From Longimicrobiaceae bacterium (GTDB lineage Bacteria; Gemmatimonadota; Gemmatimonadetes; Longimicrobiales; Longimicrobiaceae), in the NCBI GenBank assembly GCA_036375715.1, contig DASVBS010000005.1:1-64000 (forward strand): a stretch of DNA of 64,000 bases, read 5' to 3'. A program made the translations under genes and the position numbers. The notes under the pieces are model-generated. The model did not search any database, was not told the origin of the DNA, and worked only from the letters and a program-made list of their open reading frames with translations. Of the stretch, positions 1 to 64,000 are shown piece by piece (positions within the stretch are counted from its first letter, which is position 1; every line of letters begins with the position of its first letter).

Positions 1-1
1 C

Positions 2-496
2 GACGCCGCGCGTACCTCCCTCGAGTTCCGCGGCGATGGGGGGACCGGGTGGTCGATGGCCTGGAAGATCAACTTCTGGGCGCGCCTCCTGGACGGGGAT
101 CACGCCTACCGCATGCTCCAGAACCTGCTCACCCTCACCCACAGCCCCAAGACTGACTACGAGGGAGGCGGTGTGTATCCCAACCTCTTCGACGCGCACC
201 CGCCCTTCCAGATCGACGGTAACTTCGGCGCGACCGCCGGCATCGTGGAGATGCTGATGCAGAACCACACCGGCGAGGTCCACCTCCTCCCTGCGCTTCC
301 CTCCGCCTGGCCCGACGGCCACGTGCGCGGCCTCCGTGCCCGGGGCGGCTTCCAGGTCGACATCGAGTGGCGGGCGGGTGAGCTCGAGCGAGCGGTCATC
401 GTGTCGGAACGGGGAGGTCCGCTGCGCGTCCGCTACCGTGACCGTCTGCGGGAGTACGATACCCGGCCGGGCGAGCGCATTGTGATCGAGGGGTGA
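2..496 (+). CDS. GH95-family glycoside hydrolase, C-terminal part (5' end outside window)
   Basis: The reading frame is open from the window edge and ends with TGA at 494-496, leaving about 164 residues. Seen: [18 protein letters not shown], then [19 protein letters not shown] and [19 protein letters not shown]. These blocks are typical of the end of the (alpha/alpha)6 barrel and the start of the C-terminal beta domain in GH95, which holds inverting alpha-L-fucosidases and some alpha-L-galactosidases. Such enzymes are usually exported, but the N-terminus is not visible here. The next genes downstream are also carbohydrate-active, so a glycan-degrading neighbourhood is likely. Family assignment is firm; substrate (fucose or L-galactose) is not determined. 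Confidence 0.9.
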
Positions 497-564
497 TCGA
501 GCTCACCTCCGTGACCTCCGTTCCACCCTCTGCGGCCTCCGCGGTTCTACTCGGGCTGAGCGAC

Positions 565-614
565 AATCATTCCTCGGGAATTCATTCCCACCCCCGATTC
601 GCGCGCGTTATACT
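565..614 (+). promoter_or_regulatory. Candidate promoter/operator region upstream of the lipoprotein hydrolase gene
   Basis: The 238-bp gap between the GH95 gene and the next CDS holds an inverted repeat GGGAAT-tc-ATTCCC at 576-589. It overlaps a second one, ATTCC-tcg-GGAAT. A TATACT hexamer lies at 609-614, about 120 bp before the chosen start at 735. No good -35 box is seen at the usual distance. Promoter function is inference. Confidence 0.3.
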
Positions 615-734
615 GCGCTTGAAGGCAAGTTTTTCTGGTCCGCACCCACCGACGTCTTCCCCATGATCCTCTGCCGCTTAGCCCCAAATCGCGATGCCGC
701 CGCGCGGCCGCGACTGTGGCAATGGCGCTATCCC

Positions 735-2885
735 ATGCGCATTCGCCTCCCGCTCGCCGTCGCCATCGCCATCTACCTGACCGCCTGCTCTCCGGGCGAT
801 CCCTCCACGTCCGCCGCGGGCGCCGAGACCCGTGAGCGGCACACGGAGGTCTCCATCGTCGGGGACCAGTTCTACATCAATGGGCGACCCACCTACGAGG
901 GGCGCACCTGGAACGGTCACCGCATCGAGGGCCTCCTGTTCAACTCCCGCATGGTGCAGGGGATCTTCGATGACCTGAATCCGGAGACCCGGCACCTGTG
1001 GGCCTATCCCGACACGCGCACGTGGGATCCCGAGCGGAATACCCGCGAGTTCATCGACGCGATGCCGGAGTGGCGTCGCCATGGCCTCCTCTCCTTCACG
1101 ATCAACCTCCAGGGCGGGAGCCCGCAGGGATATTCGCGCGAGCAGCCCTGGCACAACTCCGCGATCGATTCCCTCGGCAACCTGCGGCCGGAGTACATGG
1201 CCCGGCTGGAGCGGATCCTCGATCGCGCGGACGAGCTGGGGATGGTCCCGATCCTGGGCATCTTCTACTTCGGGCAGGACGAGCGCCTGCGGGACGAGCA
1301 AGCGGTGATCCGGGCTGTGGACAACACGCTCGAATGGCTCGCCGACCGCGGCTATCGGAACGTTCTGATCGAGATCAACAACGAGGCAAACGTCCGCTAC
1401 GATCACGAGATCCTGCAGCCGGAGCGGGTCCACGAGCTGATCGAAAGGGTGAAAGCATTCGAGCGCGAAGGGCACCGCTTCCTGGTGAGCACGAGCTACG
1501 GAGGAGGCTCCATTCCGCGGCCCAACGTGGTGCGCACCGCCGACTTCCTGTTGTTGCACGGCAATGGGGTCGAAGATCCCGCGCGCCTGGCCGAAATGGT
1601 GCGCGAGACCCGCGCGGTGGAGGGTTACCGGCCCATGCCGATCCTGGTCAACGAGGATGATCATTACGAATTCGAACAGCCGGACAACAACCTCGTTGCC
1701 GCGATCAGTGAATATGCCTCGTGGGGCTTTTTCGATTTCCGACGCGAGGGTGAGGCCTTCGAGGAGGGTTACCAGAGCGTTCCCGTCGACTGGGGCATCA
1801 ACTCCGCGCGAAAGAGGGCCTTCTTCGATCTGCTCGCGGAGATCACCGGGTCGGATTCCGCCGGCGTTCCCACCTTCGAGTCGATCGAGAAGATCGATAT
1901 TCACGCGCACTACTTCGACGAGTCGCCGGACTACCTGGTGGAGCTGCTGCGACGCATCAACATGAAGGTGGTCAACGTCTCCAATCGCGGTACGGACGGG
2001 TACGTGGAGACCATGCACCGCATCGGCGCGGACCTCGCCCGGCGCTATCCCGATCGCATGGAGTTCGCCTCGACCTTCAACCTGCGCAGGGTGGGGGAGT
2101 CGGGCTTTGCCGAGGAAGCGATCGCGCAACTCGACCGGTCTTTCGAGGCGGGTGCGGTGATGACGAAGATCTGGAAGGAAGTCGGCCTGGAGTTGAAGAC
2201 CCCTTCGGGTGAGTTTCTGTTGCCGGACGATCCGGTCTTCGACCCCATATACGCCCACCTGGCTGAGCGAGGCATCCCCCTTCTGGCGCACCTCGCGGAG
2301 CCCCGGGAAGCCTGGCTACCGCTCGACTCCCAGGTGGTCCACTACAACTACTACTCGCAGAATCCCGAGTGGCATCTCTACGGTAAGCCCGAGTACCCCT
2401 CGCACGAGGAACTGATTGCCGCGCGCGATCACATTCTGGAGAAGCACCCGGACCTGATCGTCATCGGGGCGCATCTGGGCAGCCTGGAGCACGACGTCGA
2501 CGAGGTGGCGGCGCGGCTCGACCGTTATCCGAACTTCTACGTCGACGTTGCCGCCCGAACCCGCGACCTCACCTATCAACCGACGGAGAAGGTGCGGAGC
2601 TTCTTCCTCCGCTACCCGGACCGCATCCTCTACGGCCTCGACGCGGTATTCCGTCCCTTCCGGACCGGACCCGTCACCGTGGAGGATCGCAAGGAATTCG
2701 CGGATGGGGTCGAGGCGCGCTACCGACGGGACTTCGCCTTCTACGCCAGCCCCGACAGCGTCGACTATGGCAACCGCCGCGTACAGGGCCTCGGCCTGCC
2801 GGTTGAAGTCCTCGAGATGTTCTACTCGGAGAACGCCAGGCGGCTGCTCGGCGACGGTATTTTCGTCAGCGACGGAGGGGAGTGA
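735..2885 (+). CDS. Lipoprotein: clan GH-A-like glycosidase domain fused to an amidohydrolase_2 domain
   Basis: A 716-residue protein. ATG 735 is preferred over ATG 663 because it opens directly into a lipoprotein signal (lipobox LTAC, Cys18) and aligns with the start of the paralogue at 6453. Residues ~30-375 look like a (beta/alpha)8 glycosidase of clan GH-A type: IEINNEAN supplies the 'NE' acid/base (Glu217), and LVNEDDHY at ~305 supplies a possible nucleophile (Glu307). Residues ~385-710 form an amidohydrolase_2 (PF04909) metal-dependent hydrolase: KIDIHAH (His390, His392), LLAHLAEP, VIGAHLGSLEHD and a late Asp in LYGLDAVF. The two halves could act in turn on one substrate at the cell surface, but that substrate is unknown. 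Family placement of the first half is by motif only. Confidence 0.75.
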   Translation: MRIRLPLAVAIAIYLTACSPGDPSTSAAGAETRERHTEVSIVGDQFYINGRPTYEGRTWNGHRIEGLLFNSRMVQGIFDDLNPETRHLWAYPDTRTWDPERNTREFIDAMPEWRRHGLLSFTINLQGGSPQGYSREQPWHNSAIDSLGNLRPEYMARLERILDRADELGMVPILGIFYFGQDERLRDEQAVIRAVDNTLEWLADRGYRNVLIEINNEANVRYDHEILQPERVHELIERVKAFEREGHRFLVSTSYGGGSIPRPNVVRTADFLLLHGNGVEDPARLAEMVRETRAVEGYRPMPILVNEDDHYEFEQPDNNLVAAISEYASWGFFDFRREGEAFEEGYQSVPVDWGINSARKRAFFDLLAEITGSDSAGVPTFESIEKIDIHAHYFDESPDYLVELLRRINMKVVNVSNRGTDGYVETMHRIGADLARRYPDRMEFASTFNLRRVGESGFAEEAIAQLDRSFEAGAVMTKIWKEVGLELKTPSGEFLLPDDPVFDPIYAHLAERGIPLLAHLAEPREAWLPLDSQVVHYNYYSQNPEWHLYGKPEYPSHEELIAARDHILEKHPDLIVIGAHLGSLEHDVDEVAARLDRYPNFYVDVAARTRDLTYQPTEKVRSFFLRYPDRILYGLDAVFRPFRTGPVTVEDRKEFADGVEARYRRDFAFYASPDSVDYGNRRVQGLGLPVEVLEMFYSENARRLLGDGIFVSDGGE

Positions 2886-2902
2886 TTCATCGGAGGGGGA
2901 CG

Positions 2903-3127
2903 AGCAGGACAAGGAGACAAGGGGACAAGGAGACAAGGAGTGAGAGGGTCACAAGGTGAACGGGTGAGCCGCGCAAGCCAGTTGAATGGGCTAGCTCAAT
3001 CCGAGCTGCTGCAGGCCTCGCTGTCGCCATGTCCGGGACCCTCGTCCCGTCACCTTGCCACCCCGTCACCCCTCCTTGTCCCCTTGTCTAGCCGCGCCCG
3101 TTCACCTTGTCACCTTGTCACCCTGTG
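2903..3127. repeat. Octamer (GTGACAAG-type) inverted repeat element, copy 1
   Basis: Left arm (about 2905-2960) is a degenerate run of GACAAGG/GTGACAAGG units. Right arm (about 3046-3125) is the reverse complement, CACCTTGT units. They flank a ~85-bp unrelated core. The element lies between two convergent genes (stops at 2885 and 3248). Because the period is 8 and the left-arm unit contains TGA, reading in from the left gives stops in every frame; the same holds on the other strand from the right. The remaining bases to 3247 show nothing recognisable. Confidence 0.85.
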
Positions 3128-3247
3128 GCCCCCGCCCCCGCCGCGTCGTGATCACCACCGCGCCGTGCGGCAACGAGCCCGCCCGCGCAGGAAACCCCGA
3201 TGTTGAACGACAACCGGCGCCATCCACACCAGCTACGGACTCGCGGT

Positions 3248-4747
3248 CTACGTCAACAGCCCCAGCACCCCCGCCGCCACCGCCGCTCCAACCAGCGTGC
3301 ACGCCGCGTTCACCACCTCGTTGTCCACCACCCGCCACCCGCGCGCCGGCTCGGCGCCGGTCTCACGCAGGCCTCGGGCGTCCACCAGGCCGCCGCTGTC
3401 CGGATCTCGATAGACGCCTTCGACAGTAGCGCCCAGGAGGCTGTCCACCAGCGACCCGAACACCCCGCCCACGACCACCGCTGCGGCCGTAACGACCGGG
3501 CCAGTCGTCCGCAGCGGGTCCGGCGCCGTCCACCAGGCCGCCAACCAGACGACCGCCGCGCCGGCCACCCCTGCGGCGGTCCCGACCGCGGTCACCGCCC
3601 CCGAGGTCCCGGCGGGAACCCGGCGGCCCGTCAGGATCATACGCGCGTCCTGGCGGAAGAGGGGACCGACCTCGGTGGCCCAGGTGTCGGCCGCGGCGGC
3701 CGCCAGGCTGCCGACGAAGGCCCAGTAGATCCCCGAGTCCGGCACGAGCGCGTACGCGACCACCAGTAGCCAGGCCACCCCGCCGTTCGCGTACACCTGC
3801 CCGGCATCACGTCGACTCTCGCGGAGGGAAGCCTCCGCGTAGCTCCCCTTCGCCTGCGGCGCGAGCTTGGAGAGCGCGCTGGAGAGGAAGAAGAACGTGA
3901 ACCCCGGCACGGCCCATCCCCATCGGCCAATACCGATCAGGGTCGCGGCGAACAGGCCGCCCGCGATCGCGCCGGACAGGGTCAGGTACTCCACCCGCCA
4001 CGCGAAGACGCCGAAGCCCACGCCGATCGCGCAACCCAGCGCCATCACGGCCAGCCACTCCGGCTGCAGTTGCAAGATCAGCAGCACCGCCGCGACCGCG
4101 AGGACGATGAACAGATTGTCCCATCCGCGACCCCCCAGCGCCTCCGCACCCGTCGCAATGGCAGCGACCAGCAGCGCCACCAGCGTCCATCTGCCAGGGG
4201 AGTCAGCGTCCAACGCGGCCGACGGCCCGAAGACCCCAATGCCCAGCAGTGTCAGCAGCCACGCCGTCAGAAAGAAGGTGGCGCTCCCTGCCACGTTCTT
4301 CGTCCCCCTTCCGACGCGTACCTGGGAGCGCCCGGCCCGCTCCCCCACCGCGGCGGCCAGCGGATCGGCCAGCGCGAGCACCAGAAAGGAGGTCCGCAGG
4401 ATGAAGAAGCGCTGCGGCTCCCAGGTAAAGGGCAGGATGGCCAGCAAGGCCAGCGGGAAGGCGACGGTGCCGGCGGTCACCCGGTCGGCCGGATGCACCC
4501 CTCGCAGCCAGCCCCGCGCCAGCGCGAGGCCGTTCACGACCACGAAGATGGAGGCGAGGAGATAGACGGAGACGGCGTGCTCGAAGAGCAGGGGGAAAAA
4601 GACGACGTAGAGTCCGGTCGCGGCGTGCACCAGCCGCCGAGTGAGGAGGGACGACCAGCCGAACCTGCGGTGCGCCAGCTCCGCCAGGGCGAGTAGAGCG
4701 GCGAGGAGGGCCAGCGACATCAGCAGCGCCACCCCATCCTCGGCCAT
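3248..4747 (-). CDS. Phytol/dolichol kinase-like domain fused to a DUF92 (VTE6-like) domain
   Basis: A 499-residue multi-pass membrane protein. ATG 4747 (MAEDGVALL) fits better than the longer frame, with GAGG just upstream. The N-terminal half has a CTP-dependent polyprenol/phytol kinase (VTE5/SEC59) layout: TRRLVHAATGLY, then ADPLAAAVGE, then GTKNVAGSATFF, which matches the K-S/N-V-x-G-S nucleotide motif. The C-terminal half (from ~270) is DUF92, the family of plant VTE6 phytyl-phosphate kinase (ASLRESRRDAGQVYANGG; ADTWATEVG; GSLVDSLLGATVEG). In plants these are two successive steps, phytol to phytyl phosphate to phytyl diphosphate. A fusion suggests salvage of a prenyl alcohol. Follows the BNR and SRPBCC genes on the same strand. 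Confidence 0.75.
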   Translation of the reverse strand: MAEDGVALLMSLALLAALLALAELAHRRFGWSSLLTRRLVHAATGLYVVFFPLLFEHAVSVYLLASIFVVVNGLALARGWLRGVHPADRVTAGTVAFPLALLAILPFTWEPQRFFILRTSFLVLALADPLAAAVGERAGRSQVRVGRGTKNVAGSATFFLTAWLLTLLGIGVFGPSAALDADSPGRWTLVALLVAAIATGAEALGGRGWDNLFIVLAVAAVLLILQLQPEWLAVMALGCAIGVGFGVFAWRVEYLTLSGAIAGGLFAATLIGIGRWGWAVPGFTFFFLSSALSKLAPQAKGSYAEASLRESRRDAGQVYANGGVAWLLVVAYALVPDSGIYWAFVGSLAAAAADTWATEVGPLFRQDARMILTGRRVPAGTSGAVTAVGTAAGVAGAAVVWLAAWWTAPDPLRTTGPVVTAAAVVVGGVFGSLVDSLLGATVEGVYRDPDSGGLVDARGLRETGAEPARGWRVVDNEVVNAACTLVGAAVAAGVLGLLT

Positions 4748-4868
4748 GAATGATCCTCGAGGTGTGCTCCCGCCCGTCAGCGGGCTGATCCGATCTGTTT
4801 GCAGTCTCGACTCCGCCGTCAAAGCAGGCCGCACCGCATTTTCCCGCGGTCTGCCTCGCTTGCGAACC

Positions 4869-5855
4869 TCACGATGCCGTCACCGCGACAAGCGCCCGCA
4901 GGTGGTTCGGCGTCTCTTCGAAGGGCACCACCATCTGCCAGGTGACCCCTGCGTCGTCGGTGCGGTGAAGCCCCCGTTCGTCGGCAGCCCAGAGCTCGCC
5001 CGCCCTGTCACCCGCCAGCAGCAGCGGGGCAATGGTGTTCGGATCTCGTGGCCAGCCGTGCATCACCCGCTCCCAGTCGCCTGTTCCCTCCCGCCGGTAG
5101 AGCCGGCCGTTGCCAGAGCCGGCGACGTACGCGGTACGCGGACCCGAGCTGGCCGAGACCAGCACCACGTTCGGGTCCCCTGGGTCGATGGCGACGCTTC
5201 GCAGGTAGCCCACCTCCAACCCCGCGCGCAGACGCGCCCAGCTGCCTCCTCCATCGAAGCTCTCGAAGTACCCGTCTCCCGCGGCGACGCGCAGGGTCTC
5301 CGGGGCGTCGGGATGGACGGCCAGCTCGTGCGTGTCGTACGGACCGCCGGGGACGCGGTCCCGCCAACTCTGCCCGCCATCGGCCGTAGACACCAGCGCG
5401 CCTGCCTCCACCGCGACCCAGAGCCGCCCCGGCTCGCGCGGATGACAGGCGATCCACCGCACGTGGTGGGTGTCCGGTCGGGGCGGAAAGGCCCAGCTTC
5501 CCGAAGAAGGCAGCGCGGTCAGCGGATTCGTGCGTGCCCAGCTCTCGCCCCCATCCCTCGAGCGCCAGACCTCGCTGGGCTCCGTTCCTGCCCAGACGAC
5601 ATCCGGCTCGGTCGGACTCGCCGCCAGCGACATCAACCGATGCTCGGCGAGCCCCTGGGAGCGCCAGGTCTCTCCGCCATCATCCGTACGGAAGACGCCT
5701 CCGCGCGATGTCCCGCACCAGGCGCGTCCGGGCAGCCTCGGGTCGGCGGCGAGGCAGGTGGGATGGTGCTCGTCGAGCCCGGAGGCCGGATGCATCCGGC
5801 CGCTCGCCGGATCCACTCGCAGCACCGTCTCGTGTGTCGCCACAAGCAGGGTCAT
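4869..5855 (-). CDS. BNR/sortilin-like beta-propeller protein (cytoplasmic)
   Basis: 328 residues without a signal peptide or membrane segment. Asp-box (BNR) repeats are visible: FRTDDGGETWRS, WRSRDGGESWAR, VSTADGGQSWRD, ESFDGGGSWARL and HRTDDAGVTWQM. These are typical of WD40/YVTN/BNR-like propellers of the VPS10/sortilin type, most of them of unknown function. A strong Shine-Dalgarno AAGGAGG lies about 9 bp before ATG 5855. The gene starts 21 bp after the SRPBCC gene and is followed on the same strand by the DUF92 fusion, so the three may be co-transcribed. Function not known. Confidence 0.8.
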   Translation of the reverse strand: MTLLVATHETVLRVDPASGRMHPASGLDEHHPTCLAADPRLPGRAWCGTSRGGVFRTDDGGETWRSQGLAEHRLMSLAASPTEPDVVWAGTEPSEVWRSRDGGESWARTNPLTALPSSGSWAFPPRPDTHHVRWIACHPREPGRLWVAVEAGALVSTADGGQSWRDRVPGGPYDTHELAVHPDAPETLRVAAGDGYFESFDGGGSWARLRAGLEVGYLRSVAIDPGDPNVVLVSASSGPRTAYVAGSGNGRLYRREGTGDWERVMHGWPRDPNTIAPLLLAGDRAGELWAADERGLHRTDDAGVTWQMVVPFEETPNHLRALVAVTAS

Positions 5856-5876
5856 GAATAGATCCTCCTTCGCAAG

Positions 5877-6332
5877 TTACCCTTCCAGCCAGCTCCGTAG
5901 CGCCGCGAGATCCCTCTCTGTCCCCTTCCTCAACATCCCACGGAAGAGGAAGCCCAGCACTCGCGCCGCCAGACCGGGCATGTTCGCTTCGCCCTCCAGA
6001 GTGACCCGGGTGGTGCCCTCCCCGGCGGGCTCGAGCAGATAAAGGAAGCGGTATTCGCCCTTGCCCGTGGTGCCCTCCGCGCCGTTCACCCACAGCCCCA
6101 GCCTTCCCGGCGGTTCGAACTCGGTGACGTGGAAGACCTCCGATGCCTCCCGGCCAAACACCTTGCGGGTCTCGCGCCAACGGGTCTCCAGGTCGAACGG
6201 ACCCTCGGTGAGCTTCTCCACGCGCACCAGCGCCGGCATCCATCGGGGCCACGCGTCGAGGTCGGTCATCGCTTCCATCACCGCGGCGGGCGGCGCCTGG
6301 ATCAGCATCTCGGTTCGAAACGAAACGGACAT
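5877..6332 (-). CDS. SRPBCC (START-like) family protein
   Basis: 151 residues from ATG 6332 (MSVSFRTEMLIQAPP), chosen because GGGGGAGG lies upstream and because START-domain proteins begin at this strand. A longer start at 6374 is possible. The pattern FRTEMLIQAPPAAVMEAMTD, then WPRWMP, then VEKLTEGPFDLETRWRET fits the polyketide cyclase/dehydrase-like SRPBCC fold, which makes a hydrophobic ligand cavity. It is the first gene of a minus-strand set with the BNR and DUF92 proteins. Ligand unknown. Confidence 0.8.
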   Translation of the reverse strand: MSVSFRTEMLIQAPPAAVMEAMTDLDAWPRWMPALVRVEKLTEGPFDLETRWRETRKVFGREASEVFHVTEFEPPGRLGLWVNGAEGTTGKGEYRFLYLLEPAGEGTTRVTLEGEANMPGLAARVLGFLFRGMLRKGTERDLAALRSWLEG

Positions 6333-6452
6333 CGGTCGAGCCTCCCCCTCGAGAATCACCTTCCCGCGAATCACCGCCGCGACCCGCGGGCTCCGACTTC
6401 CGCGACGTCCGGTTGCGCGCTATGGTACCCGTCCACTCCAACCCCGCTTGCG

Positions 6453-7604
6453 ATGCGCACCCGTTCCCTGCTCGCTCTCGCTCTCCTCTTCGCGTTGTGC
6501 GCCTGCAGCTCGGCCGCGCCTCCTCCCGCGGCGGAGACGCAACCTCCTGTCCGCCACACCGCCGTGTCCATCGTCGGTGACCAGTTCTACATCAACGGAC
6601 GACCGACCTACGAGGGGCAGAGCTGGAATGGCCACAGGATCGAGGGGCTGCTCTTCAACGCCCGCATGGTGCAGGGGATCTTCGACGACCTGAATCCCGA
6701 GACGCGCCATCTCTGGGCCTACCCGGACACGCGGGAATGGGACCCGGAGCGAAACACCCGCGAGTTCGTTGCCGCCATGCCGGAGTGGCGTCGGCACGGG
6801 CTGCTCTCCTTCACCATCAATCTGCAGGGTGGCAACCCGCGGCCCAACGCCCGCTCGCATCCGTGGCACAACTCGGCGATCGACTCCCTGGGCAACCTGC
6901 GCCCGGACTACATGGCCCGCCTCGAGCGAATCCTGGATCGGGCGGATGAGCTGGCAATGGTGCCGATCCTCGGGATCTTCTACTTCGGCCAGGATCAGCG
7001 GCTGCGGGACGAGGCGGCGGTGATCCGCGCGGTCGACAACACGCTAGACTGGCTCGCGGACCGGGGCTACCGCAACGTGCTGATCGAGATCAACAACGAG
7101 GCGAATACGGGCTACGATCACCCCATCCTGAAGGCGGATCGAGTGCACGAGCTGATCGAGAGGGCCAAAGCCTTCGAGCGCAACGGACACCGCTTTCTGG
7201 TGAGCGCGAGCTTCACCGGAAACACGGTGCCCAGTCCCAACGTGGTCCGCGCCGCGGACTTCGTGCTACTGCACGGCAACGGCGTCGAAGATCCAGCGGA
7301 AATGACCGAGTTGATACGAGAGACCCGGCAGGTGGAGGGCTACCGCCCCATGCCCATCGTGGTCAACGAGGACGACCACTACGGCTTCGATCAGCCGCTG
7401 AACAACTTCACCGCCGCGATCGCCGAGTACGCCTCCTGGGGATACCACGACCACCGCCACGAGGGCGAGGGATTCGCCGACGGCTACCAGACCGTCCCCG
7501 TCGACTGGCGCATCCGCTCCGCCCGGAAGCGGGCGTTTTTCGAGAAACTGGCGGAGGTGACAGGGGAGGGTGTGGGGGACGGGGTGGGGCGGGTGACAAG
7601 GTGA
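6453..7604 (+). CDS. Lipoprotein, stand-alone paralogue of the glycosidase-like domain at 735
   Basis: 383 residues from ATG 6453, which gives a lipoprotein signal (ALLFALCACSS). The mature protein is nearly collinear with residues ~20-370 of the protein at 735, sharing SIVGDQFYINGRPTYEG and VQGIFDDLNPETRHLWAYPD, the IEINNEAN acid/base motif and VVNEDDHYGF. Similarity ends at the point where the other protein continues into its amidohydrolase domain: here the frame runs into GTGACAAG repeats and takes its TGA stop (7602-7604) from the repeat. It is either an ancestral single-domain form or a copy cut short by the repeat. Divergent from the SRPBCC gene across a 120-bp gap. Confidence 0.75.
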   Translation: MRTRSLLALALLFALCACSSAAPPPAAETQPPVRHTAVSIVGDQFYINGRPTYEGQSWNGHRIEGLLFNARMVQGIFDDLNPETRHLWAYPDTREWDPERNTREFVAAMPEWRRHGLLSFTINLQGGNPRPNARSHPWHNSAIDSLGNLRPDYMARLERILDRADELAMVPILGIFYFGQDQRLRDEAAVIRAVDNTLDWLADRGYRNVLIEINNEANTGYDHPILKADRVHELIERAKAFERNGHRFLVSASFTGNTVPSPNVVRAADFVLLHGNGVEDPAEMTELIRETRQVEGYRPMPIVVNEDDHYGFDQPLNNFTAAIAEYASWGYHDHRHEGEGFADGYQTVPVDWRIRSARKRAFFEKLAEVTGEGVGDGVGRVTR

Positions 7605-7780
7605 CAAGGTGACAAGGTGACAAGGTGACAAGGTGACAAGGTAATGGGGTGCGCTGGGGTTGTGGGCAGGATCCGAAATCGAAGTCGTGCGACACCAAGA
7701 TGTCGCCCGAGGCGGTTGGAAGAGCCTTGGAAGCGAACTCGGCTCACCCGATCACCTTGTCACCTTGTCACTTGTCAATG
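7588..7780. repeat. Octamer (GTGACAAG-type) inverted repeat element, copy 2
   Basis: Five near-perfect GTGACAAG units run from 7591 to about 7640. The reverse complement (CACCTTGT units) lies at about 7752-7780. The spacer is ~105 bp. Both flanking convergent genes end inside the element: the plus-strand stop is at 7602-7604, and the minus-strand stop of the next gene (7775-7777) is read from the right arm. Confidence 0.9.
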
Positions 7781-8179
7781 CACCGGGGCCGTCGAAACAA
7801 TGATCGCTCCGTGACTATGGTCCAGACCAAACCGCCCGGCGGCGTCCACTGGGTCGAGCCAGTAGAGGGAGGTCACGCCATGGGCGGCGAGGTTACGCAT
7901 GTTCTGCACGGGGCCGATCCAGTTCCCGTCGATGTGGACCTGCACCTGGCCCGATCTACCGACGAAGGTGTCCGGCCCCTGCGGGCGCAGCCACCGTGGA
8001 CGCAGGATCTGCACGAGATCGTACAGACTGTTGAACGGGCCTCGTTCCTCGATTTCCGCAATGGTGATCGGATCGGATTGGCTGCGCGGACCTCCGAGTG
8101 GCGTGCGGCTGGCGCATGCGGCGCCGATCACCAGGATCGCCGCAATAAGCAGGACCAGTCGACCGTGAACTCGGGACAT
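7775..8179 (-). CDS. Small lipoprotein with a TonB plug-like domain
   Basis: 134 residues from ATG 8179 (MSRVHGRLVLLIAAILV), which opens into a lipoprotein signal with GAAC lipobox. The rest carries LYDLVQILRPRWLRPQG, then VQVHIDGNWIG, LRNLAAHGV-like spacing, and ends with HGAIIVST. This resembles the plug domain of TonB-dependent receptors cut out as a small protein, a type often seen in Gemmatimonadota. Role unknown; it may sit at the outer membrane. Its stop codon lies within the adjacent repeat element. The longer start at 8263 would bury the signal peptide and is rejected. Confidence 0.7.
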   Translation of the reverse strand: MSRVHGRLVLLIAAILVIGAACASRTPLGGPRSQSDPITIAEIEERGPFNSLYDLVQILRPRWLRPQGPDTFVGRSGQVQVHIDGNWIGPVQNMRNLAAHGVTSLYWLDPVDAAGRFGLDHSHGAIIVSTAPVH

Positions 8180-8296
8180 GGACGCCTCCACGAGGTGAGA
8201 TGAGACTGCACGGATGATGGCGAGGTAGGATCGCGCGGGGGTGTTCTGTTGGTGTGGTATCAATAATGTGCGCTATCGGCCCGGAACGCCACGTTT

Positions 8297-9613
8297 TTAG
8301 CTGCCTGGAGCGATCGGTGCCTCGCCACGTTTCATCCTCTCCAGCCACGCCTCCGCCCGGTCCAGGTACTTCTGCTGCTGCGCCTCGGTGGCCATGTGGT
8401 TGTGGGGCGCATCGACCAGCGGTACCACCTCCTTCGGCCCGCGCAGGCGGTTGAAAGCCGCCCAGATCCCGGTAGGACGGGTCAGCTCGTCGATGAAGCC
8501 CATTGAGACTAGCGCCGGCACCTGGATCCGCCCCGCGAAGTTGACGATGTCGAAGTACCTCGCCGTCTCCAGTACCGCGGGGTCTTCCACGTTCCACTGC
8601 GGGTAGCTGGCGGCCCGCCCGTGCAGTGCCGCGGTCACGTCCGCCCCAGCCGGTACGTGGGCAATCATCCCGGTAACGCGGGGATGGAGCGCAGCGGTGG
8701 CGAAGCTCTGCTGCCCGCCCATGCTGGTTCCCATCACCACCAAGGTCTCTCCGTCCCACTGCGGCAGCGTCGTCAGGAACTCGACTGCTCGGTAATCGCC
8801 CAGGTACATCCGTAGAAAGTGACTCTCGTCGCGGCTGTGATCCCCGAGCACCTCGTAACGCTTCACCACCGTCGGAAGGTTGTCGTAGAAGGACTGGGGC
8901 ATGTCCACGGGCACGTCGTGCGGCTCTACGTTCAGCACCAGCCAGCCCTGCTGTGCCCGATCCGTAACCCAAGACTTCTGCAGGGGATAGGGTGGGCTTG
9001 CCCACTGGAGGATGACCAGGGCGGGGAAAGGACCATCACCCGAGGGGCGGGCGAGCTGGGCGTAGACGTGCGCACCCTGGATGTTGTTCAACCGCACCGT
9101 GGCGTACTCAACACCGGGCACCCCACTCTCCTTCGGAGTGACCTCTGCGCCCATCGGCACCGCCTCGAGCTCCGCGAGCTTCGCTCGCCAGAAAGCGTCG
9201 AAATCGGCCGGCTCCGGCTCGGCGGCCTCGATTCGCTCCGGCGCCACCGCCGCTCCCAGCAGGAGCTTGCCCGGACCGCCGGTGTGCGGTGCTCCGAAGC
9301 TCGAGTCCGGCTTCTCCGGACGGATCTCCACCAGCACCATGCCCGGCTGCGCGAGCGAGGTCTCGATCCTGACGCCGGGTCGGGTCAGGTCGATGGTGCC
9401 GCTGTCGATCACCGCGCCGCCGTCTCGCCGGATGGTGTAGCGGTACCGTCCCGTGCCCTGGCTCGCGGTCCAGCCGACCCGTTCGCCGGGATTGTAGATG
9501 CCGCTGGAGTCGTCCGGGGTGAAGACCGGAAGCTGCGCCTCGGCCGAGGCGACGACGAGCAGACAGGGAAGGGCGGCAACAAGCCACCGCCGGGTCAGGG
9601 ACGATCGGCTCAT
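8297..9613 (-). CDS. Secreted acetylxylan esterase-like protein (CE7/AXE1)
   Basis: 438 residues from ATG 9613, chosen because it gives a clean signal peptide (RRWLVAALPCLLVVASAEA, cut before QLPVF). After a ~110-residue N-terminal beta region, the AXE1 (PF05448) alpha/beta-hydrolase follows: DFDAFWRAKLAELEAVP is the family entry motif, MGTSMGGQQ holds the nucleophile Ser, GFIDELTRP the Asp, and DAPHNHM the His. CE7 enzymes remove acetyl groups from xylo-oligosaccharides and cephalosporin C. With the glycosidase-like lipoproteins nearby, a role in glycan deacetylation is likely. Confidence 0.85.
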   Translation of the reverse strand: MSRSSLTRRWLVAALPCLLVVASAEAQLPVFTPDDSSGIYNPGERVGWTASQGTGRYRYTIRRDGGAVIDSGTIDLTRPGVRIETSLAQPGMVLVEIRPEKPDSSFGAPHTGGPGKLLLGAAVAPERIEAAEPEPADFDAFWRAKLAELEAVPMGAEVTPKESGVPGVEYATVRLNNIQGAHVYAQLARPSGDGPFPALVILQWASPPYPLQKSWVTDRAQQGWLVLNVEPHDVPVDMPQSFYDNLPTVVKRYEVLGDHSRDESHFLRMYLGDYRAVEFLTTLPQWDGETLVVMGTSMGGQQSFATAALHPRVTGMIAHVPAGADVTAALHGRAASYPQWNVEDPAVLETARYFDIVNFAGRIQVPALVSMGFIDELTRPTGIWAAFNRLRGPKEVVPLVDAPHNHMATEAQQQKYLDRAEAWLERMKRGEAPIAPGS

Positions 9614-9708
9614 GGGTTGCGGCGGGAAAGCGGGCGAGGAACGATGAACCCCGTTAGTGTGGCTTACGCGGGCGCGGCTGGCAATCATCCACCCTCACAC
9701 AACCACCC

Positions 9709-10365
9709 ATGAACGCGACCGATCTCAAGGATGCCCTTCTCGACGCCCTGGTCGAGGCCTATGAGGACGCCGGCCTTCGCGGTCTATGTGGCGACGGCCG
9801 CTGGGAGGCGGCGGTCGGCACGGTGCGCTCCCTCGATGCCGAGCTCCTTGCGGAGCGTGTCCGCGCCGCGAGGGCGTATGATCGCAATACGGCCAGCGCC
9901 GGCGCCGCCGGTCCGAACGTTGCCGGTATCGACGTCGCCGATCCCGGCGTCGCCGACCTCAACACCGGAGAGACCCGCATGGCCGGAAACTGGAAGCCCG
10001 CTGATTACAATCGGGTCTCCCCCTATCTGATCGTGGACGGGGCGGCCCGCACCATCGACTTCCTGGTCGAGGCGTTCGCGGCCGAGCGCCTGCGCCAATA
10101 TCCCGCTCCCGACGGGAAGCTGATGCACGCCGAGGTGCGCATCGGGGATTCCGTGATCATGATCGCAGACGGCAATGAGGGGTGGCCGCCGATCGGTGCT
10201 CACGTTCACGTCTACGTTCCGGACGTCGACGAGACCTACCGACGCGCACTGGCCGCCGGCGCCGAATCGATCCAGGAGCCGGTGAAGAAGGACGATGAGG
10301 ACCGCCGCGGCGGCGTCAAGGATCCCGGCGGCACCACCTGGTGGATCGCCACCAGAGTGGAGTGA
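9709..10365 (+). CDS. VOC (glyoxalase/PhnB-like) protein with N-terminal extension
   Basis: 218 residues. From ~95 onward it is a VOC-fold protein of the PhnB type (NRVSPYLIVDGAARTIDFL; AEVRIGDSVIMIAD; GAHVHVYVPDVDETYRRALAAGA; DPGGTTWWIATR). PhnB-like proteins are usually ~130-150 residues and most have no proven reaction. The first ~55 residues form a predicted helical extension (LKDALLDALVEAYEDAGLRGLCGDGRWEAA region, seen in pieces), followed by an Ala/Gly/Asp-rich linker. An internal start MAGNWKPADYN would give the core alone. The stop codon lies in the left arm of a terminator hairpin. Confidence 0.8.
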   Translation: MNATDLKDALLDALVEAYEDAGLRGLCGDGRWEAAVGTVRSLDAELLAERVRAARAYDRNTASAGAAGPNVAGIDVADPGVADLNTGETRMAGNWKPADYNRVSPYLIVDGAARTIDFLVEAFAAERLRQYPAPDGKLMHAEVRIGDSVIMIADGNEGWPPIGAHVHVYVPDVDETYRRALAAGAESIQEPVKKDDEDRRGGVKDPGGTTWWIATRVE

Positions 10366-10390
10366 GCAGCCCGGCCTGCGGGCTGCTCAC
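10362..10390. terminator. Bidirectional hairpin terminator between convergent genes
   Basis: A perfect 12-bp stem: GTGAGCAGCCCG at 10362-10373 pairs with CGGGCTGCTCAC at 10379-10390 across a 5-base loop. The TGA of the VOC gene (10363-10365) is inside the stem. No U-run follows. The gene on the other strand ends at 10435. Confidence 0.75.
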
Positions 10391-10434
10391 CCCCTGAAAT
10401 TCGCGTCGCAATTCAAAATTGCGCCGCGCGCCCT

Positions 10435-11526
10435 TCACGCCGCGCGCACCGCCTCCACCGGGTCCCAGCTGGGGTAGTCGACGTAGCCGCGCTCGTCGCC
10501 GCCGTAGAAGGTCGCGCGGTCCGCCGGGGCGAGGGGAGCGCCGATGGCGAAGCGCTGCGGTAGGTCCGGGTTGGCGATGAAGGGGACCCCGAAGGAGACC
10601 AGGTCCGCCTCACCTGCCGCGAGCGCCGCGTCGCCGCTCGTGCGGTCGTAGCCGCCGTTGATGATCAAGGGGCCGCGGAAGGCCCGCCGCATCCGCGCCG
10701 CGAGGCGATCGGCCGCCGGCGTCTCGACGGGCTCCACCACGTGCAGGTAGGCCAACCCCAGCGGGGCGAGCGCGGACGCGGCGCCGAGGAAGGTCTTTGC
10801 CGGGTCCGAGTCGCTCATGCCGTTGTAGGAGTTGTGAGGGCTCAGGCGTACACCCACCCCGTCGGCGCCCCAGACCTCCGCCACCGCCGCCGTCACCTCC
10901 GTCAGGAAGCGCAGGCGATTCTCCAGCGAGCCACCGTAGCGGTCCGTGCGCCGGTTACTGCCATCGCGCAGGAACTGGTCGATGAGGTACCCGTTGGCGC
11001 CGTGCAGCTCGACCCCGTCGAAACCGGCCTCGCGCGCTCGACCAGCGGCTCGGGCGAAATCGGAGACGATCGAGGCGATCTCCTCCGTCTCCAATGCACG
11101 CGGCGTGACGAACGGCTGCGGGCCCTTGCGGGTGAAGATGGTCCCCTCCGGCGCGATGGCCGACGGGGCGACCGGGAGAGCCCCACCGGGCTGCAGCGAA
11201 GGGTGCGAGACCCGTCCGACGTGCCAGAGCTGCAGGAAGATCCTCCCACCGACCCGGTGCACTGCGTCCGTGATCCGCTTCCACCCCTCCACCTGCTCAT
11301 CGGAGTGGATGCCGGGTGTATCGATATAGCCGACCCCCTGCGGGGAGATCTGGCTCCCCTCCGTGATGATCAGCCCCGCGGTGGCGCGCTGCACATAGTA
11401 GGTCACCGCCGAGGGCGAGGGGATCGTCCCGCTCGCCCGGTTGCGGGTCATTGGAGCCATGACGACGCGATTGGGCAGCGTAAGCCTGCCTAACCGAAGC
11501 GGGGTGAAGAGGTTCGTCGCGGACAT
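10435..11526 (-). CDS. Old Yellow Enzyme-family alkene reductase
   Basis: 363 residues, the normal length for OYE/NemA flavoproteins. Seen: LPNRVVMAPMTRNRA (FMN-binding entry with Thr), ATAGLIITEGSQISPQG, the HGANGYLIDQFLRDGSN active-site segment, and RYGGSLENRLRF. These FMN enzymes use NAD(P)H to reduce activated C=C bonds, nitro-esters and quinones. AGGAAA lies ahead of ATG 11526. An Rrf2 regulator is transcribed in the same direction 359 bp upstream, and a palindrome lies between them, so induction by electrophile or redox stress is plausible. Confidence 0.92.
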   Translation of the reverse strand: MSATNLFTPLRLGRLTLPNRVVMAPMTRNRASGTIPSPSAVTYYVQRATAGLIITEGSQISPQGVGYIDTPGIHSDEQVEGWKRITDAVHRVGGRIFLQLWHVGRVSHPSLQPGGALPVAPSAIAPEGTIFTRKGPQPFVTPRALETEEIASIVSDFARAAGRAREAGFDGVELHGANGYLIDQFLRDGSNRRTDRYGGSLENRLRFLTEVTAAVAEVWGADGVGVRLSPHNSYNGMSDSDPAKTFLGAASALAPLGLAYLHVVEPVETPAADRLAARMRRAFRGPLIINGGYDRTSGDAALAAGEADLVSFGVPFIANPDLPQRFAIGAPLAPADRATFYGGDERGYVDYPSWDPVEAVRAA

Positions 11527-11639
11527 GAACGTTTCCTGATGATGGTTTGGAACTCGCGCACGCCTGCCGACTCGCGACCGGCGAACGTGCGCACAACGAG
11601 AGCGGATCCTCTCCGCTCCGATGATGCTTCTACTACTGC

Positions 11640-11656
11640 GTAACCAACACAGTTAC
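11640..11656. promoter_or_regulatory. Candidate operator GTAAC-N7-GTTAC upstream of the OYE gene
   Basis: A 5-7-5 inverted repeat 114 bp before the OYE start, in an AT-richer patch. A related 17-bp site with the same spacing and the same GTTAC half lies before the Rrf2 gene (12338-12354). Rrf2 proteins bind such short palindromes, so it may be the Rrf2 operator. The rest of the 11527-11885 gap shows no gene. Confidence 0.4.
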
Positions 11657-11885
11657 ATATAGTTGCCGAATTAAGGGGCACCGTGCCCGGCGCCCCTGCC
11701 TGCCGGTCGTTACTGTTTCCGCTGTCGCACCGGCGCTAGCGCTCACTTTTCAGGCGGCGACTGCGGCCTTCAACGCTCGAGCGGCGGCCGGGCCGTTCCA
11801 CCTTTCAACCGGCAGCTTTGGCCTCCACCACAAGACCGGCGGATTCCAGCTCCCTCACTTCAGCGGCCGCCACTGCTTCCGCCGC

Positions 11886-12314
11886 TCAGCTAGCAGCCGC
11901 CGCCTCCACTTCCTCGGTGATGTCTGCGAGCGTCACCCGGTCGAGCTCCTCGACGAAGGCGCGTTCCGCCCGGCAGATGACCCCGTGCAGCACAGGCAGG
12001 ATGTGTGCCCCAACCGGGCAGCTCTCGCTCGTACCACAGCGGTGCGTGGCGATCAGCTCCGATCGTTCCACCGCCTGGTAGACCTCCCGCAGCGTAATCT
12101 CCTCCGGCGGCCTCGCCAGCATCGTGCCGCCGCCCACTCCCAGCTGTGACCGCGTGAACCCGGCATCGGCCAGGCTCCCCAGCAGCCGCCGGATCACCGC
12201 CGGGTTGGTGTTGGCGCTCTCCGCCAGACGCTCCGAGGTCAGCGGCCGATCCCGGTAATGCGCGAGCATCACCAGGACGTGGACCGCGACGGCGAAACGT
12301 GTGCTTGCGGGCAT
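11886..12314 (-). CDS. Rrf2-family transcriptional regulator
   Basis: 142 residues, typical for Rrf2. The N-terminal winged helix reads TRFAVAVHVLVMLAHY, LTSERLAESANTNPAVIRRL, LGSLADAGFTRSQLGVGGG. The classical three-Cys iron-sulfur motif is not complete: only Cys93 and Cys99 (RCGTSESC) are seen. It may sense redox or electrophiles through a disulfide, as in YwnA/CymR-like members, rather than a cluster. Likely target: the OYE gene downstream on the same strand, and itself. Confidence 0.88.
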   Translation of the reverse strand: MPASTRFAVAVHVLVMLAHYRDRPLTSERLAESANTNPAVIRRLLGSLADAGFTRSQLGVGGGTMLARPPEEITLREVYQAVERSELIATHRCGTSESCPVGAHILPVLHGVICRAERAFVEELDRVTLADITEEVEAAAAS

Positions 12315-12337
12315 GACCTTCCTTCCCGACGCGATGT

Positions 12338-12354
12338 GTTGCAGGAATAGTTAC
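12338..12354. promoter_or_regulatory. Candidate Rrf2 autoregulatory site
   Basis: GTTGC-aggaata-GTTAC, 24 bp before the Rrf2 start, with the same 5-7-5 spacing as the site at 11640-11656. The left half matches the palindrome only in part. Weak evidence alone; the pairing with the OYE site raises it. Confidence 0.3.
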
Positions 12355-12382
12355 ACGCTTTTCGGCCCGGCGTCAAGGATGA

Positions 12383-12874
12383 TCATCCCGCGCGGGCCGG
12401 TACGCGCTCCAGGCGCTGGAACTTGCGCGAAGCGAGGGCGGTGATCACCAGCTCGCGGATCGCTTCCGGCAGCCGTGCGCGTTGCCAGTTGCGCTCCGCC
12501 TCCGCGTCACCGCCCGCGGCGGCAACCGCACAGAGCGCCTGGTGCACTGCCTTGGGGGCGTGATTGCCCAGGTGGGCGGTCGCCGCCGCGTGCCCCGCCG
12601 CCAGCGCGGCCGCCGCGGCGGCGGGGTCGCGCGCCTCGCGGGCTGCACGGTGAGCCGCGACTGCGACAGCCTGGGCGACCCCGGTGGCTACCTCTCCTCG
12701 ACCCCACGCCCGCGCCACCTCGATCGCTCGGCGCGGCCGGTCATCGTCGCCGATCGCCTCGAAGTGCGAGAGGACGCGCTCGGCACAGTCCGCCGCCCAG
12801 GCCGCCAGCATCCGATGGCGTTGCAGGTCCAGCAACCCTCCCCGGTGAACCGCGATGAACTGGTTATCAGCCAT
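12383..12874 (-). CDS. Imm-5-like putative immunity protein
   Basis: 163 residues, Ala-rich, helical and soluble. The pattern RHRMLAAWAADCAERVLSHFE, then RPRRAIEVARAWGRGE, then AAHRAAREARDPAAAAAALA and RNWQRARLPEAIRELV is that of proteins annotated as Imm-5-domain putative immunity proteins, named from polymorphic-toxin loci. No toxin, secretion gene or second immunity gene lies nearby, so it is an orphan, or its real role differs. Not coupled to either neighbour. Confidence 0.6.
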   Translation of the reverse strand: MADNQFIAVHRGGLLDLQRHRMLAAWAADCAERVLSHFEAIGDDDRPRRAIEVARAWGRGEVATGVAQAVAVAAHRAAREARDPAAAAAALAAGHAAATAHLGNHAPKAVHQALCAVAAAGGDAEAERNWQRARLPEAIRELVITALASRKFQRLERVPARAG

Positions 12875-13017
12875 AAGTCTATCCTGGCTTTCATGTCTCG
12901 TGCAGCGCGGCCCTCACCGCCCCGCGCAACGGTAGCGTAAACAGTAAGCCGCATTTTGATCCCCCGCACCCCCCACACCGATATCGGTGGAAGCGTCTGG
13001 GAGCGGAGTCGCGAGGT

Positions 13018-13062
13018 AAGGGAGTTAGGAGCCTGACTCCTAACACCTGACTCCTCCCCTCC
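13018..13062. repeat. GACTCCT-type intergenic repeat, copy 1
   Basis: GTTAGGAG (13024-13031) pairs with CTCCTAAC (13037-13044) over a 5-base loop, followed by a further CTGACTCCT unit. Related in sequence to the elements at 15863, 36027 and 57671. It lies in the 283-bp gap upstream of the MFS gene; nothing else recognisable is in this gap. Confidence 0.65.
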
Positions 13063-13157
13063 CTTGGCCCACCCCTCGCATCCCCTTGCGCACCGGCGAG
13101 CCGCCGAGGTAACTGGAGCACGCCAGTTTTCACCCGCTACTCGTAAACAGGTCGCCT

Positions 13158-15143
13158 TTGTCAGTTTCCAACTCGGTTCCGTCGACGATCGCCGAGCGGC
13201 TAAGTCGCCGTCAGGTCCTCACCGTCTTCAGCGGGCTGCTGCTCGCGATGTTGCTGGCGGCGCTCGACTCCACCATCGTGGCGACGGCGCTGCCCACCGT
13301 CGTCGGGGAGCTGGGTGGGCTGAGCCGGTTGGCGTGGGTGGTCACCGCCTACCTGCTGGCGCAGACGGTGGTCACCCCGCTGTACGGCAAGCTCGGCGAT
13401 CTCTACGGTCGGAAGATCGTCCTGCAGACCGCCATCGTGCTCTTCCTCGTCGGCTCGGCCCTGTGCGGGATGAGCCAGACGATGATGCAGCTCATCCTCT
13501 TCCGGGCCATCCAGGGGCTCGGCGGCGGCGGGTTGATGGTGACCGCACAGGCGGTCGTCGGGGACATCGTCTCCCCGCGCGAGCGCGGCCGCTACCAGGG
13601 GATCTTCGGCGCGGTCTTCGGCGTCTCCAGCGTGGCCGGGCCACTCCTGGGCGGCTATTTCACCACCCACCTTTCCTGGCGCTGGATCTTCTACATCAAC
13701 CTTCCGCTGGGGCTGATCGCGCTGGGCGTGATTGCCTTGACGCTGCCGCGCCGGCCCGAGCGGGTGAGACGTTCGGTCGATTACGTCGGGGCGACACTGC
13801 TCGCGGTGGCGCTCAGCGCGATCGTGGTCTTCACCGACCTCGGCGGAGTTCACTATCCCTGGGGATCGCCGCAGATGCTGGGGCTGGCGGCGATCGCCGT
13901 GGCCACGCTGGCAGGCTTCGTCTGGGCCGAAACGCGCGCCGAGGAGCCTGTCCTCCCGCTGCGGCTCTTCGCCAACCCTACCTTCTCGCTGACCGTGGCG
14001 GTGGGGCTGGTGGTCGGCATCGCCATGTTCGGCTCGGTGACCTATCTGCCCCTCTTCCTGCAGGTGGTGAACGGCGCCAGCCCGACCGGTTCGGGGCTCC
14101 AGATGGTGCCGATGATGGGCGGCATGCTGTTCACCTCGATCATCTCCGGGCAGCTCATCAGCCGCTGGGGGCGTTATCGCATCTTCCCCATCGTCGGCAC
14201 GGCGGTGATGGCCCTCGGCCTCTACCTCCTCTCGCGCATGGACGCCGAGACCTCTGTGGCACGGGCCTCCTTCGACATGATGGTGCTGGGGCTCGGTCTG
14301 GGGATGGTGATGCAGGTGCTGGTGATCGCCGTCCAGAACTCGGTGGCCTACGAGGACCTCGGCGTCGCCACCTCGGGGGCGACCCTCTTCCGCCTCATCG
14401 GAGGTTCGCTGGGCACCGCCATCTTCGGGGCCATCTTCGCCGCCAGGCTCGCTCGGAATCTGGCGCAGATGCTTCCGCCAGGCACGCCGAGTCGCTTCGG
14501 CGGCGGAGCCGGCGCCGGGATCAGCCCGCAGATGCTGGCCGACCTCGACCCCGCGACCCGGGGAATCTACATCGAGGCCTTCACCCTGTCGTTGCGCACC
14601 GTCTTCCTCGCCGCGATGGGGATCGCCCTGGTGGGCTTCCTGCTGACCTGGTTCGTCCCCGAGCGGCCGCTGCGCGAGAGCATCGCCGCCGTCGCCGGCG
14701 ACGTGGGGAAGGAAGCGGAAGAGCTCTTCCCCATGCCCTCGGACATACCGTCCGTGCGCCGTATCGAGCGGGCGCTCTCCCTCCTTGCCACGCGGGACAT
14801 CAAGCGGGAGTACATCCGCAAGGTGGTCGAGCGCGCCGGGGTTGACGTGAGCCCGTACGCCGCCTGGCTACTGGTCCGCTTCGACCAGCACCCCGACCGA
14901 AGCCTCTCCTGGATCGCCCGGCACTACGGCGCCGACCCCAGCCGAACCGCCGAAGCCGAGCGCGAGCTCCGCAGCCGCGGCCTGCTCACCGACGAGGCCG
15001 GCGAGCGCGTCCTCACACCGGTCGGCCGCCAGCTCCTCGAATCCCTCAACGCCGCCCGCCGCGAGCGCATCCGCGAAGTCCTCGCCGAGTGGGCGCCCGC
15101 CGAGCGGGAAGAACTGGTCGCTAGGCTGGCAGGCGAGTTCTAG
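13158..15143 (+). CDS. DHA2-type MFS exporter (EmrB/QacA-like) with C-terminal winged-helix domain
   Basis: 661 residues. No ATG lies before the first membrane helix, so TTG 13158 is used. Residues ~20-515 form a 14-helix drug/H+ antiporter: motif D1 region [17 protein letters not shown], motif [12 protein letters not shown], motif [15 protein letters not shown]. Usual length is ~500. After the last helix ([15 protein letters not shown]) comes a soluble domain of ~130 residues with a MarR-like wHTH pattern ([18 protein letters not shown], then [29 protein letters not shown]). The tail may sense the cargo or bind DNA; this is inference. Its end abuts a repeat element. Confidence 0.88.
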
Positions 15144-15150
15144 CTAGAAA

Positions 15151-15367
15151 ATTACGAATTACGAATTACGATTGAACTCGAAACCGCAGCGGTCGCAGAG
15201 GTCGGCACAGAGGTTACAGAAAGCAACATCGCTTGCAAGCATATTAACAACCTACCTACACGCACCGGATTGCGAGGCCGCCGCCGACCTCCTCAGCGCC
15301 CTCCCGAAACCCTCTGCGCCCTACGTGATCTGAAATTAGTAATTCGTAATTCGTAATTCGTAATTCC
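15151..15367. repeat. Heptamer (ATTACGA) inverted repeat element, copy 1
   Basis: Left arm ATTACGA units at 15151-15173; right arm GTAATTC units at 15339-15367. The core carries GCAGAGG/CACAGAGG-type units on the left and CCTCTGCGCC on the right. It fills the gap between two convergent genes (stops 15143 and 15371), touching both within 8 bp. Confidence 0.9.
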
Positions 15368-15370
15368 GCC

Positions 15371-15793
15371 TTACAGCCTCGCGATCGCCTCCCTCACCCC
15401 CTCCGGAATGGCTGCCTTCTTCGCGGTGCGATAGTCGTACGAGACCACCACCCCGCCGCCTTCGGCGGCGATGGTGCCGAGCTTTTCGCTTACCAGCCGG
15501 TATTCGATGGTGAAGCGGTCCTCGCCTACCTCGGTGATGCGTACGCCCACCAGGAGCCGGTCGGGGTAAGTGAGAGGGCGGCGGAAGCGGCAGTGGGTGC
15601 TGGCGAGGATCGGACCGATCCCGGTGGCGTCGACGAAGCCGATCTTCCGGAGCAGCTCGATACGCGCATTCTCGAAGTAGCGGAAGTAGACGACGTTGTT
15701 CACGTGCCCGAAGGCGTCCATCTCCCCCCACGCCACCGGCACCTCCACTCGCACGGGGAAGCCTTCCAGGAGTGCTTCCAGTTCAGTCGACAT
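15371..15793 (-). CDS. Acyl-CoA thioesterase, 4HBT (YbgC/FadM-like) family
   Basis: 140 residues from ATG 15793 (MSTELEALLEG); the longer frame adds a non-conserved tail. Hotdog fold of the 4-hydroxybenzoyl-CoA thioesterase type: VAWGEMDAFGHVNNVVYFRYFENAR holds the conserved Asp and the HVNN block in pieces, and CRFRRPLTYPDRL follows. It hydrolyses acyl-CoA thioesters in the cytoplasm; chain length cannot be told. It lies upstream of a repeat element, separate from the peptidase operon. Confidence 0.9.
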   Translation of the reverse strand: MSTELEALLEGFPVRVEVPVAWGEMDAFGHVNNVVYFRYFENARIELLRKIGFVDATGIGPILASTHCRFRRPLTYPDRLLVGVRITEVGEDRFTIEYRLVSEKLGTIAAEGGGVVVSYDYRTAKKAAIPEGVREAIARL

Positions 15794-15862
15794 TGCGTTT
15801 TTGGAATCGTTGGGATGAGAGCGGCCTGCACGGGAGCCCCAACGGGCCGCTCTCGAAACCAT

Positions 15863-15937
15863 GAAGGAGAATCAAGGAGAATCCTAGCTCCTAGCTTCTC
15901 CTTCTGGCTCCTGACTTCCTCCAAGCCGTCTACCTCC
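15863..15937. repeat. GACTCCT/AGAAGCC-type intergenic repeat, copy 2
   Basis: AAGGAGAA (15874-15881) pairs with TTCTCCTT (15896-15903), followed by TCTGGCTCCTGACTTCCTCC. It sits between the S9 peptidase stop (15938) and the thioesterase start, and may end transcription of the long minus-strand operon. Confidence 0.6.
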
Positions 15938-18265
15938 TCAACTTTCCTCCTCCTCCACCTCCTGCTTCCCCCTCAGATCAAACTCCGGCGGCTCCACCCC
16001 CAGCAGGTGCCGCACGAAGTAGTCCCAGCGCCGCCGCGTGAAATACGGATGGTTGCCGAAGCTGTGCGGCTGGTTGGGCATGATGATCAGGTCGAAATCC
16101 TTGTTCGCCTCGATCAACGCCTGCGCCATGCGGATGGTGGCCGAGACGGGGACGTTCTCGTCGATATCGCCGTGCGCCAGCAGGAGGTGGCCCTGCAGCC
16201 GATGCGCCAGGGCTAAGTTGGACTGCGCCTGGTAGTGCGGCCCGATCGGGTAACCCATCCACTGGGTGTTCCACCAGGCCTTGTCTAGCTGGTGATCATG
16301 GTTGCCCGCCGAGGCTACACCGACGGTGTAGAACTCGGGGTGGGCCAGCAGTGCACGGGCAGCGCTGTAGCCGCCCGCCGAGTGACCGTAGATCCCCACC
16401 CGGGTGAGATCCAGGTACGGCCTCTCGGCGGCGAGCTGCTGCAGCGCCCCGATGTGGTCCTCGAAGCCGCTGTCTCCCAGGTTGCGGAAGGACAGGCGCT
16501 GAAACTCTCGCCCCCGCCCGGCCGTCCCCAGGCCGTCCACCATGAAGCCGATGAACCCCAGCTCCGCGATCGCCTGGACGCTGCTCCGGTAGGCGTCGAA
16601 CCGCTTCGGGGTGAAGAAGCCGTGCGGGCCGGTGTAGATCTGCTCGACGATGGGGTACTTCCGGTTCGGGTCGAAGTTCGACGGGAACCAGAGCAGGCCG
16701 TAGATGTCGGTCTCGCCGTCCCGCGCCTTGACCCGGAAGGGCTCGGGGGCTTTCCACCCCGTGGCCAGCAGCCGGCTGATGTCGGCCCTCTCGAGCTCCA
16801 TCACCACCGATCCGTCCGAGACCCGCCGAACCACCGTCACCGGAGGCTCGCGCACGGTGGAGTAGGTGTCGACAAGGTAGTCGCCGCCCGGGGAGAACTC
16901 CACGTCGTGGTCCGCCGGCTCGGGGGTGAGCAGGGTCAGCCCTTCGCCGTCGAGGCCGATCGAATAGGCGTGCAGCAGGTAAGGGTCGCGGTTGGGCTCG
17001 CGTCCGCGGGCGGTGAAGTAGATCTTCCCCGCTTCCTCGTCCACCCGCTCGACGTCGTTGACGACCCAGGGGCCCCGCGTGAGCTGGCGCACCACCTTTC
17101 CGGACCCGCCGTCGACGAGATAGAGGTGGTTGTAGCCGTCCCGCTCCGAGCCCCAGAGCAGCAGACCGCTTTCCAGCTCGCGCAGGATCGTCCCGCGTGA
17201 GGTGTCCACGATCGGATCGCCCACCTCTTCGAGCACCACCCGCACCTCGCCGGTCGCCGGTTCGATCGCGCGCACCTGCTGCCGGGTGTAGCCCCGATCG
17301 GCCACGATCGCCAGCGCACGAGAGCCGTCCTCGTTCCAGCGGAAGCCGACGCCGCCGTAATACTGCATCTCGATCGGCTCCATCTTCACCGGAATGCGCC
17401 GCCACCCATCGATGGCGAAAAGCACCGGCTCGGCCGTCGGCAGCACCGAGTCCTGCGGCAGGGGATAGACGTACTGGTAGCTGACGGGACGCATCCGGTA
17501 CTCCGGCGCGTGCTGCACTACGGTCAGCTTTCCCGCCTTCCGCGAATCGATGCGGTACGTCAGGAGATAGGCGGAGTCGGGCGACCAGAAGACCGCGGAG
17601 GGCTGCTCGATCTCCTGGCTACGCTCCTCGATGAGGTTCAGCGGGTTGGGGAGCGGAGTCGCGTAGCCCCAGTGCCGCTCCCCGTCGTCGGTGAGCTGGA
17701 TTTCCTCGCCCGTCTCCAGCGAGCGCACCCACAGGTTGTAGCCCCGCACAAAGGCCTGCCAGTGGTCGTCGGGCGATCGGCCCCGCATGCGCGGTTCGCC
17801 GGGACGCTCGATGCAGTCGTAGTCGGCCAGGGAGCACTGCCAGCGCACCTCCTCCACCCCGAACTCGATGCTGTCGGCGGCCTCGTTGAATTCGATCGAC
17901 CGGAAGGGAAACTCGCCGGGCAGGACCTCCTCCCCGAGCGCCCGCGACAGCGCGGCCGCCAGCCGCTCGTGATCGAAGGCCGGCTGGCGCGTAGCCGTGG
18001 TCGGGTCGACAAGCACGAACTCGCTGGTGCCGTCCGGGTGATCGCGGCGGTACCAGAAGCGCTCCCCCTCCTCCCCGATCCACCCCGGGTTCACCGACTC
18101 GTAGAAGACCAGCTCGTCCGCCCGCTCCCCGTAGAACTGCGCAGCCCGCTGGTAGTCCTCGAGCGTTCCCTGTGCTGTGGCGGGTACGGCGAGGAGGGGA
18201 TGCAGCGTCAGCGCGCCAAGCAACGACACGGCGCGCAGGTCCCGGCTGATCTCCCGTGCGCTCAT
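15938..18265 (-). CDS. S9 family (DPP4-like) prolyl peptidase, exported
   Basis: 775 residues from ATG 18265, which overlaps the upstream stop as ATGA, so translation is coupled. Signal peptide ~1-32 (LLGALTLHPLLAVPATAQ). Residues ~60-480 form the DPP4-type beta-propeller; the C-terminal alpha/beta-hydrolase has GIYGHSAGGYSA (Ser), HGDIDENVP (Asp) and NQPHSFG (His). S9B enzymes release X-Pro dipeptides. Beside a hydroxyproline catabolic operon and a SusCD pair, its likely job is trimming proline/hydroxyproline-rich peptides in the periplasm. The acidic C-terminal tail (KQEVEEEES) is encoded in low-complexity CTCCTC sequence. Confidence 0.9.
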   Translation of the reverse strand: MSAREISRDLRAVSLLGALTLHPLLAVPATAQGTLEDYQRAAQFYGERADELVFYESVNPGWIGEEGERFWYRRDHPDGTSEFVLVDPTTATRQPAFDHERLAAALSRALGEEVLPGEFPFRSIEFNEAADSIEFGVEEVRWQCSLADYDCIERPGEPRMRGRSPDDHWQAFVRGYNLWVRSLETGEEIQLTDDGERHWGYATPLPNPLNLIEERSQEIEQPSAVFWSPDSAYLLTYRIDSRKAGKLTVVQHAPEYRMRPVSYQYVYPLPQDSVLPTAEPVLFAIDGWRRIPVKMEPIEMQYYGGVGFRWNEDGSRALAIVADRGYTRQQVRAIEPATGEVRVVLEEVGDPIVDTSRGTILRELESGLLLWGSERDGYNHLYLVDGGSGKVVRQLTRGPWVVNDVERVDEEAGKIYFTARGREPNRDPYLLHAYSIGLDGEGLTLLTPEPADHDVEFSPGGDYLVDTYSTVREPPVTVVRRVSDGSVVMELERADISRLLATGWKAPEPFRVKARDGETDIYGLLWFPSNFDPNRKYPIVEQIYTGPHGFFTPKRFDAYRSSVQAIAELGFIGFMVDGLGTAGRGREFQRLSFRNLGDSGFEDHIGALQQLAAERPYLDLTRVGIYGHSAGGYSAARALLAHPEFYTVGVASAGNHDHQLDKAWWNTQWMGYPIGPHYQAQSNLALAHRLQGHLLLAHGDIDENVPVSATIRMAQALIEANKDFDLIIMPNQPHSFGNHPYFTRRRWDYFVRHLLGVEPPEFDLRGKQEVEEEES

Positions 18266-20070
18266 AGCGGATCCCCCGCGAAGCGCCAGGAGGTGGTGTA
18301 GTCCTCCGGAAGTGGCTGCCCCAGCAGGCGGGCGCGCACCATCTCGATAGGCATGCTCCCTCCCTGCATGATCGCATCGTGGAAGTCCCGCTCGGACATG
18401 CGACCGCTGTCGACCAGCTCGGCGCGCAGCGCGCGAAGCTGCATCCCGCCAAGCATGTAGGCCGCCTGGTAGAGCGGCGAATACGAGCCGATGAAGGATC
18501 GCCGCACCTCGGCCTCGGCGTTCGCCCGCTCGTGGCCGACGCGCTCCACCAGGAAGTCCACCGCCTCCTCGGGGGTCATCGTGCCCAGGTGGAAGCGGAG
18601 CGAGAAGATGATCCGCGCCGCCCGATGCATCCTCCAGAAGAGCATCCCGATCCGGTCTTCGGGGCCGCGAGGGAAGCCCTTGTCCCAGAGCACCATCTCC
18701 CAGTAGAGCGACCATCCCTCCACCCAGAACGGAGTGGAGAAGACGTCGCGGTGCTCGTTGAAGCGCTGGCGCATGAAGCCCTGCAGGTGATGCCCGGGGA
18801 TGAGCTCGTGGTGGACGGTGGCGCGGTTGAAGTGCGGGTTGTTCCCCCGCATGCTCATCAGCTTGTCCTCGTGCTCCATATCGTCGGTCGGGTACGACAC
18901 CCGGATGACCTCTCCGCCCAGGAAGAAGGGGTTCACCAGCTGTCGCTCGGGCGACATCATCTCGATGCGCCAGATCTCGCTCGCCAGCGGCGGCACGGTG
19001 ATGGAGCTGTCCCGCTGGATGAACGCCTCGGATTCGTAGGCGATATCGCGCACCACCCCCGGCTTCTGCCCGGGTGGCACGGCGGTTCGCTTGACCGCCT
19101 CCTGGGCCGCCTTCCAGTCGTCGCCAAACCCCATCTCATTCGAGGCGCGCAGCAACTCCGCCTCGCACCACTCGAACTCCTTTTCCGCGATGGCGATCAG
19201 CTCCTCGGCGGTGTAGGGGATCATCTCGTGCTTCAGATGGGCCTCGAGCCCTTCCGCGCCGATCGGATCGCCGATGATCGGATCGATCTCCCCCGGCCGG
19301 ATCCCCACCAGCTCCCGGCGAATGATCTCGCGGTACCTCTGCAGCGCGGAATCCAGCGCCGCGTGGGGCTTCTCGGTCCACCAGGTGAAGAGCGGGTCGT
19401 AGCCGGCGTAGAAGCCGTACCAGGAGTTGAGGGTGTTGCGCAGGGTCGCGAGGTGCTCGGCGGAGCGATACGCCACCACCTTGGAGACCGCGCGTAGCTC
19501 GCGGGCGGAGTCGGCGGAGCCCTCCACGAGGTGGGTAAGCGAGTCGACCACTTTCGCCAGGTCCGCCAGCTCCTGCGCCGCGGCTCGCGGGTCCACGTCG
19601 CGGCGCTCGCGTCGGGCGAGCTGCAACTGCTGGATCCGCGAGGCAAAGGGGAGCAGGATATACATCTCCCGCTCATGGCGTTCGCGCTCCTGCAGCAACG
19701 CCAGCTCGAACTCCACCTGGTGTCGCAGGAGGATATGGTCGATTTGCGCCTCCAGGCTGAGCGAAGCGAAATCCGCCGCCTCGAGCGCCTGCTGCCAGCC
19801 CAGGTAGAAGCGCTTCAGGCGGTCGCGAACCACCGGCGAGTACTCGACGTCGTACCGCCGATGGAGCGCCGCGCGGTCCTCCTGGAATCGTCGCACCGCC
19901 GACTCGAGCTCGCTCCGACCGCGGTCGAAGGCCACCAGGGCGGAGAGCTCCGGCACCGGCTTTTCCCAGCCTCGCGCGAGGACTGGGGATCGGGCCGACT
20001 GGGAGGACTGCGCGACCGCAAGGGTTGGAAAGGCGAGCGTGAGGACGGCAATCACGAACGGAGGACGCAT
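18262..20070 (-). CDS. DUF885 family metallopeptidase-like protein, exported
   Basis: 602 residues with signal peptide MRPPFVIAVLTLAFPTLAVA cut near AQS. DUF885 (PF05960) proteins are all-helical and carry an HExxH zinc site, seen here as VHHELIPGHHLQ; EGWSLYWEMVLWDKG downstream supplies a third Glu ligand. They are considered carboxypeptidase-like. Length is normal (~580-600). Its stop overlaps the S9 peptidase start by 4 bp. It begins 84 bp after the DHDPS-like gene, with a hairpin in the gap. The pair may act on peptides imported by the divergent SusCD system. Confidence 0.9.
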   Translation of the reverse strand: MRPPFVIAVLTLAFPTLAVAQSSQSARSPVLARGWEKPVPELSALVAFDRGRSELESAVRRFQEDRAALHRRYDVEYSPVVRDRLKRFYLGWQQALEAADFASLSLEAQIDHILLRHQVEFELALLQERERHEREMYILLPFASRIQQLQLARRERRDVDPRAAAQELADLAKVVDSLTHLVEGSADSARELRAVSKVVAYRSAEHLATLRNTLNSWYGFYAGYDPLFTWWTEKPHAALDSALQRYREIIRRELVGIRPGEIDPIIGDPIGAEGLEAHLKHEMIPYTAEELIAIAEKEFEWCEAELLRASNEMGFGDDWKAAQEAVKRTAVPPGQKPGVVRDIAYESEAFIQRDSSITVPPLASEIWRIEMMSPERQLVNPFFLGGEVIRVSYPTDDMEHEDKLMSMRGNNPHFNRATVHHELIPGHHLQGFMRQRFNEHRDVFSTPFWVEGWSLYWEMVLWDKGFPRGPEDRIGMLFWRMHRAARIIFSLRFHLGTMTPEEAVDFLVERVGHERANAEAEVRRSFIGSYSPLYQAAYMLGGMQLRALRAELVDSGRMSERDFHDAIMQGGSMPIEMVRARLLGQPLPEDYTTSWRFAGDPL

Positions 20071-20116
20071 CGTTGCCTCGAGCTGGTTGGGATTCTGAAC
20101 CGCTGAGGTGCAAGTG

Positions 20117-20138
20117 CCGGCCGCCGAGGGGCGGCCGG
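20117..20138. terminator. Strong hairpin between the deaminase and DUF885 genes
   Basis: A perfect 9-bp GC-only stem: CCGGCCGCC (20117-20125) with GGCGGCCGG (20130-20138), loop GAGG. No U-run follows on the minus strand. It may attenuate read-through or protect the 3' end of the upstream message, giving lower peptidase expression than the catabolic genes. Confidence 0.5.
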
Positions 20139-20154
20139 ATCGGCCGGTTGGACG

Positions 20155-21066
20155 TCAGGCTGCTGCCGCCCGTGCCGGGTGGCCCAGCCGCTCCTCGATC
20201 AGCTTTTCGGCGGCCGCGAGCTCCTCGCCCACGAGGGGCAGACGTGGCGGACGGACGCGTTCGCTGCCGAGACCAACGGCACGCTGCACGAGCTTGATGA
20301 GCTGCACGAACTTGGGCACGGTGTCGAACCGCAGCAGGGGAAGGAACCAGTCATAGAGTTGCAGCGCCCGCTCGCGGTCTCCGGAAATGGCCAGGTTGAA
20401 GAGGCGCACCGATTCCTCCGGCAGGGCATTCACCAGCCCCGCGATCCACCCGGTCGCCCCTACGGCTACCGACTCGACGATCAGATCGTCGATCCCAACG
20501 AAGATCCGGATCTCGTCGCCAAGGAGCTCCCGGATCGCGCTCACCCGGCGCACATCGCCCCCCGACTCCTTGACCGCATGCAGGTTGCGGTGCTCGCGCG
20601 CGAGCTGGGCGATTTGCGGCGCGACCACGTCGGTGCCATAGGCGATGGGGTTGTTGTAGAGCATGCAGGAGAGCGGCGTCGCCTGCAGCACCGCTGAGAA
20701 GTGCGCTTCCGTCTCGCGCCAGTCCCCGCGGTAGACGTAGGGCGGGAGCACCATCAACCCGTCGGCGCCCGCCTCCCGGGCCGCCTGCGCGAGCTGGACG
20801 CACTCCTGGGTCGCCAGTCCCGCGATCCCCGCCACCACCGGCACGGAGCGGTCGAGCGCGTCGCGCAGCGCACGGACGATGGCCACCTTCTCCTCGAAGG
20901 TCAGCGTGTTCGCCTCGCCGAGCGAACCCAACGCAACGACTCCGGTGCACCCCGCCCCCACCAATCGCTGGGCGTGCTCCTGGATGAAGGCGAGGTCCAC
21001 CGAACCATCTTCCTTGAAGGGGGTGGTGATCGCCGGCATCACACCGCTCCACTGCTCCCTATCCAT
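20155..21066 (-). CDS. DHDPS/NAL-family protein, probable pyrroline-4-hydroxy-2-carboxylate deaminase
   Basis: 303 residues from ATG 21066, with AGGAG 5 bp upstream; a start at 21090 would overlap the previous stop as ATGA and is an alternative. DHDPS-family TIM barrel: MPAITTPFKEDGSVD, GALGSLGE-like VALGSLGEANTLT, CMLYNNPIAYG (active Tyr) and LHAVKESGG (Schiff-base Lys). In 4-hydroxyproline catabolism a member of this family (LhpC) converts pyrroline-4-hydroxy-2-carboxylate to 2-oxoglutarate semialdehyde. Function is assigned from its position after the epimerase and dehydrogenase genes. The final enzyme, the semialdehyde dehydrogenase, is not in the window. Confidence 0.85.
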   Translation of the reverse strand: MDREQWSGVMPAITTPFKEDGSVDLAFIQEHAQRLVGAGCTGVVALGSLGEANTLTFEEKVAIVRALRDALDRSVPVVAGIAGLATQECVQLAQAAREAGADGLMVLPPYVYRGDWRETEAHFSAVLQATPLSCMLYNNPIAYGTDVVAPQIAQLAREHRNLHAVKESGGDVRRVSAIRELLGDEIRIFVGIDDLIVESVAVGATGWIAGLVNALPEESVRLFNLAISGDRERALQLYDWFLPLLRFDTVPKFVQLIKLVQRAVGLGSERVRPPRLPLVGEELAAAEKLIEERLGHPARAAAA

Positions 21067-21086
21067 GCCTGCTCCTGGTTGAGTTG

Positions 21087-22433
21087 TCATTCGTGGTCGG
21101 CCTCGCCCGTGAGCGCGCCGACCGTGGCGACCGTGACCGGAGTGCGGCCGCTCTCGAGGGTCCAGCCGTAGAGGAAGTGCACGGCGGGACCGCAGACCCG
21201 CGCCTGGCACGGTCCCATTCCGATGCGCGTATAGAGCTTGGCCTGGCGGCCGCTCCACTCCGGACGCAGTGCCCCGCAGGCCACGTCCTCGCACCGGCAG
21301 ATCGTGGTCGCTTCGTCCGCGAGGGCCTTCAGCTCGGGCCGGAGGGCGAAGGTGTCGCGCAGTCGCCGGGCGAAGCGGCGCGCCCGATCACGGGCGCGCA
21401 TGAAGGAGGCAGCCAGCTCCGGTCGCCCCGCAGCCGCGGCGCCGGCAACGAAGCCCTCGGCCAGCGCTGCCTCCATGCCGCCGATACCCGTTGCTTCCCC
21501 CGCGCACCACACCCCGTCCACGCTGGTGCGCTGCAGCTCGTCCACCTGCACCGCGCCATCCACCAGGGCGCAGCCGAGGAGGCGAGCCAGCGTCAGGTTG
21601 GGCACGAGCCCGAACCCGGTGCAGAGCAGGTCGCAGGAGATGGTCCTCGTCCGTCCCCGCACTGTCACGTCGACCTCCTCGACGCGGTCGCGGCCGCGCG
21701 CCCGGAGTACCCAGCTCCCGGCCCGATAAGGCCCCGTTCCTGCCGCGAGCCGGTAGCGGGCTGCCTCCAGCAGCCTGCGCGGCTCCCGCCAGAGGCCCGC
21801 GGCGAACGCCCCCACCCGGCGGGCGGGTGCCTGCTCCGCGACGACCTGGATCGATGCGCCTGTCCGCGCCAGCGCCGCCGAGACCGGGAGCAGCAGGGGG
21901 CCGCTGCCCGCCAGCACCACCCGCCGGCCCGAGAAGCTCGTCCCCGACTTCAGGAGAGCCTGCGCGCCTCCCACCCCTACCACCCCCGGCAGAGTCCAGC
22001 CGGGGAAGGGGAGGAAGTGCTCGCGTGCCCCGGTGGCCAGGACCACCGCTCCTGCCTCGATCCTCTCCGCCCCGCCTTGCCCCTCGGCGAGCAGCCGGAT
22101 TGGCGCAGAGGAGGCGCGCCCTCCGGACGCGTGCTCTTCTGACGCATGCTTTCCAGATACGTGCTCTCCAGAGGCCTGCTCCACACGGGCGACCTCGACA
22201 TCGACGATGGCGGTCGAAGTGCGTAGCTCCGCACCGCAGCGGTGGAGGCGCGCGAGCCACGGCACAGCCGCGGCGGGCGCCTCCCCCTCGCGGTGCCGCC
22301 AGATCTGCCCGCCCGGTCGCGGCCCTTCGTCCACCAGCAGCACCCTCCGCCCCGCCTCCGCCGCCGCCACCGCCGCGGCGATGCCGGCCGGCCCCCCGCC
22401 GATCACCGCTACGTCGCAGCGGGTCACCACCAT
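21087..22433 (-). CDS. D-hydroxyproline dehydrogenase, FAD/[2Fe-2S] alpha subunit
   Basis: 448 residues from ATG 22433 (GTG 22445 also possible). Starts 4 nt after the ferredoxin-like gene. N-terminal Rossmann FAD site VAVIGGGPAGIAAAVAAAEAG, a second dinucleotide site VLAGSGPLLLPVSAALA, and a C-terminal BFD-like [2Fe-2S] module with CRCED and later CQARVC. This is the HcnB/OoxA/LhpF-type alpha subunit seen in heteromeric D-hydroxyproline or octopine dehydrogenases. Between residues ~85 and 107 it carries a pentapeptide repeat (EHVSG, KHASE, EHASG) encoded by four 15-bp DNA repeats, an odd insertion in an enzyme core. Confidence 0.85.
   Translation of the reverse strand: MVVTRCDVAVIGGGPAGIAAAVAAAEAGRRVLLVDEGPRPGGQIWRHREGEAPAAAVPWLARLHRCGAELRTSTAIVDVEVARVEQASGEHVSGKHASEEHASGGRASSAPIRLLAEGQGGAERIEAGAVVLATGAREHFLPFPGWTLPGVVGVGGAQALLKSGTSFSGRRVVLAGSGPLLLPVSAALARTGASIQVVAEQAPARRVGAFAAGLWREPRRLLEAARYRLAAGTGPYRAGSWVLRARGRDRVEEVDVTVRGRTRTISCDLLCTGFGLVPNLTLARLLGCALVDGAVQVDELQRTSVDGVWCAGEATGIGGMEAALAEGFVAGAAAAGRPELAASFMRARDRARRFARRLRDTFALRPELKALADEATTICRCEDVACGALRPEWSGRQAKLYTRIGMGPCQARVCGPAVHFLYGWTLESGRTPVTVATVGALTGEADHE
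22126..22185. repeat. In-gene 15-bp tandem repeat, four units
   Basis: Four 15-base units (22126, 22141, 22156, 22171) of the form GACGCGTGCTCTTCT with changes. They add about 20 Gly/Ser/His/Glu residues in frame to the dehydrogenase alpha subunit. Confidence 0.8.
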
Positions 22434-22437
22434 CCCC

Positions 22438-22692
22438 TCAGCCACCGGTGGTCACCTTCATCCCGTCCCGCACCACGACGAGGCAGGCGCGCTGGTGCGC
22501 CCTCCCATCGATGGTCACCCGGCACTCGTGGCAGGTGCCCATGCCGCAGAGAGGCCCGCGCCCCTCCCCTCGCACCGACCTGCGGAAGGCGGTGACCCCT
22601 ACGTTCAGCAGCGCCGCCGCCACACTGACGCCCCGCGGCACCGCCATCTCGCGGCCGTCGACCGTGATCGCCACCAGGTCGGAATGGGTCAT
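22438..22692 (-). CDS. D-hydroxyproline dehydrogenase, small 2Fe-2S (gamma) subunit
   Basis: 84 residues from ATG 22692, 6 nt after the previous stop. Fer2_4-type (PF13510) ferredoxin-like protein: AITVDGREMAVPRGVSVAAA and the cluster motif CGMGTCHECRVTIDG with a fourth Cys in QRAC. Such HcnA-like subunits pass electrons from the flavin subunits to the quinone pool. Position between alpha and beta subunit genes fits the three-subunit enzyme. Confidence 0.9.
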   Translation of the reverse strand: MTHSDLVAITVDGREMAVPRGVSVAAALLNVGVTAFRRSVRGEGRGPLCGMGTCHECRVTIDGRAHQRACLVVVRDGMKVTTGG

Positions 22693-22698
22693 CGACAA

Positions 22699-23838
22699 TC
22701 AGGGCGTGGCTTCGTAGGGGCTCGCTGCCTGGGCCTGCACCCGGCCGGGCAGGTACGGCCGCGGGTCGATCGGTGGCGTGCGGTCGAGAATCAGATCCGC
22801 CAGGATGCGCGCCGTTGCGGGCGCCGTGGTGATTCCCAAACCCTCGTGCCCTGCCGCGATCCAGAGACCGGGCACCTCCTCCCAGGGACCGATCAGGGGC
22901 AGCTTGTCAGCGGTGGCGGGACGGAAACCGGTCCACACCCGGGTCACCGCCAGTTCCGACAGGCGCGGAAGGAAGTCGACCGCCCGGCGCAGCATTGCCC
23001 CCAGGACGGCCCGGTTGGTTCGCCCGTCCCACCCCACCAGCTCACGCGAGGACCCGATCAGCAGCTGGCCCGTGCGTCGTGGCTGCACGTTGAAGGCGAC
23101 CGATTCCGAGCTCATCACGTGGGCGCTGGTCAGGTAGCCCAGCTCTACCAACTGATGGCGGCAGAACCCCGGGTAGCGGTCGGTGATCGCCAGGTGCCCC
23201 TTACGCGGCACGATCGGCAAGCCGGGCATGAGCGCCGGCGCGGCCGCTCCGGCCGCGTTCACCACGAGATCCCCGCGCACCCGCTCGCCATTCGCCAGCA
23301 CCACCTCGCCCGCCCTGATCTCCCGTACCGCGACCCCTTCCCGGAACAGTGCCCCCGAGCGTTGCGCCTCCTCGGCGAAGAATCGCGCCGCCCCCGGGGG
23401 ATACAGTATCCGGTCGCCCGGAACGAGCAGCGCGCCCGCCAGCCCCGGGCGCAGCATCGGTTCGGCCTCGAGCAGAGCCGCGCTGTCCAGGATCTCTGTG
23501 GAAACGCCGGCGCGCGCGTACAGCTCCTGCTTCCGCCGCACCGCCTCGAGTTGCTGCACGTCCTCGGCCAGCCACAGCGTACCACACGGATCCCACTCGC
23601 AGGCGCCTGGCAGGGCGTCCGCCAGTTCCTCCCACAGCTGCAGGGAGAGGGCGGTCAGGGCGAGCTGCTCCTCGGAGTCGTCCATGACCACCAAGTGACC
23701 CATCCCCGCGGCGGTGGTCCCACCCCCCACGAACGCCGATTCCAGCAGCGTCACCGCCATCCCTTCTCGCGCCAGCGCGTGCGCGCAGGCAGCCCCTACG
23801 ATTCCCCCGCCGATCACCACCGCGTGGCTGCTGGCCAT
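22699..23838 (-). CDS. D-hydroxyproline dehydrogenase, FAD (DAO-like) beta subunit
   Basis: 379 residues from ATG 23838, whose first base is the last base of the upstream TGA. DAO-family (PF01266) flavoprotein: AVVIGGGIVGAACAHALAREG at the N-terminus, GMGHLVVMDD, RVWTGFRPATADKLPLIG and AAGHEGLGITTAPATA near the C-terminus. It belongs to the HcnC/LhpB-type catalytic subunit that oxidises cis-4-hydroxy-D-proline to the pyrroline. The longer frame upstream runs inside the epimerase gene and is not used. Confidence 0.88.
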   Translation of the reverse strand: MASSHAVVIGGGIVGAACAHALAREGMAVTLLESAFVGGGTTAAGMGHLVVMDDSEEQLALTALSLQLWEELADALPGACEWDPCGTLWLAEDVQQLEAVRRKQELYARAGVSTEILDSAALLEAEPMLRPGLAGALLVPGDRILYPPGAARFFAEEAQRSGALFREGVAVREIRAGEVVLANGERVRGDLVVNAAGAAAPALMPGLPIVPRKGHLAITDRYPGFCRHQLVELGYLTSAHVMSSESVAFNVQPRRTGQLLIGSSRELVGWDGRTNRAVLGAMLRRAVDFLPRLSELAVTRVWTGFRPATADKLPLIGPWEEVPGLWIAAGHEGLGITTAPATARILADLILDRTPPIDPRPYLPGRVQAQAASPYEATP

Positions 23839-25007
23839 CAGTGATCGGCCGGCGAAAATCCGCCGCGGAGCGGATCGGCGGGGTCGAAGAGGAGCGTGGC
23901 GCGCGCGGTCACGTACGCACTCCCCCGGATGTGGGGCACCAGCTCGCCCCCATCCTCCTGTAGCCAGCCGGTGAAGAGCCCCCCGGTGATGCTCTCCTGG
24001 CGCCACTCCTGTCCGGGCCGCAGCTCTTCGCGCGCGTACAGGACGGCCAGCTTGGCCGATGTGCCGGTACCGCACGGGGAGCGATCGTACTCGCCGCCGG
24101 GGCAGAGCACGAAGTTCCGCGTGTCGACGCCCGGTGTGGGCGAGGGCGCATACAGCTCGACGTGGTCGATTTCCGCGCCGCCCTCGCCGGTGACCCCGCT
24201 GTCGCGCAGCGCGGCCCTGACGCGGCGGGTCACCGACAGCAGCTCGGCCAGGTTGCGCAGCTCGAGCGCGGGTTCCGGCAGATGGGCGATGAAGAACCAG
24301 TTGCCGCCCCAGGCGACGTCACCGCGCACCGCCCCGATACCCGGGACCTGGACCTCGACGTCCAGCGCGTATGCCCGGGCCGGTACGTTGCGCAGCGTCA
24401 CTTGCCCGTCGGGCGCGAGCTCGGCGCTCACTGTCCCCACCGGCGTGTCGATGCGCACCCCTCCGGGGCTGATCCTTCCCATGTGCTCCAGCGTGCGGAC
24501 CACCCCGATCAGGCCGTGTCCGCACATCCCCAGGTAGCCGACGTTGTTGAAGAAGACGACCCCCACCTGGGAGTCAGCCTCGACGGGCGGGGTGAGCAGC
24601 GCACCCACCACCGCCTCGTGCCCGCGCGGCTCCTGCACCACCGCGCGACGAAGATGGTCGAAGCGCGCCGCCATGTCGGCGCGGCGTTCTGCCATCGTCG
24701 CGCCCGCCGGCGGCGGCCAGCCGGCAATCACCACCCGCGTCGGCTCCCCCTCCGTGTGCGAGTCGATCACCTCGACCGAGGCGGGCCAGATTGGATCCAA
24801 TCCGTGCCCCGCTTCATCAGGCATGGGGTGCGAGCCACCGCCCTTCGTCGGGGTCGAAGCACCGGCCCGCCCGGTAGCGATGCTCACGCGCTCGTCGCCG
24901 GCGACCTGCGCGCCCTCGCTCGCGGCTGACGCGTGCTCGCCGGGCGCGCCTGATCGGCGTCCGTCGGAGGCGAGCCGCTCATCACGAGTGGTGGGGCTAC
25001 GGGTCAT
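23838..25007 (-). CDS. 4-hydroxyproline 2-epimerase (proline racemase family)
   Basis: Proline-racemase fold with both catalytic Cys present: LGMCGHGLIG and DRSPCGTGTSA, which marks an epimerase rather than the Thr-type dehydratase. It interconverts trans-4-hydroxy-L-proline and cis-4-hydroxy-D-proline, the first step of the pathway. ATG 25007 overlaps the GntR stop as ATGA and has GGGAG upstream; it adds a 61-residue Ala/Gly/Ser-rich leader. ATG 24824 (MPDEAGHG) gives 328 residues, the usual family length, with a poorer ribosome site. The leader DNA (24926-24936) shares the 11-mer GACGCGTGCTC with the repeat in the dehydrogenase gene. Confidence 0.9.
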   Translation of the reverse strand: MTRSPTTRDERLASDGRRSGAPGEHASAASEGAQVAGDERVSIATGRAGASTPTKGGGSHPMPDEAGHGLDPIWPASVEVIDSHTEGEPTRVVIAGWPPPAGATMAERRADMAARFDHLRRAVVQEPRGHEAVVGALLTPPVEADSQVGVVFFNNVGYLGMCGHGLIGVVRTLEHMGRISPGGVRIDTPVGTVSAELAPDGQVTLRNVPARAYALDVEVQVPGIGAVRGDVAWGGNWFFIAHLPEPALELRNLAELLSVTRRVRAALRDSGVTGEGGAEIDHVELYAPSPTPGVDTRNFVLCPGGEYDRSPCGTGTSAKLAVLYAREELRPGQEWRQESITGGLFTGWLQEDGGELVPHIRGSAYVTARATLLFDPADPLRGGFSPADH

Positions 25008-25744
25008 TTGGTCTCCCGGGCGGTCTCGTCGAGCGGTGCTTCCCGCTGACTGCGCAGGAACTCGATCAGGCCGCGACCCGCTCCGAGGATATGGGAGCTG
25101 AGCAGGGAGATGGCATGCTGCTGCTCGCCTTCGCGCACCGCGCTGAGGATCGCCCGGTGCTCCCGGTTCGCGCGGGTCTCTCCGTGGGTCAGCTTGAGCT
25201 GCATGCGCTGATAGCGGTCGCTGTGGTTGTGCAGCTGCTGCACGATGTTGATCGCGAGCGGGTGCCGTTCCGGGAGATACAGGGTGGAATGGAAGAGCCA
25301 GTTGAGTGTCCCCCACGCACGGACATCCCCCTTCTCGAGCGCCTCCTCGTAGTCGTCCAGCACTGCCTCGGCGCGGTCCAGCACCTCGCGGGTGAGATGT
25401 GGAAAGGCGCGGCGCAGCAGGTCCGCCTCGATCAGCGCGCGCAGCTCGAACACCTCCCGGATCTCGTCCAGCGACAGGGTGGAGACGATCGCCCCCACGT
25501 GCGGGCTGAAGCTGACCAGCCCCTCCGCCTCGAGCTGACGCAGCGCTTCGCGGACGGGGATTCGGCTGACGCCCAGCTCCGCGGCGATGGCGTCCTGTCG
25601 CAGCGGCGTCCCTTCAGGGTAATCGCCGTGCAGGATCCGATCGCGAATCGCCTCGAGCACCAGCATCGCGACGGTCTTGCGCGGCACACCCCCGCGCGCG
25701 GGAGAAGCTCGCGACGAGCGCGACGACGTCTGTCTGGGGGCCAT
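25004..25744 (-). CDS. GntR/FadR-type regulator of the hydroxyproline operon
   Basis: 246 residues from ATG 25744 (MAPRQTSS). N-terminal GntR winged helix: IRDRILHGDYPEGTPLRQDAI (read in part), ELGVSRIPVREALRQLEAEGLV. C-terminal FCD effector domain with helices RALIEADLLRRAFPHLT and EHRAILSAVREGEQQHAISLL. Its TGA overlaps the epimerase ATG, so it is the first gene of the catabolic operon and probably represses it until a hydroxyproline-derived ligand binds. Divergent from susC; palindromes in the shared gap are candidate sites. Confidence 0.9.
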   Translation of the reverse strand: MAPRQTSSRSSRASPARGGVPRKTVAMLVLEAIRDRILHGDYPEGTPLRQDAIAAELGVSRIPVREALRQLEAEGLVSFSPHVGAIVSTLSLDEIREVFELRALIEADLLRRAFPHLTREVLDRAEAVLDDYEEALEKGDVRAWGTLNWLFHSTLYLPERHPLAINIVQQLHNHSDRYQRMQLKLTHGETRANREHRAILSAVREGEQQHAISLLSSHILGAGRGLIEFLRSQREAPLDETARETK

Positions 25745-26117
25745 ACCCTTGGAGGGGCGAGAGGAGAGCGGTCGACACGGACCGCTCCAACATGCGGCCG
25801 CGGGCCCGAGCGCGCAACCACTACCCAGGGCGGTATTTAGCCCCACCCGCCCCGCTTCTCCCGAACCCGCAGCTCCACCATTCCGTGAAGGATATTATAT
25901 CCGATCTGTGCCAATGAAAAGAGGATCGTACGGGCAGGAGTACGGCATTTCGCGCCCACAACTCTCTTGCGCCATCAGCAGATTGGATAAAATATACTTG
26001 CCATGCGCATCCCTCCCGGCCGGGAGGATCGTCCGCTCGCCCCCGCTCGGGAGGGCTCGCGCCCGTCCCGGCCGCACTCCGCGGCCGCTCTCCACCACCC
26101 ACAGGAGGCCTCTTGCC
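25745..26117. promoter_or_regulatory. Divergent control region between gntR and susC
   Basis: 373 bp without a gene, with an unusually AT-rich stretch. The perfect palindrome GGATAT-T-ATATCC lies at 25890-25902 and reads TATAAT on the minus strand, so it may overlap the gntR -10 box. A related GGATAAAATATAC lies at 25985-25997, near a TATACT on the plus strand (25993-25998), about 120 bp before susC. Both could bind the FCD-type GntR protein, giving joint control of import and catabolism. A good AGGAGG at 26104-26109 precedes ATG 26118. Confidence 0.5.
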
Positions 26118-29072
26118 ATGAGATGGTCCGCGCTCCTCCTGGCCCTGTCGCTCGTCCTCGCCTCCGGGGCGTCGGCGCAGACGCAGGGCCGCATCACCGG
26201 GCTCGTCACCTCGCTGAGCGGGGAGCCCCTCGCCGGCGCCGCCGTCAGCGTGGTGGGCACCACGCTGGGCGCCCTCTCCGGCCCCGACGGTCGCTATACG
26301 ATCGAGGAGGTGCCGGGAGGCTCGCATACCCTCCGTGCCAGCCTGCTCGGCTACGCCGAGGCAACCGTCGAGGTCACGCTCGCTGCCGGGCAGACCGCGA
26401 CCGCCGACCTGCGGCTCGAACCGTCGGCCGTGCAGCTGGAGGGGATCGTCGCGGTCGGCTACGGCACGCAGCGTCGCGAGGAGGTCACTGGCGCGGTCGC
26501 CAGCGTCTCGGAGGACGAATTCGTCCAGACCCCGGCGCGAGACGCCGCGTCCCTGGTCGCCGGCAAGATCGCCGGCCTCGCCGTCTCCACCCCCAGCGGC
26601 GATCCCCGCGCGGGTACCCGCATCAGCCTGCGTGGCGCCACCACCATCAACGGCCCGCGCGAGCCCCTGGTCCTGGTCGACGGGGTCCCCGGCACGCTGG
26701 AGACGGTCGCGCCGGCGGACATCGAGAGCATCAGCGTGCTCAAGGACGGGTCCGCGGCCGCGGTCTACGGCTCACGCGCCTCGAACGGCGTGATCCTCAT
26801 CACCACCAAGAAGTTCCGAGGCGGCGCCCCGACCATCCACTACGATACCTACGCCAGCTACTCGACCCTCTACCGAACTCCCGACTTCCTCGACGCCGAC
26901 GACTACCGACGCCTCATCGAAGAGGGCTACGCCTTCGAAGACCTGGGATACGAGACGGACTGGCAGGACGAGGTGCTGCGCAACCCCATCAGCCAGAACC
27001 ACAGCCTCACCCTCTCCGGCGGAGCCTCGAACACCAGCTACACGGCGTCCTTCAACTATGAAGACGCGGAGGGGATCTTCCTGCGCTCGGACAACCGCGA
27101 GATGACCGGCCGCATCAACGTCAACCACTCGATGTGGGATGGCCGTCTTACCGCGGATCTCAACCTGGTAGGCCGCAACCAGGACTACTTCGACGGCCCG
27201 GACTTCAACTACATCTGGCGGCAGGCGCTGATCCGGAATCCTACCGACCGCATCCGCGACGACGACGGCAACTGGCAGGAGCGGGGCACCTACTTCTATA
27301 CCAATCCGCTTGGCCTCCTCCACGAGGAGAATGGTGGCTTCGAGTCACGTATCGTTCGGCTCCACGGTACCGTCACCCTGCAGCCGATCGAGCCGCTCCG
27401 CCTCTCCCTGCTCGTCGGCACCGAGCGGGGAAACTCGATCTGGGGAACGGCCACCACCTTCCGGCACGTCAACACCACCCAGTCGGGCCTGAACGGGACT
27501 GCCGCTCGCCGCACGGACGCCAACCGCGACCGCATCCTCGAGTTCACCGGCACCTTCGAGCGTGCTTTCGGCTCGCACGACATCACCCTGCTGGGAGGTT
27601 ACAGCTACCAGGACTTCCTGGAGGAAGGGTTCGACGTCAGCACCTACGGCTTCCCCACCGACCAGTTCGGTTACGACCAGCTCGGCGCCGGCGACGCCCT
27701 CAACACCGGCAACGCCGACATGGGAAGCTACAAGCAGGGGAACAAGATCATCGGCTTCTTCAGCCGCCTGAACTACGACTGGGACGACCGCTTCCTGTTG
27801 ATGGGATCGGTCCGGTACGAGGGGAATTCGCGCTTCGGCGCGGATCACAAGTGGGGGTTGTTCCCCGCGATCTCGGCCGGATGGCGGCTCAGCCAGGAGA
27901 CGTTCCTCCAGAGCGCGACCTTCATCGACGACCTGAAGCTACGCGCCGGCTTCGGGGTGACCGGCATCGCCCCCAACGGCAACTACCTGTCACTCACCAG
28001 CTACGACTACGGCCCTCGCTTCCTCTACAACGGTGAGTGGGTGCAGGGACTCTCCCCCGCTCGCAATCCCAACCCGGACCTGCGTTGGGAACGAAAGGAG
28101 GAGGTGAATGTCGGCCTGGACTTCGCCCTGTTCGACTATCGCCTGAACGGCTCAGTCGACGTGTACCGCCGGGACACCAAGGGGATGTTGTACAACTACT
28201 CCGTCCCCGTGCCTCCGAACCTGTACGGCTCCATCCTCGCCAACGTCGGCCACATGCGGAACCAGGGGTTGGAGGCGCAGGTCGGCTTCGACGTCTTCCG
28301 CGGCAATCGCTTCAGCTGGACCGCCACCGCGAACTACTCGACCAACTCGAACCGCCTCGTCAGCCTCTCCAACGATGTCTATCAACCCGACAGCGACTAC
28401 TTCTACGCGGGGCACACGGGTGAGCCCATCCAGCTCCCCACCCACCGCATCGACGTTGGCGGTCCCATCGGCAACTTCTACGGCTTCGAGTCGGTGGACA
28501 TCGACGAGAACGGCGAGTGGATCGTGCTCAGCGCCGAGGGCGATCGCATCTCGATCCGCGACGTCACCGAGGGCGATCGGCGCGTGATCGGCAACGGCGT
28601 CCCGAAGCACTACCTCTCGCTCAACAACACCGCCCGCTTCGGGAACTTCGACCTCAACGTGAACATGCGTGGGGCTTTCGGCTTTCAGATCCTGAACTTC
28701 CAGGAGATGTACTACTCGAACCCCACCATCCTGCAGTACAACATGCTCGAATCGGCCTTCGAGCCGGTCTACGGCAAGCGCTTGCTCGACTACGACCTCG
28801 CCTACGTCAGCTACTACATCGAGGACGGGGATTACTGGAAGCTCGACAATGTGACCCTGGGCTACACCCTCGGTGACGGCCTGCTGGGTCGGCTGTCGGG
28901 GGTGCTCTCCAACGCGCGGATCTACGTGGCCGGGAGTAACCTGCTGACCATCACCGGCTACAAGGGGCTCGACCCGGAGGTCGACACCACCGGCCTCGCT
29001 CCCGGTATCGATCACCGCGACAAGTATCCGACCACGCGCACCTTCACCGCGGGCATGAGCCTGACGTTCTGA
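26118..29072 (+). CDS. SusC/RagA-family TonB-linked outer membrane transporter
   Basis: 984 residues with signal peptide (ALLLALSLVLASGASA, cut before QTQG). Order: carboxypeptidase-D-regulatory-like domain ~22-105 (GRITGLVTSLSGEPLAGAAV), then the SusC linker VQLEGIVAVGYGTQRREEVTGA, plug domain ~125-235 with LVDGVPGTLETVAPADIESI and AVYGSRASNGVILITTK, then the 22-strand barrel ending in FTAGMSLTF. Transports oligomers with its SusD partner, 14 bp downstream. Many such pairs take glycans, but some take peptides; divergence from a hydroxyproline operon with two peptidases makes peptide substrates likely (inference). Confidence 0.95.
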   Translation: MRWSALLLALSLVLASGASAQTQGRITGLVTSLSGEPLAGAAVSVVGTTLGALSGPDGRYTIEEVPGGSHTLRASLLGYAEATVEVTLAAGQTATADLRLEPSAVQLEGIVAVGYGTQRREEVTGAVASVSEDEFVQTPARDAASLVAGKIAGLAVSTPSGDPRAGTRISLRGATTINGPREPLVLVDGVPGTLETVAPADIESISVLKDGSAAAVYGSRASNGVILITTKKFRGGAPTIHYDTYASYSTLYRTPDFLDADDYRRLIEEGYAFEDLGYETDWQDEVLRNPISQNHSLTLSGGASNTSYTASFNYEDAEGIFLRSDNREMTGRINVNHSMWDGRLTADLNLVGRNQDYFDGPDFNYIWRQALIRNPTDRIRDDDGNWQERGTYFYTNPLGLLHEENGGFESRIVRLHGTVTLQPIEPLRLSLLVGTERGNSIWGTATTFRHVNTTQSGLNGTAARRTDANRDRILEFTGTFERAFGSHDITLLGGYSYQDFLEEGFDVSTYGFPTDQFGYDQLGAGDALNTGNADMGSYKQGNKIIGFFSRLNYDWDDRFLLMGSVRYEGNSRFGADHKWGLFPAISAGWRLSQETFLQSATFIDDLKLRAGFGVTGIAPNGNYLSLTSYDYGPRFLYNGEWVQGLSPARNPNPDLRWERKEEVNVGLDFALFDYRLNGSVDVYRRDTKGMLYNYSVPVPPNLYGSILANVGHMRNQGLEAQVGFDVFRGNRFSWTATANYSTNSNRLVSLSNDVYQPDSDYFYAGHTGEPIQLPTHRIDVGGPIGNFYGFESVDIDENGEWIVLSAEGDRISIRDVTEGDRRVIGNGVPKHYLSLNNTARFGNFDLNVNMRGAFGFQILNFQEMYYSNPTILQYNMLESAFEPVYGKRLLDYDLAYVSYYIEDGDYWKLDNVTLGYTLGDGLLGRLSGVLSNARIYVAGSNLLTITGYKGLDPEVDTTGLAPGIDHRDKYPTTRTFTAGMSLTF

Positions 29073-29086
29073 AAGGATAGGCTGCG

Positions 29087-30697
29087 ATGAGACGCATCAA
29101 CGGTAGGGGCCTCCCGGCACTCCTCGCGGTGGGGCTCGCCCTGAACGCCGCCGCCTGCACCGACCTCACCGAGGTCCCTTACACGGAGATCACCGAGGCG
29201 AACTTCAATCCCACCGCCAGCGACCTGGCGGCGCTGATGGCGCCCGCCTACACGCCGCTGCGCGACATCTGGATGGGGTGGTACGGAAACCTCGACTTCC
29301 AGGAGGAGACCGCCGACGCCTTCCTCACCCCGGTGCGGCCGAACGGCTGGTACGACGGCGGCACCTACATACGCCTGCACGAGCACCGCTGGGACGCGGG
29401 ACAGGGGCAGCCGGACGCCCTCTGGAACCGTTCCTTCAGCGGGATCAACTCAGCCAACCGGGTCATCCACCAGCTCGAATCGGGCATCGTCCCGGTGGAG
29501 GAGGAGGCGAAGGCGGCGATCGTCGCCGAGCTACGGGCGCTGCGGGCGTACTATTACTACCTGCTGCTCGACGCCTTCGGGAACGTGCCCGTGGTGATCG
29601 ACTTCACCCAGGCCGAACCACCCGAGCAGTCCAGTCGGGATGAGGTCTACCAGTTCGTGGTGAGCGAGCTGACCAGCACCATTCCCGAGCTCTCCGAGGA
29701 GACCGGCACGGCGATGTACGGCCGGATGAACCGGTGGGCAGCCATCGGGATCCTCGCCCGCGTCCACCTGAACGCCGAGGTGTACGTCGGCACCCCCGAG
29801 TACGACGAAGTGATCGCCCTCACCCAACAGATCATCGATTCGGGGGAATTCGCCCTGGAGGCGAACTACAGCGACGCCTTCGCGCGGGAGAATCACACCT
29901 CACAGGAACTGATCTGGGCGGTCCCCTACGACGCCATCAACGCCCCCGGGAGCAGCTTCCATATGAAGACGCTCAAGCCGGAGCTGCGCTTCGTTTTCGA
30001 CATGCAGGCGCAGCCGTGGGGCGGCAGTGCCTCCAATCCGCAGTTCATCGACACCTATGACGAGGACGATACTCGCCTGGAGGACACCTGGCTGATGGGT
30101 CCTCAGTTCGACGACGAGGGGCGGGGGTACGACTTCGTCAAGCACGTCCCGTCGATTACCGACACCGAGTTCCATCACGGCTACCCGGTCAAGAAGTACG
30201 AGATCTACCCGGGGATGACCGGTAGCTCGGACGTCGATTACCCGATCCTGCGCTACGCCGAAGTGCTGATGATGCAGGCCGAGGCGCGTCTGCGAACGGG
30301 GAATGCGGACGATGCCGCGGAGCTGGTGACGCAGGTCCGGGAGCGCGCCTTCGCCGAGACCGACCCCGCGAAAGCGAGGGTGACCGGCGCGCAGCTGATG
30401 GAGGGAAGCTCTTACAACTACGGCTGGTACGACGTGGACGGAGTCGTGAAGACCGGGCCCGGGGGCACGCCCGTGACCGGCGGCGGCGATGACGTTCAGT
30501 ACGGCCGCTTCCTCGATGAGCTGGGCTGGGAGTTCGCCGCCGAGGGCCACCGGCGCCAGCATCTGATCCGCTTCGGCGTCTTCACCAAGAAGACCTGGTT
30601 CAACCACCGCCCCAACGGCGACCACCGCACCCTCTTCGCCATCCCCCTGAGCGCGATGGAGACCAACGCGAAGCTGGAGCAGAATCCCGGCTACTAG
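29087..30697 (+). CDS. SusD/RagB-family substrate-binding lipoprotein
   Basis: 536 residues. Lipoprotein signal MRRINGRGLPALLAVGLALN ending in AAAC. SusD features: LWNRSFSGINSANRVI, ELRALRAYYYYLLLDAFGNVPVV (read in part), then TPR-like helices (YPILRYAEVLMMQAEARLR) and the C-terminal ELGWEFAAEGHRRQHLIRFG motif, ending NPGY. It caps the SusC barrel and captures the substrate. AAAGGATAGG lies upstream of ATG 29087. A heptamer repeat element follows directly. Confidence 0.95.
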   Translation: MRRINGRGLPALLAVGLALNAAACTDLTEVPYTEITEANFNPTASDLAALMAPAYTPLRDIWMGWYGNLDFQEETADAFLTPVRPNGWYDGGTYIRLHEHRWDAGQGQPDALWNRSFSGINSANRVIHQLESGIVPVEEEAKAAIVAELRALRAYYYYLLLDAFGNVPVVIDFTQAEPPEQSSRDEVYQFVVSELTSTIPELSEETGTAMYGRMNRWAAIGILARVHLNAEVYVGTPEYDEVIALTQQIIDSGEFALEANYSDAFARENHTSQELIWAVPYDAINAPGSSFHMKTLKPELRFVFDMQAQPWGGSASNPQFIDTYDEDDTRLEDTWLMGPQFDDEGRGYDFVKHVPSITDTEFHHGYPVKKYEIYPGMTGSSDVDYPILRYAEVLMMQAEARLRTGNADDAAELVTQVRERAFAETDPAKARVTGAQLMEGSSYNYGWYDVDGVVKTGPGGTPVTGGGDDVQYGRFLDELGWEFAAEGHRRQHLIRFGVFTKKTWFNHRPNGDHRTLFAIPLSAMETNAKLEQNPGY

Positions 30698-30700
30698 CAG

Positions 30701-30875
30701 GAATTACGAGTTACGAATTACGAATTTTAAGGCCAACACAGAGGCTTCAGGGATCAAAGGAAAGGGCACGGAGATACTGGCGCCGAGCTTCTCTGCGCCC
30801 TCCATCGCCTCTGGGCTAGAATGCCGTAGTTCGTAATTCGTAATTCGTAATTCGTAACTCGTAATTCGTAATTCT
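30701..30875. repeat. Heptamer (ATTACGA) inverted repeat element, copy 2
   Basis: Left arm at 30701-30727 (GAATTACGAGTTACG...), right arm GTAATTC units at 30828-30875, core with ACACAGAGG and TCTCTGCGCCCTCC. It fills the gap between convergent susD (stop 30697) and the DACNV gene (stop 30876). Confidence 0.9.
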
Positions 30876-32039
30876 TCAAAGCAGCAGCGCCTCTATCCTG
30901 TGCGCATTCACTCGCTCGTCCTTCGGGTTCCAGGCGAAGACCGTGAAGCGGCCGTCCTGGGAGGCGACGAGGGCCCGGGCGTCGTGCTGGTCGTGGGCGA
31001 ACTGGGCGGCGGACAGATGGCGGGTGCCGCCCATCGCCGAGGGGTGGAGCAGCCGGCGCGGGCGGTGCAGCACCGGCTCGCTCACCAGCACCTCCTCGAC
31101 CGGCCCGCACCCTTCTCGCCGACCGATCTTCACCCCGAAAGCGAGCACGTCAAAGCGCTCGTTGATCACAGTGGCCCCGTCCACGGCGGTGAGCCCGGCG
31201 ACGGCGGCCACCGCCCGCTGGAAGTCGGCCATCCAGCGCGGGTCGGAGCGTCTCTCGGGATCCACCCGCATCAGCTCGGCGAGCTCCGCCAGTGGCGGCG
31301 CGACTGAGTAACGGATCGGCTTCACGATCGACTCCTGCCAGGTCGTGCTCTCTGTGGGCACGACCAGGAGCGATCCGCCGCGGCCATGGGCCCGCATCGA
31401 TACCGCCAGCTCCACCAAGGCATTGGTCGGCTCGTTCCAGAGCGCGTCCGGATCGAGCCCGAGCAGGGCGTTCATCGTGGGCGTGTACTCGTTCCGACCC
31501 AGCCCCTCATGGTCGAGGATGCGGACCTCATCCCCCTCCAGCACCGCGACGTTGCCGAATTTCCCCGGTCCGCGCCCGCGGCGGTACTTGATGACCAGCA
31601 AACCCGGCTGCACCACCTCCAGCACGAAGCAGTAGCAGGGCACCGTTCGGGTGGTGCCCCATATCCGCAGGTCGCCGTCGAAGCGCCAAACGCCCAGGTG
31701 GATTCCCGGGCGTTCGACCGCCGGCGCGAGGTGCGTCAGCGAGCCGGCGCTAAAAGAGAGCTTCCGTTCGAAGAGCAGCGGCGCCGAGGCCAGGTTGGGC
31801 GGCAGGTAGGCGAGGGAGATCCGGGGTGAGCGGCCCTCCTCCCGGCGCAGGCTTGCCCAGAAGGCGGTGTCCACGATCGCCTCGATGTCGCCCCGGCCGG
31901 GAACCGGGGGAAGCTCGCGCACGTTTTCAACTCCGGCGCGGGCGGCGATTAAATGCGACTCCACCGCCCCGGCCACCGCGTGCGCGGCGGGATATCCGGG
32001 ATTCCGTCTTTCCGGCGGGGTGGGTCGTTCGTCGCTCAT
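30876..32039 (-). CDS. DACNV sensor domain protein with diadenylate cyclase-like C-terminus
   Basis: 387 residues, soluble. The C-terminal part (~205-372) has the two signature motifs of DisA_N/DAC domains: AVDGATVI (DGA at 287-289) and MGGTRHLSAAQF (GTRH at 338-341), followed by ARALVASQDGRFTVF. In DisA and CdaA these bind ATP and make c-di-AMP. The N-terminal ~200 residues match what I recall as the probable sensor domain DACNV (for example FALARGW-free core RKLSFSAGSLTHLAPAVERP). Start ATG overlaps the upstream MFS stop as ATGA, so the two are coupled. Either an active c-di-AMP synthase or a degenerate sensor; both key motifs look intact. Confidence 0.7.
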   Translation of the reverse strand: MSDERPTPPERRNPGYPAAHAVAGAVESHLIAARAGVENVRELPPVPGRGDIEAIVDTAFWASLRREEGRSPRISLAYLPPNLASAPLLFERKLSFSAGSLTHLAPAVERPGIHLGVWRFDGDLRIWGTTRTVPCYCFVLEVVQPGLLVIKYRRGRGPGKFGNVAVLEGDEVRILDHEGLGRNEYTPTMNALLGLDPDALWNEPTNALVELAVSMRAHGRGGSLLVVPTESTTWQESIVKPIRYSVAPPLAELAELMRVDPERRSDPRWMADFQRAVAAVAGLTAVDGATVINERFDVLAFGVKIGRREGCGPVEEVLVSEPVLHRPRRLLHPSAMGGTRHLSAAQFAHDQHDARALVASQDGRFTVFAWNPKDERVNAHRIEALLL

Positions 32040-33565
32040 GGGCCTGCGCGTGCGTCTTCGTTCATCTGGTCGGGACTCAGGTCGGGCACCCGGGCGCTGA
32101 TCAACAGAATCGCGATCGCGAACGCCGCGACGATCCAGAAGACCAGGACCAGGCTGTCCGACAGTCCGCCCCGCAGCACCGTCAGGGCCTGCTCGCTCAC
32201 CCCTGAAAGCGCGGTCCCCTCACCGTGCTGGATCAGGTCGCGAACGCTATCGAGCGAGATCGTCGAAGCCAGGCCCCGCGCCTCGATGTAGCTAGCGAGG
32301 CGAACGTTCAGCACCCCTCCCAGCATCGCGGCCCCGATCGCGTTGCCGAGGTTGCGCATCAGCATGTTCGTGGCCGTCGCCACTCCGCGCTGTGCCCAGG
32401 GCACGCTGGTCTGGATCGCCACGATGTATGTGGTGTTCAGCAGGCCAAAGCCCATCCCCATGAGGAAGGCGCCGAGACCCGCCTCCAGCGGGCCGCGCGT
32501 GGCGAAGATCGCCACGATCGCCGCGCCCACCGTCACGAAGACGCCACCGGCCCGCGCCAGGGTGCGCACGCCAAGCCGCACGAAGGTCCGGCCCGCGACC
32601 ACCGAGGCGATCGGCCAACCGATCGACATCCCCGACAGCGTGAAGCCCGCCACCAATGCGCTCCTGCCGAGCACCCCCTGTACGAACGTCGGAAGGAAGG
32701 TGATGAGGCCGATCATCGCGATGCCCGCGCATAGGATGGCCAGATTGCCCCGCCGGATGATCTCGTTCGCCCAGAGCTCGAGGTGCATCATCGGGTCCGG
32801 AGCGGCGCGCTGCTGACGGTAGAATAGGCCCAGCAGCACCAATCCACCCGCGCCGAGCAGCAGGGCCCACGACACGCCCCACGATTCAGCCTGGGTGAGC
32901 GCCAGCATCATCGCGGAGAGGCCGGCCAGCAGGAGCGCCGCGCCTACGTAGTCCACGCTGCGCTCCCGGTGCTCGACCTTCTCGTGCAGGAAGAGGCCGA
33001 TCAACGCCAGTGAGGCGATTCCGAAGGGGAGGTTCAGCCAGAAGATCCAGTGCCAGTGCAGGTGCTGCACGATGATCCCGCCCGCGAGCGGCCCCAGGAT
33101 CGAGGAGATCCCCCATACGCTCGCCAAATAGCCCTGGATGCGCCCCCGCTCGCGGAGCGAGTAGAGGTCGCCGGCAAGGGTCGCGCTCATCGGCAGCACG
33201 GCCCCCGCTCCGATCCCCTGAACGAAGCGGAAGGCAACCAGCATCCCCATAGAGGCGGCGAAGCCGCACAGGGTGGCTCCCAGGAGGAAGATGCTGACGC
33301 CGGCAACGAAGACCGGCTTGCGGCCGTACAGGTCCGCCAGCTTCCCGAAGATCGGAGTGGTGACGGCCTGCATCAGCAGGTAAGACGAGAAGACCCAGCT
33401 ATAGAGGGAGAAGCCGCCCAGCCGCGATGCGATGCTGGGCATGGCTGTGGCCACGATGGTCCCCTCGATGGCCGCCAGGAACATCGCCACCACCAGGGCG
33501 GTGAGAACCAGCGATCGACGGGTCTGGCGGGGCGGTGTCTCTACGGTCTCGACAATGGTGGCCAC
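32036..33565 (-). CDS. DHA2-type MFS drug exporter (EmrB/QacA-like)
   Basis: 509 residues with 14 predicted helices. IEGTIVATAMPSIASRLGG is the D1 motif, GKLADLYGRKPV motif A, and GISSILGPLAGGII motif C. A proton-driven exporter of toxic compounds. Its stop overlaps the start of the DACNV gene, an uncommon pairing that suggests the exporter and a c-di-AMP-type signal are linked. Separate subfamily from the longer MFS protein at 13158. Confidence 0.92.
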   Translation of the reverse strand: MATIVETVETPPRQTRRSLVLTALVVAMFLAAIEGTIVATAMPSIASRLGGFSLYSWVFSSYLLMQAVTTPIFGKLADLYGRKPVFVAGVSIFLLGATLCGFAASMGMLVAFRFVQGIGAGAVLPMSATLAGDLYSLRERGRIQGYLASVWGISSILGPLAGGIIVQHLHWHWIFWLNLPFGIASLALIGLFLHEKVEHRERSVDYVGAALLLAGLSAMMLALTQAESWGVSWALLLGAGGLVLLGLFYRQQRAAPDPMMHLELWANEIIRRGNLAILCAGIAMIGLITFLPTFVQGVLGRSALVAGFTLSGMSIGWPIASVVAGRTFVRLGVRTLARAGGVFVTVGAAIVAIFATRGPLEAGLGAFLMGMGFGLLNTTYIVAIQTSVPWAQRGVATATNMLMRNLGNAIGAAMLGGVLNVRLASYIEARGLASTISLDSVRDLIQHGEGTALSGVSEQALTVLRGGLSDSLVLVFWIVAAFAIAILLISARVPDLSPDQMNEDARAGP

Positions 33566-33703
33566 GGGGCGGTCATGCTCGTACGCTGCAATTCGGTAAA
33601 GCTCGGCCGCCGGTGCGTGGCGAGATTCGAGCCGTCGGACGCCGGGTGATACGCGCTCAATCTGTCCGGGTTTCCCTGAGTCGCCATTGCCACCGTCGCC
33701 ACC

Positions 33704-35329
33704 TCACCCCGTGCGCAGATTCACCGTCCTTTCAACCCGCACTGCCGCCAGAAAATCGGCGTCGTGGCTCGCTACCAGAAGCGCCCCGTCGTAGTCGCGC
33801 AGCGCGCTCTCCAGCGCCTCGATCGCCTCCAGGTCCAGATGGTTCGTGGGCTCGTCGAGCACGAGGAAGGAAGGCGGACGACTCCCGGCGAGCACGCAGG
33901 CCAGCGATGCGCGCAAGCGTTGACCTCCGCTCAGCGTGCCCACCAGCTGGAGCGCCGCTTCGTCGGAGAAGAGGAAACGGGCCAGTGCATACCGCGCGGA
34001 CGTTGGCTCGAGGTCGGGATGGTAGGCGCGGAAATTCTCGAGCACCGAACGCTCGGGATCGAGATTCAACCCGTGCTGATCGAGCACCGCGATCTCCTCA
34101 TCGGGGAGGCGGCGCACGCTTCCCGCCTGAGGCGTGAGCTGACCAGTGGCCACCCGCAGCAGGGTCGACTTCCCACTGCCGTTCGGACCCACCAGGGCTA
34201 CCCGCTCGGGGCCTACCATGCGGAGCGAAACTCGGTCCAGCACTGCGCGTGGCGCACTGGGGAAGCGCACCATGACCTCGTTCAGCTCCAGCACCACCCG
34301 TCCCGCGGGGAGCCCGGTCGACGGCAGGTCGAAGCGGGGCCGCTCCCGCGCCTCGACCCGCTCCCGCGCCTCGCGGGCGCGCTTCCGCCGCTCCTCCACC
34401 TCGCGGGTGATGATGCGACCCACCCGCGCGGCCGTTGCCTGCGCCTGCGCCTTGCGACCGTTCAGTAGGATCCGCGGCAGGTTGGCCGTCGCCCGGGCGC
34501 GACGCCCCTGCGCCCCGCGCCTGGCCTGACGCTCTCGCAGCTCCACGGCCCTGCGCTCCGCTCGACGCAGGTCGGCGCGGGCACTCTCCACCTCCTGCGC
34601 CGCCGCCTGTCGCTCGATCTCGCGCAGTTCGACGTACTGGTCCCAATTCCCTCCGTATAGGCGCACGCCCAGCGTGGACAGCTCGACGATCCGGTCCATT
34701 CGTCGGAGCAGCTCGCGGTCGTGGCTGACGCAGAGGAGTCCGCCGGTCCACTCCTCCACGAAGCCGTAGAGGGTACGGCGGTGGTCCGCGTCCAGATGGT
34801 TGGTGGGCTCGTCGAGCAGGAGGAAGTCCGGACGCCCGAGCGCCAGACCGGCGAGCGCGACGCGGGTCGCTTCTCCATCGCTCACCGCGCCGACCGGCCG
34901 ATCGAGCGCGAAGTAGTCCAGACCGAACCGCGCCAGGACGGCCTCGATGCGCTCCGGCAGGTCCCAGTTCTCGCCGATGATCTCGAAATCCTCCAGCGAA
35001 GCCTTCCCCGCCTCGGCGCGCCGCAAAGCGGCCAGGCGCTCGTCGACCCGCAGGATGGTGGCGAGCGGCGCCTCCGGCGGCGGACGGAAGTCCTGCGGCA
35101 GCACGGCGACCATCGCCGCGCGGTGGATGTGACCGGACGCGGGAACGAGCTCGCCCGCCAGCAGACGAACGAGCGTGGTCTTACCCGAGCCGTTCGCGCC
35201 GACCAGCCCGGTCCGTTCTCGGCCGAATGAGAGAGTGAGGTCCTGGAAGAGCGGGCGCCCCTCAGCGGGCGCGTAGGAAATCCGCTCTGCGACGATGCGC
35301 GCGTCGCTCGCGTGGGCTGTCGATGACAT
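33704..35329 (-). CDS. ABC-F family ATPase
   Basis: 541 residues from ATG 35329 (MSSTAHASDAR). Two ABC domains without membrane helices: domain 1 with GANGSGKTT and LLLDEPTNHLD but an altered signature (AVSDGEATR), domain 2 with GPNGSGKST, LSGGQRLRASLA and FLVLDEPTNHLD. Between them a long Arg-rich helical linker (~230-320) as expected for the P-site tRNA-interaction motif. ABC-F proteins act on the ribosome, as translation factors or in antibiotic protection. The 302-bp region upstream holds no recognised gene; a leader peptide was not found. Confidence 0.92.
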   Translation of the reverse strand: MSSTAHASDARIVAERISYAPAEGRPLFQDLTLSFGRERTGLVGANGSGKTTLVRLLAGELVPASGHIHRAAMVAVLPQDFRPPPEAPLATILRVDERLAALRRAEAGKASLEDFEIIGENWDLPERIEAVLARFGLDYFALDRPVGAVSDGEATRVALAGLALGRPDFLLLDEPTNHLDADHRRTLYGFVEEWTGGLLCVSHDRELLRRMDRIVELSTLGVRLYGGNWDQYVELREIERQAAAQEVESARADLRRAERRAVELRERQARRGAQGRRARATANLPRILLNGRKAQAQATAARVGRIITREVEERRKRAREARERVEARERPRFDLPSTGLPAGRVVLELNEVMVRFPSAPRAVLDRVSLRMVGPERVALVGPNGSGKSTLLRVATGQLTPQAGSVRRLPDEEIAVLDQHGLNLDPERSVLENFRAYHPDLEPTSARYALARFLFSDEAALQLVGTLSGGQRLRASLACVLAGSRPPSFLVLDEPTNHLDLEAIEALESALRDYDGALLVASHDADFLAAVRVERTVNLRTG

Positions 35330-35631
35330 GCGGATACACTCCGATCCTATCGGTTCCTGTGAGGTGAACGCCGATGAGGATCTTCCGCATGCCAACCTTG
35401 TTCGTCGGGTGGGTGCCTCCCGGACCGGTCCGGCCTTTGGAGGCCGCCGGCGGGTGCTCAACGATCACCAGGAAGGCGTCTTCTGTCAACCGGGGATAGG
35501 GCTGGCGCCAGTCCGCGGCAGGCTCGATTGCCGGTCTGGATTTGCGTCGGCGGCGGCCTCACACCGGTGCCGCACAGCAGCGTGGACGAGTCAGGAGCCG
35601 CCGTATATCTTGCGACCGTTCAGGCGAGTCA
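35330..35631. other. Gap without a recognised gene
   Basis: 302 bp between the ABC-F start and the small plus-strand gene. It must hold divergent promoters. GGACCGGTCC near 35418-35427 is a perfect palindrome; no other structure is evident. Confidence 0.4.
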
Positions 35632-35995
35632 ATGCGGGTTCAAATCGAACCAGGGAGCGTAGTCGTGGCGCATGTCAACGCCGATTTCCTGAGGAACCCG
35701 GAAGTTTTCTGTAACCAGTTCGCGCTGCATCCGCAGGACGCACACGTCACGATGCGGAAGAAACCCGAGGGGCACTTCAGCGTCGCCAAGACCGAGCGGG
35801 TGAGCTATTGCCAGATCATCCAGGGAGTGGACTTCGGTCGTGGGACCAAAATGGGCGTCAACTCGGGCGCGTTCGTGGCCAAGGTTCTGGCCCAACGGCA
35901 ATGGTCACGCCTTCGCGCGGCCCGTGGTCGACAACCGCGCCGTCTACCACTGGATGAGCTCCTGGGGCGATCTCGACCTGTACGACGACGACTGA
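35632..35995 (+). pseudogene. Small unrecognised gene, split by a +1 frameshift
   Basis: The first frame starts at ATG 35632 (MRVQIEPGSVVVAHVNADF) and reads as a normal compact protein to VNSGAFVAKVLA near 35890. From there that frame turns Arg-rich and repeat-like, while the +1 frame continues sensibly (PNGNGHAFARPVVDNRAVYH, then WMSSWGDLDLYDDD) to TGA 35993-35995. Joined, this would make ~120 residues. The break lies near CTGGCCCAACGG. It may be a disabled gene, a sequencing error or a programmed shift. I do not recognise the family. Confidence 0.5.
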
Positions 35996-36026
35996 CCTCC
36001 GCGCGCCGGCTACCGGAAGGTGGGGG

Positions 36027-36196
36027 GAGGCCAGGAGTCGGAGAAGCCAGAAGCCAGGAGCCAGAAGGTCCGTTCTTCTGGCTTCTGGCTCCTAACTTCT
36101 GGCTTCATACCCTGTCTGGTTCGAAGGGATTGGTAGGAAGACCGACTCCTCGACTCCTAACGCCTGACTTCCAACTCCAACTCCCTCGAGCTTCCC
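36027..36196. repeat. AGAAGCC/GACTCCT-type inverted repeat element, copy 3
   Basis: AGAAGCCAGGAGCCAGAAG at about 36048-36067 pairs, with two mismatches, with CTTCTGGCTCCTAACTTCTGG downstream (~36082-36103); more CGACTCCT and GCCTGACTTCC units follow to 36180. The element lies just after the stop of the frameshifted small gene (35995) and reaches the stop of the DUF11 lipoprotein gene (36197). Confidence 0.85.
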
Positions 36197-38077
36197 CTAT
36201 TCGTCCACCACCACCTCCACCTCCGCCACATTATTCCCCACATCCCTCTCCCCGATCGATTCCGCAATGATCGTCGCCCGGTTCGTCGCCGTGGCGGTGG
36301 CGATGGCCCGGATGCGCAGGGTGCGCTCGTTTCCAGTGAGGAGGCTGCCCAACGACCAGAAGCCGGTCTCGGGTGAGTAGGCGCCCGCGCCATTGTCGCT
36401 CAGGTAGGTGAGTCCGTCGGGAAGCAGGTCGCGCACGGCGACGCTGTGCGCGATCGAGGGACCGTGGTTGGTGGCCGTGAGCGTGAAGACGACCGTGTCG
36501 CCCACCGCCACCGTGTCGCGATCGACCGACTTCCGCACCTCCAGATCGAAGCCGGGCAGGGCCGGCGTGACCACCAGCACGAATGAATCCGTGTGGCAAC
36601 GACGCGATGGGTCGACGCGGATGCGTGCGCAGACCGTGACCTCGTGGGCGCCCGGGGATGCCTCGGCGTCGATCCGCAGCAGAAGCGCGCTGCTGTCGCC
36701 CTCCGTCACGGCCGGACTGAAGGTTGGCGGCACCAGGAATCCGGCGGGAGGCAATTGATCGATCTCGAGGGTTACGTCGAGCCCGAGGAGCCCGTCGCGG
36801 TCCAGCCGGACCGCCACCAACGCTTGGCTGCCGGCAGCAATTCGCACGGTGTCGGGCTCTATCAGGGTCGCCAGGTCGTACACCTCCAGGGGCACCGGCT
36901 CGAGCACCTCGTCGGGCTCGAACAGGATCGCCTCCCCGCGGATGATCAATGAGTGAGGCCGGCGGGGTGTGTCGGGGCCGACGCGGACCTCGATGGCTCC
37001 CATCCCCTGGGTGCCGTCCAGGGTGAAGGAGGTGACGCGTGGCATGATGGTTGGCTCGCGAATCTCGGCCTCTACGCGGGCCACGTCGAACGAGGTGAAG
37101 TTGAGCGTCCGGGTCTCACCGGGCCGCACGAACAGGTAACGGGGATCGGGGAAGATGGCGATCGAACCGAGCCAACCGGTGGCGCACTCCAGGTTCCCGG
37201 GTTCGTGTACGATGATGGACGCCTGGCTCTGCCGCTCGGCTCCCATCACGCAGTGGAAGGCGTACGAGTCCGAACCGAAGGGGAGGTTTCTGAAGCGGAT
37301 CCAGATGCTGTACTGATACGGTGCGGGCTCGGCGCCGGGGGCGTCTGGGTGGGGCTGCGCCGGGAAGGAGGCGATTCGCGTTTCACCTGCGGGAACCGGG
37401 ATGGCCCGGTCGAGCGTGGGGAAGCGATCGAAGGAATAGGTCAGATCGTGGTGACTCCAGGCACGCGCGCTGTCGAGCAAGGAGAACGAAAGGTCCACCT
37501 CTTCGTCGTACTGGTTCGTCGCGTGGACGTCCAGGTGAGTGTCGAACGGTTCGTACTCGAAGCGCTCGTCGGGCGCGAGAAGGAAGTGACCGCGGCGACC
37601 TCCGGCGCTCCAGCGGTTTGCCAGCATCGGTGTCTGCAGGTCGATCGAGCGGCCCGGATCGAAGGTCAGGCTCTCGGAGGTGAGCTCGAAGACGGTACCG
37701 TCGTCCAGGCGTACCTCGGCAGAGAACCCGTGGCAGTTCCAGCTCCCGTTGGCGCTGCCGTCGGTCGGGCCCTGCAACCTGGAAGCGGGCGCCTCCACCG
37801 TGGCGACAAAGGTGGTGGCGTTCGGTTGGGACGTGGCCGCACAGGAGGGATCGGCCTGCGTGGTGTGGTTCAGCCGGAGCACGAGGTTGATGGTCCCGCG
37901 GCGGCGGCCGATATCCCCACCCTCGGTCCCATCGTCCGTCTGCTCCAGCTCCAGTCGCCAGATTTCCTTATCCGAGACGTCGGGCCCGGTACCGGGCTCC
38001 TGGCAGGCGAGCGTCGTCAGGGCCACTCCGGCAACTGCCGTGGAGATCCTGAATCCCGCGCGCGTCAGTCGGGTCAT
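36197..38077 (-). CDS. Lipoprotein with C-terminal DUF11 repeat domain
   Basis: 626 residues, lipoprotein signal ending in TTLAC (Cys25). The last ~110 residues are a DUF11/conserved-repeat beta-sandwich: DLEVRKSVDRDTVAVGDTVV, FTLTATNHGPSIAHSV, DLLPDGLTYLS. Such domains occur in bacterial surface proteins. The first ~490 residues are beta-rich and include a few Cys, with no family I recognise. GGAGG lies 8 bp before ATG. It is divergent from the ECF sigma gene. Likely surface-exposed with a structural or adhesive role. Confidence 0.75.
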   Translation of the reverse strand: MTRLTRAGFRISTAVAGVALTTLACQEPGTGPDVSDKEIWRLELEQTDDGTEGGDIGRRRGTINLVLRLNHTTQADPSCAATSQPNATTFVATVEAPASRLQGPTDGSANGSWNCHGFSAEVRLDDGTVFELTSESLTFDPGRSIDLQTPMLANRWSAGGRRGHFLLAPDERFEYEPFDTHLDVHATNQYDEEVDLSFSLLDSARAWSHHDLTYSFDRFPTLDRAIPVPAGETRIASFPAQPHPDAPGAEPAPYQYSIWIRFRNLPFGSDSYAFHCVMGAERQSQASIIVHEPGNLECATGWLGSIAIFPDPRYLFVRPGETRTLNFTSFDVARVEAEIREPTIMPRVTSFTLDGTQGMGAIEVRVGPDTPRRPHSLIIRGEAILFEPDEVLEPVPLEVYDLATLIEPDTVRIAAGSQALVAVRLDRDGLLGLDVTLEIDQLPPAGFLVPPTFSPAVTEGDSSALLLRIDAEASPGAHEVTVCARIRVDPSRRCHTDSFVLVVTPALPGFDLEVRKSVDRDTVAVGDTVVFTLTATNHGPSIAHSVAVRDLLPDGLTYLSDNGAGAYSPETGFWSLGSLLTGNERTLRIRAIATATATNRATIIAESIGERDVGNNVAEVEVVVDE

Positions 38078-38279
38078 GAGCGCCTCCGTGCCTCAGGGTG
38101 GGGGATCGGGCGGACGAGCAGGCGCATCGATCCTTCTGACCGCAGGTTCCTTGTAAGCCCTCCGGATGGTGATTAGCTTCGAAACCACCTTCCGGAGCCG
38201 ACGCCCTCGCGCGCCGCCTCACCGGGTAACGCGCAGTTCGCACGCTGGAGCGGACACCTCCCGCCTCCTTCCCGGATCC

Positions 38280-38879
38280 ATGGCTCCCCAGCCCCCTGAC
38301 GAGTCCTCCGTCTCGTCCCCGGCTTCAGCCGTCCAACAGGCCCCATCTCCAGCCGACGCTATAGGGCCGTTGGAGCCGGAACAGCTCCTCCCGCTCGTCT
38401 ACGACGAGCTGCGCCGCATCGCCCACCGACAGCTTCGCCTGGAACGTCACGACCACACGCTCAACACCACCGGGCTCGTCCACGAGGCCTATTTGCGGCT
38501 GGCCGCCGTCCACCGTCTGGGTTCGCTCGATCGGGCGCACTTCTTTGCCGTCGCCGCCCGAGCCATGCGACGCGTCCTCATCGACCACGCCCGGCGCTAC
38601 CACGCCCTGAAGCGCCCCGGCTCGCGGCAGCGAATCCCGCTCGAGGAGACCGAACTTCCCGTGGAGGAACGCGCCGGAGTGCTGCTGGCGCTCGATGAGG
38701 CTCTCGAACGACTTGCCCAGCTCGACGGCCGCCAGGCCAGGGTCGTGGAGTGCCGCTTCTTCGGCGGCATGACCGAGGAAGAAACCGCCACCGCCCTCGG
38801 CATCGCCCCCCGGACGGTCAGGCGCGACTGGGCGAAAGCAAAGGGCTGGCTGTATGCGGAGCTCTACGATGATTTGTAA
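38280..38879 (+). CDS. ECF-type RNA polymerase sigma factor
   Basis: 199 residues from ATG 38280 (MAPQPPDESS); the frame also allows ATG 38166. Sigma region 2: LLPLVYDELRRIAHRQLRLE, then LNTTGLVHEAYLRLAA and DRAHFFAVAARAMRRVLIDHAR. Region 4: LAQLDGRQARVVECRFFGGM and ATALGIAPRTVRRDWAKAK. This is the TIGR02999-like ECF group common in Gemmatimonadota, Acidobacteria and Planctomycetes and often found beside a Ser/Thr kinase, as here. Its final TAA is the first bases of a heptamer repeat element. Confidence 0.93.
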   Translation: MAPQPPDESSVSSPASAVQQAPSPADAIGPLEPEQLLPLVYDELRRIAHRQLRLERHDHTLNTTGLVHEAYLRLAAVHRLGSLDRAHFFAVAARAMRRVLIDHARRYHALKRPGSRQRIPLEETELPVEERAGVLLALDEALERLAQLDGRQARVVECRFFGGMTEEETATALGIAPRTVRRDWAKAKGWLYAELYDDL

Positions 38880-39080
38880 TTACGAATTACGAATTACGAA
38901 TTACGAATTACGAATTACGATGTCTTGGCGGCCAGTGGGATCTCGGAGCTGTCGGATTGCAAGTCAGCTATAGAGGGCGTAGAGGATAGCAGAGGACGCA
39001 GAGTGGTGTCAGTATCCGTAATTCAAAATTCATAATTCAAAATTTGAATTGAGCAATACGTAATTCGTAATTCGTAATTA
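38876..39080. repeat. Heptamer (ATTACGA) inverted repeat element, copy 3
   Basis: Left arm: five ATTACGA units at 38880-38920. Core with GGGCGTAGAGG, AGCAGAGGACGCAGAG. An inner AATTCAAAATTCATAATTC patch at ~39018-39050 and a right arm of GTAATTC units at 39059-39080. Unlike the other copies it lies between two genes in the same direction, the sigma factor and the kinase, and ends 8 bp before the kinase start. Confidence 0.9.
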
Positions 39081-39087
39081 CCCCGCC

Positions 39088-41892
39088 ATGTCCTGGCTCC
39101 GCCTCCAATCTGTTGTGGATGCCGCGCTCGATCTTCCGACGGGCGAGCGGAAGGCGTTCGTGGTGCGGGAGTGTGGGGAGGATGAGGCGTTGCGCGACGA
39201 GGTGTTGCGGCTGCTGCGAGCGTGCGAGCGGGCGGAGGGATTTCTCGACCGGCCGGCGGCGGAGCTGGCGGCGGATATGGTGGTGGAGGGAGAAGGGGAG
39301 ACCGCGGAGGCTGGGGTAGGGTCGCGGATTCCCCCGCGAGTCGGCCCCTACCGCATCGTGGCGGAGGCGGGGCGCGGGGGGATGGGAACGGTCTACCTGG
39401 CGGAGCGGGACGACGGCCAGTTCACCATGCAGGTCGCGTTGAAGCTGGTGCCGGCCGCCGCTGCTACGGAGGGCGCCATCCGTCGCTTCCTCGAGGAGCG
39501 GCAGATCCTCGCCCGGCTTCAGCATCCGAATATTGCGCGGGTACTGGACGGTGGAGTAAGCGACGACGGCCGTCCGTACCTGGTGATGGAGTACGTAGAG
39601 GGGGATCCGATCGACCGGTTCTGTGACCGCCGCCGCCTGTCGATCGAAGCGCGACTCGCGCTCTTCATCGATGTCTGCCGGGCGGTGCAGTTCGCCCACC
39701 AGAACCTGGTCGTGCACCGCGATCTGAAGCCGGGCAACATTCTGGTCTCGGAGCGCCACGGCCCGAAGCTGCTCGATTTCGGCATCGCGAAGCTGCTCGA
39801 CTCGGAGGCGGGAAGCGGCCAGACCGGGCTGACCCGCACGGGGATGCGGCCGATGACGCCGGACTACGCCAGCCCGGAGCAGGTACGCGGCGATCGGGTC
39901 ACCACCGCCACCGACATCTATGCTCTGGGTCTGCTCCTCTACCGGCTGCTCGTCGGTCGAGCGCCCTATGCGGCAGATCCCCGCTCTGCCTTCGAGTTGG
40001 AGAGGGCCATCCTCGAGGAGGAGCCGACCGCGCCGTCGGTGGTCCTTGGCCGGGCGTCGGACGTCGGCGCCGCGGGTCTCACCCCCACCGAGATTGCCGA
40101 CGCCCGAGGCACCACCCCGCAACGGCTTGCCCGGCGCCTGCGCGGCGACCTGGATGCGATCGTCGCACGCGCCCTTCGTAAGCAGCCGGCCGAGCGCTAC
40201 GCCACTGCCGACCAACTGGCCGAGGACCTCCAGCGTTTTCTGGAAGGCCGGCCGGTTCTCGCCCGGCGCGGGACGCGCCTTTATGCGGCCTCCCGCCTGG
40301 TGCGTCGGCACCGTGTGGCCGTGTCCGCGGGAGCTCTCGTCGTCCTCTCCCTGATCGGCGGCGGAGCTGGTATCGCCTGGCAGGCGCGCGCCGCGGCGAT
40401 CGAGCGGGATCGTGTCCGTGTGGAGGCGGCGACCTCGGCGCGCGTATCGGCTTTCCTCGAGGAGCTCTTCCGTGTGGCCGATCCGGAGCAGGGGAGGGGC
40501 GCCACGGTGTCCGCTCGCGAGCTGCTCGACCGCGGTGCTGCACGCATCGAGCGTGAGCTGGCCGAGGAGCCGCGCACGCGAGCCGCGTTGATGACTGTTA
40601 TGGGGAGGGCGTATCGAAACCTGGGCGAGTATCCGCAGGCAGTGGCGCTGCTGCAGAGCGCTCTGGAGGTGCCGCAGCTCAACGGACCGGACGATCTGGA
40701 AAGCGCAATCGAGGTACACCTCGAGCTGGCGCGTGTACGGGCGCTACAGGAGGAGCTGGCTGAGGCGGAGCGCCACGCCCGAGAGGCGCTGAGGCTGAGC
40801 GGCGGCCGGCACGCCGAGACGGTGGCCTCGGCGGCGGCCCTGGCCGCACTCGGCGACGTGTTGCATCGCCGGGGGCAGCTCGCCCAGGCGGAGGAGCTCC
40901 TGCGTGCCTCGCTCGAGCGGCGTCGCCGCCTGCTGGGAGAGCGCGATCGGGAGGTGGCGGCCACGCTGGCCGCGCTCGGCCATCTGCTCAGGAGCCGCGG
41001 CGAGCCTCACGCCGCGGAGCCCCTCTACCGCGAGGCATTGGCGATCCAACGGGAGGCTCTCGGAGAAGATCATCCCGAGCTGGCCACCACCATGAACGAC
41101 CTCGCCGTCCTGCTGATCGACGCCAATCGGTACGAGGCGGCGGATTCGTTCCTGCGCCAGGCGATCGAGGTGCGGCGCCACACCCTGGGGGAGGACCACC
41201 CCGATGTCGCCATTGCGGTCAACAATCTCGCGGCGCTGCTCGAGCGCCGCGGCAACTTGGAGGAGGCCGAAGAGCGCTACCGCGAGGCGCTGCGCTTGAA
41301 GATCGCCACGCTCGGAGAGGAGCACCCGAGCGTGGCCGTCACCATGAACAACCTGGCGCTTCTCCTCGCCAACGGCGGGAGGCACGCGGCTGCGGACTCG
41401 CTCCTGCGAAGATCGCTCGAGCTACGGCGCCGGGCCTATGGTGACGAGCACCCGAGCGTGGCGGCCGCCCTGCACAACATCGCCAGCCAGGCGCAGCGGC
41501 AGGGCGACCCCGCTACCGCCGAGCGCCTCTACCGCGAAGCCGCGGAGATGCGCCGACGTCTGCTCGGCCCCGACCACCCCGATCTCGCCAACAGCCTCAT
41601 GGGCGTTGCCCTGCTGGCACATGAGCGTGGGGCACACGCGGAGTCGGAGCCGCTGCTACGCGAGGCGCTGCGGATCTGGCTCCGGGTGTATCCGTCCGAG
41701 TCCCCGCAGGTAGCCCAGGCTGAGAGCTCGCTGGGCGCCTGCTTGCTCGCCCAGAGGCGCCGTGACGAGGCCGCGCCACTGCTCCGTCGTGGCTACGAGG
41801 CGCTGCTCCGCCTCCGCGGCCCGGACCACCGCTCGACTTTACGCGCCGCCGACAACCTCGCGAAGCTGTCCGCCAGCACCGGCGAACGATAA
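39088..41892 (+). CDS. Membrane Ser/Thr protein kinase with TPR sensor region
   Basis: 934 residues. A short N-terminal helical region (1-75), then a Hanks-type kinase ~88-370: GRGGMGTVYLAE, catalytic VALK (Lys119), HRDLKPGNI (210-218), DFGIAK (230-235), YASPEQVRG. One membrane helix ~410-430 (VAVSAGALVVLSLIGGGAGI). The remainder is a run of 42-residue kinesin-light-chain-type TPRs (for example EDHPELATTMNDLAVLL, EDHPDVAIAVNNLAALL, EEHPSVAVTMNNLALLL). It probably phosphorylates the ECF sigma factor encoded just upstream or its partners, in response to signals sensed by the TPR region. Confidence 0.95.
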   Translation: MSWLRLQSVVDAALDLPTGERKAFVVRECGEDEALRDEVLRLLRACERAEGFLDRPAAELAADMVVEGEGETAEAGVGSRIPPRVGPYRIVAEAGRGGMGTVYLAERDDGQFTMQVALKLVPAAAATEGAIRRFLEERQILARLQHPNIARVLDGGVSDDGRPYLVMEYVEGDPIDRFCDRRRLSIEARLALFIDVCRAVQFAHQNLVVHRDLKPGNILVSERHGPKLLDFGIAKLLDSEAGSGQTGLTRTGMRPMTPDYASPEQVRGDRVTTATDIYALGLLLYRLLVGRAPYAADPRSAFELERAILEEEPTAPSVVLGRASDVGAAGLTPTEIADARGTTPQRLARRLRGDLDAIVARALRKQPAERYATADQLAEDLQRFLEGRPVLARRGTRLYAASRLVRRHRVAVSAGALVVLSLIGGGAGIAWQARAAAIERDRVRVEAATSARVSAFLEELFRVADPEQGRGATVSARELLDRGAARIERELAEEPRTRAALMTVMGRAYRNLGEYPQAVALLQSALEVPQLNGPDDLESAIEVHLELARVRALQEELAEAERHAREALRLSGGRHAETVASAAALAALGDVLHRRGQLAQAEELLRASLERRRRLLGERDREVAATLAALGHLLRSRGEPHAAEPLYREALAIQREALGEDHPELATTMNDLAVLLIDANRYEAADSFLRQAIEVRRHTLGEDHPDVAIAVNNLAALLERRGNLEEAEERYREALRLKIATLGEEHPSVAVTMNNLALLLANGGRHAAADSLLRRSLELRRRAYGDEHPSVAAALHNIASQAQRQGDPATAERLYREAAEMRRRLLGPDHPDLANSLMGVALLAHERGAHAESEPLLREALRIWLRVYPSESPQVAQAESSLGACLLAQRRRDEAAPLLRRGYEALLRLRGPDHRSTLRAADNLAKLSASTGER

Positions 41893-41913
41893 CGGCGCCG
41901 GCGCGCCCGCCGG

Positions 41914-41989
41914 CCTTGTCACCCCGTCGCCTTGTCACTCCCTGTCTCCCTGTCTCCCTGTCTCCCTGTCTCCCTGTCCCCCTGTCGAA
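41914..41989. repeat. Octamer repeat run (CTTGTCAC then CTGTCTCC)
   Basis: CCTTGTCACC and CCTTGTCACT units pass into five copies of the related octamer CTGTCTCC. Only one arm is present. The run forms the 3' end of the TetR remnant frame on the minus strand, encoding RQGDRETG repeats there. Confidence 0.85.
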
Positions 41990-42191
41990 GCATCCCGCCA
42001 GTGCCCGATCGGAGCTCCGAGTCTACCTTCACGCCGCTCCCATCCGCGAGCTCCTCCCTCGCAGTCCGCCCGTGCGCAACCTGCTCGCCGCGAACTTCGA
42101 CGCCTGGGTCGCAGCGGTTGGTGGCGTTGTACCCCTTCTCATGGAAGAGCCGCATCGCGGCCGCCAGGATCCGCTCGCGCGTGGAATGCAC
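41919..42191 (-). pseudogene. Remnant of a TetR-family regulator
   Basis: From GTG 42191 the frame begins as a normal TetR N-terminus (STRERILAAAMRLFHEKGYNAT, read in two pieces), which is helix 1 and the start of the HTH. It then loses similarity, with the expected HTH recognition helix absent, and ends in RQGDRETG repeats translated from the CTGTCTCC octamers. The effector domain is gone. A TTG start at 42218 would run through the operator-like palindrome. Most likely a regulator destroyed by deletion and repeat growth. Confidence 0.65.
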
Positions 42192-42202
42192 CGCCGGGTG
42201 AG

Positions 42203-42214
42203 TTGAACGTTCAA
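42203..42214. promoter_or_regulatory. TetR-type operator TTGAACGTTCAA
   Basis: A perfect 12-bp palindrome 11 bp ahead of the GTG of the TetR remnant. TTGAACGTTCAA is a typical core for TetR/AcrR-family operators. It looks like the surviving autoregulatory site of the broken gene. Confidence 0.6.
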
Positions 42215-42652
42215 TCAACTATGCGGAGCGGGGATGGCCGCACAAGCGTGGCAGCGACGGCTGCGGCCACATCAGCCGGCCGATCAATAGCCGCCTTCCA
42301 ATGCTTTCAGGACACTAAGTGCGACTTTCCACGATCCTTGACTTTGAATCCTTCGCGTGCGAAGATGCCGGAGCCAACCTGTCGAACTCCCCGACACCAG
42401 CTCGGCACATCCCCCGCCCGCGAGTGCGTCCATGGGCATGAACGCCGGGACCCCCTTCGTAGCTCGTTCCACCGCCTTCCGGTCCGGGATCCGGATTGCG
42501 GCCGCAGTGGCGCTGCTCGGCCCGCGCCGGTATTCTTATGTTTATTCGGTCGGTGGCCCCGCGAGCCCGTGGGGCACTCGCCGCTCGCTCGTCCGGCGCG
42601 CGGCTCCTGGAGGCGTCCTCCGGCGACGCGGCCTTCCGCGCGGGTATCACGG
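42215..42652. other. Gap without a recognised gene
   Basis: 438 bp upstream of the response regulator. CTTCGCGTGCGAAG near 42348-42361 is palindromic. No open frame with protein-like composition was found on either strand. It may contain the remains of whatever the TetR protein once controlled. Confidence 0.4.
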
Positions 42653-43036
42653 ATGAGCGGACACAAGATCCTGCTGGTCGAGGACAACGAGGACAACCGG
42701 CTCGTCTACCGGACGATTCTCGATCACTTCGGCTTCCAGGTCCTGGAAGCCGCTGATGGCGAGGAGGGAATCCGCCGCGCCCGCGCCGACGGTCCCGACC
42801 TGATCTTGATGGACGTCTCGATCCCCAAGATCGACGGCTGGGAAGCCACCCGGCAGCTCAAGGCCGACCCCACCACCTCGATGATCCCCATCATCGCCCT
42901 CACCGCTCACGCCCTCGCCACCGACCGCGCCAAGGCACAGGAAGCCGGCTGCGACGGCTACCTCGCCAAGCCGGTCGAACCCCGCAAGGTGGTGGAGGAG
43001 GTGCGCAAGCACCTGAAGCAGAAGAGCGGCGGGTAA
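42653..43036 (+). CDS. Single-domain response regulator
   Basis: 127 residues, a lone REC domain: [19 protein letters not shown] (acidic pair Asp11-Asn12 region), phospho-acceptor in [16 protein letters not shown], Thr in ALTAHAL, and Lys in GYLAKPVEP. No output domain. Such DivK/CheY-like proteins relay phosphoryl groups or bind partner proteins. No histidine kinase is in the window. ATG 42653 is chosen as the family start; the longer frame upstream is not protein-like. Confidence 0.93.
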
Positions 43037-43069
43037 GTCCTAGCCCTTCGCTTGCATGCGCCTCGGCGC

Positions 43070-43780
43070 ATGTATCCCGCGCGAATGCTGTCCGGGCCGC
43101 TACGCGCGACCCGGCGTCTGGTGCAGAACCTGTACGCCGCCGGCGGGCTCCTGCTCGTGCTGGGCCTCGCGGTGGCGGTGCTCGGGCTCTGGGCTCTGGC
43201 CGAGCTCAGCGAAGAGGTCCTCCAGGGAGAGACGCTGCGAATGGACGAGGCGGCGCTGCGCGCGCTCGCCCGCTACGCCTCGCCCGCCCGCGATCTTCTG
43301 GCGCTGGAAATCACCTCCCTCGGCAGCGGCACGGCGGCCCTCGCCATCACGGTCATCGTCTCCGCCCTCCTCGCCCTGCTCGGGCGCCGCCATTATGCCC
43401 TCCTCCTGGCCGCGGCCGTAGCCGGAGCCTGGATCCTCAGCCCGATCCTGAAGGCCCTCTTCGATCGCGACCGCCCGCAGGTCGTCGAGTGGCGCACACC
43501 CTACGTGGGCCAGGCATCGTACCCGTCCGGCCACGCGATGATGGGGATGGTCCTCTACATCACCCTCGCGTACATTCTGCACCGCCTCGGAGGCCGCCGC
43601 TGGGTCTCCGCCGTTGCCATCACCATCGCCGGGCTCCTTGTCGTCCTCATCGGCGTCAGCCGCGTCTACCTCGGCGTGCACTATCCCTCCGACGTTCTCG
43701 CCGGCTTCGCCGTGGGCTTCTCCTGGGCGATGTTCTGCGCCGCCATCGCCGAGACGATTCGCGCGCGCAAGGCCGCGTAA
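43070..43780 (+). CDS. PAP2-family membrane phosphatase
   Basis: 236 residues from ATG 43070 (TTG 43052 and ATG 43085 also possible). Six predicted membrane helices and the three PAP2 motifs: KALFDRDRP, YPSGHA and SRVYLGVHYPSDVLAG. It dephosphorylates lipid phosphates such as undecaprenyl diphosphate or phosphatidate at the outer face of the membrane. Starts 33 bp after the response regulator, with no link evident. Confidence 0.92.
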   Translation: MYPARMLSGPLRATRRLVQNLYAAGGLLLVLGLAVAVLGLWALAELSEEVLQGETLRMDEAALRALARYASPARDLLALEITSLGSGTAALAITVIVSALLALLGRRHYALLLAAAVAGAWILSPILKALFDRDRPQVVEWRTPYVGQASYPSGHAMMGMVLYITLAYILHRLGGRRWVSAVAITIAGLLVVLIGVSRVYLGVHYPSDVLAGFAVGFSWAMFCAAIAETIRARKAA

Positions 43781-43906
43781 GGGAGGTCTGCCCGACACTT
43801 GCCTCCCGCCTTCGCAGCGCGCGAGCCATGGACCTGGATCCGCTCTTGCGACCACCCTCCCCGTCCACAAAATCAACTCCGGGCTCAGCGAACCACATCT
43901 TCCGCC

Positions 43907-45556
43907 ATGATCGACGACCTCTGGTACCGGAACGCTATCACCTACAGCCTCGATCTGGAGAGCTTCATGGACTCCAACGGGGATGGGGTGGGCGACTTCG
44001 CGGGCTTGATCCGCCGCCTCGACTACCTCGAGTCACTGGGAGTCGACACGCTCTGGCTGGCGCCCTTCCAGCGTACGCCGAACAAGGACAACGGGTACGA
44101 CATCTCCGACTTCTACTCGGTCGATCCGCGCCACGGCTCCGGCGGCGACTTCGTCGAGTTCATGCACCAGGCCGCGAGTCGGGGGTTGCGCGTCATCATC
44201 GACCTCGTCATCAACCACACCTCCGATCAGCACGAGTGGTTTCAGGAGGCGCGGAGCAGCCCCGACTCCCGCTTTCGGGACTGGTTCGTGTGGTCGCCGG
44301 AGCGTCCGTCCGACTGGAAGGAGGGGATGGTCTTTCCCGGAGTGCAGAAGAGCACCTGGACCCTCGACCGGAAGGCAAAGGAGTACTACTACCACCGGTT
44401 CTACCGGCACCAGCCCGACCTCAACATGGACAACCCCCGCGTACGGGCGGAGGCCTGCCGCATCATGGGGTTCTGGCTTCAGCTCGGTGTCGCCGGCTTC
44501 CGGGTCGACGCGCTGCCTTTCGTCATCGAATCCACCGTGCCCGGCCGCTCGCAGGGAAAGCTCAACTTCGACTATCTCTCCGAGATCCGCGCCTTCCTGC
44601 AGTGGCGCGTAGGTGACGCCGTCCTCCTCGGCGAAGCCAACGTTCCCCCAGGGCAAACCCGCCCTTATTTCGAGGGAAACGGGACCGGCGGCATCCACAT
44701 GATGTTCAACTTCTTTGTCAACCAGCACCTCTTCTACGCCCTCGCCTCCGCCGATACCCGCCCCCTCCGCTCCGCCCTCGAAGCGACCCGGGATATCCCC
44801 GAGCTCGGCCAGTGGGCGCACTTCCTCCGCAACCATGACGAGCTCGACCTCGGCCGCCTCACCGAGGAGCAGCGCGCGCGTGTCTTCGAGCGGTTCGGCC
44901 CCGAGAAGCGGATGCAGCTCTACGGCCGCGGAATCCGCCGCCGCCTGGCCCCCATGCTCGGTGACCGTCCGCACCTCGAGCTCGCCTACAGCGTTCTCTT
45001 CTCTCTCCCGGGGTCGCCGATCCTGCGCTATGGAGACGAGATCGGGATGGGGGACGATCTCACCCTGAAGGAGCGGGACGCGGTGCGCACGCCTATGCAG
45101 TGGTCCGCCGAGCGAAATGCGGGATTCTCGGCAGCGGAAAAGACCTACCTGCCCGTGGTTTCGGAGGGAGTCTGGTCGTACGAGCGGGTGAACGTGGAAG
45201 CGCAGCGCCGCGACCCCGACTCGCTGCTTTCCTGGACCAGCCGCATGATCCGCCTGCGGAAGGAGTGCCCTGAAATCGGCTGGGGCACGTTCGAGATCCT
45301 CGACCCGGGCTGCGACGAGGTACTGGCGCTACGCTACGACTGGCGCGGAAACTCGGTGCTCGTGCTGCACAACTTCGATTACAGCCCACGCGAAGCCGAT
45401 CTCCGCATCGGCCTCCCCGGCCACGACCGCCTCACCGATCTCCTCGACGACGAAGAGGTGCCCGTCAACAAGTCCGGCCGCGCCACCATCCCCATGAACG
45501 CCTTCGGCTACCGGTGGTTCAGGGTGGGCGGGCCGGGGAGGAATTTTGAATTTTGA
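43907..45556 (+). CDS. GH13 alpha-amylase/trehalose synthase-like enzyme
   Basis: 549 residues from ATG 43907 (MIDDLWYRNAITYSLDLESF). GH13 (beta/alpha)8 barrel: DLVINHTS (region I), GFRVDALPF with nucleophile Asp201, LLGEANV with acid/base Glu243, and FLRNHDELDL with Asp311. The opening resembles trehalose synthase (TreS) and alpha-glucosidase groups; length fits TreS. No signal peptide, so it acts on cytoplasmic sugars such as maltose or trehalose. The last residues (RNFEF) and TGA are encoded by the edge of the following repeat element. Confidence 0.88.
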   Translation: MIDDLWYRNAITYSLDLESFMDSNGDGVGDFAGLIRRLDYLESLGVDTLWLAPFQRTPNKDNGYDISDFYSVDPRHGSGGDFVEFMHQAASRGLRVIIDLVINHTSDQHEWFQEARSSPDSRFRDWFVWSPERPSDWKEGMVFPGVQKSTWTLDRKAKEYYYHRFYRHQPDLNMDNPRVRAEACRIMGFWLQLGVAGFRVDALPFVIESTVPGRSQGKLNFDYLSEIRAFLQWRVGDAVLLGEANVPPGQTRPYFEGNGTGGIHMMFNFFVNQHLFYALASADTRPLRSALEATRDIPELGQWAHFLRNHDELDLGRLTEEQRARVFERFGPEKRMQLYGRGIRRRLAPMLGDRPHLELAYSVLFSLPGSPILRYGDEIGMGDDLTLKERDAVRTPMQWSAERNAGFSAAEKTYLPVVSEGVWSYERVNVEAQRRDPDSLLSWTSRMIRLRKECPEIGWGTFEILDPGCDEVLALRYDWRGNSVLVLHNFDYSPREADLRIGLPGHDRLTDLLDDEEVPVNKSGRATIPMNAFGYRWFRVGGPGRNFEF

Positions 45557-45703
45557 ATTACGAGTTACGAATTACGAATTACCGGCAAACCCCAGCGGCC
45601 GCAGGGAACGGAACAGAGGTCGCGGGGGCTATCCCTGATTCAAAATTCAAAATTCATGATTCAAAATTACCGTCAGGCAATTCGTAATTCGTAATTCGTA
45701 ATT
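45541..45703. repeat. Heptamer (ATTACGA) inverted repeat element, copy 4
   Basis: GAATTTT units at 45541-45556, then ATTACGA-type units to 45582; core with CAGCGGCCGCAGG, ACAGAGGTCGC and AATTCAAAATTC; right arm GTAATTC units at 45678-45703. It lies between convergent GH13 and galM genes, and overlaps the last codons of the GH13 gene. Confidence 0.9.
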
Positions 45704-45714
45704 GTTGCCGGCGC

Positions 45715-46884
45715 CTACTCCGCCGAGAACCTGTAGACCGTCCGCGAGGTGTACTCCTCTCCAGGTTCGAGAATGGTGGATGGGAAGTCCGGCTTGTTCG
45801 GCGAATCCGGGAAGTGCTGGGTCTCCAGGCAGAAGCCGGTGCGGTGGGCGTAGACCACGCCTTCCTTACCGGTGAGGGAGCCGTCCAGGAAGTTGCCGGT
45901 GTAGAACTGCACGCCGGGCTCGGTCGTGAGCACCTCCATCACCCGCCCGCTGGTCGGCTCGCGCACCCTGGCCGCGAGGACCAGCGAATCGCCCTCCGCG
46001 CGGTCGATCACGAAGTTGTGGTCGTAGCCGCCTCCGAAGCGAAGCTGCTCGTCGTCCTGCCGGATCCGCGCCCCGATCGGCGTCGGCTCACGGAAGTCGA
46101 AGGGCGTTCCCTCCACCGGCCGCAGCTCGCCGGTGGGGATGAGCGCGCTGTCCACCGGGGTGAAGCGGGAGGCGTTGAGCATCATCTCGTGGTCGAGGAT
46201 GGTGCCCGAGCCGTGGCCGGCGAGGTTGAAGTAGGTGTGCTGGGTGAGGTTGACCGGCGTCGCCTTGTCCGTCGTGGCGTGGTAGTCGAAGATCAGCTCG
46301 TTGTCGTCGGTCAGCGTGTAGGTCACCCTCACCTGGAGCGTGCCGGGGTATCCCTGGTCGCCATCCGGACTGGTGTGGGTGAGGATCACTCCACGCCCCT
46401 GCTCGTTCTCGAAGGGCTCGGCTGTCCAGACCACCTTGTCGAAGCCTCGCTCGCCGCCGTGCAGGCTGTTGGGGCCGTTGTTGATCGGCAGCTCGTAGGT
46501 CACGCCGTCGAGCGTGAAGCGGCCATTGGCGATGCGGTTTCCGTAGCGGCCAATGAGCGCGCCAAAGTACGGATGCTCTCCCACGTACCCCGCCAGCGAG
46601 TCGAAGCCCAGCACCACGTCGGCCAGGCCTCCGTTGGCGTCGGGAACACGCAGGTTGGTAATGATGCCGCCGAAGTTGATGACGCTCACCTCCATGCCGT
46701 TGGCGTTGCGGAAGGTGTACTGCGTCACCTGCTCCCCGTCGGGGGTCGTCCCGTAGGGAGCCTGGCTCACGCTCTGGCTCGCGGATTCGTTCATGGAGGT
46801 CTCGGGTTCGTCGCTCGCGCAGGCCGCAAAGAGCAGGGCAACGGCGAGGGCGGGGCCCACGCTCCGGAAGCGGATCGTGTGCAT
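45715..46884 (-). CDS. galM: Aldose 1-epimerase (mutarotase), lipoprotein
   Basis: 389 residues with lipoprotein signal ending FAAC (Cys22), so it acts outside the cytoplasm. GalM beta-sandwich: INFGGIITNLRVPD, GRYGNRIANGRF, NGPNSLHGGERGFDK with a catalytic His, NLTQHTYFNLAG with the second catalytic His, and a late Glu in FCLETQHFPDSPN. It equilibrates alpha and beta anomers of hexoses before uptake. Divergent from the aldo/keto reductase gene across 242 bp. Confidence 0.93.
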   Translation of the reverse strand: MHTIRFRSVGPALAVALLFAACASDEPETSMNESASQSVSQAPYGTTPDGEQVTQYTFRNANGMEVSVINFGGIITNLRVPDANGGLADVVLGFDSLAGYVGEHPYFGALIGRYGNRIANGRFTLDGVTYELPINNGPNSLHGGERGFDKVVWTAEPFENEQGRGVILTHTSPDGDQGYPGTLQVRVTYTLTDDNELIFDYHATTDKATPVNLTQHTYFNLAGHGSGTILDHEMMLNASRFTPVDSALIPTGELRPVEGTPFDFREPTPIGARIRQDDEQLRFGGGYDHNFVIDRAEGDSLVLAARVREPTSGRVMEVLTTEPGVQFYTGNFLDGSLTGKEGVVYAHRTGFCLETQHFPDSPNKPDFPSTILEPGEEYTSRTVYRFSAE

Positions 46885-47126
46885 GGATCCTCTGCTGTGG
46901 GTTCAGGGCGAACCAGCGGATTCGAGGACGACGCCGACCGACGCTACGATCCATCGCGCGCCCATCGTCCGGCGGCGTCCGGCCGACAAGGTGCGACGAT
47001 GAGGAAATCCGAGCAAGTCCGGGCCGCCGCCATCGGGTTGCCTCACCCGACCCGAGGGTCTATTCCTATCCGCCGCTCCGCCCCCGCCGCACCGCGGGGC
47101 GCAGATCTGCGAACCGAACGGACTTC

Positions 47127-48077
47127 ATGGAATACAGGCAACTCGGTTCCACCGGCCTCAGCGTGTCGGTGCTCGGCTTTGGTGGCGCGACGCTGGGCGA
47201 TGAGTACGGGCCGATGGACGCGACCGAGGGACGGCGCGCCTTCGACGCGGCGGTGGACAGCGGTATCAATCTGGTCGACGTCTCACCGTACTACGGCCGG
47301 ACGCTCGCGGAGGAGCGGCTCGGCCACTACCTCCGCGGAAAGCGCGACCGCGTGGTGCTCGCCACCAAGGTCGGTCGTTACGACCGCGATCCGCCGGCCG
47401 GCTTCGACTTCTCCGCCGCGCGGGTGACGCGGTCGGTGGAGGAGAGCCTGCGACGTCTGCAGACCGACGTCATCGACATCTTCCTCGCGCACGACATCGA
47501 GTTCGCTCCGCTATCCCGGATTCTCGATGAGACGGTGCCCGCGCTGCACCGGCTGAAGGAGCAGGGAAAGGTGCGCTTCATCGGGGTGACCGGCTTCCCG
47601 CTGGAGGTGCTTCGGGACGCCGTGGAGGGTGCGGAGCTCGACGTCGTGCTCTCGTACTGCCACTACAACCTCCTCAATACGCGTCTCGCGTCGGTTCTCG
47701 CGCCGGCCGTCCAGACCCGTTCTATGGGGTTGATCAACGCCTCCCCCCTACACATGGGCGTCCTCTCGCCGGGCGGCCCGCCTCCCTGGCACCCGGCTCC
47801 GTCAGAGGTGCTCGAGGCGGGTCGGCAGGCCGCCGAATGGTGCAGGAGCCGTGGTTTGGACCTCGCCGAGATCGCCCTTCGCTTCGCCCTCGGCTCCCCC
47901 GCGCACTCCACCCTGGTCGGTGTGCGAACCCTGGCCGAGCTGCAGACCAGCCTGCGCGCGCTCGAGCCGGATCCTCATCCGGAGGCCACGGAGGAGCTGC
48001 GCGCTCTCCTCGCTCCGGTGCAGGATCGCGAGTGGCCTTCGGGCCTCTTCCCGGGGCCGGGCGAGCCCCGCCCGTGA
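47127..48077 (+). CDS. Aldo/keto reductase, sugar dehydrogenase-like
   Basis: 316 residues. AKR (alpha/beta)8 barrel with the tetrad: DVSPYYGRTLAEERLG (Asp, Tyr), LATKVGRYD (Lys), FLAHDIEF (His). The GSTGLSVSVLGFGGATLGDE entry and overall layout match the L-galactose/L-fucose or D-threo-aldose 1-dehydrogenase branch. It would oxidise an aldose to the lactone with NAD(P). The TGA stop overlaps the GTG start of the permease gene, so the two are translated together. Confidence 0.9.
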   Translation: MEYRQLGSTGLSVSVLGFGGATLGDEYGPMDATEGRRAFDAAVDSGINLVDVSPYYGRTLAEERLGHYLRGKRDRVVLATKVGRYDRDPPAGFDFSAARVTRSVEESLRRLQTDVIDIFLAHDIEFAPLSRILDETVPALHRLKEQGKVRFIGVTGFPLEVLRDAVEGAELDVVLSYCHYNLLNTRLASVLAPAVQTRSMGLINASPLHMGVLSPGGPPPWHPAPSEVLEAGRQAAEWCRSRGLDLAEIALRFALGSPAHSTLVGVRTLAELQTSLRALEPDPHPEATEELRALLAPVQDREWPSGLFPGPGEPRP

Positions 48078-48820
48078 GCCTCCAGCTGGATCTCTGGCAA
48101 TGGGTGCTGGCCGCCGTCGGGGCGGCTTTGGTAGGCCTCGCGAAGACCGGGATCGCCGGTCTCGGCATCCTCTCGGTGGCCATCTATGCCACCGTTCTGC
48201 CCGCGCGCGAGTCGGTTGGCATCCTCCTGGTGATCCTCGTCCTCACCGATTTCGTGGCGGTAAGCGTCTATCGGCGCGACGCGAGCTGGTCCCACCTCGC
48301 TCGCCTCTTCCCCTGGGCCGGTGCGGGCGTGCTGATCGGCTTCGTGGCCTTCGGCTCGATGAACGACGAGCTGGTGCGCACGGTAATCGGGGGGATCCTG
48401 GTCGCGCTCACCGCGCTGCAGCTCTTCCAGCGGCGCGAAGGCCATCTGCCGATCGAGGAAAATCCCAACCGGTGGCTGGTGGCGCTCACCGGTCTCGGCG
48501 CCGGCTTTACCACGATGATCGCAAACGCGGCGGGGCCGCTGATGATCCTGTATCTGCTCGCCATGCGGCTGCCGAAGTACACCTTCGTGGGCACGGCTGC
48601 CTGGTTCTTCCTTGTCCTGAACCTCTTCAAGGTGCCCTTCAGCATCGGTCTGGGTCTGATCGACTTCGATTCGCTCGGACTGAGTCTCCGCATGGCGCCC
48701 TTCGCGATTGCTGGTGCGCTCTCCGGACGCTGGGTCATCAGCCACATGAACCAGCGCATGTTCGAGGCGGCGGCGCTTCTGCTGACCCTGGCCGCCGGGC
48801 TGCGGATGCTGGTCGGCTGA
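48074..48820 (+). CDS. TauE/SafE-family anion permease
   Basis: 248 residues from GTG 48074, overlapping the reductase stop as GTGA. About eight membrane helices with the two-fold repeat of PF01925: GLAKTGIAGLGILSVAIYA in the first half and GLGAGFTTMIANAAGPLMI in the second. Family members export sulfite or organosulfonates or move other organic anions. Coupling to a sugar dehydrogenase suggests export or uptake of a sugar acid or sulfonate; substrate not known. Confidence 0.92.
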   Translation: MSLQLDLWQWVLAAVGAALVGLAKTGIAGLGILSVAIYATVLPARESVGILLVILVLTDFVAVSVYRRDASWSHLARLFPWAGAGVLIGFVAFGSMNDELVRTVIGGILVALTALQLFQRREGHLPIEENPNRWLVALTGLGAGFTTMIANAAGPLMILYLLAMRLPKYTFVGTAAWFFLVLNLFKVPFSIGLGLIDFDSLGLSLRMAPFAIAGALSGRWVISHMNQRMFEAAALLLTLAAGLRMLVG

Positions 48821-49028
48821 GCCCCTCCGCTCGGCGCTACGTCGGGCGGCCGTAGACTCGCGACATCCGATAGCGTATTGTCGGGCAGCGCTCGATCCTT
48901 GACGCGATGCGGGACTTCGATTGGCAGTCCCTCCCGGGGAGTGCGGGCGCCGTCGCTTGCCGAAACGCCGAATGACGTAGCGACCTGAGCTTCAGCGCGA
49001 TGGAACTCGAACGGACAGTATTGCTTCG
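48821..49028 (+). promoter_or_regulatory. Leader region of kup, possibly structured
   Basis: 208 bp, GC-rich with several short inverted repeats (CTCCCGGGGAG near 48931-48941; GCTACGTCGG, TGACGTAGCGACC near 48973). Kup genes in many bacteria have c-di-AMP (ydaO-type) riboswitches in this place, but I could not match the consensus. No clear Shine-Dalgarno before ATG 49029. Confidence 0.3.
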
Positions 49029-50975
49029 ATGGATGCTGACGAAGGCTCTCTAGATGGCTTAGCCCCGCAGAGTGCTGCGCCCGCCGCGGCCGCGGCCGCG
49101 CAGAGCGGCCAGGCGCACGGGGACCTCCTCCCTCTCGGCCTCGCCGCACTCGGGATCGTCTTCGGCGATATCGGGACCAGTCCCCTCTACGCCTTTCGCG
49201 AAAGCTTCCACGAATCGCACGGCATCCCCTTCACCGATGCCAACATCCTGGGCGTCCTCTCGCTGATCTTCTGGGCGCTGACGATCGTCATCTGCATCAA
49301 GTACCTGATCTTCATCCTGAGGGCCGACAATCAGGGCGAGGGCGGGATTCTCGCCCTCACCGCACTGGTGACGCCGCGGAGGACCGGGCGGCGCCCGCGC
49401 GGTAGGGTGCTGATACTGATGGGGCTGTTCGGGACCGCGCTCCTCTACGGCGACGGGGTGATCACGCCCGCGATCTCAGTGCTCTCGGCGGTTGAAGGGC
49501 TGGCCATCGTCACCCCGGTCTTTCGTCCATACGTGGTGCCGGTGACCATCGTGATCCTGCTCGTGCTCTTCGCTCTGCAGCGGAGGGGCACCGAGAGGAT
49601 CGCGAAGCTCTTCGGACCCGTAACGTTACTCTGGTTCACCACCATGGGAGCGCTGGGGGCAGCCCAGGTCGTGCGAGTGCCGCGTGTGCTTACCGCGATC
49701 AACCCGCTATACGGGGCCGATTTCTTTCTGCGTAATGGCTGGCACGGCTTGCTGGTGCTCGGCTCGGTCTTCCTGGTGGTCACCGGAGGCGAAGCCCTAT
49801 ATGCCGACCTGGGGCACTTCGGCATCCGACCGATCCGGTTCGCCTGGTTCACCGTGGTTTTCCCCGCGCTCCTGCTCAACTACTTCGGGCAGGGGGCCCT
49901 CCTCCTGCAGCGGCCGCAGGCGATCCAGAATCCCTTCTTCCGACTCGCTCCGCCCTGGGCGCTGATGCCTCTGGTAGTGCTCGCCACCGTCGCCACGGTG
50001 ATCGCGTCGCAGGCGGTCATTTCCGGCGCCTTCTCGCTCACCCGACAGGCGGTTCAGCTCGGTTACCTGCCGAGGATGGAGATCGAGCACACCTCGCCCA
50101 CGACCATCGGCCAGATCTACATCGCCGGTGTGAACTGGGCCCTCATGATCGGGTGCATCTCGCTCGTCCTGGGCTTTGGCTCGTCCAGCGCGCTCGCCGG
50201 GGCGTACGGGGTGGCGGTCACCACCGACATGGTCTTCGCCACCCTGCTCTTCACCGCCGTGGCGCTCATTCGTTGGAGGTGGGGATGGCCGCGGGCGCTG
50301 GCCCTGGCGGCGATCCTGCTGGCGGTGGATCTCTCCTTCTGGAGCGCGAACATCATCAAGGTGCCCGATGGAGGCTGGTTTCCCCTCGTGGTGGGAGCCG
50401 TCGTCTTCACCATGATGACGACCTGGAAGAAGGGACGAACGGTGCTGGCGGAGAGGCTCCGCAAAGGCTCCGTCAGCTTCGATGCCTTCGCCGAGCAGCT
50501 GGAGAGGGAAAAGTTCCTGCGGGTGCCGGGCACCGCGGTGTTCATGTACAGCGACCCCGCGGCAACACCTCCCGCCCTCCTGCATAACCTGAAGCACAAC
50601 AAGGTCCTGCACGAGCGGGTGCTGCTGCTCTCCGTCGAGTCGCTGGATACGCCGCACGTTCCCGAGAGCGAGCGCATCGACGTGCAGGCGCTCGGCCACG
50701 GGCTGTATCGCATTGTCCTGCGTTACGGCTTCATGGAGGATCCCGATGTTCCGCGTGACCTGACACTCACGGCGAAGTTCGGGCTGGAGGTGAACCCGAG
50801 ACAGGTGAGCTATTTCCTCGGGCGCGAGCGGGTGATCGCCTCCAAGCGGCCGGGCATGGCGATCTGGAGGGAGAAACTTTTCGGGGTGATGAACCGCAAC
50901 GCCCGCAACGCCACCGACTTCTTCCGGCTGCCGCCGAACCAGGTGGTCGAGGTGGGAGCGCAGGTCGAGATGTAA
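49029..50975 (+). CDS. kup: Kup-type potassium uptake transporter
   Basis: 648 residues. 12 predicted helices with the family motif GIVFGDIGTSPLYAFRESF, LRADNQGEGGILAL, GDGVITPAISVLSAVEGL, EALYADLGHFG, and a C-terminal soluble domain of ~190 residues. Imports K+ with H+. A ~25-residue Ala-rich N-terminal extension precedes the conserved part. Convergent with the BNR_4 gene 25 bp away. Confidence 0.96.
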   Translation: MDADEGSLDGLAPQSAAPAAAAAAQSGQAHGDLLPLGLAALGIVFGDIGTSPLYAFRESFHESHGIPFTDANILGVLSLIFWALTIVICIKYLIFILRADNQGEGGILALTALVTPRRTGRRPRGRVLILMGLFGTALLYGDGVITPAISVLSAVEGLAIVTPVFRPYVVPVTIVILLVLFALQRRGTERIAKLFGPVTLLWFTTMGALGAAQVVRVPRVLTAINPLYGADFFLRNGWHGLLVLGSVFLVVTGGEALYADLGHFGIRPIRFAWFTVVFPALLLNYFGQGALLLQRPQAIQNPFFRLAPPWALMPLVVLATVATVIASQAVISGAFSLTRQAVQLGYLPRMEIEHTSPTTIGQIYIAGVNWALMIGCISLVLGFGSSSALAGAYGVAVTTDMVFATLLFTAVALIRWRWGWPRALALAAILLAVDLSFWSANIIKVPDGGWFPLVVGAVVFTMMTTWKKGRTVLAERLRKGSVSFDAFAEQLEREKFLRVPGTAVFMYSDPAATPPALLHNLKHNKVLHERVLLLSVESLDTPHVPESERIDVQALGHGLYRIVLRYGFMEDPDVPRDLTLTAKFGLEVNPRQVSYFLGRERVIASKRPGMAIWREKLFGVMNRNARNATDFFRLPPNQVVEVGAQVEM

Positions 50976-51000
50976 GCGGGCCCCTGCGTCCCTGCCGGCT

Positions 51001-52329
51001 CTACCGCCCGATCTCGAGAACGCCGGCCATCTGGGGCTCGATCGCCTCCAGCGTTTCCCCGTCCCCCTGGCCGACGATCTGATAGAACAGGTGCAGCCGG
51101 TTCTCCCTCGTCCAGAGCGTCGGATCGTAGCTGGGCTCCCACAACCCTACCGGCGAGCGCCAGACATCCTCGATCACCCAGTCGTCCCGCTCGGGAGATC
51201 GCGAGGTCGCGATGGAGATTCCGCCCCCGCGCTCCTCGTCCCGGAAGATCACATGCACGACGCCATCGTTTCCGGCGACGACCTGCGGACGTGAGATCGG
51301 AATGCGCTTGGTCCCTCCGCCGCTCAGCCGAAACGGAAGGGTGCGTGTGCCGATCTGGCTCATTCTCCACTCCTGGCCGTCGTGCCAGAGCAGGCGATAC
51401 TGCGGCACGTCCTCCCCCGGTTCACGCCAGTAGGTCGCCACCAGAGGTCTCCCCTCCGCATCCACCGCCATCGACGTCTGGTTGATCAGCTCACTCCCCT
51501 GGGGAACCTGCCACGCCACCTCCGCCGACGCCGCGGTGATCGGTAGCCTGTACGGCTCGCCGGAGGAGCGCCGCCAGGTGCGTCCCTCGTCGTCCGAGTA
51601 TGCGTAGAGCACGTCGTGGTTGGATGCGACGTCAGGGGATTCACGCCAGGTCCAGCTGAGGTGCCAGCGACCCCGCCGGTCGACCACGAGCTGGTTGAAG
51701 TAGGCGTTTCTCTCCCCCTCTCCGTCGATGAGTGGATGTTGCACGGGAATCCAGGTCCCACGCCGGACGTCGTACCGGTTCAACAGCACGTCGCCCCTCC
51801 CCGAGGCGCCATCCCGATACAGGAAGAGGAGATCGCCGTCGGGAAGGTGGTAGAAGCCGGGGTAGGTGACCTGACTCTCGTACTGCCCGGTCATGGGGGA
51901 GCGCTCCGCCAGCTCCAGGGAGCCGGGCGCCTTCGCGCGCGCGTAGTTCAGCGGCTGCCCGTGATGGTCCCAGGCGACGTGCAGGTAGCCCTCGCCGTCC
52001 ACCGCGATGCTGATGGCGTTGTGGGCGTCGCGAACGTTACCTCGGTACTCCGTGACGTGCCGCTCCCAGTCATCACTTCCCAACCGACGACGGGCCAGCA
52101 CCAGGCGGCCTTCCGGGTCGTAGTAGGCCGCGTACTGCAGGTCGCCATGGCTGACCACGCTGCTCTGGCGGAAGACGACGGCGTTGACCGAGGATTGCGC
52201 CCAGCCCAGGCCAATCTCGGAGAGGTGGACCCCCCGATCGTTGGAGGGTGGCGTTCGGCTGGTGCAGGAGAGCGCGGCGGTCGCGCAGAAGAGAAGGACC
52301 AACGACCGGCGGAACGGCAGGATCAGCAT
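51001..52329 (-). CDS. BNR_4 beta-propeller lipoprotein, similar to PL24 ulvan lyases
   Basis: 442 residues; lipoprotein signal ending LSC (Cys22). The BNR_4 (PF15892) pattern is clear: RDAHNAISIAVDGEGYLHVA with His103, and WDHHGQPLNYARA with His122-His123, then YPGFYHLPDGDLLFLYRDG, and YAYSDDEGRTWRRSS. In ulvan lyases of PL24/PL25, which have this fold, two His and a Tyr/Arg do the beta-elimination; the DAHN and DHHG His residues fit. Anchored outside, it may cleave a uronic-acid polysaccharide. Family fold is likely; lyase activity is inference. Confidence 0.75.
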   Translation of the reverse strand: MLILPFRRSLVLLFCATAALSCTSRTPPSNDRGVHLSEIGLGWAQSSVNAVVFRQSSVVSHGDLQYAAYYDPEGRLVLARRRLGSDDWERHVTEYRGNVRDAHNAISIAVDGEGYLHVAWDHHGQPLNYARAKAPGSLELAERSPMTGQYESQVTYPGFYHLPDGDLLFLYRDGASGRGDVLLNRYDVRRGTWIPVQHPLIDGEGERNAYFNQLVVDRRGRWHLSWTWRESPDVASNHDVLYAYSDDEGRTWRRSSGEPYRLPITAASAEVAWQVPQGSELINQTSMAVDAEGRPLVATYWREPGEDVPQYRLLWHDGQEWRMSQIGTRTLPFRLSGGGTKRIPISRPQVVAGNDGVVHVIFRDEERGGGISIATSRSPERDDWVIEDVWRSPVGLWEPSYDPTLWTRENRLHLFYQIVGQGDGETLEAIEPQMAGVLEIGR

Positions 52330-52454
52330 CGCAGCGCGGTTCTGACAAACCGGAAAACGGCATGAGAGCGGCGAAAGTTACGCCGCGCACCGCTGCCCGG
52401 CCACCCCCGGGGTAGAGAGGTGGACACGCCCCACTGGAGCGTGCCCTCGCACCC

Positions 52455-52643
52455 TCACCCGCGCAGAAACGCGGCCTTCATTCGCGCGATGTCGTCCGGA
52501 GAGAGCTTCTCGACAGGGGTCTGGTAGAGGGCCTGCAACTCGGCCTGGCGCCGCTGGGCGGCCAATTTCGCTGCGACTTCTGGCTTGAGGCGACGGGTCG
52601 GCCGGGGAGATTTCGAGGCCGTGCGTGGAGTCTTCGCTGGCAT
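52455..52643 (-). CDS. Small basic protein, unknown
   Basis: 62 residues from ATG 52643. The first 25 residues are Lys/Arg/Pro/Ser-rich (MPAKTPRTASKSPRPTRRLK), then a helical stretch and the tail LSPDDIARMKAAFLRG. No membrane segment. Composition and codon use look real, and a GAGAG motif lies upstream. I do not recognise it; the basic head could bind nucleic acid. Confidence 0.55.
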   Translation of the reverse strand: MPAKTPRTASKSPRPTRRLKPEVAAKLAAQRRQAELQALYQTPVEKLSPDDIARMKAAFLRG

Positions 52644-52770
52644 GACTAAACACTCTCATCGTTTCGGGTCCGCCCTCGATTATTGCACAGGACGGGCCAG
52701 AACTCGTGACCGTAGATGTTTTTGAGTACGGGGCCGGCTCGGCCCCGGTTTCGATGGTCGAACGGGGAGC

Positions 52771-53043
52771 TCAGCCGCTGCGATCAATCGCCTCCATCAC
52801 GCGGGCGATCTCGTCGTAGCGGAGGCTGCCCCGGCTTTGCAGCGCCTGGATCGTCTCGCGCTCGTGGGAGAGTCGACGCTCCAGAGCTTGGATGCGCTCG
52901 GCGGGTTCACCGTTGCTGCGGACCTGCTCGAGGGTGTCCTCGAGCTCGTCCACGAAGAGGAGCTTTTCGCCGATCCGGCGAGCCTCGGCGGCGGTCACTC
53001 GGGGCCCGGTCTCCAGGCCGGCTTCGCGATCCTTCTGCCGCAT
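52771..53043 (-). CDS. Small coiled-coil protein, unknown
   Basis: 90 residues from ATG 53043 with a strong GGAGGT 4 bp upstream. Almost wholly charged helix: EKLLFVDELEDTLEQVR, RIQALERRLSHERETIQALQ, YDEIARVMEAIDRSG. Predicted coiled coil, soluble. Lies between two other minus-strand genes with short gaps. No family recognised. Confidence 0.7.
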   Translation of the reverse strand: MRQKDREAGLETGPRVTAAEARRIGEKLLFVDELEDTLEQVRSNGEPAERIQALERRLSHERETIQALQSRGSLRYDEIARVMEAIDRSG

Positions 53044-53129
53044 GGTACCTCCGGAACTCCTGCGTTTGTGCGGGATGTGACGAATGCCGCAACCCGGGTG
53101 CCAGGGGCTCCAACCAGGCGCTGACCGTC

Positions 53130-54599
53130 CTATTCCGCGTACAACGTCTCGGCCTTGCTGGCGGACAGCAGGATCCCCTTGATCATCGCCGAGCTGAAGC
53201 CCTGGTGCTCCATCTCGTTCAGTCCGGCGATGGTGCAGCCGCGCGGGGTGGTCACCTGGTCGATCTCCGACTCCGGGTGCCGGCCCTGGCTCAGCAGCAG
53301 AGAGGCGGCTCCCTTGGCGGTCTGGGCGGCCAGGAGCAGCGCCTCCTCAGGATGGAAGCCGATCTCGATTCCGCCCTGCGAGGCGGCGCGGATAGCGCGC
53401 AGGAAGAAGGCGATCCCGCAGGCACACAGCGCGGTGGCCGGGATCATCATGTTCTCGGGGATCACCACCGTTCGACCGACCAGATCGAAGAGCTCCTGGG
53501 CTTCCGCCAGAACCGGGTCGGACGGATCCTGGCTGGCGAGACAGGTCATCGACTCGCCAATCGAGACCGCCGTGTTGGGCATTGCCCGAATGATGGGGGC
53601 GGTGGTCCCGAGGGGCTCGCGCAGCTGGCGGATGCTCACGCCGGATACGACCGAGATGATGCGGTGGCGCTCGGGGTCGATCTCGGAGCGGATCTCCTCC
53701 AGGAGCTCGGCGATCTGCTGGGGCTGCACCGCCAGCACGATGATATCGGACTCGCGTACCGCCTCGCGGTTGTCCGAGCCGACGTGGAAGCCGACTTCCG
53801 CGAAGTAGGTGAGCTTCTCCGGGTGCCGGCGCGTGATCCGGATGCGGTCCGGCGTGCAGTAGCCTGCCTCCGTCCAGCCCATCGCCAGGGCCCGTCCAAG
53901 GTTCCCCCCGCCGAGGATGGCGATGGTGGGATGCCTGGTGCGATCCACTTCATTCATGCTCGAGACACTCCGATCTATGGGTAGGATATCCGCTCCAGTC
54001 TTAGCGGCCGCGCTCACCAAGCCACCGCCGCGTCTGGTCGTGGTGCTCCCGGGTTTGAGCCAGTCTGCCCGCGAGGCCTCCAGGTCGAGAACCACCGCCG
54101 ATTTGTGCCCTGCGGCGATAGCGGTGCCGCCGTAATCGGTGGCGAGCTTCTGAGGAAAGTCGGTGACCGGCGCCACCCGGAACCCCAGCTGCTCGAACAG
54201 CCGCACGCGCATGGTGAAGGCGAAGACTCGCCGAACGCCGCGGGCGTGTGCACGCAGCACCGCCGCCTGAATGAGACGGCTTCCGATCCCGCGACCGTGG
54301 AAACCTTCGGCCACCGAGAGCGACGCGATTTCGTACAGGGAGGGCGAGTGAATGCGAAGGGCCACGCTTCCGACCACTCGACCCCCTGCCTCCGCTACGA
54401 GGAAGCCACCGATGTCCCGCTTGACATCCTCGGCGGTGCGGTCGCGGACCATGCCCTGCCGCGCGAAGCCAGCGAGCAACTGGGTGATGGCAGGCACGTC
54501 TGCGAGGCGGGCGGGTCGCACCTCGACCGGTTGTTCCGCTCCCGCCTGCGCGGCATTCGAATCTTCGACGATCTGCCCGTCAATACTGCCCTCGCCCAC
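53130..54599 (-). CDS. Fusion of GNAT acetyltransferase and pyrroline-5-carboxylate reductase-like domain
   Basis: 489 residues from GTG 54599. Residues ~25-180 are a GNAT domain of the N-acetylglutamate synthase-like type: VEVRPARLADVPAITQLL, EIASLSVAEGFHGRGIGSRL (acetyl-CoA loop). After a ~35-residue linker, residues ~224-489 are ProC: AILGGGNLGRALAMGWTEAG (NAD(P) site), AVQPQQIAELL, IRAMPNTAVSIGESMT, and the C-terminal VTTPRGCTIAGLNEMEHQGF motif. ProC makes proline from pyrroline-5-carboxylate. No stop separates the two, but an internal ATG at 53957 with GGAG 10 bp upstream could give ProC alone. Confidence 0.85.
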   Translation of the reverse strand: MGEGSIDGQIVEDSNAAQAGAEQPVEVRPARLADVPAITQLLAGFARQGMVRDRTAEDVKRDIGGFLVAEAGGRVVGSVALRIHSPSLYEIASLSVAEGFHGRGIGSRLIQAAVLRAHARGVRRVFAFTMRVRLFEQLGFRVAPVTDFPQKLATDYGGTAIAAGHKSAVVLDLEASRADWLKPGSTTTRRGGGLVSAAAKTGADILPIDRSVSSMNEVDRTRHPTIAILGGGNLGRALAMGWTEAGYCTPDRIRITRRHPEKLTYFAEVGFHVGSDNREAVRESDIIVLAVQPQQIAELLEEIRSEIDPERHRIISVVSGVSIRQLREPLGTTAPIIRAMPNTAVSIGESMTCLASQDPSDPVLAEAQELFDLVGRTVVIPENMMIPATALCACGIAFFLRAIRAASQGGIEIGFHPEEALLLAAQTAKGAASLLLSQGRHPESEIDQVTTPRGCTIAGLNEMEHQGFSSAMIKGILLSASKAETLYAE

Positions 54600-54844
54600 G
54601 GCTGTCCTCTAATGCACGTGCGACCGCCCTGCCGCTTCGGTGGACGGATCACAAAAGGGCGACCTCCCGACGGATTCGAGAGGCCGCCACCTTTCGAGCT
54701 ACGCGGCGCCATGTCAGCATCGGCACCGCCCGATGAGTATCAATAGATTTCCGCCTGGGAGAAGTCAACGACGAGTGGCGACCGCAGCACGTGATGCCAT
54801 AGCTTGCGCAGTTGCCGCGAGCGTCGCCTTCCCCGATGAAGCGG

Positions 54845-55165
54845 CTAGGCCCCACCGACCAGCTTCAGCCCGATGATACCGGAAACGATCAGCCCGATGC
54901 AGACCAGCCGTACCGCCGTCGCGGGCTCTCCAAAGAGCACCATTCCCAGGATCGCCGTCCCCACCGTACCGATTCCCGTCCAGATGGCGTAAGCGGTGCC
55001 GAGAGGGAGCGTGCGTACGGCGAGGCCGAGCATCGCCATGCTCCCCACCAGGGCAACCGCAGTGAAGAGGGTCGGCCACGGTCGGGTGAACCCCTCCGTG
55101 TATTTCAGGCCCACCGCCCAGCCCACCTCCAGCAGCCCGGCAATGAAGAGGATGACCCAGGCCAT
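54845..55165 (-). CDS. SMR-family exporter, SugE/Gdx-like
   Basis: 106 residues with four membrane helices. [20 protein letters not shown] has the conserved Glu14, and GWAVGLKY plus [18 protein letters not shown] fit the SugE/Gdx branch, which exports guanidinium rather than being a general drug pump. AAGGA directly before ATG. No guanidine riboswitch was recognised in the 104-bp gap upstream, which instead holds a CCGCC/GGCGG hairpin. Confidence 0.92.
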
Positions 55166-55269
55166 TCCTTACCGCCGCCCCGCGACGGCGGTGCTACCCC
55201 CGCACCCCTGCGCGCATGCCGCCCGCATTCCGCCGTCCATGGACCGTGTCATCCTCCCCGCTGCGCCGT

Positions 55270-55872
55270 TCAGCCCTGGTTCAGCCGTTCGATCGCGGCA
55301 ATGACCTCTGCCGGATCGCCGGCCGGGTCGACGTCCGTGGCCTTGTAGACGATGCGGCCATCGCGACCGATGATGAAGGTCCAGCGCGCCGTCGTCAGGT
55401 CGCGAGTAAGCGTGATCTCCTCTCCGTTCACTTCGCGGGTGATGCTTCCCCCCTCGCGGGTCGGCACCCCGAAAGCGCGCGCGATGACCCCAGCGGTGTC
55501 GGACAGGAGCGGGAAGTTGAGGCGGTTGGTCCCCTTGAATGCCTTGAGGTTAGCGACCCGATCACCACTCACGCCCACCACCTCGGCTCCCATCTCCAGG
55601 AGCTTCGTGCGATTGTCGCGGAAGAGGCAGGCCTGCGTGGTGCAACCAGCCGTCATGGCCGCGGGATAGAAGTAGACGACGAGGATCTTGCCGTTCCGCT
55701 GCTCCTTGCTGTTCCAGATTTCACCGTTGTCGGCGAGTCCCGAGAAGTCGGGGGCCACGTCGCCCACCTCCAGCGAACGGAGCTCGGCCTCCTGCGCCGC
55801 GGCCGGCGAGCTCGCGAAGCCAAGCGCGAGAACCGCGACGGCCGCCACCGACAGCACCCTATTGAACGTCAT
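55270..55872 (-). CDS. Exported peroxiredoxin (Bcp/PrxQ-like)
   Basis: 200 residues with a signal peptide ending SPAAAQ, so it works outside the cytoplasm, unlike ordinary Bcp. Thioredoxin fold with YFYPAAMTAGCTTQACLFRD, where the peroxidatic Cys is in GCTTQAC and the resolving Cys five residues on, as in PrxQ. The usual Asp of the 'PxDxTxGCT' motif is replaced (PAAMTAGCT). Later GVSGDRVANLKAF and RWTFIIGRDGRIVYKATDVD. GAAGGAGGT lies just before ATG 55872. Confidence 0.9.
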   Translation of the reverse strand: MTFNRVLSVAAVAVLALGFASSPAAAQEAELRSLEVGDVAPDFSGLADNGEIWNSKEQRNGKILVVYFYPAAMTAGCTTQACLFRDNRTKLLEMGAEVVGVSGDRVANLKAFKGTNRLNFPLLSDTAGVIARAFGVPTREGGSITREVNGEEITLTRDLTTARWTFIIGRDGRIVYKATDVDPAGDPAEVIAAIERLNQG

Positions 55873-55954
55873 CGCCGGACCTCCTTCTTTGAGGGATCGC
55901 GCTTCCCGGTCGCATCGTTCAGGGTGACTCCTTCACGCTTTCACCGGGGTCGCG

Positions 55955-55971
55955 GGCGGCCAGCGGCCGCC
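55955..55971. terminator. Hairpin after xseB
   Basis: GGCGGCC-agc-GGCCGCC, a perfect 7-bp GC stem 54 bp past the xseB stop on the minus strand. No U-run. It could end the xseA-xseB message. Confidence 0.4.
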
Positions 55972-56024
55972 GGAAGCAATATCACCATACTACACCGCTA
56001 CACCCGCTTGCGGTACCGCGTTGG

Positions 56025-56288
56025 TTACGCGGTATCGGAAGCCCCGTCCGGCTGCTCGGGAGTGAAAGGAGCCGGGGCCTCACCGCCCATCAGGAATTCG
56101 ATCTCGGCCTGAGCCTCATCCAGGATCCCGCGGGCGGTGGCGAGATGACCGCACGCCTCCCGATACAGCGCCATCTGCTCCTCGAGATCGACGTCTTCTC
56201 GATCGAGCTGGGTCAGGATCTCGTCGAGCCGCTGAAAGAGGGCGCTCAAGCGCGGCCGCTCGGTCGAGCCCGCCGTGGAATCAGCCAT
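56025..56288 (-). CDS. xseB: Exodeoxyribonuclease VII small subunit
   Basis: 87 residues from ATG 56288 (MADSTAGSTERPRLS), overlapping the end of xseA by 8 bp. XseB motif: LFQRLDEILTQLDREDVDLEEQMALYREACGH, seen in pieces, gives the helical hairpin that binds the XseA coiled coil. The acidic/Pro C-terminal tail is not conserved. Gene order xseA-xseB with overlap confirms the call. Confidence 0.93.
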   Translation of the reverse strand: MADSTAGSTERPRLSALFQRLDEILTQLDREDVDLEEQMALYREACGHLATARGILDEAQAEIEFLMGGEAPAPFTPEQPDGASDTA

Positions 56289-57732
56289 CCTGATCCTCCT
56301 GCTCTGGCTCAGGGCCCTCGGACCGGGCGCGCAGCGATCCTCGAGCCACCTGGATGCGAAGGGGAGTCCCCGCGGGGGCCTCCGCCGGATCACGCAGGAT
56401 CCGGCCGTCTACCGTAACGACTGCATAGCCGCGCGCCAGCGAGCGGAGCGGGCTGCGCGCCTCGGTGCCTGCCGCGCGTGCGGCGAGGCCCAGCTCGAGC
56501 CGCTCCACCCGGTCACGTATGGACCGATGGAGCTCCCGGGCCACGTCGGCGAACGCTTCGGTCTCCCCCCGAACGCGGGCGTTCATGGCGCGGGCGAGGG
56601 CAGTGCGTACCGTCTCGAGGCGCTCGCGCATGCGGCGGTGGTGCTCGCGGGGCGCGTGAGCGTGCACCGTCCGCTCGGCCGCGCGCAAGCGCTCCTTCAG
56701 GCCCGCGTGACGCCTTCGCATGCGACGGGAAAGCGCGTCCGCCCGCTCGTCGAGCCCCTCAGCCGACTCGGCGAGTGAGCGCTGGAGAATCGCCGTGAGC
56801 GCGGCCGGATAGGCGTTCAGGCGGGCAAGGAGCTCCGTCCCATCCGGGGAAGCATACTCCGCGCCCGCCGTGGGGGTGGCGGCGCGGACGTCGGCCACAT
56901 AGTCCGCCACCGTGTAGTCGGTCTCGTGCCCGACCGCGGAGATGGTCGGGAAGGGGCAGGCGGCGATGGCCCGGGCTACCGGCTCGGTATTGAATGCCCA
57001 GAGCGATTCGCGGCTCCCGCCCCCGCGTGCGATGATCACCAGGTCCACCGGGGTCTGTCCCGGGTCGGTGCCGAAGCGGCGGATGGCCCGGGCGATTTCG
57101 GGTGCGGCCTCGACCCCCTCCACCGCGCTGGGGCTGACCACCAGGCGGATCCACCAGGCGCGGCGGCGCATCGTCCTCCACATGTCCTGCAGCGCCGCGC
57201 TGCCGGCGCTGGTCACCAGTCCGATACGCTCCGGGAAGCGCGGTAGCGGCCGCTTGCGCGACTCGTCCAGCAACCCTTCTTCGCGGAGTTGCTGGATCAG
57301 CCGGTCGCGGGCGAGGTTCCACAACCCTTCGCCGCCCGTGACCTCGACCTCCTCCACCTCCATGCGGAACTGGCCGCGCCGCACGTAGATCCCCAGCCGG
57401 CCCTTGACGTCCACTTCCATGCCGTCGCTCGGCAGCGTCGGCAGCATGCGAGCGCGGTCCGCCCACAGCACGCAGGAGAGCTCCGCTCTCTCGTCCTTCA
57501 GGCAGAAGAAGCAGTGCCCGCTGCGCACCTTCTTCCAACCCGACACCTCGCCGCGCACCCAGATCGGCATCGACGCGCGCTCCCGCAGTACCGCATCGGC
57601 GCGCGCCACCACCGTCGAGACGCTGTAGGAGCGGCGCGGGGGCGGCAGGGAATCAGGGGGTTGAGGTTGGGAAGCCAGAAGCCAGAAGCCAGGAGCCAGA
57701 ATGAAGAAGCTAGAAGCTAGAATGTGCACCAC
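56281..57732 (-). CDS. xseA: Exodeoxyribonuclease VII large subunit
   Basis: Order: OB-fold ~40-130 (IWVRGEVSGWKKVRSGHCFF; LKDERAELSCVLWADRARML), catalytic domain (GLVTSAGSAALQDMWRTMRR; DLVIIARGGGSRESLWAFN; PTISAVGHETDYTVADYVAD; ATPTAGAEYASP), then the Arg-rich coiled coil and the C-terminal SPLRSLARGYAVVT. Degrades single-stranded DNA with XseB. The start is odd: the only ATG/GTG/TTG upstream of the conserved YSVSTVVARAD strand are GTGs at 57732/57729, and the first ~22 residues (LASSFFILAPGFWLLASQ) are a translation of an AGAAGCC-type repeat. Confidence 0.93.
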   Translation of the reverse strand: MVHILASSFFILAPGFWLLASQPQPPDSLPPPRRSYSVSTVVARADAVLRERASMPIWVRGEVSGWKKVRSGHCFFCLKDERAELSCVLWADRARMLPTLPSDGMEVDVKGRLGIYVRRGQFRMEVEEVEVTGGEGLWNLARDRLIQQLREEGLLDESRKRPLPRFPERIGLVTSAGSAALQDMWRTMRRRAWWIRLVVSPSAVEGVEAAPEIARAIRRFGTDPGQTPVDLVIIARGGGSRESLWAFNTEPVARAIAACPFPTISAVGHETDYTVADYVADVRAATPTAGAEYASPDGTELLARLNAYPAALTAILQRSLAESAEGLDERADALSRRMRRRHAGLKERLRAAERTVHAHAPREHHRRMRERLETVRTALARAMNARVRGETEAFADVARELHRSIRDRVERLELGLAARAAGTEARSPLRSLARGYAVVTVDGRILRDPAEAPAGTPLRIQVARGSLRARSEGPEPEQEDQDG

Positions 57733-57930
57733 AGGAAGAAGCTATATGCCCTGTGCCGAACTTCACAAGCCGGCGAGCCGCTCGCGGTAGGGACAAGGTG
57801 ACAAGGTGATCAGCCTGTCGCCTTCTAGCTTCTGGCTTCTGGCTCCTGGCTTCCATTCCCAGCCTCCCAACTCGTGACTCCTGACTCCTAGCTCCTGACT
57901 CCTACCTTCAAGCCCCCACCCCTACCTCCT
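57671..57930. repeat. AGAAGCC/GACTCCT-type inverted repeat element, copy 4
   Basis: Left arm AGCCAGAAGCCAGAAGCC... at 57673-57722, overlapping the 5' end of xseA. A short GACAAGGTGACAAGGTGA run at 57792-57809. Right arm CTTCTGGCTTCTGGCTCCTGG at 57831-57852, then CTCCTGACTCCTAGCTCC units to ~57925. It occupies the xseA-to-58002 divergent gap, so any xseA promoter lies within it. Confidence 0.85.
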
Positions 57931-58001
57931 GGCTTCTTGCCTCCGACTCACTACCTTATTTCCGACCCTGTTCCACATCCTTCCCTCCAAGGCTTTGAGC
58001 T

Positions 58002-58949
58002 ATGAAACGACCGCACCGCTTGCTACCCGTCCGCTTGCTGCCCTTGCTCCTTGCCGCTGTCGTGGGCGCCTGCTCGTCCGCGGAGGACGCCACGGTGGGG
58101 GACAACGCCGACACCACGGCGACCGCCGATACCGGCGCCGCGGCCCGGGGGATCGCCCTCAGCGGCGATTTCGAGGGGCCACTCGGCCTGCAGCTCTGGA
58201 GCGTGCGGGAGCAGCTCGCAGAGGACATTCCCGGTACACTGCAGTGGGTCGCCCAGCAGGGCTTCCGCGAGGTGGAGCTGGCGGGCACGCAGGGACTCAC
58301 GGCCGAACAGTTCCGCCAGGAGCTCGATCGTGCCGGTCTTCGCGCCAGCGCCATGCACGTCCCCTACGAGCGGCTGCGTGACAGTATGGAGGTCGTCTTC
58401 GCCGAGGCGGAGGCTCTCGGCGCGCCCGACATTGGAGTCGCCTGGATTCCGCACGAGGGGAGCTTCACCCCTGAGCTGGCGCGTCAGACCGCGCAGGACT
58501 TCAATCGCTGGGGAGCCGCAGCCAGGGAGCGGGGACTTCGCTTCTACTACCACAACCACGGGTACGAATTCGAGCCGGCCCCCGACGGCACGATCCCCTT
58601 CGACATCCTGATGTCGGAGACCGACCCGGAGAGCGTGTTCTATGAGATGGACGTGTTCTGGACGGTGCACCCGGGCATCGACCCGGTGGCGCTGCTACAG
58701 CGCTATCCGGGTCGATGGAAGCTTATGCACATCAAGGATATGGCCCAGGGAACCGAGACCGGCGTCTTCACCGGAAGCGCACCGGCCGAGGCTCAGGTCG
58801 CCGTCGGCACGGGACAGATCGAGTACACCTCGGTCCTGGCCGCGGCGGAGGAGGTCGGGGTCGAGAAGTTCTACATCGAGGACGAGACCACTGACCCGAT
58901 CAATAACATCCCCAGGTCGATCGAGTACCTCGAGCGGATCACCTACTGA
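58002..58949 (+). CDS. Xylose isomerase-like TIM-barrel lipoprotein (sugar isomerase/epimerase family)
   Basis: 315 residues; lipoprotein signal ending GAC (Cys24). AP_endonuc_2/xylose-isomerase-like barrel (PF01261): LGLQLWSVREQLAEDI, GFREVELAGTQGL, metal-site blocks YYHNHGYEF, YEMDVFWTVHPG, WKLMHIKDM and the final FYIEDET. Members from related phyla act on keto-sugars or inositols, often alongside Gfo/Idh/MocA proteins; one such Tat-exported protein lies at 61376. The reaction is unknown. Its last 11 bp overlap the convergent gene. Confidence 0.87.
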   Translation: MKRPHRLLPVRLLPLLLAAVVGACSSAEDATVGDNADTTATADTGAAARGIALSGDFEGPLGLQLWSVREQLAEDIPGTLQWVAQQGFREVELAGTQGLTAEQFRQELDRAGLRASAMHVPYERLRDSMEVVFAEAEALGAPDIGVAWIPHEGSFTPELARQTAQDFNRWGAAARERGLRFYYHNHGYEFEPAPDGTIPFDILMSETDPESVFYEMDVFWTVHPGIDPVALLQRYPGRWKLMHIKDMAQGTETGVFTGSAPAEAQVAVGTGQIEYTSVLAAAEEVGVEKFYIEDETTDPINNIPRSIEYLERITY

Positions 58950-59232
58950 GGGTCGAGGGGCTCTCCAGCCGGCGCTGGAAATCCTGGGCCTCGGCCAGGC
59001 CCTGCACGGTGTGCTGCACGTGCTGCAGCTCGGCTTCCACCAGGGCAATCTGACGGCTCAGCAGCTCGATCTGTTCGCTGAGGGTGGGATCGGAGCGTAG
59101 ACGCGCCCAGGCCTCCAGCGTCGGCCGGAGGGCGAACCGGGCGGTCAGCCCGAGTACCGGTACGAGTATGATGATTCCGCCCAGCAGCACCGCGAGGACA
59201 GCGGTCAGGCCGAAGAAGATCTCGACGTTCAT
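58939..59232 (-). CDS. Small membrane-anchored coiled-coil protein
   Basis: 97 residues: one or two membrane helices at the N-terminus (MNVEIFFGLTAVLAVLLGGI, then IILVPVLGLTARFAL), then a coiled coil (LSEQIELLSRQIALVEAELQ). The layout resembles small envelope proteins of the phage-shock or YhcB kind, but no family is recognised. Overlaps the end of the convergent lipoprotein gene by 11 bp. Confidence 0.7.
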   Translation of the reverse strand: MNVEIFFGLTAVLAVLLGGIIILVPVLGLTARFALRPTLEAWARLRSDPTLSEQIELLSRQIALVEAELQHVQHTVQGLAEAQDFQRRLESPSTLSR

Positions 59233-59340
59233 GATTGGATAGCGCCAGGGTGCACCGAAGAAGTGTGAGGCCCCTACGTCCGGCCGCGGTGGAGGGTTTC
59301 GCCGCGGCCGCTTTCTTTGCTGCAGCTCCTTTCTTTGGTC

Positions 59341-60114
59341 TCAGGTCAGGCGTCCCAGGTGAAGTTCGGTATCGTATTCGATGGTCACCCGACCGTCCTG
59401 CGCGTGGCGGTCGAAGATCTCGTCCAGTGCGCTCAACATGGGGGCCCGATCGGGGTGTCCTTCCGGCGGGGTGTAAGAGGAGGAGAGTAACCGGCCGCGC
59501 AGCCCCTCGCGGTCCAGTTGCTGGCCATGAGAGATGGTGCGCGTCATCACCTCTCCGCCGAAGAAGTCCCTCACCTGCTCCGCGTGCGGATAACGACTCG
59601 CTACCGCCGCGTAGTCGGTTCCGTAGCGACGCAGCAGCGCCTCGTACTCCAGCAGGAAGGCCGTCGAGGCGAGGCGCCGCGAGTTCCACACGAGAGCGAT
59701 CCAGCCACCGGGCTTGAGGATCCGCTCGAACTCCCGTCTGGTGGCCACCGGATCGAACCAGTGGAACGCCTGCGCGGCGGTGACGAAATCGACGCTGTGG
59801 TAGGGCAATCCGGTGGCTTCGGCGCTCCCCTTCACCGCGCGAAAGCGGGGGTTCTCGCCCAGCAAGGTCTCAGCCGCGGCGCGCATCGCGTCGTTCGGCT
59901 CCACGCCGATGACATTCGCGCCGGAGCGCAGCAGGAGCTCGGCGAAGATCCCCGTCCCCGCGCCGATATCGGCGGCGACCACCCCGGGCCCGAGGCCCAC
60001 CCCCCTGAGGTCATCCAGTATCTCCTCGGGGTAGTCCGGGCGATACCGCATATAATCGCCCACGCGATCGGTGAAGCGCTGACTAGGATCACCGAGATTG
60101 AAGAGCTGTTTCAT
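59341..60114 (-). CDS. Class I SAM-dependent methyltransferase
   Basis: 257 residues. Motif I VAADIGAGTGIFAELLL, acidic end of beta 2 VIGVEPNDAMRAAAE, motif post-II AVKGSAEATGLPYHSVDFVT, AQAFHWFDP, and LKPGGWIALVWNSRR. The Methyltransf_11/UbiE-like group with the FHWFDP motif; small-molecule substrate unknown. RBS not striking. Lies alone between a membrane protein and a beta-sandwich protein. Confidence 0.9.
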   Translation of the reverse strand: MKQLFNLGDPSQRFTDRVGDYMRYRPDYPEEILDDLRGVGLGPGVVAADIGAGTGIFAELLLRSGANVIGVEPNDAMRAAAETLLGENPRFRAVKGSAEATGLPYHSVDFVTAAQAFHWFDPVATRREFERILKPGGWIALVWNSRRLASTAFLLEYEALLRRYGTDYAAVASRYPHAEQVRDFFGGEVMTRTISHGQQLDREGLRGRLLSSSYTPPEGHPDRAPMLSALDEIFDRHAQDGRVTIEYDTELHLGRLT

Positions 60115-60192
60115 GGGACTGCCTCGCGCTCGGCCGATGGGAATACAACACTACCGCCCACCTCGGCCGGGTGGGAGGAGGGGAGGACCCCG

Positions 60193-60546
60193 TCAGAGGA
60201 AGCCGTGGTCGCGCGCGAGCTCTCGCGACACGCCGATGCGGATCAAGGAGGGCACTTCGTTGCGCCGGGCCACCGCGCGGGTGGAGAGCATGAACCGGTC
60301 ATCACGGCCGTACACCTTGATATACAGCTCGGGTAGCGAGCCGCCGAGCCGGTCATCCACATCCACGAACTCGTGTGCGCGAAAGCGGAAGGTGGCCTCG
60401 CCGTACTCGTTGGTGATCTCCATGCCGAGGAAGTCGTCGCGGGAGACCCGGTCGCGATCGTACAGGTATACGATCGCGCAGGGTAGCCATTCGGACGGCG
60501 AACCGTCGATATAAAGCTTTACCGTAGTCGTATATTCAACTGACAT
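60193..60546 (-). CDS. Small predicted beta-sandwich protein (transthyretin/CarboxypepD_reg-like)
   Basis: 117 residues from ATG 60546. VKLYIDGSPSEWLPCAIVYL, then LGMEITNEYGEATFRFRAHE and LPELYIKVYGRDDRFML resemble the Ig-like 'cargo plus delta' pattern of transthyretin-like and carboxypeptidase-regulatory domains. No signal peptide. The longer frame upstream contains no conserved sequence. Function unknown; the adjacent divergent gene encodes a small exported protein. Confidence 0.6.
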   Translation of the reverse strand: MSVEYTTTVKLYIDGSPSEWLPCAIVYLYDRDRVSRDDFLGMEITNEYGEATFRFRAHEFVDVDDRLGGSLPELYIKVYGRDDRFMLSTRAVARRNEVPSLIRIGVSRELARDHGFL

Positions 60547-60572
60547 GACAACGTCACGGGTTGCACAGGCTT

Positions 60573-60607
60573 GGTGACGCCGCCGGGTCGCGACCGCCGG
60601 CGTCACC
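60573..60607. promoter_or_regulatory. Nested palindrome in the divergent gap 60547-60829
   Basis: Outer arms GGTGACGCCG (60573-60582) and CGGCGTCACC (60598-60607) enclose a perfect inner palindrome GGTCGCGACC (60586-60595). Together they make one long hairpin or a compound operator just upstream of ATG 60546. The rest of the 283-bp gap shows only AAGGAG before ATG 60830. Confidence 0.5.
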
Positions 60608-60829
60608 GGGAAATTGCCAGAGGAGTTGCATCCCGCCCAGCGAAGCTCGGGCTGTGTGCCGCATGGTTGCCGCGACGCCTCTCTGGAGCGGCTCCCCCTA
60701 ACTCGTTGTGACCGAACGTCGTCGATCTGTACGGCGCGCTGCCCGGAATGCCGACGCGCCACAGGGCTCGCGGCTTGCCCTCTCCGCTCCCGTCCGGAAG
60801 GTACGACGAGCGAGAACAAGGAGCCCATC

Positions 60830-61315
60830 ATGCGTTACCGTTCCCTCCGCACCCACACCTTCACCCTTATGGCCCTGGTGGGTCTCCTCCTCTTCCACAG
60901 AGACGCCGCAGCGGCGCAGCAACTTCGTCCCGACCTGGCCCTCGACGGACGCTGGATCACCCTCGAGCGGGTGGAGCTCGGTGCGTTGGAGCTCGACACC
61001 ACCCACGTCCTCCCCATGGGACCCCACACCTACCAGGTACGCACGCGCTGGCAGTTCGACGAGGTGCAGACGTCGCCTGAGGGGTATCGCTACCGCTCCA
61101 GCGTCGCCGTCCGAGGGATCGATTGCCAGCGCCGGATGATGGCGATCATCGCCTTTGCCGACCACGACGGGGGCCGCATCGTACGAGTCGAGGCCCAGCC
61201 CGTATACGCCGCGCGCTGGGACCGTGTAAATCCGAGGTCAATCGTGGATCGCATTGCCACCGTCGTTTGCAATCGAGCGGAACGTCGCGCCGTGACCGCC
61301 AGCCTCGACGGCTGA
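60830..61315 (+). CDS. Exported surface-adhesin E-like protein
   Basis: 161 residues from ATG 60830, with AAGGAG 5 bp upstream. Signal peptide TFTLMALVGLLLFHRDAAAA. The mature part has two Cys that fit a disulfide, GIDCQRRMM and IATVVCNRAE, and the spacing of the surface-adhesin protein E family (PF16747): a short all-beta domain with 'xxDCxxR' and a C-terminal 'pxSixxxixxxVC' motif (PRSIVDRIATVVC). Periplasmic or surface location likely; binding partner unknown. Confidence 0.65.
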   Translation: MRYRSLRTHTFTLMALVGLLLFHRDAAAAQQLRPDLALDGRWITLERVELGALELDTTHVLPMGPHTYQVRTRWQFDEVQTSPEGYRYRSSVAVRGIDCQRRMMAIIAFADHDGGRIVRVEAQPVYAARWDRVNPRSIVDRIATVVCNRAERRAVTASLDG

Positions 61316-61339
61316 GCGCTTCACCCGACGACCGCAGGA

Positions 61340-61373
61340 AATCGGCCGCTGAGCAGGTGCTCGGCGGCCGATT
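61340..61373. terminator. Long bidirectional hairpin terminator
   Basis: AATCGGCCGC (61340-61349) pairs with GCGGCCGATT (61364-61373). Inside, GAGCA pairs with TGCTC around a GG loop. It sits 24 bp after the adhesin-E-like gene and ends 2 bp before the stop of the convergent oxidoreductase. Confidence 0.8.
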
Positions 61374-61375
61374 CG

Positions 61376-62557
61376 TTACGATCCTGAAGGCCGACTCCGC
61401 CCCGCGCCCGGACTGCCTGGGGTGATGGTCCGCGCCTGGGCCTGCGCCCGCAGCGCGAGCTCGGTGGCCAGGAAACAGTGCGCCTGCGTCATCGCCGTCT
61501 CGGTTCGGTTGAGAACGTCGTCCACCAATTGCCGCCCGTAGGGGAGGTCGACGGTCGCGCAGTCTTCGTATTTCACCCCTTCGCGATCTACCAGAAAGAG
61601 ATGGTTCCCTCCCTCGCGCCCGGCGATATCGACGTTCTTGCGAACCTCGATGTATCCCTCGCTGCCAAGGACTGTCAGCCGACCGTCGCCCCAGGTCGGT
61701 AGCCCGTCGGGAGTGAACCAGTCTACGCGAACATAGCCGGAGCCGCGATCACCGCGCACCATCACATCTCCGAAATCCTCTATTCCCGGGTACTGCGGAT
61801 GGTGAAGGTTGCCGACCTGCGCCGCCAGGATCTCGCCCGAGGTGGAACCGGTGAAGAAGAGGAACTGGTCGAGCTGGTGCGACCCGATGTCGCAGATGAT
61901 GCCGCCGTACGCCTCCCGGTCGAAGAACCACTCCGGACGCGTCTCAGGGTTCATCCGATGGGGGCCCAGCCCGATGGTCTGAATCACGTCGCCGATCGCC
62001 CCGGCCGCGACCAGCTCACCGGCGCGGACCGTCGCCCGGTTTTCGAAGCGCTCGCTGTACATGATCGAGTAGATGCGCCCCGTCTCGGCCTGGACGCGGC
62101 GTACCTCGGCGAGCTGTTCCAGGGTGGTGATCCCGGGCTTGTCGCTCATGTAATCCTTCCCTGCGCGCATCACGCGGATGCCGAGCGGTGCCCGCTGGTT
62201 CGGGATCGTGGCGGATACGACGAGCTGGATCGACGGATCCTCCAGGATCTCCTCCGCGCTCGACGCCCGCTTTGCATCCGGGTAGCGGCGTGCGAACTGG
62301 GCGCCGAGGTCCGGTTCGGCGGAGAAGAAGGAGACCAGCTCCCCACCGCCACGTTTCACCGCCTCCACCTGCCCGTAGATGTGGCCGTGGTTCATCCCGA
62401 TCGCCGCGAAGCGGATACGCGCCTGGCGGCTGCGGGAGCGGCTGGTGAGGATCGCCGGAGCTGCGGCCGCGACGCCCGGCAGCGCGGCTGCCGCCGCGGC
62501 ACCGGTGGCGAGGCGAACCGAGGTGGTCAGAAGCTCGCGTCGGGTGATCTTCTTCAT
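61376..62557 (-). CDS. Gfo/Idh/MocA-family oxidoreductase, Tat-exported
   Basis: 393 residues. Twin-arginine signal TRRELLTTSVRLATGAAA. Rossmann domain with IRFAAIGMNHGHIYG (the dinucleotide loop is altered from GxGxxG), then VSATIPNQRAPLGIRVMRAG and MSDKPGITTLEQL (the KP motif). C-terminal domain with GGIICDIGSHQLDQFLFF, the H of which is typical of the active site. These act on sugars or inositol derivatives with bound NAD(P) outside the cytoplasm. The xylose isomerase-like lipoprotein at 58002 may belong to the same route. Head region of ~35 residues is Ala-rich. Confidence 0.9.
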   Translation of the reverse strand: MKKITRRELLTTSVRLATGAAAAAALPGVAAAAPAILTSRSRSRQARIRFAAIGMNHGHIYGQVEAVKRGGGELVSFFSAEPDLGAQFARRYPDAKRASSAEEILEDPSIQLVVSATIPNQRAPLGIRVMRAGKDYMSDKPGITTLEQLAEVRRVQAETGRIYSIMYSERFENRATVRAGELVAAGAIGDVIQTIGLGPHRMNPETRPEWFFDREAYGGIICDIGSHQLDQFLFFTGSTSGEILAAQVGNLHHPQYPGIEDFGDVMVRGDRGSGYVRVDWFTPDGLPTWGDGRLTVLGSEGYIEVRKNVDIAGREGGNHLFLVDREGVKYEDCATVDLPYGRQLVDDVLNRTETAMTQAHCFLATELALRAQAQARTITPGSPGAGRSRPSGS

Positions 62558-62605
62558 GCGTGGGGTAGGAATGGTCGGGGTGGCCGCATCGGCTACCCGG
62601 GTGAA

Positions 62606-63130
62606 TCAGTCGTCCCGCAGGGCAATGGGGAGGAGTGTCTCCCAGCGTTCCCTTCGGTCGGCACCGCTGGGTGATGGTGACCCGGTCTCCCGGAGGTGGG
62701 TGGAGTAGCCGAGCTGCTCCGCTCCCAGCTCGCTGAGAAGCGACTCCAGCAGCTGCAGGGTCTCCGGGTCATCAGTGACGTGGGCGAGCAGCTGGAGCCG
62801 CGGGATGGCGAAGGACCGGGTGCCCGACTCCCGGACCACGCGGGCGTACTCCAGAAGCTCCGAACGCGCCTCCTCGTAGCGCTCGAGACCGATGAGCAGG
62901 AAGAGGAGAGTATAGCGGGTGCGAACCACGTCGGGGGAGAGGCGGATCAGCTTGCGGCAGATCCGCATTGCTTCCTCGAAGGAGCGGGCGTCCAGGAAAG
63001 CATCGATGGCCCAGCCGTAGCTAACCTTGGCCTGCTCGATCCGGCTGTCGTAGACGCATTCGTCTCCGGCCAATTCGAACGCCCTCGCTCGCTCGAGCGG
63101 GGGAGACGTCTGACGCTCGCTCACCGACAT
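62606..63130 (-). CDS. TPR-like helical protein, unknown
   Basis: 174 residues, soluble. Helical repeats: AKVSYGWAIDAFLDARSFEE, AMRICRKLIRLSPDVVRTRY, LLIGLERYEEARSELLEYA resemble TPR units; the C-terminal ~30 residues are disordered. No enzyme motif. It may be a scaffold protein. A 48-bp gap separates it from the Gfo/Idh gene downstream, so they could share a message. Confidence 0.65.
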   Translation of the reverse strand: MSVSERQTSPPLERARAFELAGDECVYDSRIEQAKVSYGWAIDAFLDARSFEEAMRICRKLIRLSPDVVRTRYTLLFLLIGLERYEEARSELLEYARVVRESGTRSFAIPRLQLLAHVTDDPETLQLLESLLSELGAEQLGYSTHLRETGSPSPSGADRRERWETLLPIALRDD

Positions 63131-63167
63131 GTGTGATGACTTCCCACGGTCTCCCCCACCCCTGCGA

Positions 63168-63506
63168 TCACGCGCTCGGCAGGGGCAGAGACGGATACGG
63201 CGCGGAGCTCCCGTTGGAGGCCACCGCTACCGAGTAGAGCTCGCTGACCACCGGGGTCGCGAAGAACGGGGTGAGCTTCGCTACCTGTTCCCTAAGGTAG
63301 CCGCTCGTTTCGCTGGCGGCGAGGTCCGCCTCGGAGGCCCACTGGGTGATCGAGATGGCGCGCTCGGTGATCGGGTCGATCAGCAGCATGGCCCGCCGGA
63401 AGCCCGGCTGCCGCCGCGCCGCCGGCAGAATCGATTCGCGGTAGATCCGTGTCGCCTCCTCCGCCGTGCCAGGTTTGAGCTGTACGGTGATCACACGTGC
63501 ATGCAT
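63168..63506 (-). CDS. Antibiotic biosynthesis monooxygenase (ABM) domain protein
   Basis: 112 residues from ATG 63506 (MHARVITVQLKPGT). Dimeric alpha/beta-barrel of the ABM/DUF3291-like kind: VITVQLKPGTAEEATRIYRE, PAARRQPGFRRAMLLIDPIT, AISITQWASEADLAA. Such proteins often act as small oxygenases or are of unknown function. GGAGG about 5 bp upstream of ATG. Ser/Pro-rich C-terminal tail. Confidence 0.85.
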   Translation of the reverse strand: MHARVITVQLKPGTAEEATRIYRESILPAARRQPGFRRAMLLIDPITERAISITQWASEADLAASETSGYLREQVAKLTPFFATPVVSELYSVAVASNGSSAPYPSLPLPSA

Positions 63507-63550
63507 CGCGCACCTCCGGAGCGAGGGGTGAAGGTCGACGATCGGATGAG

Positions 63551-63699
63551 AAACCACGCAGGTCACAGGGGACACGGAGGGCACGGAGGATCTTCCCCCT
63601 CAACTCACTGATTCAATCGAGGTTGAAGGATGGGCCTGGAAGTGGCTCGCCGATCCTCCGTGCCCTCAGTGCGGACCTCGGTGCCCTCGGTGGCTTCCA
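63551..63699. repeat. CACGGAGG-type inverted repeat element
   Basis: Direct units CACGGAGGG/CACGGAGGA on the left. GAGGGCACGGAGGATC (63577-63592) is a perfect 16-bp inverted match to GATCCTCCGTGCCCTC (63652-63667); the right arm continues with CCTCGGTGCCCTCGGTGG. It takes up much of the 63507-63913 gap, between divergent genes; nothing else is recognised there. A related single arm (GACCTCCGTTCCACCCTCTG) lies at ~511-531, after the GH95 gene. Confidence 0.8.
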
Positions 63700-63913
63700 A
63701 GCGAATACATGTTAAGACAAAACACGCTCAAACGCGCAAGGGCACGGAATAGATATTCGCTTGATTGAAGGCATTAGTAAGCACCGCATGGCTCGGGCCC
63801 ATTCGGCGGATATGACCATGCTGGCCCGATGAAAGTGGGCTTTCCGGTCAGGCAAGGCTCTTGCGCTAGGGGCAGCACGATCCGTCACTCACCCGTCGCA
63901 AGGAGCGCAGCCC

Positions 63914-64000
63914 ATGCCGAACATGACCGAGCCCAAGGACCTTCTCGTACACGAGCTGGGAGATCTGCTGTACGCCGAGCGTCGCTTTCTGACCGCGACC
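63914..64000 (+). CDS. YciF/DUF892-like ferritin-like protein, N-terminal part
   Basis: 29 residues before the window ends: MPNMTEPKDLLVHELGDLL followed by YAERRFLTAT. The 'xxLLxxELxDLLYAExxL' pattern is the first helix of DUF892 (YciF/YciE) ferritin-like proteins, which are stress-induced. AAGGAG lies ~12 bp before ATG 63914. Confidence 0.7.
   Translation, partial: MPNMTEPKDLLVHELGDLLYAERRFLTAT

Follow-up and report, generated by a model that had tools for sequence, protein, structure and literature searches.

Does a gene that begins inside the stop codon of an exporter gene encode a diadenylate cyclase (DAC), and are the two genes partners? This question is raised by positions 30876-33565 of a contig of a Longimicrobiaceae bacterium (Gemmatimonadota; DASVBS010000005.1, assembly GCA_036375715.1), whose first 64,000 nucleotides were analyzed here and are called the window. 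A preliminary description, made from the sequence, regarded this region as a DACNV-diadenylate-cyclase-like protein coupled to a drug exporter. The region consists of two genes, both on the minus strand, with the following features.

30876..32039, minus strand: DACNV-DAC-like gene of 387 aa (open frame, Pfam DACNV match, homologues)
31650..31916, minus strand: DACNV predicted sensor domain, residues 42-130 (PF21751, 101.1 bits)
30879..31433, minus strand: DAC-fold half, residues 203-387 (AlphaFold2 model, PDB fold matches, profile tests)
31173..31181, minus strand: DGA motif, D287-G288-A289, preceded by V286 (conserved in homologues)
31014..31028, minus strand: GTRHL motif, residues 338-342, with RHL where the canonical motif is RHR
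30954..30962, minus strand: SQD motif (S360-Q361-D362), placed at the SEE motif by alignment to canonical DACs
32036..33565, minus strand: MFS exporter gene of 509 aa, DHA2/EmrB-like (PF07690), upstream of the DACNV gene with a 4 bp overlap

The exporter gene and other neighbors

The ATG of the DACNV gene sits inside the MFS stop codon (ATGA), as had been described, and this overlap suggests that the two genes are translationally coupled. The product of the upstream gene matches PF07690 with 179.9 bits against a cut-off of 33.4, and is nearest to DHA2/EmrB-type models, the EmrB model TIGR00711 giving 195.8 bits where its cut-off is 230.2. In contrast to this MFS protein, the 387-aa protein is soluble by hydropathy, with a single marginal hydrophobic window. 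The proposed coupling to a drug exporter holds for the gene order of this genome but not beyond it: an MFS relative was found near the DACNV gene at 0/62 other loci, counted in the fetched flanks, some of which were ended by contig ends. The neighbors of DACNV genes vary widely and are not conserved, and several of them are signaling proteins (AAA-GGDEF, CheB/CheR-PAS-kinase and receiver-kinase). Exporter partnership as a general feature of the family was therefore rejected. In this lineage the MFS gene is probably just co-transcribed or translationally coupled with the DACNV gene, and the adjacency of the drug pump looks like a local coincidence instead of a conserved partnership.

Other genes of the window were also noted. 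An ABC-F-like double ATPase gene (33704-35461, minus strand) immediately precedes the MFS gene and has the same orientation. On the other side, a SusC/SusD-like outer membrane pair, recognized from translations (25677-30697, plus strand), is convergent with the DACNV gene, and 7-bp tandem repeats (GAATTAC / CGTAATT) occupy 30701-30726 and 30825-30874 between the SusD-like and DACNV genes. A second MFS exporter at 13158-15143 (plus strand) is related to the first (phmmer, 261 bits). The window also contains a gene for Kup, to which the preliminary description had drawn attention as a common c-di-AMP target; the gene is clearly there (49029-50975, PF02705, 635.7 bits), but 17 kb away from the DACNV gene and on the opposite strand.

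The N-terminal DACNV domain

Residues 42-130 of the 387-aa protein score well over the curated cut-off of PF21751 (101.1 vs 27 bits), which places the protein in the DACNV family. The same match was recovered again from the DNA at 31650..31916, and the profile is matched by all 32 of the 32 clade members. Homologues of about 47-59% identity over nearly the full length are found in Gemmatimonadota and Bacteroidota. In Pfam, PF21751 is described as a 'probable sensor domain', and it is from this description that DACNV is predicted to sense a ligand or state. A literature search under the name DACNV found no papers. Because a full-length AlphaFold model built from three sequences was poor (pLDDT 42) and unusable, no structural reading is given for the DACNV half.

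A DAC-type fold in the C-terminal half

The Pfam profile of DAC (PF02457) reaches 11.7 bits on the 387-aa protein against a cut-off of 27, and this match is limited to the GTRH...SQD stretch. Weak matches to the same profile (E<=1) recur in 30/32 members of the clade of the window protein (clade A; best E 0.0009) and in 6/7 members of a second clade (clade B; best E 2.3e-6). With the single protein, nothing relevant was found by phmmer in the PDB and no match by an NCBIfam search; PADLOC gave no match for the DACNV gene. A full-length profile of clade A alone found no DAC in the PDB either, and by hhalign this clade alone was aligned to four CdaAs with a probability of only 9.5%. The DAC signal emerged when the C-terminal halves of clades A and B were merged into one profile. 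Against an alignment of canonical DACs, hhalign then gave a probability of 92.7% for both clades together, and 95.8% for the RHR clade. When 6,488 ORFs were ranked by the merged C-terminal profile, the best 20 outside the family were canonical DACs in 20/20 cases; reciprocally, DACNV proteins made up 15 of the best 20 outside canonical DACs in the ranking by a canonical DAC profile. Hypergeometric p-values of these rankings are overstated, since DACs are related to one another. Among all PDB chains, a profile of this kind had four matches with E<=10, all of them DACs or the related protein 2fb5, with weak E-values (0.25-1) and a ranking that is not weak.

Residues 203-387 were modeled by AlphaFold2 without templates from three homologues, none of which is a canonical DAC. 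The model has moderate confidence (mean pLDDT 71.8, pTM 0.70). In a Foldseek search of the PDB, its best 50 matches were all CdaA, DisA, DacA or CdaM, with E from 1.2e-4 to 1.5e-3 and TM-scores of 0.38-0.48 by query length. At such moderate TM-scores, the model of the C-terminal half shows a DAC fold and not its fine geometry. Of the DACNV-diadenylate-cyclase-like identity given in the preliminary description, the DACNV domain and the DAC fold are supported by Pfam, profiles and model; the Pfam match is above the cut-off for DACNV and below it for DAC.

Active-site motifs and the third residue of RHR

Both the DGA and GTRH motifs had been called intact. They are present and strongly conserved: the D and G of DGA, R340 and H341 of GTRH, and the S and D of SQD are each invariant in 71/71 distinct homologues. 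The RHR signature, however, reads R340-H341-L342 in the 387-aa protein, so that the third Arg is missing. Among the 71 distinct homologues, this third residue is L in 57, R in 9, F in 3 and M in 2. The 62 proteins with a non-Arg residue (L/M/F) share a tightly conserved surrounding, GGTRH[L/M/F][S/A]AAQF and SQDG, and the nine Arg-bearing proteins are more divergent. DGA is preceded by V or I (V286 here), where CdaA has His.

In Gemmatimonadota, RHR is carried by almost all canonical CdaAs, in a count of which a few rows are chance matches in extended frames. The exceptions are of the CdaA-YbbR type, one reading RHA in the genome studied here and one reading RHT in a different genome. The former (L003, G000:C65:182649-182999, minus strand) is a CdaA_N-DAC-YbbR fusion, to which the latter (L155) is related; in these fusions the same third residue changed independently in an otherwise strong DAC match.

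In CdaA of Leptospira, D172A or R203A abolishes activity, and S222A reduces it, about half being kept (PMC12974146). D172 and R203 correspond to the Asp and first Arg retained in the 387-aa protein. The His before DGA was linked to metal preference in the same paper (PMC12974146). Replacement of RHR by AAA abolishes c-di-AMP synthesis by DacA of M. tuberculosis, CdaS of B. thuringiensis and CdaM of M. bovis, and ATP binding is also lost in one of these three mutants (PMC3328451, PMC4568413, PMC13022847). A literature search found no single-residue test of the third RHR position.

Phylogeny, distribution and the c-di-AMP pathway

The 62 proteins without the third Arg group together, with an SH-aLRT of 95 on their branch, in a maximum-likelihood tree that came from a quick search, was rooted at its midpoint and has some long branches. 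This group consists of Gemmatimonadota plus Cytophagales; the 19 Gemmatimonadota sequences stand together (99) beside Bacteroidota. The preliminary description held that few c-di-AMP enzymes with this N-terminal domain are known, which at the sequence level does not fit the distribution of PF21751: it was matched in 21/395 Gemmatimonadota genomes and in 68/291 genomes of the order holding Pontibacter. One distant match is on a Hymenobacter plasmid, and no homologues were found in viral contigs or phages. A match from Gemmatales (L008, 38% over about 50 residues) was unconfirmed by PF21751 and was set aside.

Two Bacteroidota genomes have both types, an RHR-type protein plus an RHF- or RHL-type one (L161 and L170 in G764; L162 and L169 in G938). 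Two clade B genes, L120 (5673-7256) and L121 (7771-9354), are located after a gene for a response-regulator-PglZ protein, a neighbor identified by Pfam matches for L120 and by the same sequence cluster for L121.

A canonical DAC is also present in 36/37 tested genomes with a DACNV gene. The genome studied here has two canonical DACs, one CdaA and one CdaA-YbbR fusion, together with a 7TM-HD (PgpH-type) match. Therefore, a c-di-AMP pathway is present independently of the DACNV gene.

Possible functions of the 387-aa protein

We assign the 387-aa protein to the DACNV family and regard its fold as of the DAC type. Since its RHR motif is incomplete and its Pfam DAC score is below the cut-off, we do not class it as a diadenylate cyclase, although it may still work like one. 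Read from its sequence, synthesis of c-di-AMP by this protein is plausible, and is placed no higher because the third RHR residue is not Arg. Our preferred reading, to which we give about an even chance, is an accessory, sensor-gated and likely catalytic DAC-fold protein on top of the housekeeping CdaA. It would be a soluble, two-part signaling protein, in which DACNV gates the C-terminal domain. The DAC-fold domain would bind ATP through GTRH, DGA and SQD, and two such domains facing each other would most likely still condense two ATP into c-di-AMP. The protein would then provide a conditional supply of c-di-AMP beside that from CdaA.

The absence of the third Arg across a whole clade, with only hydrophobic residues in its place, could also mean that catalysis has been given up. 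The protein would then be a receptor for ATP, c-di-AMP or another nucleotide, whose binding it would report to partners, DACNV being its output or a second sensor, and the canonical CdaA found nearly always elsewhere in the genome would supply the c-di-AMP. A pure receptor could dispense with the catalytic Asp of DGA, but this Asp is invariant throughout the homologues, and we consider a non-catalytic role rather unlikely. Alternatively, the RHL site may belong to an altered enzyme, whose product is another cyclic dinucleotide or a linear one, or whose substrate is a different nucleotide. Tight conservation around the changed motif, the separation of this clade from the RHR-bearing DACNV clade and the coexistence of RHL/RHF and RHR types in some genomes agree with this idea, which we hold to be improbable. 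Taken as a statement on the RHL-type clade that exists beside ordinary CdaA in Gemmatimonadota and Cytophagales, its members being either nucleotide receptors or synthases of a product other than c-di-AMP is a tentative possibility, somewhat short of an even chance. Least probable is a drug-response module, in which exporter and DAC-like protein act as a unit and ligand sensing or c-di-AMP is linked to efflux. The ATGA overlap on a common strand, the ABC-F-like gene upstream in the same orientation and a FUSC-type transporter that adjoins one Pontibacter homologue would suit such a module, but the other loci, with their widely varying neighbors and no MFS relative, speak against it.

Annotation by the sensor domain alone means that a second, possibly regulated DAC-like system is easily missed in two Gram-negative phyla. 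As a motif held to be essential has changed throughout a clade, the role of the third RHR Arg can also be tested directly, with cyclase, receptor and other product as the outcomes to be told apart.

Comparison with known systems

Compared with CdaA/DacA, the 387-aa protein shares the DAC fold, DGA, the first Arg and the His of RHR, and the Ser of SEE. It differs from them in lacking the CdaA_N transmembrane domain and the His before DGA (V286, so there is no HDGA), and in having RHL for RHR; with no match to CdaA_N, it falls outside the CdaA class. With DisA it shares the DAC fold, as seen in fold matches to M. tuberculosis DisA, and a non-His residue before DGA. In the DisA class, however, an N-terminal DAC is followed by a linker and HhH, whereas the DAC half of the 387-aa protein is C-terminal, has no Pfam match to the other DisA domains and carries RHL. 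The PF21751 family itself, named 'putative sensor domain DACNV-containing protein' in PGAP, agrees with the 387-aa protein in a full domain match and in overall architecture and length range. Databases name these proteins by the N-terminal domain only, and the DAC half of the window clade is under the Pfam cut-off. Clade B, which includes the Hymenobacter monticola plasmid protein, L120-L125, L161 and L162, shares DACNV, the DAC-fold half, DGA, GTRH and SQDG with the window clade, and the two are aligned by hhalign with a probability of 99.9% over 309 columns. Clade B, on long branches, keeps the third Arg (GTRHR) where the window clade has L/M/F. The RHR and RHL clades, having the same architecture, provide matched proteins for testing the third Arg.
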